A DNA stretch of 34,443 nt, taken from contig CANFOW010000017.1 of the NCBI GenBank assembly GCA_947448865.1, forward strand, positions 1-34,443, in the 5' to 3' direction. This DNA comes from Actinomycetota bacterium. Lineage in GTDB: Bacteria; Actinomycetota; Actinomycetes; S36-B12; UBA5976. The notes under the pieces are model-generated. The model was given only the letters and a program-made list of their open reading frames with translations. It was not told the origin of the DNA and did no database searches. Shown in pieces: positions 1 through 34,443 of this stretch. The stretch's first letter is position 1. Each line of letters begins with the position of its first letter. A program made the position numbers and the translations under genes.

Positions 1-7
1 AAACGAC

Positions 8-47
8 AACGCCAACCGTGCAACGCATGAGCGAAGCGGTTGGCGTT
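8..47 (-). terminator. Inverted repeat downstream of the 69-aa gene, probable terminator
   Basis: An 11-base perfect inverted repeat (AACGCCAACCG at 8-18, CGGTTGGCGTT at 37-47) encloses an 18-nt loop just beyond the stop codon of the minus-strand gene ending at 62. Read on the minus strand, the hairpin is followed by a short T-rich run (GTTGTCGTTT). The position and the stem suggest a transcription terminator for that gene. The loop is long and the T run imperfect, so this is an inference. Confidence 0.55.
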
Positions 48-61
48 TGTTACGTGGCTGA

Positions 62-271
62 TTAAGCCAGGAAGAACTCGCGAACACGATCGAGTACTGA
101 GCGACGAGGCAGGACGTTATTGAACTTCTCGTTATTGAATGAACGAACAATCATTGCGACATCTGCTTCGTGGCCTTCGGTGATTGCATTGTTAACCATG
201 ACGGCGTAATTAACCTGGAGGTCATCCTGGCTGAGTTCCTTCATGGTGGTTACCTTGTGGGCGACACTCAT
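62..271 (-). CDS. Small hypothetical protein (69 aa)
   Basis: I do not recognise this protein. The ATG at 271 is chosen because it is preceded by a GAAAGGA ribosome binding site at good spacing; the frame stays open to 325 but nothing favours an upstream start. The product begins MSVAHKVTTMKELSQDDL and ends RRSVLDRVREFFLA. It is soluble in appearance, with no signal peptide, membrane segment or cysteine, and is probably helical with a basic amphipathic C-terminus. A possible promoter lies about 30 nt upstream and a hairpin follows the stop, so it looks like a single-gene transcription unit. Promoter, ribosome binding site and terminator together make it a likely real gene. It is divergent from moaC, but nothing links it to molybdenum metabolism. 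Confidence 0.7.
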   Translation of the reverse strand: MSVAHKVTTMKELSQDDLQVNYAVMVNNAITEGHEADVAMIVRSFNNEKFNNVLPRRSVLDRVREFFLA

Positions 272-303
272 GGTGTTTCCTTTCAAAAAATGGCTGTTTG
301 CCA

Positions 304-333
304 TGTATAAATTATCGCATCTCAAGTTACCAA
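304..333 (-). promoter_or_regulatory. Probable promoter of the 69-aa gene
   Basis: On the minus strand a -35-like TTGGTA (positions 328-333) and a -10-like TATACA (304-309) are separated by 18 nt, giving a leader of roughly 25 nt before the SD-led ATG at 271. The -35 hexamer lies within an 11-bp direct repeat (326-347), so binding of a regulator there could compete with polymerase. This is pattern-based only. Confidence 0.4.
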
Positions 334-347
334 ACCGTTACCAAATC
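326..347. repeat. Two tandem 11-bp direct repeats in a divergent promoter region
   Basis: GTTACCAAACC (326-336) is followed immediately by GTTACCAAATC (337-347), identical in 10 of 11 positions. A period of 11 bp places both copies on about the same face of the helix. The repeat overlaps the putative -35 box of the 69-aa gene and lies about 75 bp upstream of moaC, so it is a candidate operator. No binding protein is suggested by the sequence. Confidence 0.5.
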
Positions 348-409
348 GGATCCAATCGGTGAATTCCCTTGGTGACATTGGGCACATCACGCATCCATGA
401 GGCTACGAG

Positions 410-415
410 TACCAT
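410..415 (+). promoter_or_regulatory. -10 box for leaderless moaC
   Basis: TACCAT lies 7 nt before the moaC ATG at 423 and no Shine-Dalgarno is visible. This is the actinobacterial TANNNT -10 at the spacing expected when transcription starts at or next to the start codon. Confidence 0.5.
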
Positions 416-422
416 TCTTGAC

Positions 423-926
423 ATGACTCAACACGCTTCAGGCGCTTCGACCTCCGCCGGGGAACTGACCCACATTGATGACTCAGGAAACGCGCACATG
501 GTGGATGTGACGGATCGCGACCTGTCGGTACGAACCGCCACTGCAGTAGGTCGTGTTGTGTTGAGTCCAACCGTTGTGAGCATGCTGCGCGACAACTCGG
601 TGCCCAAAGGTGATGTGTTGGCAACAGCACGCATCGCAGGAATTATGGCAACAAAGCGCACCCCAGATTTGATTCCGCTGTGTCACCCGATTGCAATTCA
701 CGGAGTAACACTCGACATCGTGACAACCGATTCGGGCGTTGACATTCAGGTCATGGTCAAGACTGCCGATCGCACAGGTGTTGAGATGGAGGCGCTTACG
801 GCTGTTTCTGTTGCTGCGTTAACTGTGATTGACATGGTGAAGGCCATTGATCCAGGAGCACAAATTATGGATGTTGGCGTTATCGAAAAAGATGGCGGTC
901 GCAACGGACTGTGGACTCGTAAGTAA
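423..926 (+). CDS. moaC: Cyclic pyranopterin monophosphate synthase MoaC
   Basis: MoaC converts the GTP-derived cyclic nucleotide made by MoaA into cyclic pyranopterin monophosphate, the second half of step one of molybdenum cofactor synthesis in the cytoplasm. The 167-aa product carries the family hallmarks: LTHIDDSGNAHMVDV near the N-terminus, KRTPDLIPLCHPI in the middle, and TGVEMEALTAVSVAALTVIDM with a downstream DGG near the C-terminus. The frame is open from a TTG at 369, but the ATG at 423 gives the usual family length (E. coli about 161 aa) and sits 7 nt behind a TACCAT box. mog follows after 4 nt, so the two are almost certainly cotranscribed. moaA, moaD and moaE are not in this window. 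Confidence 0.93.
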   Translation: MTQHASGASTSAGELTHIDDSGNAHMVDVTDRDLSVRTATAVGRVVLSPTVVSMLRDNSVPKGDVLATARIAGIMATKRTPDLIPLCHPIAIHGVTLDIVTTDSGVDIQVMVKTADRTGVEMEALTAVSVAALTVIDMVKAIDPGAQIMDVGVIEKDGGRNGLWTRK

Positions 927-930
927 CGAC

Positions 931-1422
931 ATGGCAAAACGCACCGCACACATCATCACGGCGAGTAATCGCGCGAGCTCTGGCGTTTATGACGATCTCA
1001 GCGGCAATACTTTGGCTGAAGGGTTACGTGGACTTGGTTATTCAGTTGCTGGCCCAGAAGTCATTCCGGATGATGTCGAGTTAATTCGTGCAGCACTCGA
1101 GAGAGCAGTCGCAACGAATGCAGACCTTGTGGTGACAACGGGTGGCACAGGGATTTCGCCGATGGACGTCACTCCAGAAGCAACCGCTCCGATGATTAAG
1201 AAACTGCTGCCAGGGATTTCTGAAGCACTTCGTGCCTATGCTCGCGATCGCGTTCCTACGACTGACCTATCCCGTGGGCTTGCCGGAATTAACGGCACAA
1301 CCTTGATAATTAATTTGCCCGGGTCACCTGGCGGCGTACGAGATGGACTCGTGATTATTGAAAGACTCGCTGCACACATTCATGATCAGATTGCAGGCGT
1401 CGATCACAATCGTCAAAGTTAA
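931..1422 (+). CDS. mog: MogA/MoaB family molybdopterin adenylyltransferase
   Basis: Proteins of this family bind molybdopterin and, in the Mog branch, adenylylate it before molybdate insertion. The 163-aa product shows the molybdopterin-binding core: TTGGTGISPMDVTPEAT (about residues 69-85) and LPGSPGGVRDGL near the C-terminus. The ATG at 931 was chosen over the longer frame start at 847, which lies inside moaC. It starts 4 nt after the moaC stop, forming a moaC-mog operon as in other actinobacteria. Its stop overlaps the stop of the convergent DUF456 gene (1419-1422). The MoaB and Mog branches are hard to separate from sequence alone, so the exact reaction is inferred. Confidence 0.88.
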   Translation: MAKRTAHIITASNRASSGVYDDLSGNTLAEGLRGLGYSVAGPEVIPDDVELIRAALERAVATNADLVVTTGGTGISPMDVTPEATAPMIKKLLPGISEALRAYARDRVPTTDLSRGLAGINGTTLIINLPGSPGGVRDGLVIIERLAAHIHDQIAGVDHNRQS

Positions 1423-1904
1423 GTGAGAACTAATCCCACTAACCACAGCGCAACAATCACACTGGCACATGCAGCGTGAACCAACATGGATACGCCGAAA
1501 GCTTTTAAACTTTGCGTAGTTGCAGTCACACTTGCTTTTAAGTCCCGGTTCGTTGCGAAATGTGCGAGGAATACGCCGGAAGCAAACCCAAGCGGTACTC
1601 CAAGCACGGGAATGATGAAGAATCCAACGATGCCGAGTAGTGCTCCTAGCGCGTTACCCCATCGCGGCAAGCGCGCCGCATTGGTGGCTCTGGCTGGAAG
1701 AACAATTGATGACGCAATCGCAATGCCAGTCAACACAGTCATAAAGAAGAACAGAACCCACCGAGCACTTCCGCCGCCATCGCCGATTGTCCACACAAAT
1801 CCCGCAAACCATACGAGCATGATTCCGGGCACTACGGGCACAACAGTTCCAACGAGACCTATCGCCATAACAATTGCGATAGCAAGTTCAGCAAGAGCAC
1901 TCAT
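1419..1904 (-). CDS. DUF456-type integral membrane protein
   Basis: This 161-aa hydrophobic protein resembles the DUF456 family: an N-terminal segment LVGTVVPVVPGIMLVW with the typical G-x2-P-x3-PG pattern, and a central glycine-rich hairpin (LLGIVGFFIIPVLGVPLGF). Four to five membrane-spanning segments are visible, at about residues 5-35, 48-70, 88-112 and 132-160. Function is unknown for the family. No Shine-Dalgarno is seen; a CACAAT hexamer lies exactly 6 nt before the ATG, suggesting a leaderless transcript. It converges on mog with overlapping stops and is divergent from the DUF445 gene. Confidence 0.75.
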   Translation of the reverse strand: MSALAELAIAIVMAIGLVGTVVPVVPGIMLVWFAGFVWTIGDGGGSARWVLFFFMTVLTGIAIASSIVLPARATNAARLPRWGNALGALLGIVGFFIIPVLGVPLGFASGVFLAHFATNRDLKASVTATTQSLKAFGVSMLVHAACASVIVALWLVGLVLT

Positions 1905-1972
1905 GAGGATATTGTGTCGCGAAGTCGGCGTTCAATGGTGCTGATGTCAGCATTTCGTGTGACCATTGACCT

Positions 1973-3250
1973 GTGAGTGCGCCGCTGGAAGTCATCGTTG
2001 GAGAAAACGATCGAGTGAAACTTCGGCAATTGCGCAGAATGAAATCGGTAGCCGCTGGTTTCCTTCTCTTTGCAGCTGTTGTTTATTTAGTCGCCTTGCG
2101 TGCCGAACATCATGGCGGCGCAGCGTGGGTTGGATACATACGAGCGGCTGCAGAAGCCGGAATGGTTGGCGGACTTGCAGATTGGTTTGCAGTCACTGCA
2201 CTTTTTCGGCACCCACTTGGTATCCCGATTCCACACACGGCGATAATTCCGCAACGTAAAGACGCTATCGGGGCAAGTCTGGGTTCATTTGTCAGTGAGA
2301 ATTTCCTGAGTGAAGACGTCATTCGCACCAAGCTGTCATCTTTAGATCTAGGAAAAATGCTTGGAGAATTTCTCAGCGTAGAAAGCAATGCGCAAAAAGT
2401 GACAAAAGAAATATCAGGTGTTATCCATTGGCTCGACGAACTTGGTGACGACGAACAGATCTCGCAACTGATTGATGACACATTCAAGCGGTTGGTGAAC
2501 AAGTTTGATGTGTCAGGACCACTTGCCGCACTGCTCGAGACCTCGCTTGAACATAACGCCCATCAACCAGTTATCGACTTGTTGGCTGGCGCTCTGGAAG
2601 ACCACCTGCGAAGCGATCCACAACGCGCACAAGGGTGGTTCAATGAACAACTACCTCGCTGGATTCCAGGCGTTGGCAAGGACCTCGCGGGTGAATGGAT
2701 TTATAACCGCATCATTGAATGGTGCACGGATGTGCGCGCAGATGTAGACCATCCACTTCGAGATTCAATTAGTCGATGGCTGGCTAAATACGCCAAACGC
2801 ATGCGAACAAATCGCGCGTTGAAGGCGCGCATTAACGAAATCAAAATGTCACTGGCCAATAATCCACAAATTAAGGCAGCAATTTCTGACATGTGGCTCT
2901 CGGCCAAAGAGACACTTGCACGAGATTCGCAAAACCCAGATAGCCCGCTGCGTATTCGCACTACGCAGATGTTGGTGACTGCGGGAAACTCACTTTTAGA
3001 TGACGAAAAAATGAGAAATGCTGTAGATGAAACCATTGCAGATCTTGCATCGCATGTTGTGAATAATTACCGCAATGACATTACGGGTATCATCACAGAT
3101 ACAGTTGCCCGCTGGGATGCCGATGACACGTCGCGAAAAATTGAATTACAAGTTGGGCGAGACCTTCAGTACATCCGATTGAATGGAACTCTGGTCGGTG
3201 CTCTTGCAGGTGCTGCTATTTACGCTGTGGGGCAGTTAGTCGTTAGTTAA
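1973..3250 (+). CDS. DUF445 family membrane protein
   Basis: This 425-aa protein belongs to the DUF445 (YjiN/YheB-like) family. A hydrophobic segment at about residues 26-43 is followed by the family signature GMVGGLADWFAVTALFRHPLG (about 63-83) and the IPHTAIIP segment. A long charged helical middle follows, and a second membrane helix closes the C-terminus (about 405-424). The topology suggests two anchors with a large soluble domain between them; the biological role is not established. The GTG at 1973 is preceded by GACCAT plus 6 nt and no Shine-Dalgarno, consistent with a leaderless start. Its last 8 bases overlap the end of the convergent sua5 gene. Confidence 0.85.
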   Translation: MSAPLEVIVGENDRVKLRQLRRMKSVAAGFLLFAAVVYLVALRAEHHGGAAWVGYIRAAAEAGMVGGLADWFAVTALFRHPLGIPIPHTAIIPQRKDAIGASLGSFVSENFLSEDVIRTKLSSLDLGKMLGEFLSVESNAQKVTKEISGVIHWLDELGDDEQISQLIDDTFKRLVNKFDVSGPLAALLETSLEHNAHQPVIDLLAGALEDHLRSDPQRAQGWFNEQLPRWIPGVGKDLAGEWIYNRIIEWCTDVRADVDHPLRDSISRWLAKYAKRMRTNRALKARINEIKMSLANNPQIKAAISDMWLSAKETLARDSQNPDSPLRIRTTQMLVTAGNSLLDDEKMRNAVDETIADLASHVVNNYRNDITGIITDTVARWDADDTSRKIELQVGRDLQYIRLNGTLVGALAGAAIYAVGQLVVS

Positions 3251-4193
3251 AGGCGGCGCGACCGAGACGATCACGTATCGCTTCAGCAAGCCCTTCTTCA
3301 TGAGGCAACACCACGTACACCGAACCGAGTCCGTCAATGTCAGCTTGGCGTAGTGCTGAGTAAAGGTCCGCGGCGTAATCCTCGATTGTGAGTGGAGCAG
3401 CGAGGCGTACTAAATGTGCAGGAGTGCTGACTTCACGAAAAGCTATGAGGCCACCTGGGGATTCAGGTATCTCATCAGAATCATTGAGAAGAATGACATG
3501 AGCATCTGGTGCATAATGCGAATCCAAATGTCCAGACACTCGAGGAGGATTCTGTGGCTCGGTCACGTTTAGACCCGTTGCCTCAGCAATCATTTTGCGC
3601 GTTACTCCGCCGGGACGTAACACAACGGGAGACTGACCAGTTGCTAACACAATTGTTGACTCGACTCCGATGAGTGATGGGCCACCGTCAAGAATCACAC
3701 CACGATGGTGATGAAGGTACTCGCCTAGGTCGGCCTGAACATGCTCGGCAGTTGTCGGCGAGACGTGACCGAATCGATTAGCACTTGGTGCGACGACACC
3801 GGGGATTCCGCGAGCCCACAGCGTTTCCAGCACAGTCAGAGTCAGTGGATGGTTCGGTACCCGAATAGCAACGGTGTCTTGCTGTCCTGTCACGGTATCC
3901 AACGCCAACGAAGTACGAGCGCCAACTAATGTGACAGGTCCGGGCCAAAATCTTTGGCCAAGTTCACGTGCCCATTCGGGAAGCGAACTCACCCAAGCCG
4001 TTGCCGAGTCAAGAGAAGGTATGTGGACGATTAACGGATGGTTCCGTGGTCGACCTTTTGCCTCAAAAACTGCCGCGATTGCCTTTTCATTGCACGCATG
4101 GGCTCCAAGCCCGTAGACCGTTTCGGTCGGAATCGCGCACAATCGTGCATCCGCAATGACGTCAACTGCCAATAATGGGTCAGTGACGATCAT
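3243..4193 (-). CDS. L-threonylcarbamoyladenylate synthase, Sua5 type
   Basis: The enzyme makes threonylcarbamoyl-AMP from threonine, bicarbonate and ATP, the first step of the universal t6A37 tRNA modification. The 316-aa product has the YrdC domain at about residues 1-190, with PTETVYGLG (22-30), KGRP (46-49) and PSANRFGHVSPT (136-147). A linker SGHLDSHYAP (210-219) leads to a C-terminal Sua5 domain, so this is the long Sua5 form and not the short TsaC form. The open frame runs back to 4367, but the ATG at 4193 matches the conserved N-terminus and lies 4 nt after the antiporter stop, so the two genes form a minus-strand operon. The end overlaps the convergent DUF445 gene by 8 nt. Confidence 0.92.
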   Translation of the reverse strand: MIVTDPLLAVDVIADARLCAIPTETVYGLGAHACNEKAIAAVFEAKGRPRNHPLIVHIPSLDSATAWVSSLPEWARELGQRFWPGPVTLVGARTSLALDTVTGQQDTVAIRVPNHPLTLTVLETLWARGIPGVVAPSANRFGHVSPTTAEHVQADLGEYLHHHRGVILDGGPSLIGVESTIVLATGQSPVVLRPGGVTRKMIAEATGLNVTEPQNPPRVSGHLDSHYAPDAHVILLNDSDEIPESPGGLIAFREVSTPAHLVRLAAPLTIEDYAADLYSALRQADIDGLGSVYVVLPHEEGLAEAIRDRLGRAAFN

Positions 4194-4197
4194 GGCG

Positions 4198-5349
4198 TTA
4201 TCCCCACCAGAAAGAAACCGCAATTGCTGAATACAACGCCAACAAGGTTGCGCCTTCAAACCACGTTGAATCACCATCGCTGACGACAGTTGCTGCGGTA
4301 AAAGTCGACATGAAAAGTACGCCGAGAAGCAGCGGTGTGAACACGAGCGTAAACGAGGCAGCTCCAACTAGTGGCGCAGCTAACGCAATCATCGGTGCCA
4401 CAATCATCGCAACCTGTACAGGTGACTGCAGAATCACTTGTAATGCATATTCCGATTGGTTCTTCATAGCAAGTTGAATGCCGACAACATTTTCAACCGC
4501 GTTACCAGCAATAGCCACGATGATTAAACCAGCGAAAGCTTGGCTGATGTGCAGAGTTTCCATTGCAGGAGTCAGAGCAATAACGAACCAATCTGAAACC
4601 AGTGCAGCACCAAGACCAGAAATGGCGAGCATAAAAATTGCCAGCGACAGCGGCCATTCACCGTGGTGTCCCGCTTGGCTCTTTGCAGCCAAGGCTTCGT
4701 TACTGCCTGTGATTGGGCTTTGATGTTTTCCACGTCGTAAAGTTTCGGGAAGCGAAGCTATAAACAAAGTAAGTAGTGCAATTGAGACTGCAATTGTCAC
4801 AGTGCGTTCGTGTGCGGCTGCCGGCGTATGAAGCGCGCTTGTCAGTGTGGGAACCGACAGCACAAAAACGCTGAGGACGAGCAAAAGTCCTAACTGGCGA
4901 CTTGCAACGGGATCAAAATGTTGGCGACCATGTTTGATGCCACCAAGGAAGAATGCAAGACCGGCAATCAGCAACACGTTCGCAAGAATGGAACCCACGA
5001 TGGTTGCTTTAACAACTTCATAAAGTCCGGCTTTCAGGCTAAACAGAATGACAAAAATTTCGGGCAAGTTCGCTAAGAAAGACTGAAGTACGCCGGTCGC
5101 ACCAGCACCTAACCGATCACCAAGCGCTTCAACACTGCGCCCAACCAGGCTGGCCAAAGTCGCAAGTGCGAGCGCAGAAGAGACAAACGATACGACAGGA
5201 CTGCCGCCAGAATTGTGGAAAATACCAGCCGCAATAGTCATACCAAGGCACAAAGCCAACAATTTGCGATCAGCGCTGGTCAAAGTGCCTGCGCGCTTGG
5301 CAGGTGCGGTTTGGCCTTGTGGGTTTGGGTCAATTTTGCGTCGCGACAT
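4198..5349 (-). CDS. CAX-type calcium/proton antiporter
   Basis: This is a member of the cation/Ca2+ exchanger superfamily, likely expelling Ca2+ (or a similar cation) in exchange for H+ across the cytoplasmic membrane. The 383-aa protein has about 11 hydrophobic segments and two inverted alpha repeats: one around residues 80-125 with FLANLPEIFV (acidic residue E97), the other around 273-310 with VAIAGNAVENVVG (E286). The N-terminal 25 residues are a charged, Pro/Gln-containing cytoplasmic tail. The ATG at 5349 follows TAGGCT by exactly 6 nt, so translation is probably leaderless. sua5 follows in the same operon. Cation specificity cannot be read from sequence. Confidence 0.87.
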   Translation of the reverse strand: MSRRKIDPNPQGQTAPAKRAGTLTSADRKLLALCLGMTIAAGIFHNSGGSPVVSFVSSALALATLASLVGRSVEALGDRLGAGATGVLQSFLANLPEIFVILFSLKAGLYEVVKATIVGSILANVLLIAGLAFFLGGIKHGRQHFDPVASRQLGLLLVLSVFVLSVPTLTSALHTPAAAHERTVTIAVSIALLTLFIASLPETLRRGKHQSPITGSNEALAAKSQAGHHGEWPLSLAIFMLAISGLGAALVSDWFVIALTPAMETLHISQAFAGLIIVAIAGNAVENVVGIQLAMKNQSEYALQVILQSPVQVAMIVAPMIALAAPLVGAASFTLVFTPLLLGVLFMSTFTAATVVSDGDSTWFEGATLLALYSAIAVSFWWG

Positions 5350-5355
5350 GGCAGT

Positions 5356-5361
5356 AGCCTA
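5356..5361 (-). promoter_or_regulatory. -10 box for the leaderless antiporter-sua5 operon
   Basis: On the minus strand TAGGCT is followed by 6 nt and then the ATG at 5349. No Shine-Dalgarno is present. The same hexamer at the same spacing precedes glmU (25058-25063). Confidence 0.6.
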
Positions 5362-5369
5362 CCGAAACT

Positions 5370-6224
5370 TCAGCGTATGCCTTCGCAGTGAGCAATAAGT
5401 GAGGTGCGTAAAGTGTGCGCACGGCTGGTGAAACTGCGCTGTTTTTCGGCGTATTCCTGGCGGCCAGTTTGAGTCTCAACTCGTATTGGTTGCACTCCGA
5501 TAGCAGATAATTCATACGGTGCAACTTGCATGTCGACTAGCCGAATGTCTTTTGCTAGTTGGAAACATTCACGCACAAGCTCGGAACCGACCAGAGGTGC
5601 AAGCAGCATCGCATGTTTATACAAATCCATGTTTGCGTGTAAACACCCCGGTTGTTCAAATGCGACCTGATCGTTTCGAGTCAGTTGCACAGGATTAAGT
5701 GGCCGCGCATCGGCTGTGAAGAATCGAAACGCATCAAAGTGTGTGCATCGCAATCCGACTTCATCAATCGTGTGTGCAATTTCGGTTTGGGATAGTCGCA
5801 GTTGGAAATCGCTATGGCGAATGGTGTCTTGGTTTAACACCATTGCCCATTCGTGTAATCCGAAGCAACCAGTTTTAGCGGGGCGATTATGAGTTGCACT
5901 CAGCAGGGTGAGTGAATTGGCGATGGTCTGTGTGCGTTGAGAAATCCACGAGGGACTTAATCGAATGGTTCCGTTATCAAAGGAATAAACATCTGGATCA
6001 AATTCTTCGAAGTCATCAGAATCTGCTTGCAAAGCATTGGTAAAACCGGGATGCCACGTGCGTAACTTTGCTGCACTAAATGGGTAGTACTCAAAAAGGA
6101 AGTCATCGACGGGATGTTTTTCTTGTCGGGCACGACGCGTGAGGCGTGGCGTGACCCAATTGTCGACTGAACGCATGTGAGAAAGTTTGCGCGCCTTCCA
6201 GTCAGCTTGTTCAAGTATCACCAC
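5370..6224 (-). CDS. Actinobacterial protein usually annotated as 3-methyladenine DNA glycosylase
   Basis: The 284-aa protein matches a family I know from many actinobacteria, usually annotated as 3-methyladenine DNA glycosylase. Conserved-looking blocks are HPVDDFLFEYYPFSAAKLRTW (about 37-57), GLHEWAMVL (about 122-130), LRCTHFDAFRFFTADARPLN (about 158-177) and EQPGCLHANMDLYKHAML (about 190-207). It has no helix-hairpin-helix or obvious AAG/TAG fold motif that I can recognise, so the repair activity is family annotation, not something visible here. The many conserved His, Asp and aromatic residues look enzymatic. The GTG at 6224 follows TACAAT by exactly 6 nt, indicating a leaderless transcript. 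A second GTG is the next codon. Confidence 0.65.
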   Translation of the reverse strand: MVILEQADWKARKLSHMRSVDNWVTPRLTRRARQEKHPVDDFLFEYYPFSAAKLRTWHPGFTNALQADSDDFEEFDPDVYSFDNGTIRLSPSWISQRTQTIANSLTLLSATHNRPAKTGCFGLHEWAMVLNQDTIRHSDFQLRLSQTEIAHTIDEVGLRCTHFDAFRFFTADARPLNPVQLTRNDQVAFEQPGCLHANMDLYKHAMLLAPLVGSELVRECFQLAKDIRLVDMQVAPYELSAIGVQPIRVETQTGRQEYAEKQRSFTSRAHTLRTSLIAHCEGIR

Positions 6225-6230
6225 GTGTGC

Positions 6231-6236
6231 ATTGTA
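6231..6236 (-). promoter_or_regulatory. -10 box for the leaderless glycosylase-like gene
   Basis: On the minus strand a near-consensus TACAAT is followed by 6 nt (GCACAC) and the GTG start at 6224. This spacing fixes the start codon choice. Confidence 0.6.
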
Positions 6237-6297
6237 GAACGGCCAGCTTTGGCGTGGCTATTTGGTGAATAGGTGCCACACAGGTGACTATTGGATT

Positions 6298-6462
6298 ATG
6301 ACTGAGATGCCACCGGTGCCGCGCAATGATGAAGAGCTCAAGAATCTCTTGCGTAAGGCGTTAGCGGATTTGGATCTTGACCCAGACGAAACTGCAGATG
6401 ACATGGCGATTAGACGATCACAAGATCAGCAGTTACTCGAAGATGTTCCACCGCATCATTGA
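6298..6462 (+). CDS. Small acidic hypothetical protein (54 aa)
   Basis: I do not recognise this protein. It begins MTEMPPVPRNDEELKNLL and is rich in Asp and Glu, with the run ADLDLDPDETADDM in the middle. No membrane segment or signal is seen; the centre is probably an amphipathic helix. The frame is open from a GTG at 6262, but the ATG at 6298 sits exactly 6 nt after GACTAT, the same geometry as the leaderless starts nearby, which also argues that the gene is real. It lies alone between the divergent glycosylase-like gene and the convergent SAF gene. A second in-frame ATG at 6307 could be used instead. Confidence 0.5.
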   Translation: MTEMPPVPRNDEELKNLLRKALADLDLDPDETADDMAIRRSQDQQLLEDVPPHH

Positions 6463-6525
6463 CAATCACTAGTCACGTAAATTTTCATTCAACGAGCTAA
6501 GTGGTTTCGACGTTATTTACCGAGC

Positions 6526-6555
6526 AATCGCTCCGATTAGTTTGTCTTAGCGATT
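6526..6555. terminator. Inverted repeat between convergent genes, possible terminator
   Basis: AATCGCT (6526-6532) and AGCGATT (6549-6555) form a perfect 7-bp inverted repeat with a 16-nt loop. It overlaps the last codons of the SAF gene and lies 64 nt after the small acidic ORF. No strong T run follows on either strand, so a terminator role is only possible. Confidence 0.25.
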
Positions 6556-7146
6556 AAGCGCAATGCTGAATGTGTTATTTGTTTTTGCTTGAGCAATCAG
6601 AAATGCTTCCGAAGGTGTCACCGCAATTGTCAGGAAAGAATCGCTCGCACTCGGACTAAGCATTGAATGAGTGGTTGAAGGCGAACTAGGTAACACAGTG
6701 GCAGCGCGTGCAACGAGTTGTGCGATACCTGTTTGAGACGTTGAGTAGACAGTTACAGTCGAAAAGTCGCGCACGAGATCTCGTTCTCCGGTTGACACAG
6801 GAATGACAACGGCGACTTCGTCGACAGGCAAAGCACTTAGTCCGTTGCTCGTGCTGACAAAAGCGTAGGTGAGTGGCACACCCTGAGCCAAAGAAACAAG
6901 TGTCGTTTGCCCAATGAGTTCTGATGGATCCGTAACGGATGTGGCCCAAGAATACGTTGAGTCAACACTGGTCACATCTGATGCAGTCACCGTGTGCCCA
7001 GCCGCGAGATCATGGGATGCCACCAAAATCCGCTGGGAATGCATCGGGTGAATCATGGAAGCAACGGTGAGCGCCGCAAGACCAGCACATAATGCGGCAA
7101 GTTCTCTACGAAAATGAATGATGAGCGCTATTGGCTTAGGTTTCAT
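6547..7146 (-). CDS. SAF-domain (CpaB-like) membrane-anchored protein
   Basis: The 199-aa protein has one N-terminal membrane helix (about residues 15-34) and then an extracytoplasmic SAF/CpaB-type domain: RILVASHDLAAGHTVTASDV (about 39-58) and LIGQTTLVSLAQGVPLTYAFV (about 77-97) match the usual order of that fold. CpaB proteins help assemble Flp pili, but no pilus genes are nearby. In many actinobacteria a lone SAF protein sits beside the FmdB zinc-ribbon gene, as here, with unknown function. It is divergent from fmdB with a 95-bp gap. No Shine-Dalgarno or -10 box at leaderless spacing is evident, so promoter position is unclear. Confidence 0.72.
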   Translation of the reverse strand: MKPKPIALIIHFRRELAALCAGLAALTVASMIHPMHSQRILVASHDLAAGHTVTASDVTSVDSTYSWATSVTDPSELIGQTTLVSLAQGVPLTYAFVSTSNGLSALPVDEVAVVIPVSTGERDLVRDFSTVTVYSTSQTGIAQLVARAATVLPSSPSTTHSMLSPSASDSFLTIAVTPSEAFLIAQAKTNNTFSIALNR

Positions 7147-7241
7147 AGGTCGTCACACTAAAGTCTTTTCGCAATTCGGCGTTGGCATTTGTCCACAGGT
7201 ACTATTGGCGTATTCGATTTCCAGAATTGTGAGCGATTGAC

Positions 7242-7580
7242 ATGCCTACCTATCAATACGTCTGCACGCAGTGTGAGGCGCCTCTTGAAATTGTGCAGTC
7301 TTTTTCTGATGATGCGCTAACAGTTTGCCCATCGTGTGGAGCCGAAGCGTTGCGTAAGGTGTACGGTTCCGTGGGCGTGGTATTTAAGGGCTCAGGCTTT
7401 TATCGCAATGACTCACGTGGGAGCTCTTCCACAGCAACACCGGCAGCAGCCACAACAGGCACTTCTAGCGAATCGTCTCCGTCAACGACAAGTACTCCTG
7501 CGACGCCGGCAGCTTCGCCTACTCCGACCGCTTCTCCTGCGTCAACGTCGAGTAGCACGACATCATCCCCGTCGTCGTAA
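7242..7580 (+). CDS. FmdB family zinc-ribbon protein with Ser/Thr/Pro/Ala tail
   Basis: The first 58 residues form the FmdB/CxxC regulatory-protein zinc ribbon: MPTYQYVCTQCEAPLE with Cys8 and Cys11, and VCPSCGAEALRKVY with Cys29 and Cys32, followed by VVFKGSGFYRND, the conserved end of the domain. Residues 60-112 are a low-complexity Ser/Thr/Pro/Ala tail. No signal peptide is visible, so the protein is presumably cytoplasmic; the family's role is not established. The first fluoride channel gene starts 14 nt after the stop, so the three genes 7242-8304 are probably one transcript. The start is conserved across the family. Confidence 0.88.
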   Translation: MPTYQYVCTQCEAPLEIVQSFSDDALTVCPSCGAEALRKVYGSVGVVFKGSGFYRNDSRGSSSTATPAAATTGTSSESSPSTTSTPATPAASPTPTASPASTSSSTTSSPSS

Positions 7581-7594
7581 TTTAGAGATGCTCA

Positions 7595-7957
7595 ATGTTT
7601 AGGTACGCACTGTACGCAAGTGTGGGTGCGGTCATCGGGTCACTTGGACGGTATGAAGTGGGACTAGCAATCCCACATAACTCCACAACTGATTTCCCAT
7701 GGGCGACCTTTTCCGTAAATGTTCTAGGCGCACTCATCATTGGTGTTCTTTCGCAACGAGACCGAGTAATGACCAATGATGGGCTTCGCCATTTTTGTGT
7801 GACTGGTGTGCTTGGTGGATTTACAACTTTTTCAGCGCTTGCTGTTGAGACAATTCAATTGAGTTCCCGCCCAATTGTGTGCGTCGTATATGTCTTGGCA
7901 ACTTTTGGCGTAGGTCTGGCAGCAACGTCATTCGGACGAAAAGTGACTTCCCAATGA
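7595..7957 (+). CDS. crcB: Fluoride channel FluC/CrcB, first subunit
   Basis: FluC proteins are dimeric F- channels in the cytoplasmic membrane that let toxic fluoride leave the cell. The 120-aa product has four membrane segments and the family landmarks GAVIGSLGRY (11-20), FPWATFSVNVLGALIIGVL (about 34-52) and GVLGGFTTFSALAVE (about 71-85). The stop overlaps the start of a second crcB gene (ATGA), implying tight coupling and equal expression. Paired crcB genes typically encode the two oppositely oriented subunits of an antiparallel heterodimer, so this one probably needs its partner. No fluoride riboswitch fits in the 14-nt gap to fmdB. Confidence 0.92.
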   Translation: MFRYALYASVGAVIGSLGRYEVGLAIPHNSTTDFPWATFSVNVLGALIIGVLSQRDRVMTNDGLRHFCVTGVLGGFTTFSALAVETIQLSSRPIVCVVYVLATFGVGLAATSFGRKVTSQ

Positions 7958-8304
7958 TCGGATGGATTGTCTTAGCAGCGGCACTTGGTGGACTTATCCG
8001 CTTCAGCACAGAATATTTATTGCCACCAGTTGGAACTAAGGCATTTCCTCGCGCAACGCTCATTGTGAACGTTGCTGGTTCCTTTGTATTAGGCATCGTT
8101 ACTTCGGCCCCACATGACCTTCGTTTAATTCTTGGCACTGGGCTATGTGGCGCATTGACAACTTTTAGTGGTGTGAGTTTGCAACTGTCACGACGACTCA
8201 GTTCCGGTGATCGAAGAGCGGCGCTTCAATATTTAGGATTTACGCTGGCACTTGGTCTTGGTGCTGCATCACTTGGAATAAGTCTCGGCCACTACTTATT
8301 TTGA
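7954..8304 (+). CDS. crcB: Fluoride channel FluC/CrcB, second subunit
   Basis: This 116-aa second FluC subunit has four membrane helices and the motifs GGLIRFSTEYLLP (about 11-23), FPRATLIVNVAGSFVLGIV (about 30-48) and GLCGALTTFSGVSLQ (about 61-75). The frame is open from 7879, but the ATG at 7954 overlaps the stop of the first copy as ATGA and gives the normal N-terminus. The two copies are clearly diverged, which fits a heterodimer of fixed opposite topology and not a recent duplication. Its end overlaps the convergent 5-FCL gene by 9 nt. Confidence 0.92.
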   Translation: MIGWIVLAAALGGLIRFSTEYLLPPVGTKAFPRATLIVNVAGSFVLGIVTSAPHDLRLILGTGLCGALTTFSGVSLQLSRRLSSGDRRAALQYLGFTLALGLGAASLGISLGHYLF

Positions 8305-8862
8305 TACGTGGATAATTCTTGACGGTGTGACAATGACGTCCACTGGCTGATCCCATTCGTCACAGGGAACAGTCTCGTCAACTTCATCGTCATACACAAT
8401 GACAACGCGTAATGGACCTCCCTCGTGAGCAGGACGCAACGTACTCAACACTCGGTCGTAGTATCCGGCGCCGCGACCTAAACGACTTCCATCGAGCCCC
8501 GCGCGTTGTGCTGGAATAATCATCGTGTCGAATGTTTCTGGCGTGAGGGTGTCATCTGCGACTGGTTCGTCAACGCCAAACGAATTTGTAGTCAGCGTGT
8601 CACTGTCGAGTCCCCATTCGAGTGCTCGATGCGCACTCATGATGGGTAGAGCAACCGTCTTGCCAATCGACAAGAGAAGTTTTCGTAATTCCTGAGTAGG
8701 TGGCTCAGTAAACATGGAGACGTAGAGCGAGACGCGATCACCATGAATCAGATTCGCCCAGTCATGCTGACTCAACGCATGACCGCATGTTTGCCTATCG
8801 TGGTCCGAGCGGGCAGCTCTAGATGCCGACGTGTTGGCGCGAGCTAAATCCTTGGACACCAT
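8296..8862 (-). CDS. 5-formyltetrahydrofolate cyclo-ligase
   Basis: This enzyme uses ATP to convert 5-formyl-THF to 5,10-methenyl-THF, returning a storage or inhibitory folate to the one-carbon pool. The 188-aa product has the glycine-rich nucleotide-binding signature LGRGAGYYDRVL (about 128-139), preceded by IIPAQRAGLDGSRLG, and the C-terminal VDVIVTPSRI typical of the family. The N-terminal third is more divergent, with several Arg and His residues. The ATG at 8862 lies exactly 6 nt after TAGAGT. It is divergent from galU, the usual actinobacterial arrangement, and its end overlaps the convergent crcB gene by 9 nt. Confidence 0.9.
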   Translation of the reverse strand: MVSKDLARANTSASRAARSDHDRQTCGHALSQHDWANLIHGDRVSLYVSMFTEPPTQELRKLLLSIGKTVALPIMSAHRALEWGLDSDTLTTNSFGVDEPVADDTLTPETFDTMIIPAQRAGLDGSRLGRGAGYYDRVLSTLRPAHEGGPLRVVIVYDDEVDETVPCDEWDQPVDVIVTPSRIIHVSK

Positions 8863-8868
8863 TGCTCC

Positions 8869-8874
8869 ACTCTA
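8869..8874 (-). promoter_or_regulatory. -10 box for the leaderless 5-FCL gene
   Basis: On the minus strand TAGAGT is followed by GGAGCA and then the ATG at 8862. The GGAG could act as a Shine-Dalgarno only at a very short 2-nt spacing, so the leaderless reading is preferred. The galU -10 box lies 35 bp away on the other strand. Confidence 0.55.
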
Positions 8875-8908
8875 GGTATAGCACACTTCGCTCGACGGGA
8901 TTGTGCCC

Positions 8909-8914
8909 TAAAGT
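8909..8914 (+). promoter_or_regulatory. -10 box for leaderless galU
   Basis: TAAAGT is followed by 6 nt (CAAGGT) and the galU ATG at 8921. There is no ribosome binding site at normal spacing. This promoter probably drives galU-glp-rimJ. Confidence 0.6.
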
Positions 8915-8920
8915 CAAGGT

Positions 8921-9820
8921 ATGAGTACTTCATCTCGCGGTTCATACACTGCGGTGTTGCCGGTCGCAGGATTGGGAACTCGCTTCCTGCCGGCAACAAA
9001 AGCGACCCCCAAAGAGATGCTGCCCGTCGTTGACAAGCCTGCTATCCAGTACGTCGTCGAAGAAGCAGTTGCCTCCGGAATTGATGATGTGCTCTTTGTT
9101 ACTGGTCGAAGTAAGAATGCTCTGGAAAACCATTTTGATTACGCCCCTGCACTTGAAGGCGTGCTTGCGGCTCGCGGTGACACTCGTAGCCTCGATGAAC
9201 TGGCAAAAATAGTCGACATGGCACACATTCACTATGTGCGCCAAGGTCAGCCACTTGGCTTAGGTCACGCCGTTTCTGTGGCAAGTAAGCATGTTGGACG
9301 TAAGCCATTTGTTGTCATGCTTGGCGATGATTTGATTGATGCGTCGACTCCGATTCTTCAGACCATGATTGCAACACATGAAAAACTTGGTGGATCAGTT
9401 TTGTGTCTGATGGAAGTAGATCCAACAGAAATTCATTTGTACGGATGTGCTCAAATCGAATCCACAGATACTGACGGAATTGTGCGAGTGACAGGTGTTG
9501 TCGAAAAACCAACTGCCGAAGAAGCGCCAAGTAATTATGCGATTATCGGTCGCTACTTATTACAGCCAGAAATCTTTGATGTTCTGGCAACTCAGGAACC
9601 TGGACGAAGTGGCGAGATTCAATTAACTGATGCAATTGAAACCCTCATCAACTCAAATGCCGGAGGTGGCGTACATGCTGTCATTTTCACCGGCAAGCGT
9701 TATGACACGGGTGACAAGATGTCTTACCTACAGAGTGTGATTTCGATTGCTTTGGAACGTGAAGATCTCGGCCCAGCGCTTCGCACGTGGATAACAAAGA
9801 AATTGGCGAACGACATTTAA
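8921..9820 (+). CDS. galU: UTP-glucose-1-phosphate uridylyltransferase
   Basis: GalU makes UDP-glucose from UTP and glucose-1-phosphate, feeding glycan and envelope sugar synthesis in the cytoplasm. The 299-aa product shows the nucleotidyltransferase signature LPVAGLGTRFLPATKATPK (about 13-31), followed by EMLPVVDKPAIQYVVEEA. Later come the metal-binding GDD in FVVMLGDDLID (about 130-140) and VEKPTAEEAPSNYAIIGRYL, a conserved GalU block. Length and motif order are normal. Its stop overlaps the ATG of the MoeA-like gene (TAATG), so the pair is translationally coupled. The galU-glp-rimJ-sepX order is conserved in actinobacteria. Confidence 0.95.
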   Translation: MSTSSRGSYTAVLPVAGLGTRFLPATKATPKEMLPVVDKPAIQYVVEEAVASGIDDVLFVTGRSKNALENHFDYAPALEGVLAARGDTRSLDELAKIVDMAHIHYVRQGQPLGLGHAVSVASKHVGRKPFVVMLGDDLIDASTPILQTMIATHEKLGGSVLCLMEVDPTEIHLYGCAQIESTDTDGIVRVTGVVEKPTAEEAPSNYAIIGRYLLQPEIFDVLATQEPGRSGEIQLTDAIETLINSNAGGGVHAVIFTGKRYDTGDKMSYLQSVISIALEREDLGPALRTWITKKLANDI

Positions 9821-10743
9821 TGCGCTCTACTTCTGAACATATTGATTCCATACTTGCTGACATCATGTCTTTGGAATCTCTCGAAGTGGGATTACTTGGA
9901 TCTGTTGGTTGCGTTTTAGCACAAGATGTAGCGATCGATGATGATGGCGATTCCCACGTGTTGCTTGGTAAAGGGACGACCATTGGTGCCCGACACATTG
10001 CACTTATCGCAGCCGCAGGCTTAGGCAGAGTGTGGGTTCACCCAAAGCCTCGTGTTGTTGTCCTAACTGTGGGCGATGAGCTCGTTGATCCTGGACAAGA
10101 TCAAGATCGCATTCCCGATATCAATGGTGTTGCTCTCACGGCAGCTGCTACTGCTGCTGGTGCAATGACTTTTCGTGTTGGCCCATTGCCAAGTGATGCT
10201 GACATCGTGCGTGCTTCGCTGGAAGACCAACTCGTGCGAGCCGACATCATTATCGCCGCCTGCGGAATGTCGGCGCCAGATTATGATCTGCTCACTGGTG
10301 TGCTCAAGGAAATTGGTCGAGTTGATTTTGTGCGTGTGGCAATGCAACCAGGCGGCGCTCAAGGATTTGGTTTCATTGGACCAGATTCGACACCGGTTTT
10401 TGTCCTTCCAGGTAATCCAGTGGGTGCCTTGCTGTCATTTGATATTTTTGTGCGCCCCATGATCCGTCGCATGATGGGGCAATCGCTTTTGCACCACCGC
10501 ATCATTGAAGCAACACTGGAAAACGACGTTGAATCCAGTAAGGATGATGTGCACTACATTCGTGCCCACCTCTCAGGCATTCATGGCTCAGCGCGTGTGA
10601 AGTCAGTAGAAAATGACGAAGCACATCCACTTGCTGGATTGGGAACTGCAGATGCACTCATCGTGGTACCTGCAGGAACTGGCAAACTTCACAAAGGTGC
10701 CACAGTCTCCGTTATGCGGCTTGACTCACATGGTGATGCATGA
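9820..10743 (+). CDS. Shortened MoeA/gephyrin-like protein, probable Glp homologue
   Basis: MoeA proteins insert molybdate into adenylylated molybdopterin; the copy at this locus in corynebacteria, Glp, instead binds FtsZ and works with the membrane protein GlpR in division. This product is only 307 aa, against about 400-420 for the family. After VLAQDVAIDDDGD (about 32-44) it jumps straight to the helix that normally precedes PRVVVLTVGDEL (77-88). The segment with the MoeA signature DxSxMDGYA and its conserved Asp is absent. The MogA-like core (CGMSAPDYD at 148-156, VLPGNPVGALLSF at 194-206) and the C-terminal domain (about 225-307) remain. The frame is uninterrupted, so it looks like a settled domain loss. 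Position points to Glp; loss of molybdotransferase activity is inferred. Confidence 0.82.
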   Translation: MRSTSEHIDSILADIMSLESLEVGLLGSVGCVLAQDVAIDDDGDSHVLLGKGTTIGARHIALIAAAGLGRVWVHPKPRVVVLTVGDELVDPGQDQDRIPDINGVALTAAATAAGAMTFRVGPLPSDADIVRASLEDQLVRADIIIAACGMSAPDYDLLTGVLKEIGRVDFVRVAMQPGGAQGFGFIGPDSTPVFVLPGNPVGALLSFDIFVRPMIRRMMGQSLLHHRIIEATLENDVESSKDDVHYIRAHLSGIHGSARVKSVENDEAHPLAGLGTADALIVVPAGTGKLHKGATVSVMRLDSHGDA

Positions 10744-11354
10744 CCAAACATTGGCCCGTTGTTCTCAAGCACGGTGATGTCACATTGCGTCCATTGCGGA
10801 TGCGGGATGGCCGAGTATGGCAAAAGTTGCGTTTAGAAAATCAGGATTGGCTCGTCGAATGGGAAGCTACGGCACCTCTGCCGTCAACGGATCCACCACC
10901 GACTTTTCAACAGAGCACTCGACTTTTACTGAAAGATGCCCGACGTGGCAGTGCCATGCCATTTGTCATTGAGTATCGCGGGCGCTTTGTGGGGCAAATC
11001 AATGTGTCTGACATTGTGTACGGATCTTTACGTGCTTGCCATTTTGGCTATTGGATTGACAAAAAGTTTGCCAATCGTGGCATTATGACGACTGCCGCCG
11101 CGTTAGTGACGGATCATTTATTGTTCAACGTCAACTTGCATCGCGTTGAAGTAGCAATTCGCCCCGAGAACGTTCCAAGTAATCGGTTGATTTCCAAACT
11201 TGGCTTCACGTGCGAGGGTGTTCGCCCTGCGTTTTTGCATATCAACCATGCCTGGCGCGATCACAACATTTATGTGATGCGCCGCGAGGATCTGCTCACG
11301 CCATTGAGTCGGTCCATTCCCGATGTGTCCCAGTTTTCTCAGCGACACGATTAG
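10740..11354 (+). CDS. RimJ/RimL-type GNAT N-acetyltransferase
   Basis: The 204-aa protein is a GNAT acetyltransferase of the RimJ group, which transfers acetyl from acetyl-CoA to protein N-termini. Visible features are VTLRPLRMRDGRVWQKLR near the N-terminus, the motif FVGQINVSDIVYG (about 80-92), FGYWIDKKFANRGIMTTAA (about 101-119, the acetyl-CoA pyrophosphate loop) and RPENVPSNRLISKLGF (about 141-156). Its ATG overlaps the glp stop (ATGA). It keeps the conserved place between glp and sepX. Whether the target is ribosomal protein S5 or another protein cannot be told. Confidence 0.85.
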   Translation: MTKHWPVVLKHGDVTLRPLRMRDGRVWQKLRLENQDWLVEWEATAPLPSTDPPPTFQQSTRLLLKDARRGSAMPFVIEYRGRFVGQINVSDIVYGSLRACHFGYWIDKKFANRGIMTTAAALVTDHLLFNVNLHRVEVAIRPENVPSNRLISKLGFTCEGVRPAFLHINHAWRDHNIYVMRREDLLTPLSRSIPDVSQFSQRHD

Positions 11355-11408
11355 GAAAACCCTGTAGTTAAGCAGGAATTGCTCATTTTGCCCGTACCGT
11401 AAAGTTTC

Positions 11409-12143
11409 ATGACTGGCTTGCTCTATTTCATGGTTATCGTGATGTGGATAGTCATACTTCTCCCGCTTTATTTAAAGCGTCATGACCGCGAAGAGCTGGA
11501 ACGCATGTTGGCTGAGCCACTCGTTGACCAATTAGCCCAGCGCTGGGAAACATTTAAGCCAGAGCCAATCACGACCCGAGAACAAGCCTTTATTCGACGC
11601 CGACGCGTGTTGATGGCTTTGCTGACTTGGTTAATCGCAACAGCGTTGCTGTCTGCAACAGGTCATGTTTCTTTGTATTGGATTATCGCTCCACTGTTAT
11701 CGACGTTAGCTTTTGGCGCTGCGGCTTATGCCAATGCGAAGAACGCATCCCAAAGAGTTGCCCGGACTCAACGACCTGCAGACCTGCCAGTTCTGCGAGA
11801 ACCTTCTGCAGATAACACTCAGATTTCGCAGACGTCGACGGGAATTACCATTCCGCAGGCTCCTTCACGCACGTGGCGACCGATTGAATCACCGTTGCCG
11901 TCGTATGTGACCGCTGATAAAGCAACGCCGTATCCGCGCGGGATTGATGCGGAGAAACCGTGGACATCGGCAGACATGCTGGCGCAAGCCGCCGCTATGC
12001 GAGCCGCTCAAGCTGATCGCATTAAGCAAGCGCAAAAACGCCTTGAAGAAGCTCGGGCCCTTGCTATGGAAAAGGCGCGTCGCGCGGCAATAGCTGCCGC
12101 CGAACAAGAAGCAGTTCGCCGCAAGCGGGCAGCAAACGAGTAA
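11409..12143 (+). CDS. SepX/GlpR-type divisome membrane protein
   Basis: The 244-aa protein begins with a membrane helix at residues 1-22 (MTGLLYFMVIVMWIVILLPL), then a charged segment KRHDREELERMLAEPL. Two further membrane helices follow at about 68-83 and 88-108, then a Pro/Thr-rich linker. The C-terminus (about 190-244) is an Ala/Arg/Lys/Glu-rich helix, probably coiled coil. The N-terminal helix plus basic juxtamembrane segment and the galU-glp-rimJ neighbourhood match the actinobacterial family called SepX in Streptomyces and GlpR in Corynebacterium, which acts at the septum with FtsZ and Glp. No Shine-Dalgarno is obvious; TACCGT lies 8 nt before the ATG, close to leaderless spacing. Confidence 0.75.
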   Translation: MTGLLYFMVIVMWIVILLPLYLKRHDREELERMLAEPLVDQLAQRWETFKPEPITTREQAFIRRRRVLMALLTWLIATALLSATGHVSLYWIIAPLLSTLAFGAAAYANAKNASQRVARTQRPADLPVLREPSADNTQISQTSTGITIPQAPSRTWRPIESPLPSYVTADKATPYPRGIDAEKPWTSADMLAQAAAMRAAQADRIKQAQKRLEEARALAMEKARRAAIAAAEQEAVRRKRAANE

Positions 12144-12222
12144 ATAGGTGCTGGCGACGCCAACGTAGGCATCTGTCGCTTGTACAACATTGTTCTGGAA
12201 TACAGTCGGAGTAGGACGTGTT

Positions 12223-12450
12223 GTGAAAGGCGTGAGCAACAAAATGGAAACGACATTCGAAGTCAAAGGTATGACCTGCGGACATTGCGTGAATGCTGTC
12301 ACAAGTGAAGTTTTATTACTGCCAGGTGTTACTCAAGTAGATATTGATCTTGATAAAGGTCATGTCCTGATTACTTCTGATACTGAATTAGATGTCAATG
12401 ATGTTGCTAGTGCGATTGATGAAGCAGGCTACGAGCTAGTCAGTTCATAA
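12223..12450 (+). CDS. copZ: CopZ-like heavy-metal-binding chaperone
   Basis: CopZ proteins carry Cu(I) in the cytoplasm and pass it to CopA. The product is a single HMA domain with the metal site GMTCGHC (Cys19 and Cys22 with this start), the usual VNAVTSEV helix and a C-terminal AIDEAGYEL. The GTG at 12223 is chosen because AGGA lies 6-7 nt upstream; it gives 75 aa. The ATG at 12244 would give 68 aa, nearer the typical CopZ length, with AAAGG at longer spacing. Its stop overlaps the copA ATG (TAATG), so the two are coupled. No copper-responsive regulator gene (CsoR or CueR) is adjacent. Confidence 0.88.
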   Translation: MKGVSNKMETTFEVKGMTCGHCVNAVTSEVLLLPGVTQVDIDLDKGHVLITSDTELDVNDVASAIDEAGYELVSS

Positions 12451-14639
12451 TGTCGTCCCGCCAAATTGAACTCAGTGTCGGCGGAATGACGTGCGCGTCA
12501 TGTTCACGTCGCGTTGAAAAAGCACTGGGAAAAATTGACGGCGTTTCCGCGTTGGTAAATTACGCAACTGGTGTTGCTTTAGTGGATGCCACAACCGACG
12601 TAAGTAACGATGCGTTGGTTGCTGCTGTTGAAAAATCTGGATATAGCGCCGTTATTGCAGGTAAAGCAAAAGAGCGTTTCGGCCGGAAAGAATTTCGGAT
12701 TCGATTAATTGTTTGTGCGATTCTCACTATTCCCATCATGGCTATTTCCATGATTGCTGACTTTCAGTTCATGGGATGGCAGTACTTCGTTGCCGCCATG
12801 ACTCTTCCCGTTGCAATGTGGGGGGCCTGGCCGTTTCATAGATCAGCATTCGTGAATCTTCGCCATGCTCAAGTCACGATGGACACATTGGTCAGCCTCG
12901 GTGTCGTGGTGTCGGGATTGTGGTCGCTTTGGGCGTTGTTTTTCACAAGCGCGGGCGACATGGGAATGGTCATGCATCCATCTCTCTTGCCGAGACAAGC
13001 TGATAGTCACGAGCCAGGTATGTATTTCGAGATTGCTGCTGCTGTGACCACATTGGTTTTGCTCGGAAAGTTTCTTGAGCATCGGGCTCGAGAACAATCG
13101 CTTGTTGCACTAGAAAGCTTGGCGACACTTAATCCAAAATTCGCCACAATTGTCGAACATGACAAAACTCGAGTGATTCCAATTGAGAATGTTCGAGTTG
13201 GAGACACTCTTTTTGTTGCGACAGGCGAACAAGTTCCTGTTGACGGACACGTGCTCGATGGACAAGGTCACGTTGATAAGTCCTTGGTCACTGGCGAGTC
13301 GTTGCCCCTGTTAGTGTCCGTAGGCGAATCTGTTATCGGAGCAACGGTGCTCCTTGATGGAACACTCACTATCAGAGCAACAGCTGTTGGTAAAGACACT
13401 GTCATTTCGGCTATCTCGCGACTCGTGCATCAAGCGCAAACCGGAAAAGCAGAAGTGACTCGGCTAGTAGATCGAGTCGCGGAAATCTTTGTTCCATTAG
13501 TTGTGGTGCTTGCGCTTGCGACTGCTTTGGGTTGGTTCCTGCGAACACACGATGTGCAACTTGCGATGACAATCGGCATTTCTGTTTTAGTTATTGCTTG
13601 CCCATGTGCCTTAGGTCTTGCGACTCCGACTGCGTTGCTTGTTGGAACTGGTCGCGGGGCACAGTTGGGAATTTTGATTCGAGGACCTCATGCCTTAGAA
13701 GCAAGTCGTTCGCTCGACACCATCTACCTTGATAAGACAGGCACACTCACAATCGGGCGCATGGTGGTGTCTGAATACGAGAGTCTAATTCCTGACTCAC
13801 AGTTGTGGCCGATTGTGGATTCGTTAGAGCAGGCTGCGCAACATCCTGCAGCCCAAAGTTTGCGAGAGTTTGCGGCATCACTCGGATACACGGGTGTTAT
13901 TGCGCAACGGGTTGTCACTGTGGCTGGATCAGGAATTCAAGGAATTGTAAATGGTCACCCGTGCACTATCGGTTCGGTGAAATGGCTCGGCGCTCCAGCC
14001 GGACCATTACGCATAGCCGCAGACACTTTTGCGGCGCGCGGCGACAGTGTTGTCATGGTTTATGAAGATGCTCGTGCCGTAGCAACTATTGCATTAGCTG
14101 ATTCCATTCATCCGTCGAGTAAATCTGCAGTTGCAGAGTTGCAACGTATGAAAATTGAACCCGTCATCATGTCCGGAGATCATCAAGCCGCGGTGGAACA
14201 TGTTGCTGGACAGTTAGGTATTTCGCGGGTATTTGCAAACTGCATGCCAAATCAAAAGCTAGACATACTGTCGGCAGCCCAAGCTGAAGGCCACATTGTT
14301 GCGATGGTCGGTGATGGTGTGAATGATGCCGCTGCGTTAGCGAAGGCACATCTGAGCCTGGCGATGGGATCAGGGACCGATGTCGCAGCCAATTCAGCAG
14401 ACATTGTTCTCATGCGCTCGACAATGTCGGCAGCCGTCGACGCATTGCGTTTATCTCGTGCCACGATGCGCACAATTCAAACGAATCTGTTTTGGGCCTT
14501 TGGCTACAACGTGGCCGCGATTCCGTTAGCAATGATGGGGTACCTCGGTCCGATTATTGCCTCGGGTGCCATGGCATTTTCGAGTGTGTTTGTTGTGACA
14601 AACAGTCTGCGCCTACGACGATTTAAGCCGCTGTCCTAA
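12450..14639 (+). CDS. copA: Copper-exporting P1B-type ATPase
   Basis: This 729-aa pump exports Cu(I) across the cytoplasmic membrane using ATP. One N-terminal HMA domain carries GGMTCASC (Cys15, Cys18). Other motifs in order are TGES (281-284), the transmembrane metal site CPC (384-386), the phosphorylation loop DKTGTLT from Asp428, and GDGVNDAAAL from about 621. Eight membrane segments are expected and consistent with the hydrophobic stretches. The CPC motif and coupling to copZ point to Cu(I) and not Zn or Cd. Its stop codon overlaps the stop of the convergent mannosyltransferase gene by 4 nt, leaving no room for a terminator. Confidence 0.95.
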   Translation: MSSRQIELSVGGMTCASCSRRVEKALGKIDGVSALVNYATGVALVDATTDVSNDALVAAVEKSGYSAVIAGKAKERFGRKEFRIRLIVCAILTIPIMAISMIADFQFMGWQYFVAAMTLPVAMWGAWPFHRSAFVNLRHAQVTMDTLVSLGVVVSGLWSLWALFFTSAGDMGMVMHPSLLPRQADSHEPGMYFEIAAAVTTLVLLGKFLEHRAREQSLVALESLATLNPKFATIVEHDKTRVIPIENVRVGDTLFVATGEQVPVDGHVLDGQGHVDKSLVTGESLPLLVSVGESVIGATVLLDGTLTIRATAVGKDTVISAISRLVHQAQTGKAEVTRLVDRVAEIFVPLVVVLALATALGWFLRTHDVQLAMTIGISVLVIACPCALGLATPTALLVGTGRGAQLGILIRGPHALEASRSLDTIYLDKTGTLTIGRMVVSEYESLIPDSQLWPIVDSLEQAAQHPAAQSLREFAASLGYTGVIAQRVVTVAGSGIQGIVNGHPCTIGSVKWLGAPAGPLRIAADTFAARGDSVVMVYEDARAVATIALADSIHPSSKSAVAELQRMKIEPVIMSGDHQAAVEHVAGQLGISRVFANCMPNQKLDILSAAQAEGHIVAMVGDGVNDAAALAKAHLSLAMGSGTDVAANSADIVLMRSTMSAAVDALRLSRATMRTIQTNLFWAFGYNVAAIPLAMMGYLGPIIASGAMAFSSVFVVTNSLRLRRFKPLS

Positions 14640-16255
14640 ACCCAACCAGGTAGCCACATACGAATGTGCCACATGTCGTAAGGAATCGACACCCCCACAT
14701 TGATGGGGTAGAAAAATATTGCGAGTATGGCAACGACACCGAGTACGCCGATGAGTTTACGATTCCAGACATCTTGTTCAGGATGTCGGCGACTTCGTGT
14801 GACGTGGAAAAGCATTAAGGCAGCAGCCATGGCTGTGTATGGGAAGAAAACCATTGAATAAAAGGTGAACGTGGTGCGATTAATAAACCATACCCAGGGC
14901 AACCAACCGGCTAAGAATGCAAAGACAATCGGAGCTGCTGCGCTATGACGTCGTTGAAATGCGAAATACGCGAGAACGACAAGTGCGATTGCTCCTCCCC
15001 ACCAAGTCACGGGATTACCTAACGGAATGATTTCTTGCGAACACCGCAGAGCGCCACAGGTCGGCTCGGTTTCATAGAAAAAACTTGTCGGCCGAATCAT
15101 GAGCGGCCACCCTAAAGGATTCGCTTTATAGCTGTGCGGAGATGTTAAGTGAGTATGGAAATGCAACATGTCCCGGTGATAATGCAATAAGCCAGCGAGT
15201 GATGACATCCAATCTGGATGAGCATCGCCAGCCATTTTCCACTTACGGCTCCAAGCATTTGTTGAATGAAACCAACCAATCCATGACGTCAGATAAATAG
15301 CAAGCGCCCAGATCGGCATTGTTAATGCAGGCAAGATATCTTTGCGAAACCACGTAGACACGATTGCTGATGTTTGTCGTGACCGCCGATTATCAAAGTC
15401 CCACATCAGCATCAACACACCAAATGCGAGAGCAAAGTAAACCCCACTCCATTTGGTCGAAATCGCACATCCGAGAAACAACACCATGGCAACGCGCGCT
15501 GCGCGAGGCGCATGTGCATGTAACGCACGAGTTCGATTCCTGTCGCGATCGATAATCAAGAAACCAAATGCACACAGTACGAAAAATGAAAGCGGGGTAT
15601 CAAGTAACGCCGTTCGACTCATTGCTATGTGTAAACCATCAAGTGCGACGAGAAGTCCAGCGGTAGTTCCAATGACATTCGACCGTGTTAGGCGGCGAGC
15701 GATACGCGCAGTTATGAGAACCGACAAAATACCTAAGATCGCCACTGCGATTCGCCAACCGAACGGTGTCGCTCCAAAAAGTTGTTCACCGAGTGCAATG
15801 ACCCACTTACCGAGTGGTGGGTGCACAACATAAGAAGGTCCAGGCATAAAAATATCTGCGTTACCCGAAAGCAAAACATCGTTTGCTCCATCGATAACTT
15901 TTCGCTCGTATCCAAACTTGAGAAGCGAGAGCGCATCTTTTGCGTAATACGTTTCATCAAAAACTAAAGCATGCGGTGTTCCGAGACGTGGTAGGCGTAA
16001 GGCTGCAGCTAATGCGGTTGCGGCAAGAGGACCTGCCCAACCCTTCCAGCCGCCTTCAGGCATCTGCGGAAGATCAAGGTCGTAGCGAGGACGATTTGGT
16101 ACTTCATGATTGGAGTGATCGGAGTACTCGGAGTTCTCCGAATGCTCAGAGTCCTCGAAAGACTCAGAAGTATCAGTGCCCTGTGCAGGCACAATAAAGT
16201 CTTGGTCGCTAGCCGCGACGGCTGTCATGAAGTGTTGCTCGGATTCCTGTGCCAC
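14636..16255 (-). CDS. Protein O-mannosyltransferase (PMT family)
   Basis: PMT enzymes transfer mannose from polyprenyl-phosphate-mannose to Ser/Thr of exported proteins. The 539-aa multispanning membrane protein has the catalytic-loop acidic pair in LVFDETYYAKDA (Asp100-Glu101) and VVHPPLGKW (143-151), with many hydrophobic helices downstream. The cytoplasmic N-terminus carries an acidic Ser-rich run of imperfect SE/SD/H repeats (about residues 29-50) that is probably disordered. The gene is divergent from rsmI, as in mycobacteria (Rv1002c/Rv1003). The GTG at 16255 follows TATTTT by exactly 6 nt; an in-frame ATG at 16228 is the alternative. Confidence 0.9.
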   Translation of the reverse strand: MAQESEQHFMTAVAASDQDFIVPAQGTDTSESFEDSEHSENSEYSDHSNHEVPNRPRYDLDLPQMPEGGWKGWAGPLAATALAAALRLPRLGTPHALVFDETYYAKDALSLLKFGYERKVIDGANDVLLSGNADIFMPGPSYVVHPPLGKWVIALGEQLFGATPFGWRIAVAILGILSVLITARIARRLTRSNVIGTTAGLLVALDGLHIAMSRTALLDTPLSFFVLCAFGFLIIDRDRNRTRALHAHAPRAARVAMVLFLGCAISTKWSGVYFALAFGVLMLMWDFDNRRSRQTSAIVSTWFRKDILPALTMPIWALAIYLTSWIGWFHSTNAWSRKWKMAGDAHPDWMSSLAGLLHYHRDMLHFHTHLTSPHSYKANPLGWPLMIRPTSFFYETEPTCGALRCSQEIIPLGNPVTWWGGAIALVVLAYFAFQRRHSAAAPIVFAFLAGWLPWVWFINRTTFTFYSMVFFPYTAMAAALMLFHVTRSRRHPEQDVWNRKLIGVLGVVAILAIFFYPINVGVSIPYDMWHIRMWLPGWV

Positions 16256-16261
16256 TCATTC

Positions 16262-16267
16262 AAAATA
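16262..16267 (-). promoter_or_regulatory. -10 box for the leaderless PMT gene
   Basis: On the minus strand TATTTT is followed by GAATGA and the GTG start at 16255. The 46-bp gap to rsmI must hold both divergent promoters. Confidence 0.5.
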
Positions 16268-16301
16268 CAGGTAAACCTCGCAAGTACGGGATGATGTATG
16301 C

Positions 16302-17144
16302 ATGTCCGCGACGATTTACTTAGCTGCAACGCCAATTGGCAATGTTGCTGATGCATCAACGCGGTTGCGAGAGATTCTCAGCACAGCCGATGTCGTGGCC
16401 GCTGAAGACTCACGACGCGTGGTGCGGTTGCTTCGCGACCTAGAAATCCACGCGCCAGGCCAAATTATTTCGTTCTACGACGCAGTCGAAGAGGCTAAAA
16501 GTGTCGAATTAGTGCAACGGGCGATTTCAGGTGAAGTCATTGTTGTCGTGTCTGATGCGGGAATGCCGACAGTGTCAGACCCCGGGTATCGCCTGGTTCG
16601 AGAAGCCATCAACCATGGTGTCACAATTTCCGTTATCCCTGGTCCATCAGCAGTACTCGCCGCGTTAGCTGTGAGTGGCCTGCCGGTTGATCGCTTCACA
16701 TTCGAAGGATTCTTGCCACGTAAATCAGGCGAGCGCATTGCGACGTTGGAAACTGTGCGAGACGAAGTACGCACAATGGTGTTTTTTGAGGCTCCGCATC
16801 GATTGCACGACACACTCATAGACATGCAGTCGGTTTTCGGAGACGATCGCCAGGCAGTCGTGTGTCGCGAATTAACAAAAACCTATGAAGAAGTTGAGCG
16901 TGACTCTCTTGCGAATCTTGCACAGTGGAGTAATCGCGAGATTCTGGGAGAAATAACAATTGTTGTAGCAGGCGCTCAACCAGTGAGCCATACCGATTCA
17001 CAGCAGTGGGTTGACCTTGTGGCAACTCGGGTGGCGCTCGGAGAATCGCAGCGGGATGCCATTGCTGATGTGGCACGAGAATTGCGAATCGCCAAACGTG
17101 ATGTGTACGAGGCCGTGCTGGAAAACCGTAGGTCTAACCAATAG
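16302..17144 (+). CDS. rsmI: 16S rRNA (cytidine1402-2'-O)-methyltransferase
   Basis: RsmI methylates the ribose of C1402 in 16S rRNA near the decoding centre, using S-adenosylmethionine. The 280-aa product has the tetrapyrrole-methylase fold: IYLAATPIGNVADASTRLREIL at the N-terminus, AAEDSRRVVRLL (about 34-45), VVSDAGMPTVSDPGYRLV (about 83-100) and VIPGPSAVLAALAVSGLP (about 112-129). FEGFLPRK and FFEAPHRLHDTL then follow, all diagnostic of RsmI. GATGAT lies 6 nt before the ATG with no Shine-Dalgarno. It is divergent from pmt and followed by metG after 24 nt. Confidence 0.95.
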   Translation: MSATIYLAATPIGNVADASTRLREILSTADVVAAEDSRRVVRLLRDLEIHAPGQIISFYDAVEEAKSVELVQRAISGEVIVVVSDAGMPTVSDPGYRLVREAINHGVTISVIPGPSAVLAALAVSGLPVDRFTFEGFLPRKSGERIATLETVRDEVRTMVFFEAPHRLHDTLIDMQSVFGDDRQAVVCRELTKTYEEVERDSLANLAQWSNREILGEITIVVAGAQPVSHTDSQQWVDLVATRVALGESQRDAIADVARELRIAKRDVYEAVLENRRSNQ

Positions 17145-17156
17145 TGAGCCAGACTC

Positions 17157-17162
17157 TAGAAT
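17157..17162 (+). promoter_or_regulatory. -10 box for leaderless metG
   Basis: TAGAAT is followed by GAGCGC and the metG ATG at 17169, a 6-nt spacing. It lies in the 24-bp gap after rsmI, so metG has its own promoter in addition to any readthrough. Confidence 0.6.
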
Positions 17163-17168
17163 GAGCGC

Positions 17169-18755
17169 ATGACGAATTCTGGCAAGGCGTACTACCTGAC
17201 GACCCCGATTTATTACGTGAATGATGCTCCTCACATTGGGCATGCCTACACGACAGTTGCGGGCGACGTTATGACGCGTTGGCATCGAATGGCCGGAGAA
17301 GACGTCTGGTTTCTGACTGGCACTGATGAACATGGTCAGAAAGTTTTGCGTTCTGCAGATTCCAACCATGTGACTCCACAAGTGTGGGCGGACAAACTTG
17401 TTGAGGATGCTTGGATTCCGGTTCTCAAAACAATTGACGCTGCAAATGATGATTTCATCCGGACAACACAACCTCGTCACGTAGAACGTGTTCAAAAGTT
17501 TTTATCAGGATTGCGCGACACGGGTTTCATTGTTGAAGGCGCTTATGAAGGTCCTTACTGTGTTGGCTGCGAAGAGTTCAAACTTTCTGGCGATCTGATT
17601 GAAAATGAATCGGGTGAGCAACTGTGCCCAATTCATTCAAAGCCAGTCGAGACAGTGAGTGAAACAAATTGGTTTTTCCAACTTTCACGTTTCACAGATC
17701 GTTTAATCGCTCACTACGAAGCAAATCCTCAGGCCATTAGACCTGAGTCTGCCTACAACGAAGTCATGTCCTTTCTTCGTTGTGGTCTTCAAGACTTATC
17801 AATTTCGCGTTCCACATTCGATTGGGGAATTGAAGTTCCTTGGGATACAGCGCAAGTTGTCTATGTGTGGTTTGATGCGTTACTAAATTACGCAACCGCC
17901 GTTGGCCTCGGTGATGATCCTGACTCTGATGGTGGGAAAAAGTTCGCACATACATGGCCAGCCGATGTGCATCTCGTTGGTAAAGACATTTTGAGATTCC
18001 ACGCAGTTATCTGGCCAGCCATGTTGATGGCTGCAGAGTTGCCGCTTCCCGGTTGCGTTTTTGCGCACGGCTGGTTGCTGGTTGGCGGCGAAAAAATGAG
18101 CAAGAGCAAACTCACTGGTATTTCCGCATCAAGCATTGTTGATCTTGTTGGTTCCGATGCATTCCGGTACTACTTCATGCGTGCCATTGTGTTTGGACAA
18201 GATGGTTCGTTCTCATGGGAAGATCTCGTTGCTCGGTATACCTCCGAGTTAGCGAACGGATTGGGTAACTTAGCAAGCCGCGTTCAAGCAATGGTCGGAA
18301 AATATTTCGAAGGCTCATTACCTACACCAGGTGCTTATCTGCCAGCTGATGTCGCTTTGCAGGAATTACTTGTTAGCACTGCGCGCACTGCTGATACTGC
18401 GGTACGTCAATTCGAATTTCAAACGGGAATCGTTGCTGTCAAAGAGTTCATTGATGCAGTAAATCTCTATGTCACAGAGCAACAACCGTGGGTTGTCGCG
18501 AAGGACGAATCTCAACAGGAACGACTTTCCACAATTCTTTACACAATTTGTGAATCCCTGCGAGCCATTGCGGTGATGTACGCGCCGATTATGCCTAAGT
18601 CGATGGAACAAATGTGGAATGAAATTGGCGCCACTGAATCTGGTCTATCCATGTCTTACTCCCAGGTTGCAGCATGGGGACAGTTAAAGCCGGGCGTTGC
18701 AATCACAAAGGGCGAAAGCATGTTCCCTCGCATCGAGGAACCAGTCGAAATCTAA
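17169..18755 (+). CDS. metG: Methionyl-tRNA synthetase
   Basis: This class I synthetase charges initiator and elongator tRNA-Met. The 528-aa product has the HIGH motif at residues 22-25 (APHIGHAYTT), a zinc-type knuckle region with CVGCEEF and LCPIH (about 131-157), a WFDALLNY block, and KMSKS at 309-313 within the usual GGEKMSKSK. The C-terminal anticodon-binding helix bundle is present, and no tRNA-binding EMAP-like extension follows, as in other actinobacterial MetG proteins of this size. Its end overlaps the convergent acyltransferase gene by 4 nt. The rsmI-metG-tatD order is conserved, with one gene inserted here. Confidence 0.96.
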   Translation: MTNSGKAYYLTTPIYYVNDAPHIGHAYTTVAGDVMTRWHRMAGEDVWFLTGTDEHGQKVLRSADSNHVTPQVWADKLVEDAWIPVLKTIDAANDDFIRTTQPRHVERVQKFLSGLRDTGFIVEGAYEGPYCVGCEEFKLSGDLIENESGEQLCPIHSKPVETVSETNWFFQLSRFTDRLIAHYEANPQAIRPESAYNEVMSFLRCGLQDLSISRSTFDWGIEVPWDTAQVVYVWFDALLNYATAVGLGDDPDSDGGKKFAHTWPADVHLVGKDILRFHAVIWPAMLMAAELPLPGCVFAHGWLLVGGEKMSKSKLTGISASSIVDLVGSDAFRYYFMRAIVFGQDGSFSWEDLVARYTSELANGLGNLASRVQAMVGKYFEGSLPTPGAYLPADVALQELLVSTARTADTAVRQFEFQTGIVAVKEFIDAVNLYVTEQQPWVVAKDESQQERLSTILYTICESLRAIAVMYAPIMPKSMEQMWNEIGATESGLSMSYSQVAAWGQLKPGVAITKGESMFPRIEEPVEI

Positions 18756-20557
18756 AACCCATCAAGGGCGCGCTTAACCATTGCGGCAAAAGCGCGACCA
18801 CCAGTGGGCGTGAGATGTACTCCGTCGGGAACAAAATAATCTTTGTGACCTTTTGAGGTCGCGGCCCAATCAGCAAGGCGTACATTGGGGAAATTCACGA
18901 CGATTGAATCGATCATGGCATTTGTTGGTTTCATCCATGACCGCGGCATCTGAGTATTGACGACTACAACCCGACGTCGATCACGTAGTGACTCAAGGAT
19001 GGGTTCTAAGTCTTGGCGACGGACAAGTCCATTTGTGCCCATGTGGATCACAACATCGGTGCCTAAACGATCTTGATCTCGACGAGCTTTCACATGCTGT
19101 GCAATGACTCCAGGCGAGCGACTCACAGCAGCGTCAATAGAAATTGGTCCAAGAACCTCTTTGAGACCCACGCGTCCACTGAGTACAACGGAATCGCCAA
19201 ACACCACAATGGTTCCGTGTCGCACTGGTGCCACAGATGCTTTCGGGCCAGGTTGCTCTATGAGCAGCTCAGTTGGAATTGGCGGTGGCGTGGGATCTTC
19301 ATCAATTGAGGTAATTCCATCAAGGCCGGCAAGTATTGAGGCATCGGGTGTTGGTGCCTTCGCGACTCCGATAAGACCTGCAATCAGAATTGCGCTAAAA
19401 CTCAAAGCAAGCCCACTTGATCGAATCGACAATTGCGGGCGTCCTAATAATTTCCACGATTCAATTTTTTTCTGCACAAATCCATGTCTGATAGGTAGTT
19501 CGATGTAGCGATACGACAAGTCACTTACAGCAAGCAGTAATGCAAGGCGAACGACTTGTGTGACAACGTCTGGCCACGCAACATCTATCCCAGGGCGAAG
19601 TAGATTGAACAGCGGCCAATGCCAGATGTACATTCCATACGACCGATCACCAAACCATCTCAAGATGCGATTGCCAATAACGCGTGCCCATGGCAAACCA
19701 GGATGCACAGCAATCACGATGACAACTGCAGTCAATGCACTGAGTGCAAGAAATCCACCGTGATATAAGAATGGCGTTAGTTCAGAAACGTTGCTCAGAA
19801 AATATCCAATGCCGCACAATGATCCAACTGCGACGAGGTTTAATGTTGTGCGGCGATCTGGTGTCAGTTTTGGATTGAGTTTGTGTACATCCCGCATCGA
19901 GGCCAGAAGACATCCGACTAGTAATCCCATCGCGTGCGTATCCGAGCCGAAATATGCCCGGCTTGGATCATTGGGAACTGGGAAGCCACCGCGATACGAC
20001 ACGATGCTCATCCACCACGTGCTGGCAATCACTCCAATGAGTGAAGTGACAAAGATGCTTTGTCGCAACGACACGCGAGAGATTTTGCGAAGCGCGATAA
20101 GAACAAGTGGCCAAACAAGATAGAACTGTTCCTCAATCGCGAGAGACCACAAATGTTGAAACAACGGCGGTCGAGCAATGTGAACAAAATATGATTGTGT
20201 GACCAGGATGTACGACCAGTTCAAAACAAACGTCAGAGCCCACGGCAAATCACGACGCACGCCGAAGGCGGCATCGGGAACCCATAGTCCGCTAATGACA
20301 ACAGACACGACAATCATCGCGATGAGTGCTGGAATTAATCTGCGGACTCGTCGTTTATAAAAGGCTGATCGATTTATCGTTCCGGAATGTGCAATTTCAG
20401 TAAGCAGCAGGTTTGTTATCAAAAATCCGGAGAGCACGAAAAAAATGTCGACTCCAAGAAATCCACCGTTAAGGATTCCTAAATCCGCGTGATAAAGCAC
20501 GACTGCAATGACTGCAATTCCACGCAAGCCATCGAGACCTGGTAATCGCTTTAACAC
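18752..20557 (-). CDS. Membrane acyltransferase (acyltransferase 3) with C-terminal SGNH domain
   Basis: The 601-aa protein resembles OafA-type O-acetyltransferases that modify envelope glycans. Residues 1 to about 350 are the multispanning acyltransferase-3 domain, starting RLPGLDGLRGIAVIAVVLYH with the catalytic-type His, then GVDIFFVLSGFLITNLLL and SLAIEEQFYLVWPL. After a linker (about 400-440) comes an SGNH hydrolase-like domain with VVFGDSVVLSGR (catalytic-type Ser), VVIHMGTNGLV, and DGVHLTPTGG (Asp-x2-His). The GTG at 20557 is chosen over the TTG at 20563 because AAGGG lies 6 nt upstream. It is inserted, on the opposite strand, between metG and tatD. Substrate is unknown; peptidoglycan or a surface polysaccharide is plausible. 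Confidence 0.88.
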   Translation of the reverse strand: MLKRLPGLDGLRGIAVIAVVLYHADLGILNGGFLGVDIFFVLSGFLITNLLLTEIAHSGTINRSAFYKRRVRRLIPALIAMIVVSVVISGLWVPDAAFGVRRDLPWALTFVLNWSYILVTQSYFVHIARPPLFQHLWSLAIEEQFYLVWPLVLIALRKISRVSLRQSIFVTSLIGVIASTWWMSIVSYRGGFPVPNDPSRAYFGSDTHAMGLLVGCLLASMRDVHKLNPKLTPDRRTTLNLVAVGSLCGIGYFLSNVSELTPFLYHGGFLALSALTAVVIVIAVHPGLPWARVIGNRILRWFGDRSYGMYIWHWPLFNLLRPGIDVAWPDVVTQVVRLALLLAVSDLSYRYIELPIRHGFVQKKIESWKLLGRPQLSIRSSGLALSFSAILIAGLIGVAKAPTPDASILAGLDGITSIDEDPTPPPIPTELLIEQPGPKASVAPVRHGTIVVFGDSVVLSGRVGLKEVLGPISIDAAVSRSPGVIAQHVKARRDQDRLGTDVVIHMGTNGLVRRQDLEPILESLRDRRRVVVVNTQMPRSWMKPTNAMIDSIVVNFPNVRLADWAATSKGHKDYFVPDGVHLTPTGGRAFAAMVKRALDGF

Positions 20558-20621
20558 GTGCAACCCTTCTGGATTTTCTCGGAGCTCGGGAGTCGAATCT
20601 TAGGTTAGTCCACTTGGGCAT

Positions 20622-20627
20622 TACCGT
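20622..20627 (+). promoter_or_regulatory. -10 box for leaderless tatD
   Basis: TACCGT is followed by ATACAT and the GTG at 20634. The spacing of 6 nt and the lack of a Shine-Dalgarno fix the GTG as the likely start. Confidence 0.55.
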
Positions 20628-20633
20628 ATACAT

Positions 20634-21455
20634 GTGAGCGATGATGAATTTATAGAGCCGCTGGTATCACCCGTGGTGGATACGCATTGCCACATGGATG
20701 TTCATTACGACGACAATCACATTTTGCCAAGTGTTAATGATGCGTTAGCGAACGCAGCGCAGGTTGGTGTCTCCGTTGTCATGCAAGTGGGATGCGATGT
20801 CGCTAGTTCGCAATGGGCGGTTAAAACAGCGAGCGAGTATTCGAACGTGTGGGCAACAGTGGCGTTGCATCCAAATGCTGCTGCCCATGATGACAATCTT
20901 CACGATTCGTTAGCGACAATTGCTGAGTTGGCACGACTCGATGTTGTGCGTGGTATCGGCGAGACGGGTTTGGATTATTTTCGAACTCAGGAAGATCAAG
21001 CCGCGCAACAACATGAAAGTTTCAGAGCTCACATCGACATAAGTAAAGAGAACAACAAGCCGCTCATCATTCATGATCGAGACGCGCATGATGATGTCAT
21101 CAGTACCTTGCTTACCTATGGAGCACCTGACACTGTTGTCTTCCATTGCTTTTCCGGTGATAGTGATATGGCCGCAATCTGTCGTGACAATGGTTGGTAC
21201 ATGTCTTTTAGCGGTGTTGTGACGTTTAAGAATGCAATCTCACTTCGCGAAGCTTTGCTGGTAGCTCCTACGGAATTGCTTCTTGTTGAAACAGACTCAC
21301 CCTTTCTGACGCCCACTCCTTTCCGAGGCCGGCCAAATGCGTCACGTCTGATGCCCTTTACGGTGCGGACAATGGCAAGCACTCGAGGGCAATCTGAGCA
21401 AGAAATGTGTGAGGCACTTTTTTCAAATGCTGCAAGGGTTTTTGGCCCTTTTTAG
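20634..21455 (+). CDS. tatD: TatD family metal-dependent hydrolase
   Basis: TatD proteins are metal-dependent nucleases of the amidohydrolase fold, with reported DNase and RNA-processing activity. The 273-aa product has DTHCHMD (17-23, metal ligands), GETGLDYFR (about 102-110, with the bridging Glu), IHDRDAHDD (about 145-153), VFHCFSGD (about 164-171) and ETDSPFLTP (about 219-227). These are all the expected metal and catalytic positions. Between metG and the Rpf-type gene it keeps the actinobacterial order. Its last codons coincide with an intrinsic terminator hairpin. Confidence 0.94.
   Translation: MSDDEFIEPLVSPVVDTHCHMDVHYDDNHILPSVNDALANAAQVGVSVVMQVGCDVASSQWAVKTASEYSNVWATVALHPNAAAHDDNLHDSLATIAELARLDVVRGIGETGLDYFRTQEDQAAQQHESFRAHIDISKENNKPLIIHDRDAHDDVISTLLTYGAPDTVVFHCFSGDSDMAAICRDNGWYMSFSGVVTFKNAISLREALLVAPTELLLVETDSPFLTPTPFRGRPNASRLMPFTVRTMASTRGQSEQEMCEALFSNAARVFGPF
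21434..21453 (+). terminator. Intrinsic terminator embedded in the end of tatD
   Basis: AAGGG (21434-21438) pairs with CCCTT (21446-21450) around a short loop, followed by a T run to 21453 and the tatD stop at 21453-21455. The stem is short but the T tract is good. It would end tatD transcription before the secreted transglycosylase gene, implying that gene has its own promoter. Confidence 0.55.
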
Positions 21456-21466
21456 GTTTTCTGAAC

Positions 21467-21497
21467 TTGCCAAGACCCCTGTAACACCCGATACCTT
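21467..21497 (+). promoter_or_regulatory. Possible promoter of the G5/transglycosylase gene
   Basis: TTGCCA (21467-21472) and TACCTT (21492-21497) are separated by 19 nt, followed by a leader of about 35 nt with GGAGG before the ATG at 21538. The upstream tatD terminator makes a promoter here necessary. No riboswitch of the c-di-AMP type fits in the 82-nt gap. Confidence 0.4.
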
Positions 21498-21537
21498 TGA
21501 ACTTCCAGCCTTCCCGCTTCCCACACTGGAGGATCGA

Positions 21538-22344
21538 ATGACTCAGCATGGCCGCCATCGCGCCGCTAGTCGTCCTGCCCTCCCAAAGCTTTCAAAGAGT
21601 TTTGGTATCGGCGCATCAGCCGTTGTTGTCCTGGCGGTAGGTGCTGTGGTGTTCGTTGATCATCCAATTCAGGCTCAATCCGTTCAGCCATACATTGATG
21701 TCAAGGCTCTTTACGAAGCTGATAACACAGACCTCACGTATCGCAATGTAGATGTCACTATTAATTCTGTTGTGCAAACTGAAGAAATAGATTTCAACAA
21801 GGAAGTGACGAAAGATTCGAAAATTGCGACCGGAACTGAGTTTGTACTCAAACCCGGTGTAACTGGAACCCAGGTCGTTACCTACAGTGTGAAATTTGTG
21901 GACGGCATTGAAGTCAGTCGCCACGTGGTCTCAAAGGTTGTCAAAGAGCAACCTGTTGATGCAGTCGTTATTCAAGGCACCGGCGATCCACACGACACAA
22001 AGGTCGCCTTGCAAACTGCTGCCGCTGGGGTGGGAACTCCTCAAGGCAATAAGGACTACGCACAAATCTATATTCAACAAACGTATGGCTGGAGTGACAC
22101 ACAGTTCACATGCTTGTCAAAGTTGTGGACGCGAGAAAGCAATTGGCGAACTGCTGCACACAATCGTCAATCAGGGGCACATGGAATTGCCCAAGCTCTT
22201 CCTGGTAAAAAAATGGCGACAATCGCCGAAGACTGGCGCACGAATCCGGTTACTCAAATTAAATGGGGCTCAGGCTATATCAAAGGACGTTACGGAACAC
22301 CGTGCAATGCATGGAACCATTCTGAAAATCACGGCTGGTACTAA
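21538..22344 (+). CDS. Secreted G5-domain protein with lytic-transglycosylase-like domain, in the RpfB position
   Basis: The 268-aa product begins with a basic segment and a signal or anchor helix (about residues 22-47). A G5-like beta domain follows at about 78-140 (VVQTEEIDFNKEV, GVTGTQVVTYSVKF). The C-terminal domain is a soluble-lytic-transglycosylase or APF-like fold: LWTRESNWRTAAHNRQSGAHG (putative catalytic Glu200), IAQALPGKKM and a terminal NHSENHGWY. It occupies the place of rpfB in the tatD-rpfB-rsmA-ispE order, but the catalytic domain is not the classic Rpf domain and I see no DUF348 repeats. It probably cleaves peptidoglycan outside the membrane. The ATG at 21538 has an excellent GGAGG site; the longer frame from 21409 overlaps tatD. 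Confidence 0.86.
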   Translation: MTQHGRHRAASRPALPKLSKSFGIGASAVVVLAVGAVVFVDHPIQAQSVQPYIDVKALYEADNTDLTYRNVDVTINSVVQTEEIDFNKEVTKDSKIATGTEFVLKPGVTGTQVVTYSVKFVDGIEVSRHVVSKVVKEQPVDAVVIQGTGDPHDTKVALQTAAAGVGTPQGNKDYAQIYIQQTYGWSDTQFTCLSKLWTRESNWRTAAHNRQSGAHGIAQALPGKKMATIAEDWRTNPVTQIKWGSGYIKGRYGTPCNAWNHSENHGWY

Positions 22345-22352
22345 ATAGTTTT

Positions 22353-23207
22353 ATGTCACAAGTACAACTTCTTGGCGCAACGGAGATTCGTCGACTCGCA
22401 GAACTCGTCGGAGTTAGCCCATCCAAGAAGTGGGGCCAAAACTTTGTTATTGATCCCAACACAGTGCGACGCATTGTTGACCAAGCACATGTTGGTGCAA
22501 CAGATACGGTCGTTGAAATTGGACCGGGCCTCGGATCGTTAACACTCGCGTTACTCGACACTGCAGCACATGTTGTGTGCGTTGAAATTGATCCTGCGTT
22601 AGCAACTCAGTTGCCATTAACAATTGCGCAGCATGCTCCGAGTCGACAGCACGCGCTGACAGTTTTTAATGCAGACGCCATGACTATTACCGATTTGGAA
22701 TGTGAGCCAACAAAACTCGTAGCGAATCTCCCGTACAACGTCGCAGTACCCGTAGTACTTAATTTTCTTGAACGATTCCATTCCATCGCAGAAGTTCTCG
22801 TTATGGTTCAAGCCGAAGTCGCTGATCGCCTAGCCGCAAAGTCAGGCAACAAGACGTACGGTGTGCCAAGCGTGAAAGCGCAGTGGTACGGCGAGGTGAC
22901 TAAAGCTGGATCCATTGGGCGAAATGTTTTTTGGCCAGCTCCCAATGTGGATTCGGGATTAGTCCGCATTGTTCGCCGAGATCAACCAGGGGATGACACT
23001 TTACGTCGAGAAGTTTTTGGGTTGATTGACTCGGCGTTTGGACAGCGACGCAAAACTATTCGTACGGCTTTGGGTTCTTCTCTGGGTGCACCAGCGCGAG
23101 TTGAGGAGATAGTCACTCGAGCTGGTGTGCTACCGAGTGCGCGTGGTGAGCAACTTGAATTGCAAGATTTTGTATCCATCGCTCTGGCAGCTCGAGAAGT
23201 ACAGTAA
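22353..23207 (+). CDS. rsmA: 16S rRNA (adenine1518/1519-N6)-dimethyltransferase
   Basis: RsmA (KsgA) dimethylates the two adjacent adenines in the terminal hairpin of 16S rRNA, a late ribosome-assembly checkpoint. The 284-aa product shows KKWGQNFVIDPNTVRRIV at the N-terminus, the SAM motif EIGPGLGSLTLALL (about 51-64), VCVEIDPALA, and the catalytic NLPYNVAVPV (about 125-134). The C-terminal FGQRRKTIRTAL block is also present. It starts 8 nt after the transglycosylase gene and is probably cotranscribed with it. A methyltransferase and ispE following a secreted cell-wall protein is the standard actinobacterial order. Confidence 0.95.
   Translation: MSQVQLLGATEIRRLAELVGVSPSKKWGQNFVIDPNTVRRIVDQAHVGATDTVVEIGPGLGSLTLALLDTAAHVVCVEIDPALATQLPLTIAQHAPSRQHALTVFNADAMTITDLECEPTKLVANLPYNVAVPVVLNFLERFHSIAEVLVMVQAEVADRLAAKSGNKTYGVPSVKAQWYGEVTKAGSIGRNVFWPAPNVDSGLVRIVRRDQPGDDTLRREVFGLIDSAFGQRRKTIRTALGSSLGAPARVEEIVTRAGVLPSARGEQLELQDFVSIALAAREVQ
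23200..23205 (+). promoter_or_regulatory. Internal -10 box before ispE
   Basis: TACAGT is followed by 7 nt and the ispE GTG at 23213. It overlaps the rsmA stop region, so ispE may have an internal leaderless promoter as well as readthrough from upstream. Confidence 0.4.
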
Positions 23208-23212
23208 CTGTT

Positions 23213-24118
23213 GTGAGTGCGTCAGTAACCGTTCGGGTCCCAGCGAAAGTCAATCTGTACCTTGGCGTTGGCCCGCGCAAAGATGACGGCTTCCATGATC
23301 TTGCGACTGTTTTTCAGGCGCTCAGTGTTTATGACGAAGTCACTGTCACACAAAGTGATTCTTTGTCGATTACTGCCACAGGTCGACTTGCGGATCTCGT
23401 GCCAACAGACAAAACCAATTTGGCATGGAAGGCTGCCGAACTCGTTGCACAGGCCTATTCACGAAGTCCAGATGTTCACATCACAATAGATAAAAATATT
23501 CCTGTCGCAGCAGGACTTGCTGGCGGAAGTGCAGATGCGGCAGCGGCCATTGTTGCGTGCAACAGTGTGTGGGGGAATGAACTGTCTCGCGATGCTATGC
23601 ACAACATTGCGCGACAACTTGGGTCAGATGTGCCGTTCATGTTGCAAGGTGGCGTTGCGTTAGGTTCCGGCCGCGGTGATCAACTATCTGCAGTTATGGC
23701 GCGGGGAACTTTTCATTGGGTGCTTGCCACGTTTTCGCATGGTTTATCAACGCCAGAAATGTATTCCCGCTTAGATGAGCAACGTGGTGCGACATTTAAT
23801 CGAACTCCGCAGGTACCTGACGAGATTATGTTTGCGCTCGCTCGCGGAGATGCTGCTGAATTAGCGCGTGCGCTCCACAATGATTTACAGAGTGCTTCGA
23901 TTTCGGCTCGTCCGAGTTTGCAAGATGTTTTGACTTTTGGGCGTGAACATGGCGCACTCGGTTCACTTATCTCGGGTAGTGGTCCGACATGTGCGTTCTT
24001 GGTTGCCTCGGAATCCAAAGCAATTGATCTCGTCGTTGCGTTTTCGAGTTCAGGTCTCGTTGATACTGCGATACACGCTCACGGTCCTGTGCCAGGCGCC
24101 AGAGAAATTAGTGAGTAA
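23213..24118 (+). CDS. ispE: 4-diphosphocytidyl-2-C-methyl-D-erythritol kinase
   Basis: IspE phosphorylates CDP-methylerythritol in the MEP pathway of isoprenoid precursor synthesis, so the organism makes IPP by the non-mevalonate route. The 301-aa GHMP kinase has VPAKVNLYLGVGPRKDDGFHDL at the start (about 8-29; the Lys and Asn are substrate contacts), the ATP loop PVAAGLAGGSADAAAAI (about 96-112), GSDVPFML, and a C-terminal GSLISGSGPTCAFLV. The GTG at 23213 gives the usual N-terminus. It lies 5 nt after rsmA, and the convergent TetR gene ends 30 nt beyond its stop. Confidence 0.94.
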   Translation: MSASVTVRVPAKVNLYLGVGPRKDDGFHDLATVFQALSVYDEVTVTQSDSLSITATGRLADLVPTDKTNLAWKAAELVAQAYSRSPDVHITIDKNIPVAAGLAGGSADAAAAIVACNSVWGNELSRDAMHNIARQLGSDVPFMLQGGVALGSGRGDQLSAVMARGTFHWVLATFSHGLSTPEMYSRLDEQRGATFNRTPQVPDEIMFALARGDAAELARALHNDLQSASISARPSLQDVLTFGREHGALGSLISGSGPTCAFLVASESKAIDLVVAFSSSGLVDTAIHAHGPVPGAREISE

Positions 24119-24148
24119 TACAGTCGTCAATCTGTGACAAGTCAGGAA

Positions 24149-24811
24149 TTATTTTTTACGTCGGATAACAAGTTTGGGTTCACGCTCTAGTCCGACCGCG
24201 CCATTCCACACCAAGTTCACAAGGTGAGAAATGACTTCCTCTTTCTTTGCGCCACTTTCATCAAGCCACCATTGGCCAGTGAGTGCGACCATGCCTACGA
24301 ACATGTGGGCATACATCGGTGCCATCTTTTTCGGAAATCCTCGAGCTGCAAACTCTCGGGCAAGTCGGGCTTCTACCTGGCTTGCAACATCAGACAATAA
24401 ACTCGCAAAGTTGCCGGTGGCTGCAGACACTGGTGAGTCTCGGAGCAAAATTCGGAAGCCATCATTATGAGTTTCGATGTAATCGAATAACGCAAAAGCT
24501 GCTTGCTCGAGCAAAACGCGCGGGTGTGCGGCAGTCAGTGCTCGGGTAATTGAATTGAGCAAGTAATTCATTTCACGGTCTACAACAACCGCATAAAGTC
24601 CGTCTTTAGAACCGAAATGTTCATACACAACTGGCTTTGACACTTTGGCCTTAGAGGCAATTTCTTCAACAGTGACAGATTCGAAACCTTTTTCCGCGAA
24701 AAGGGTGCGGCCCACTTCAATTAATTGCGCACGACGTTCATGACCAGTCATTCTCACGCGATCTTGGGGTGCGTGGTCTAACTCGTCGTCGTCATGGTGG
24801 GCAATTGCCAC
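24149..24811 (-). CDS. TetR family transcriptional regulator
   Basis: The 220-aa protein has the TetR DNA-binding domain: RRAQLIEVGRTLFAEKGFESV (about 26-46), then the helix-turn-helix VEEIASKAKVSKPVVYEHFGSKDGLY (about 48-73). The first 20 residues are His/Asp-rich and probably disordered; the C-terminal ligand-binding and dimer domain is helical. Its place beside glmU and the mfd-mazG region matches the mycobacterial regulator Rv1019, which I recall as an autorepressor. The GTG at 24811 has AGGA a few nt upstream. A 10-bp palindrome lies in the upstream region (24876-24885). The ligand is unknown. Confidence 0.88.
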   Translation of the reverse strand: MAIAHHDDDELDHAPQDRVRMTGHERRAQLIEVGRTLFAEKGFESVTVEEIASKAKVSKPVVYEHFGSKDGLYAVVVDREMNYLLNSITRALTAAHPRVLLEQAAFALFDYIETHNDGFRILLRDSPVSAATGNFASLLSDVASQVEARLAREFAARGFPKKMAPMYAHMFVGMVALTGQWWLDESGAKKEEVISHLVNLVWNGAVGLEREPKLVIRRKK

Positions 24812-24875
24812 AGTGATCCTCGCTGAAGTGAACTTAAGAAATCTGACACCCGTTGAGACAAGTGCACTAGCTCGT

Positions 24876-24885
24876 GCCTTAAGGC
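24876..24885. promoter_or_regulatory. Perfect 10-bp palindrome upstream of the TetR gene
   Basis: GCCTTAAGGC is a perfect palindrome 64 bp upstream of the TetR start codon and about 90 bp upstream of tRNA-Gln. A related CTTAAG core occurs at 24833-24838, 22 bp from the start codon. TetR regulators commonly autoregulate from such dyads, so these are candidate operator sites. Ten bases is short for a full TetR operator. Confidence 0.3.
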
Positions 24886-24932
24886 TATCGCACTGCTTTC
24901 GGGGTGTCTGCGACCTTACGTATCGGCTCCTT

Positions 24933-24962
24933 TTGGGGAAAATACTCTCTAGACAATAAGAT
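24933..24962 (+). promoter_or_regulatory. Probable promoter of tRNA-Gln
   Basis: TTGGGG (24933-24938) and TAAGAT (24957-24962) are separated by 18 nt and place the transcription start within about 6 nt of the mature tRNA 5' end at 24975. Confidence 0.45.
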
Positions 24963-24974
24963 TCAGGAGTTCTT

Positions 24975-25045
24975 TCCCGGTTCGTCTAATGGCAGGACAG
25001 CACCCTTTGGAGGTGCTTATCGTGGTTCGAATCCACGACCGGGAG
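24975..25045 (+). tRNA. tRNA-Gln (anticodon TTG)
   Basis: A complete cloverleaf can be drawn. The acceptor stem is TCCCGGT with ACCGGGA, followed by discriminator G. The anticodon stem GCACC/GGTGC holds the loop CTTTGGA, giving anticodon TTG (reads CAA, Gln). The T arm CGTGG/CCACG encloses TTCGAAT. The variable loop is 4 nt. CCA is not encoded (GCA follows the stem). It sits directly upstream of glmU, as in many actinobacteria, and no terminator separates the two. Confidence 0.95.
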
Positions 25046-25057
25046 CAAGCAGGTAAG

Positions 25058-25063
25058 TAGGCT
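25058..25063 (+). promoter_or_regulatory. -10 box for leaderless glmU
   Basis: TAGGCT is followed by AGGGCT and the glmU GTG at 25070. It starts 13 nt after the tRNA, so glmU-prs has its own start site in addition to readthrough from the tRNA. Confidence 0.6.
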
Positions 25064-25069
25064 AGGGCT

Positions 25070-26512
25070 GTGTCGGCCACCAATTCACCCACTGCAGTTG
25101 TCATTCTTGCGGCCGGAATTGGCACGCGAATGAAATCACCGCAGCCAAAGGTCCTTCACAGCATCCTCGGCGACACTCTGCTTGGCCATGTGCTTAGCGC
25201 AGTTGCTCCGCTGAATGCGTCTCGCGTGGTCGTTGTTGTCGGTCATGGCCGGGATGAAGTGACTGCGTATCTGAACCAGAGCTGGCCGCAGGTTTCGACT
25301 GTTGTGCAAGAGCATCAAAATGGAACAGGGCATGCCGTGAAGGTTGTGCTTGAAGCTTTTCCTGAACTCGCATCGGGAACTGTCGTAGTACTCGCTGGAG
25401 ATTCACCGCTTCTCACAACACATGACATTTCTGAACTTATTCACGCTGCAAGTAATTGCCAGGCTGCAGTACTGAGTGCCCACGTAGATGAACCACATGG
25501 CTATGGGCGCATTATTCGCAACGGCGATGACACAGTGTGCTGCATTGTTGAAGAGAAAGATGCAACTGACGAACAAAAATTCATCACTGAAGTGAACTCA
25601 GGTGTTTACGCTTTTTCTGGCGAACTCTTAGCAACGTCGCTTGCTTCAGTAACTGCGCACAATGCACAAGGCGAACAGTACTTAACCGATGTTGTTGAGA
25701 TTTTGACGCAATCAGGTCATTCGGTGCGGGCAAGCCTGACAACGCAAACAAATATTTTGGGTGTTAATGATCGTGCGCAGTTGGCGCAAGCAGCTGCAAT
25801 TTTGCGAAACCGAATTAATGAAGAACACATGATTGCTGGTGTCACACTTGTTGATCCTCAGACAACGTGGATTGATCGCACGGTAACGATTGAATCTGAT
25901 GCGACGATTTTGCCGAATGTGCACCTCACTGGCCATACGTCGATTGCTACTCAAGCGGTCATCGGACCTGACTCAACTCTTCACGACACGACAGTTTTAT
26001 TAGGTGCGCACGTTACTCGCACCACAGCTAGTGGCGCCATTATCGGAATGCACGCAAGTGTTGGACCGTACACCTTCCTTCGACCAGACACAGTCTTAGG
26101 TGAAGGTGCCAAGGCTGGCGGCTTTGTCGAAATGAAAAACGCTCAACTCGATGCTGGTGCCAAAGTCCCGCACTTGTCTTATGTCGGCGATGCGACGATC
26201 GGTGAAGGTACCAACATTGGGGCAGCCACAATCTTTGTCAACTATGACGGAGTAGATAAGCACCACACCACTATCGGCAAGCATGTGCGCATTGGAAGTG
26301 ACACGATGCTCGTCGCACCGGTCACGGTCGGCGATGGTGCCTACACCGCAGCAGGTTCTGTTATAACCGAGGACGTGCCTGCAGGTGCTATCGGAGTAGC
26401 CCGCGCTAAACAACGCAATATTGTCGACTGGGTATTGCGACGACGACCCGGTAGCAAGTCAGCACAAGCAGCACTGGCAGACTCATCTCGTAAGCACGAA
26501 GAAGGGGCATGA
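25070..26512 (+). CDS. glmU: Bifunctional N-acetylglucosamine-1-phosphate uridyltransferase / glucosamine-1-phosphate acetyltransferase
   Basis: GlmU acetylates glucosamine-1-P and then uridylates it to UDP-GlcNAc, the precursor of peptidoglycan. The 480-aa product has the N-terminal pyrophosphorylase domain with VILAAGIGTRMKSPQPKVLH (about 11-30), VVLAGDSPLL and QNGTGHAVK. The C-terminal left-handed beta-helix (about 255-450) includes the acetyltransferase block LSYVGDATIGEGTNIGAATI and NYDGVDKHHT. A basic tail (VLRRRPGSKSAQA) ends the protein. Translation starts at the GTG 6 nt after TAGGCT. prs follows after 1 nt. Confidence 0.96.
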   Translation: MSATNSPTAVVILAAGIGTRMKSPQPKVLHSILGDTLLGHVLSAVAPLNASRVVVVVGHGRDEVTAYLNQSWPQVSTVVQEHQNGTGHAVKVVLEAFPELASGTVVVLAGDSPLLTTHDISELIHAASNCQAAVLSAHVDEPHGYGRIIRNGDDTVCCIVEEKDATDEQKFITEVNSGVYAFSGELLATSLASVTAHNAQGEQYLTDVVEILTQSGHSVRASLTTQTNILGVNDRAQLAQAAAILRNRINEEHMIAGVTLVDPQTTWIDRTVTIESDATILPNVHLTGHTSIATQAVIGPDSTLHDTTVLLGAHVTRTTASGAIIGMHASVGPYTFLRPDTVLGEGAKAGGFVEMKNAQLDAGAKVPHLSYVGDATIGEGTNIGAATIFVNYDGVDKHHTTIGKHVRIGSDTMLVAPVTVGDGAYTAAGSVITEDVPAGAIGVARAKQRNIVDWVLRRRPGSKSAQAALADSSRKHEEGA

Positions 26513-26513
26513 C

Positions 26514-27494
26514 ATGACCGGCATTACTCAGAACAATGCAAAGCGAATGGTTTTGCTCGCTGGACGTTCGCATCCGGAACTTGCGGCGGCGGTGGCTGAA
26601 AATCTGGGCGTTGAGTTAGTGCCAACCCGTGCGTACAACTTTGCCAATGGCGAAATTTATGTCCGTTTCGAAGAATCTGTTCGGGGTTGCGATGCGTTCG
26701 TCATGCAAACTCACACCGCACCTGTTAATGAATGGATCATGGAGCAACTGCTCATGGTGGATGCACTCAAGCGTGCATCTGCAAAACGCATCACTGTCGT
26801 CGTTCCGTTTTATGGATACGCACGCCAGGACAAGAAGCACGCAGGCCGCGAACCAATTTCTGCTCGATTGATGGCGGATCTTTTCGCAGCTGCTGGTGCT
26901 GATCGCATTATGAGCGTTGACTTACATACTGCTCAAATTCAAGGTTTCTTCAACGGACCAGTCGACCACTTATTTGCGCTACCGATTTTGGCAGCTCACG
27001 TGGGTCGCACTGTTGATCGCAGCAAGATCACAGTTGTTTCGCCAGATGCTGGTCGCGTTCGTGTTGCTGAACGTTGGACAGACATCCTTGGGTCACCGCT
27101 AGCAATCATTCACAAACGTCGTGATCCTGATGTTCCTAACGAAGCGAAAGTACTCGAAGTTGTGGGTGATGTGAAGGGTCGCATTTGTGTCGTCGTTGAC
27201 GACATGATCGATACTGGCGGCACAATCGTCAAGGCTTCCGAAGCTCTCTTTGATAACGGTGCTGAAGATGTCATCGTGACCGCAACTCACGGTGTTCTGT
27301 CTCCGCCGGCTCGCCAACGACTCCAGGATTCCCGAATCAAGGAAGTCGTTGTTACTGACACCCTTCCAATTCCGATGTCGAATCGTTTCCCGCGTTTGAC
27401 CGTTCTTCCTATTGCTCCGCTGATTGCTCGCGCAATTCGCGAAGTATTCGATGAAGGTTCTGTAACCAGCCTGTTTGACCACGTTGGCGTCTAG
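26514..27494 (+). CDS. prs: Ribose-phosphate pyrophosphokinase (PRPP synthetase)
   Basis: Prs makes PRPP from ribose-5-phosphate and ATP for purine, pyrimidine, His and Trp synthesis. The 326-aa product has LLAGRSHPELAAAVAENLGV at the N-terminus, the flexible-loop region FYGYARQDKKHAGREPISAR (about 98-117) and SVDLHTAQIQGFFNGPVDHL (about 134-153). The PRPP-binding loop VVVDDMIDTGGTIVKA (about 226-241) follows. The ATG at 26514 has GAAGGGG upstream and lies 1 nt after the glmU stop; the longer frame from 26421 lies inside glmU. Length and motifs are normal. Confidence 0.96.
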   Translation: MTGITQNNAKRMVLLAGRSHPELAAAVAENLGVELVPTRAYNFANGEIYVRFEESVRGCDAFVMQTHTAPVNEWIMEQLLMVDALKRASAKRITVVVPFYGYARQDKKHAGREPISARLMADLFAAAGADRIMSVDLHTAQIQGFFNGPVDHLFALPILAAHVGRTVDRSKITVVSPDAGRVRVAERWTDILGSPLAIIHKRRDPDVPNEAKVLEVVGDVKGRICVVVDDMIDTGGTIVKASEALFDNGAEDVIVTATHGVLSPPARQRLQDSRIKEVVVTDTLPIPMSNRFPRLTVLPIAPLIARAIREVFDEGSVTSLFDHVGV

Positions 27495-27510
27495 TCGAAT
27501 TTGACCCTTC

Positions 27511-27530
27511 AGGTTGGCTCTGGCTAACCT
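27511..27530 (+). other. Stable hairpin in the prs-rplY gap
   Basis: AGGTTGGC and GCTAACCT pair over 8 positions (one G-T) around a TCTG loop. No T run follows, but a second hairpin with a T run lies 6 nt downstream. The two may act together as a terminator for glmU-prs or form an RNA leader for rplY. Confidence 0.4.
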
Positions 27531-27536
27531 AGGACT

Positions 27537-27557
27537 GCTCCTCGGCGAGGGCTTTTT
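27537..27557 (+). terminator. Probable terminator after glmU-prs
   Basis: GCTCCTC, loop GGC and GAGGGC form a stem with one bulged T, followed by TTTTT at 27553-27557. It is placed about 45 nt after the prs stop and 70 nt before rplY. Confidence 0.6.
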
Positions 27558-27626
27558 GGTAATTCAAAAGCCGTTATCGACGAAGGTCTCACGCGGAGCG
27601 TGCATATGACCAATCGAGGAGAACAC

Positions 27627-28088
27627 ATGGCAAACGAATTAACAGGCGAAATCCGTAGCGATTTCGGCAAGGGCGCATCGCGCCGTCTTCGTCGCGAAGG
27701 CAAGACCCCAGCAGTTGTATACGGACACGGATCAGCTCCGATTCACGTATCAATTGACTCACATGAACTCACCAAGGTACTTCGTCACAAGGCGACTTCA
27801 TTGACGTTGACCGTTGATGGAAAGAACCACAATGTTGCTCCACGCGATATCCAAATCGACCCAGTACGTCGTTTTGTTGAGCACGTGGACCTTGTTGTTG
27901 TGACTGCAGCTGAAGCAGCGACTATCGCTCGCGATGCTGCAGATGCAACTGCTAAGGCAGAAGCATCAGCTAACGCTGCTGCCGAAGGTGCAAAGGCTAA
28001 GGCTGAACAACGCGCTGCCCGTATCGCATCAGGCGAAAGCGTTGAAGGTGCCGACGGTTCCGAACAAGCTGCAACTAAAGCTGAGTAA
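27627..28088 (+). CDS. rplY: 50S ribosomal protein L25 with Ala-rich C-terminal tail
   Basis: L25 binds 5S rRNA in the large ribosomal subunit. Residues 1-93 are the L25 domain, with FGKGASRRLRREGKTPAVVYGHG (about 13-35) and a terminal DIQIDPVRRFVEHVDL. CTC-type L25 proteins of actinobacteria, roughly 200 aa, normally continue with a second beta-rich TL5 domain; here residues 94-153 are instead an Ala/Lys/Glu-rich stretch (AAEAATIARDAADATAKAEA and on), probably one charged helix. The ATG at 27627 has GAGGAG at ideal spacing, one of the few strong Shine-Dalgarno sites in the window. pth follows after 3 nt. Confidence 0.92.
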   Translation: MANELTGEIRSDFGKGASRRLRREGKTPAVVYGHGSAPIHVSIDSHELTKVLRHKATSLTLTVDGKNHNVAPRDIQIDPVRRFVEHVDLVVVTAAEAATIARDAADATAKAEASANAAAEGAKAKAEQRAARIASGESVEGADGSEQAATKAE

Positions 28089-28091
28089 TTT

Positions 28092-28670
28092 GTGACTCAG
28101 TCATCCGCATGGCTCGTAGTGGGACTCGGTAATCCGGGTCCCACTTATGCTTTCACGCGCCATAACATCGGCGCACGTGTGGTGGATGAACTCGCTTCTC
28201 GTACTGGTGTTGCGCTTAAGCGACACAAACGCGCTCTTGCAGATGCTGCCGAAACGCACATCGCAGGACGCAAAGTCATTCTTACGAAACCACTTTCTTA
28301 TATGAACGAAAGTGGCGGTCCAACTAAAGCCCTTGCAACGTTTTACAAAATCGACATCGATCACATCATCGTTTTGCATGATGAACTCGACATTGATCTC
28401 GAAGCTATCCGTGTGAAATTAGGTGGCGGCGACAATGGCCACAATGGATTGAAATCTGTACGCTCAGCATTTGGCACAGGTGATTGGTTTCGCGTGCGCT
28501 TGGGCATTGGTCGCCCGCCAGGTCGACAAGATCCAGCTGATTTTGTTTTAAAAACTTTTTCTTCTGCAGAAGCAGATTCGGTGGCAACTTTGATTTCCTC
28601 AGGCGCCGACGCAGTCGAATCGCTCATTGAACACGGGCTTGTTCCAACACAGAATAGATTTAATTCATGA
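28092..28670 (+). CDS. pth: Peptidyl-tRNA hydrolase
   Basis: Pth releases peptidyl-tRNA dropped from ribosomes by cleaving the ester bond, recycling tRNA. The 192-aa product has WLVVGLGNPGPTYAFTRHNIG (about 8-28, with the catalytic His and conserved Asn), LTKPLSYMNESG (about 59-70), VLHDELDIDL (about 94-103) and GGGDNGHNGLKSV (about 112-124). All are in the usual order at the usual length. Translation begins at GTG 28092, 3 nt after rplY. The stop overlaps the cysQ start as ATGA. Confidence 0.95.
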   Translation: MTQSSAWLVVGLGNPGPTYAFTRHNIGARVVDELASRTGVALKRHKRALADAAETHIAGRKVILTKPLSYMNESGGPTKALATFYKIDIDHIIVLHDELDIDLEAIRVKLGGGDNGHNGLKSVRSAFGTGDWFRVRLGIGRPPGRQDPADFVLKTFSSAEADSVATLISSGADAVESLIEHGLVPTQNRFNS

Positions 28671-29470
28671 TTCACGATTCTGATCAGGATGTTGCGCGAA
28701 TTGTTGCACGACAGGCAGGAACTCTGCTTAATGGAATTTTGGCAAATGCTCGATCAATTCCAGAATCCAATAACCACACAATCGACGAATTAGCTCGCAA
28801 ACAACTGGGTAAACAAGGAGACCGTGCTGCTCACGAACTCCTTGTTGCTTTGCTTGCAAAAAGTCGGCCAGACGATGCTGTGCTCAGCGAAGAAGGTGTG
28901 CACGATTCCGCACGCAATGATGTTGATCGCTTATGGATTGTCGATCCGCTTGATGGAACGTCACATTTTTCAAGTGGCGATTCTGGCTTCGCGGTACACA
29001 TCGCATTGTGGGAACGCACATCTGCTGCACCCAGTCAGATTTCGGCTGCCAGCGTTTATGTCCCAGCCACCGAAGTGATGTTGTCAATGGATGATGTTGC
29101 AACACTGGCACATGTCGACCACGATGACATTCGAATTTTAGTAAGCAAGTCTCGGCCACCTCAGGAACTCGCTGCGATTGAGGAAACACTGCGTGGTCAT
29201 TTTGGCAAGGCAGTCACAGTCATTTCCATGGGTTCTGTTGGTGCAAAAATGGCACACATTATTGCTGGCCATGCGGATATGTACATCAATACCGGCGGCA
29301 TGCACGAGTGGGACCTTGCAGCACCATTAGGCGTGGCTCATCATTATGGATTGTCCGTGTGTGACCGCGCTGGACAATCTATTGCCTTAAATAATGTGGA
29401 AACATTTATCCCTTCAGTAATTATTTCTCGGCCTGAATTTGTTGATGTCCTCACAAGTTGCTTAGCGTAA
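28667..29470 (+). CDS. cysQ: 3'(2'),5'-bisphosphate nucleotidase CysQ-like (inositol monophosphatase family)
   Basis: CysQ-type enzymes hydrolyse PAP, a by-product of sulfate assimilation, to AMP; close relatives act on inositol or fructose bisphosphates. The 267-aa product carries the Mg-binding motifs SEEG (74-77) and WIVDPLDGTSHF (90-101), FAVHIALWE, and the late GSVGAKMAHIIAGHADMYI and HEWDLAAPLGVAHHYGL blocks typical of CysQ. It is coupled to pth by an ATGA overlap and ends 4 nt before mfd. The substrate is assigned by resemblance; other phosphatase roles are possible. Confidence 0.82.
   Translation: MIHDSDQDVARIVARQAGTLLNGILANARSIPESNNHTIDELARKQLGKQGDRAAHELLVALLAKSRPDDAVLSEEGVHDSARNDVDRLWIVDPLDGTSHFSSGDSGFAVHIALWERTSAAPSQISAASVYVPATEVMLSMDDVATLAHVDHDDIRILVSKSRPPQELAAIEETLRGHFGKAVTVISMGSVGAKMAHIIAGHADMYINTGGMHEWDLAAPLGVAHHYGLSVCDRAGQSIALNNVETFIPSVIISRPEFVDVLTSCLA
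29463..29468 (+). promoter_or_regulatory. Internal -10 box before mfd
   Basis: TAGCGT, inside the last codons of cysQ, is followed by AAATAC and the mfd ATG at 29475. The exact 6-nt spacing suggests an internal leaderless promoter for mfd within the longer operon. Confidence 0.4.
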
Positions 29471-29474
29471 ATAC

Positions 29475-32400
29475 ATGGCATTGAAGTTCGTAATTGATGC
29501 GGTCGGTCGTGACGAGCACATTCGAGAAGCGATTTCACATCTTGAATTAGGTGCGCCAGCCAGATTAGGTGTTTCGCAATCAACAATCCCGTATGTTGCA
29601 GCCGCGTTAGCGCAATCAACGCGACTAGTGTTGCTGATTACGGCCAGCGATAAAGCAGCAGGACAATTAGCGACTGCATTACGAGACTTCGTACCAGAAA
29701 ACAAACTTGCAGTTTTTCCGGCATGGGAAACGTTGCCGCACGAACGGCTTAGCCCGAGTGGTGACACAGTCGGCACTCGAATGACTGTGTTACGCCGGCT
29801 TGCTCACCCAGATGGGAATCCCATCTCAGTGCTCGTGGCTCCGATACGAGCCGTCATTCAACCGATTGTGCGTGGTTTAGGAAATATTGTTCCGTTGTCC
29901 TTGAAAATCGGCGATGAAGTTTCGATTGACACGTTGAGCACGAACTTAGTGAACTTGGGATTCGAAAGAGTTGAGCTCGTTGATCGTCGAGGGCAATTCG
30001 CAGTCCGTGGTGGCATTGTGGATGTGTTTCCGGCTGCGCAAGAGCATCCCGTGCGCGTTGAGTTTTGGGGCGATGTCGTTGATGACATTCGGGTGTTCTC
30101 GGTAGCTGACCAACGATCGCTTGGCGAACCATCGACAACACTTCTGGCTACTGCGTGTCGCGAACTTTTGATTACAGATGATGTGCGCGAACGCGCTCGT
30201 GATTTACTCACGAAGCATCCTGAGTTATCCGAAATGTTGTCCAAAATTGCGGAAGGTATAGCGGCTGAAGGAATGGAAGCCCTCATTCCTGTGCTCACAC
30301 CCGACATGGAATTGTTACTCGACACTCTTGGGTCAGACTGGCTTGTTGTAGAAATCGAGCCGGAACGCGTTGCCACCCGAGCCAGTGAATTGGTGACGAC
30401 AAGTGCAGAGTTCCTCGAGGCGTCATGGCATAACGCAACAGACGGCAATGTGATGCCCATTGATCTCGGTAGTTCGGGTTATCGCGATTATGACGAATTG
30501 AAAACGTTGTATGCCGGTAAACGTTGGTGTGAAATTTCAACGCTTATTGGTCCAGACGATCCGATGCCTGATCTGGCTGCGATTCGTGAGTATCGCTCCG
30601 CACTTGATGACGTCGTGAGTGACGTTCGCGGTTTCTGGGGCGCCGGCGCGTCTGTGATTTTTGCGATGGCTGGTCATGGTTCTGCACAGCGAGTAGTTCA
30701 GACGTTGTCAGAACACGACATCCCTGCGCGCATCGTTGACAATCCAAGTGGCGCGACTGGCGTTGTTGAAGTTACCGTAGCCCACCAACTGCATGGCGTT
30801 TCGTGCGAAGGTGTTGCGGTATTTACTGAGATGGATTTGTTTGCAGTCCGTGATTCTGGCCGCGAACCACGCTCGTTGCCAAGTCGACGCAAGGCAAACA
30901 TTGATCCGTTGTCGCTTAAATCTGGTGACTACATCGTGCACGATCAGCATGGTGTTGGACGTTATGTAGAAATGCAACAACGCACTGTGCAAGGTGCGAC
31001 TCGCGAGTACCTAGTCGTTGAGTACGCAGCCAGCAAACGCGGCCAACGCGGCGACAGGCTCTACATCCCGACTGACCAACTCGATCACGTGACTCGCTAT
31101 GTCGGTGGCGAAGCGCCAAGCCTGAATCGTCTCGGCGGTAGTGACTGGGCTGCAACTAAGTCCCGAGCTCGTAAAGCTGTTCGCCAAATCGCTGGCGAAC
31201 TTATCCGGTTGTACGCTGCCCGAATGGCTAGCCGAGGACATGCTTTCGCGCAGGACACACCTTGGCAGCGAGAACTTGAAGATGCATTTGAATACGTTGA
31301 AACTCCAGATCAGTTGATCACCATTAACGATGTCAAAGCGGACATGGAACGTGAAATACCCATGGACCGATTGGTGTGTGGCGACGTTGGCTACGGGAAA
31401 ACTGAAATTGCGGTGCGGGCTGCGTTTAAGGCAGTGCAAGACGGCAAGCAGGTTGCAGTCTTGGTGCCAACAACTTTGCTTGTGCAACAGCACATGGAAA
31501 CCTTTGCTCGGCGATATGCGCAATTCCCTGTGAAACTTGCTGCGCTATCGCGCTTTCAATCGGCAAAAGAAACAACAGCGGTGCTCGAAGGCATGTCGGA
31601 TGGCACTGTGGATGTCGTCATTGGAACACATCGATTATTTAATCCAGATGTGCGATTTAAAGATCTCGGATTAGTCATTGTTGATGAAGAGCAACGATTC
31701 GGTGTTGAGCATAAAGAGCATCTCAAGGCATTAAGGACAAATGTAGACATGCTCACAATGTCTGCAACTCCAATTCCACGCACATTAGAAATGGCAGTCA
31801 CCGGTCTTCGCGAAATGTCGACGATTCAAACGCCGCCCGAAGAACGTCATCCAGTGCTGACATCTGTTGGTCCGTACGAAGAAAAGTTCATCACGGCTGC
31901 GATCCATCGCGAATTGTTACGTGATGGACAGGTGTTCTTTGTGCATAATCGCGTTGAAAGTATTAATCGTGTTGCAAGTCGACTTATGGAATTAGTACCT
32001 GAAGCTCGGGTTGCGGTTGCACATGGTCAGATGAATGAACATCAACTAGAACAAATCATTGTTGATTTTTGGGAACACAAATTTGATGTGCTCGTCTCGA
32101 CAACAATTATTGAAAGCGGACTAGACATTCCAAACGCCAACACGTTAATTGTCGATCGTGCGGAGAATTTTGGATTGTCACAGCTGCACCAACTGCGTGG
32201 TCGTGTTGGTCGAAGTCGCGAACGCGGCTACGCATACTTCTTATATTCACCTGATAAGCCGTTGACTGAACATGCACATGATCGACTGGCAACCATTGCG
32301 GCGCATACGGACTTAGGTTCAGGAATTGCAGTCGCGATGAAAGACCTGGAAATCCGTGGTGCAGGCAACTTGCTCGGCGGCGAACAAAGTGGTCACATCG

Positions 32401-32951
32401 CTGAAGTCGGATTTGATCTTTACATACGGCTGGTGAGTGAAGCGATTGCTGAAGTCAGAAATGATTCATCGCCTGACACGTCTGAAATGAATGTCAAAGT
32501 TGAGTTGCCCATTGATGCTCACATTCCGCATGATTATGTGCCAGAAGAACGACTTCGCCTTGAGGCGTATCGACGACTTGCAGATGCTCATACCTCCGAG
32601 GCAATTGACGAAGCAGTCGCAGAGTTCGCTGACCGTTACGGTGTCCTACCGAAACCCGTAGAAGCGCTGATAAGCGTGGCACGACTTCGTGCGCTGTTGC
32701 ACACGCTCGGCATTGAGGAAGTTATTGCATCAGGCCATAGTGTTCGGATTTTTCCTGTCGAACTGGCTGAATCTCGCCAACTTCGCCTGTCACGGCTCTA
32801 CCCAGGTACGAAAATCCTGCCTGCGACACGTACGATTGTTGTGCCGCGTCCCAAAGTGGCCATGTTGGGTGCTCCGAGTGGAGCGTCTCCAGATGGCGAC
32901 CTGGTTGAGTGGGTAAGTCAGTTGGTTCATGCCGTGCTGGTTGCAAGTTAA
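29475..32951 (+). CDS. mfd: Transcription-repair coupling factor
   Basis: Mfd removes RNA polymerase stalled at DNA damage and recruits UvrA. The 1158-aa product has the UvrB-homology region in the first 350 residues (including [20 protein letters not shown]) and the CarD-like polymerase-interaction domain at about 475-550 ([17 protein letters not shown]). The RecG-like translocase has Walker [10 protein letters not shown] at about 636, [12 protein letters not shown] at about 737, [13 protein letters not shown], and [17 protein letters not shown]. The C-terminal D7 domain follows. Length is typical and no motif is missing. It is in the mfd-lipoprotein-mazG-eno block conserved in actinobacteria. 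Confidence 0.96.
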
Positions 32952-32965
32952 TAAAGGGGATTTGA

Positions 32966-33592
32966 GTGAAGATTCGTTCAGTCGCAATTGTCGTTGGCGT
33001 TGCTTTGTGCCTGAGTGCATGTGCGTCTGGTCCACAGCTTGCTGGATCAGCTGCGATCGTCGATAACAAGGTGATTCCACAGTCCCTTGTTACTGAAAAG
33101 GTCAATGAAGTGCGTGCCGAGCTTGAGCAAATGCCAACCGGTGCCGTCTCACAAATTCCGTCTTTGACGCTGCTTAGTGCCATGGTTCTAGATCACCTTG
33201 TTCTCGAGAAAATTTTGGACAAGGCTCTTCAAGACCAGAAGGTCACAATCACTGACGCTCAGGTTGAAGCGTTCAAACAAAATGTTTTTGCTCAGTACGG
33301 TGAAGAAACTATCCGCACCCAAGTGATGTCGCAAAATGGTGTGAGCTCCAAAGATCTCGACAAATTTATGCGCATGATTCTTTCGGAAAATGTTATTGCC
33401 AAACTTGTTGCTCCCAACGCAGCTCAAGCGGATCAAACAACTGCCATGGTGAAGTATCTCGGAGATTTAAGTCGCACAATGAATGTGCAACTGTCTCCTC
33501 GATTTGGCGAATGGAATCCAAATAAGTTACAAGCAGATGGTGGCGACATCACATTGTCACAGCCTGCACTTGCCACAATTCCGCAACAGTAA
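32966..33592 (+). CDS. Lipoprotein with SurA N-terminal-like domain
   Basis: The 208-aa product has a lipoprotein signal: basic MKIR, a hydrophobic stretch, and lipobox LSAC with Cys19 as the lipidated residue. The mature part resembles the helical N-terminal chaperone domain of SurA/PrsA foldases (AAIVDNKVIPQSLVTEKVNEV, then LTLLSAMVLDHLVLEKIL), with no PPIase domain. It probably sits on the outer face of the membrane and binds unfolded secreted proteins. The GTG at 32966 has AAAGGGG upstream. It lies between mfd and mazG; mycobacteria have a different lipoprotein (lpqU) near this point. Confidence 0.82.
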   Translation: MKIRSVAIVVGVALCLSACASGPQLAGSAAIVDNKVIPQSLVTEKVNEVRAELEQMPTGAVSQIPSLTLLSAMVLDHLVLEKILDKALQDQKVTITDAQVEAFKQNVFAQYGEETIRTQVMSQNGVSSKDLDKFMRMILSENVIAKLVAPNAAQADQTTAMVKYLGDLSRTMNVQLSPRFGEWNPNKLQADGGDITLSQPALATIPQQ

Positions 33593-33607
33593 CGCAAGAG
33601 TTTTGTT

Positions 33608-34264
33608 ATGACTGACTCGATGACTCGACTCGTCGAAGTCATGGACCAACTGCGTTCACCGGGTGGATGTCCGTGGGACGCCGAGCAAACGCATGAGTCA
33701 CTCGCTCGCTACTTACTCGAAGAGACATACGAAACGCTCGAGGCAATGGACAAGGGTGACTTGCCGTCCCTTAAAGAAGAACTCGGCGACTTAATGTTGC
33801 AAATTGTTTTTCATGCCCGCATTGCTCAAGAGACCGACTCCACATTTACGGTGAATGCGATTGCACAAGGTGTTGTCGATAAATTAATTCGACGACATCC
33901 ACATGTCTTTGGTGATGTGGTGTTCGAGTCCGATGAGCAACTCGAAGCTAACTGGGCCGCAATCAAAGCAGAAGAAAAACCACGCGAGTCCGTTACAGAT
34001 GGCGTGCCTTCGGCTATGCCAGCACTTCAAGTCGCCACTCAGCTCATGTACAGATCACGCAAGCTTGGCGTTCCGTCATCCGATGGCGTGCTTCGCGAGC
34101 AATTACGTGAGATTGTCCCGGAGGTGTCTGCGGAATCGGTCACTCAGTTATTGATTGCTGTTGTGGAGTTAGCGCGTGAACACGATTTAGATTCGGAATC
34201 GCTGTTGCGCAGCCGAATGGCTGAATATCGTCAGGAAATTCGCCACGTTGAGGGACTGACATAA
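33608..34264 (+). CDS. mazG: Nucleoside triphosphate pyrophosphohydrolase MazG
   Basis: MazG hydrolyses NTPs or dNTPs to monophosphates and pyrophosphate, clearing damaged nucleotides. The 218-aa product begins with the MazG domain: LRSPGGCPWDAEQTHESLARY (about 16-36), LLEETYETLEAMDKGD (about 37-52, acidic metal ligands), LKEELGDLMLQIVFHARIAQE (about 56-76) and RRHPHVFGDV (about 96-105), followed by NWAAIKAEEK. The second MazG repeat of E. coli is only partly represented, as is common in actinobacteria. It starts 15 nt after the lipoprotein gene. No toxin-antitoxin partner is nearby. Confidence 0.93.
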   Translation: MTDSMTRLVEVMDQLRSPGGCPWDAEQTHESLARYLLEETYETLEAMDKGDLPSLKEELGDLMLQIVFHARIAQETDSTFTVNAIAQGVVDKLIRRHPHVFGDVVFESDEQLEANWAAIKAEEKPRESVTDGVPSAMPALQVATQLMYRSRKLGVPSSDGVLREQLREIVPEVSAESVTQLLIAVVELAREHDLDSESLLRSRMAEYRQEIRHVEGLT

Positions 34265-34279
34265 GTCGTTTTCCTGTCG

Positions 34280-34312
34280 CGTAAGTCCAACCGCTAGACT
34301 GAAACCCTTACG
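34280..34312 (+). promoter_or_regulatory. Putative eno promoter with flanking inverted repeat
   Basis: TAGACT (34295-34300) is a TANNNT -10 candidate about 60 nt before the eno ATG, leaving a leader of about 54 nt. It lies between the arms of a 6-bp inverted repeat, CGTAAG (34280-34285) and CTTACG (34307-34312). The dyad could be a regulator site, but it is short enough to be chance. Confidence 0.35.
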
Positions 34313-34360
34313 TGCAATGGGGCACATCTATTCCCAACTCACCAAAAAGTGGAGACTTTC

Positions 34361-34443
34361 ATGTCAAGCATTGCTGATATCCATGCCCGCGAAATCCTTG
34401 ATTCCCGAGGCAACCCAACTGTTGAAGTTGAAGTTGTGCTTGA
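34361..34443 (+). CDS. eno: Enolase, N-terminal fragment (gene runs off the window)
   Basis: Only the first 27 complete codons are present. They read [20 protein letters not shown] and continue VEVEVVL, the nearly invariant N-terminus of enolase, the glycolytic enzyme converting 2-phosphoglycerate to phosphoenolpyruvate. GTGGAG lies 7-8 nt before the ATG, a good ribosome binding site. The mazG-eno neighbourhood is standard for actinobacteria. The catalytic residues lie outside the window. Confidence 0.95.

Follow-up and report, generated by a model that had tools for sequence, protein, structure and literature searches.

A G5 protein with an aggregation-promoting-factor-like C-terminal domain in the rpfB slot of an Actinomycetota genus

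The position between tatD and rsmA known as the rpfB slot is a marker of growth-resuscitation enzymes. In the genome considered here it is occupied by a gene whose 268-residue product combines a single G5 domain with the C-terminal-like domain of aggregation-promoting factors (APF), and in which the classic Rpf domain (PF06737) has no match up to E=10. The gene lies in a stretch of 34,443 nucleotides from an Actinomycetota bacterium (contig CANFOW010000017.1), which is called the window below. This is a real and conserved gene, whose architecture belongs to a type that is common in parts of the actinobacteria. We consider it likely, with a probability of about 0.8, that the product is a G5-APF member of the muralytic enzymes of the RpfB locus: a protein exported or anchored, held at the wall and cutting peptidoglycan, most likely as a lytic transglycosylase, in the course of wall remodeling. 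Searches that rely on PF06737 only will miss lineages with an APF-type enzyme in this slot. Of greater interest is that the catalytic end seems to have been exchanged repeatedly at this one locus.

The gene, its neighbors and its N-terminal part

The features to which the text refers are as follows, all on the forward strand of the window.

20634..21455, +, tatD, marker on the 5' side of the slot (PF01026, 237 bits)
21527..21533, +, Shine-Dalgarno-like TGGAGGA ahead of the ATG at 21538, putative, from reading of the sequence
21538..22344, +, gene for the G5-APF protein, 268 aa, in the rpfB slot (G5 and NF052397 profile matches)
21601..21657, +, hydrophobic N-terminal segment, about residues 22-40, behind a basic start (reading of the translation)
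21769..21981, +, G5 domain, residues 78-148 (PF07501, 62.6 bits, cut-off 23)
22030..22341, +, lysozyme-fold domain as modeled, residues 165-268 (AlphaFold2, mean pLDDT 95.9)
22102..22341, +, APF C-terminal-like domain, residues 189-268 (NF052397, 118.7 bits, E 1.1e-34)
22135..22137, +, Glu200, putative catalytic acid in an ES motif (conservation, with the role taken from the SLT motif)
22353..23207, +, rsmA/ksgA (RrnaAD), marker on the 3' side of the slot (PF00398, 167.6 bits)
23213..24118, +, GHMP kinase at the ispE position (PF00288 and PF08544)

Pfam matches confirm the run of tatD, the gene, rsmA and a kinase at the ispE position, from which an earlier note on this DNA had recognized the rpfB slot, and in the window's genome (1.75 Mb, 88.4% complete) the G5-APF gene is the sole occupant of that slot. 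The ATG at 21538 was taken as the start, with GGAGG directly 5' of it and an N-terminus of the form M..GR.R that is kept across the genus; a longer open frame from a GTG at 21409 runs into tatD and was judged unlikely. Promoter and terminator scans gave no enrichment over shuffles, and an Rfam scan of the window, in which a riboswitch 5' of the gene was sought, returned a tRNA at 24975-25045 as its sole match. Between metG and tatD, on the opposite strand, the window also encodes a 603-aa membrane acyltransferase whose C-terminal part is long (18752-20563, minus strand; PF01757, 120 bits).

The basic start and the hydrophobic segment behind it read as a signal peptide or membrane anchor, by which the protein would be exported or anchored. 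The one G5 domain that had been reported is indeed present; it also matches, at E about 1e-4, the G5 domain in structures of RpfB from M. tuberculosis, scores 48 bits against an RpfB-G5 profile built locally, and may serve to retain the protein at the cell wall. DUF348 repeats had been described as missing, in agreement with the absence of any Pfam match to DUF348 (PF03990) up to E=10 in the 268-aa protein; a match to DUF1521 stayed below its cut-off. Of the features that define the RpfB subfamily, the gene and its product have the G5 domain and the tatD-x-ksgA-ispE gene order, the latter with Pfam-checked neighbors, and lack a DUF348 match. Since G5 and Rpf domains occur together without a DUF348 match in a same-order protein (L036) and in a protein of Actinomyces oris (P0003), loss of DUF348 does not go hand in hand with an APF end.

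The C-terminal domain and its probable activity

The C-terminal part had been read as SLT- or APF-like and as lying outside the classic Rpf family, and both statements stand. The match to PF06737 that the earlier note had named as decisive against its reading did not occur. NF052397 is a curated NCBIfam model of the APF C-terminal-like domain with a cut-off of 40 bits; the window protein matches positions 1-80 of its 80, at a level far above chance, and the two motifs that had been singled out, RESNW (residues 199-203) and SGAHGIAQALPG (residues 212-223), fall inside the matched domain. The SLT model PF01464 reaches 18.2 bits on the window protein, below its cut-off of 21.3, and exceeds that cut-off on two relatives (L166, 22.9 bits; L104, 26.1 bits). 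The best PHROG match of the window protein is annotated as "transglycosylase", and among 30 listed of 150 matching phage records many relatives are annotated as transglycosylase or endolysin, and others as glycosyltransferase, hydrolase or hypothetical protein; the full-length protein has no relative among the viral contigs searched. Across the phylum, NF052397 was found in 91 of 296 genomes at E up to 0.001, with 34 over the cut-off, and the weak matches directly 5' of rsmA in this survey include Rpf proteins.

A domain search and a fold prediction of residues 165-268 had been proposed as checks, and these returned the NF052397 match and a modeled lysozyme fold with a mean pLDDT of 95.9, respectively. 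The AlphaFold2 input comprised the window domain and 46 viral relatives. When the model was compared with the PDB, Foldseek placed lytic transglycosylases on top, with a best E-value of only 0.064. The best VIA-align match was the phi29 tail cell-wall-degrading enzyme (Z 8.5 over 101 residues, 3.2 A), followed by MltF with Z up to 8.3 and by MltC, gp144 and MltE with Z of 7.1-7.4; insect and vertebrate lysozymes reached 6.2-6.9, and non-muralytic proteins of the same fold (alpha-lactalbumin and a cellulase) 6.3-6.5. The first 18 VIA rows are all bacterial or phage wall-degrading enzymes at modest Z values, and no Rpf structure appears among the 50 rows listed, a result that excludes nothing. 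The domain is predicted, on the basis of its model, to adopt a lysozyme/lytic-transglycosylase fold. When the PDB was searched separately by sequence, with the APF alignment as query, most matches were WD-40 repeat proteins, which were taken as chance; in the two alignments inspected the single-stretch scores were close to 4 bits.

The glutamate of the ES motif, Glu200, is the same in each of the 21 proteins of the genus, in all 29 rows of a wider bacterial alignment and in all 47 rows of the alignment of the window domain with its viral relatives. By family resemblance, and by the SLT motif, which we take to be the basis for a catalytic role of this residue, Glu200 would be the catalytic acid/base with which the APF domain cuts the glycan strands of peptidoglycan, probably by lytic transglycosylation. 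Such activity would probably contribute to wall remodeling in growth or regrowth, as is thought for RpfB; a resuscitation role for the G5-APF protein would be a plausible extension. The Rpf domain is itself a lysozyme-like muralytic domain, and the APF domain appears to be another. Because both are regarded in this way, the different chemistry that had been suggested for the window protein is not implied by the replacement of one by the other.

Two other readings of the C-terminal part were weighed against that of a muralytic APF enzyme. That it is a classic Rpf domain diverged beyond recognition is scarcely credible. The two domains are distantly alike, as NF052397 scores 22.2 bits (below cut-off) on the Rpf protein L047 and 32.2 and 24.9 bits just 5' of rsmA in G098 and G060, two genomes with a G5-Rpf protein in the slot; but the window protein gives a full-length APF match against none to PF06737, and at the examined loci no protein was matched by both the local APF and the local Rpf profile (over 5 bits). 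It is also improbable, if less so, that the protein has a non-enzymatic surface or aggregation function, as might be thought of a family whose name derives from aggregation-promoting factors, for the ES motif is invariant and the predicted fold lies nearest to active lytic transglycosylases.

Distribution of the G5-APF architecture

The genes tatD and rsmA served to find the slots in related genomes, and the contents were then typed with profiles built locally. Within the window's genus, all 21 slots examined (the window and 20 congeners) hold a G5-APF protein. Elsewhere in the family 13 slots were examined, of which L025 encodes a 134-aa Rpf-only protein and the remaining 12 are empty; the order's other families contributed 23 slots, of which 20 are empty, two (L036 and L047) encode G5-Rpf proteins, and one (L041) is a gap of 815 bases between tatD and rsmA (2732-3547, reoriented strand) with no recognized G5, Rpf or APF frame. 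No tandem pair of Rpf and APF genes was seen in the examined slots of this order. Left out of the slots of the 60 related genomes were G007 (contig without rsmA), G021 and G043 (rsmA unmatched), and G031 and G054 (fragmentary). In one congener (L021, 2238-3289; UBA5976 contig DJBM01000066.1) the G5-APF gene is spread over two frames that overlap, and some 230 additional bases separate its matched parts; this reflects either an assembly fault or a broken gene.

A survey of the class covered 37 hand-picked loci (L057-L093; 35 outside the order and two inside), with one to five genomes per family, picked among the matches listed and without families f12, f15 and f21 and the same-order genome G212. 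The 35 slots beyond the window's order comprised 22 with G5-Rpf, ten empty and three unassigned, and none with G5-APF, so that the architecture is not class-wide.

Both domains also occur outside the slot. Among the 60 related genomes 31 have a PF06737 match, 11 of the 22 congeners included; the window's own genome, at its 88.4% completeness, has none. The congeners' Rpf-domain matches lie outside the slot wherever the slot was examined, for example in frames of about 140 aa at L119 (2325-2750) and L120 (2299-2715). The APF domain was followed at 25 loci away from the slot, drawn from the genus, family and order to which the window belongs (L094-L118, a subset of the APF places listed in the related genomes), and all of these are without G5. 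Four congeners (G008, G002, G004 and G003; L114-L117) encode a second, short and diverged APF protein of 129-134 aa, also without G5.

A profile of the genus proteins (A1) was searched in two further orders, that of genome G080 (343 genomes) and that of genome G144 (386 genomes). In the G080 order, G5 and APF domains occur in one protein at 11 of 30 loci (L134-L142, L144 and L145), which belong to two genera of one family, and DUF348 was confirmed in L134, the sole one scanned with Pfam; neither tatD nor rsmA was found in the flanks (up to 1.5 kb), and these loci are therefore not placed in the slot. In the G144 order, by hand count, at least about 126 genomes have a match that runs from the G5 region of A1, starting at query position 87 or earlier, to the end of the profile. 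Its best 30 loci all have G5 and APF in one protein, a sample biased towards this architecture since it consists of the best matches; within the DNA retrieved, tatD and rsmA flank 21 of them, tatD alone seven, rsmA alone one and neither one. The frames of family f103 in this order run to 272-320 aa when the first start codon is taken, and in family f99 the frame 5' of rsmA carries G5 and APF in seven of eight genomes, the eighth having APF alone at a contig edge.

The comparison of the slot across orders, which had been suggested as a check, gives no support to the view that the protein is unusual: G5-APF is frequent in the slot of the G144 order, where some of the proteins are similarly short. 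The same claim loses further ground to the existence of a curated NCBI model and to a 2005 account of RpfB-like proteins that end in a different domain (PMC1084345). With or without DUF348, the same G5-APF protein is common at the locus in another order, at times beside a G5-Rpf gene.

One such case is a cultured mouth bacterium. Actinomyces oris WVU627 (NZ_CP116225.1) has the annotated order metG, TatD, "G5 domain-containing protein", "resuscitation-promoting factor", rsmA and IspE kinase; the first gene of the pair encodes G5 and NF052397, the second (P0003) G5 and PF06737, and neither product matches DUF348. The front parts of the two proteins are 50% identical over 173 residues and their G5 domains 64%, slightly above the identity with any other full-length G5 domain of the same type in the set. 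Further tandem pairs of Rpf and APF genes were seen at L145, L179, L186, L189 and L193. The mates at L179 agree at 85%, with only 33 residues compared, and in the other four the G5 identity is only 35-47%, about equal to or below that with same-type G5 domains elsewhere. These values suggest recent exchange in at most two of the six pairs. At this locus two catalytic ends on the same G5 carrier can also be compared in a natural setting, which could be tested in A. oris, where both genes are adjacent.

Origin of the architecture and comparison with known systems

The trees on which an origin can be judged (100 columns for the APF domain and 84 for G5) are weak and poorly resolved; the p-AU tests were run on quick trees with rows thinned beforehand (L138 and L179 were out of the G5 test), and the 94-row G5 tree lacks the window's own G5, which is included in the tree used for the tests. 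The grouping of every APF-type G5 domain in one clade was rejected (p-AU 0.007), a result that points to more than one exchange of the catalytic end. On the placement of the genus APF domain the two trees conflict: the larger quick tree sets the genus apart from its relatives' stand-alone APF proteins (support 84, not starred), and the thinned tree contains a branch (support 90, not starred) that sets off the genus together with all the stand-alone rows of its relatives that were retained.

Our tentative reading, held at somewhat less than even odds, is that the conserved G5 carrier of the rpfB locus swapped its catalytic end between Rpf and APF more than once, within tandem pairs or between loci, and that the window's genus is a lineage in which the APF version prevailed and the slot's Rpf version is gone. 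A local displacement, in which an ancestral G5-Rpf protein lost its Rpf end together with DUF348 and gained the APF domain of the family's stand-alone gene, is doubtful. It agrees with the G5-Rpf proteins in the slots of L036 and L047 and the Rpf-only protein in a sister genus, with the stand-alone APF proteins without G5 in sister genera, and with the grouping of genus and stand-alone APF domains, which is already present in the thinned tree and was not rejected (p-AU 0.74). The larger APF tree, however, parts the two, and in the free G5 tree the genus G5 falls beside that of G5-APF proteins from family f102 of another order (support 84, not starred) instead of beside the order's RpfB proteins, although joining it to the latter was not rejected either (p-AU 0.43).

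We are equally doubtful of differential loss from an old tandem of G5-Rpf and G5-APF genes, of which the genus would have kept the APF gene, most of its relatives neither and many actinobacteria only Rpf. The six tandem pairs described above speak for it, as does the finding that one origin of the APF domain in all G5-APF proteins was not rejected (p-AU 0.58); against it, the examined slots of the window's order hold no pair and are mostly empty outside the genus, and the rejection of a single APF-type G5 clade makes loss alone insufficient for the data. Insertion of a whole, horizontally acquired G5-APF gene between tatD and rsmA would fit the empty slots elsewhere in the family and order and the proximity, in the free tree, of the genus G5 to G5-APF proteins of another order. 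We regard it as unlikely, as flanking homology would be needed for insertion at the exact rpfB slot and the trees that suggest it are weak.

Literature searches returned no paper joining aggregation-promoting factor with the G5 domain in actinobacteria, none on aggregation-promoting factor as a lysozyme-like transglycosylase or with a peptidoglycan hydrolase C-terminal domain, and none linking G5 domain, resuscitation-promoting factor and transglycosylase SLT. Among the closest of the proteins compared here is A. oris WP_271289486.1, which shares with the window protein the tatD neighbor, the rsmA-ispE run, one G5 domain, the NF052397 end and the lack of a DUF348 match, but is 340 aa long and is followed by a G5-Rpf gene before rsmA. 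The slot proteins of f103 resemble the window protein in length (L166, 272 aa), in G5 and NF052397 domains and in the tatD-x-rsmA order, and L166, the only one of them scanned, likewise gives no DUF348 match; they differ in belonging to a separate order of the class and in their diverged sequence. With RpfB itself (DUF348-G5-Rpf, as in M. tuberculosis) the window protein has the G5 domain, the gene slot and, by prediction, a muralytic end domain in common, whereas it has no DUF348 and APF replaces Rpf.

Ravagnani et al. (2005) describe the tatD-ksgA context of rpfB and spsB and propose a "non-orthologous domain displacement" between RpfB and YabE (PMC1084345). They recovered B. longum BL0658 and BL1227, with relatives in Streptomyces and Tropheryma, as proteins with the DUF348-G5 front of RpfB and a C-terminus that resembles only part of the Rpf domain (PMC1084345). 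Like the window protein, these have an RpfB-like front and an end only partly like Rpf; unlike it, they were detected by an N-terminal DUF348-G5 query (PMC1084345). Going by this published description, we think that their end domain is probably the APF-like one. YabE/SpsB of the Firmicutes offers a comparable arrangement, a G5-bearing protein encoded in the tatD-ksgA region with another muralytic end, the Sps domain, which according to that paper shows no relationship to Rpf, either by sequence or by secondary structure (PMC1084345).
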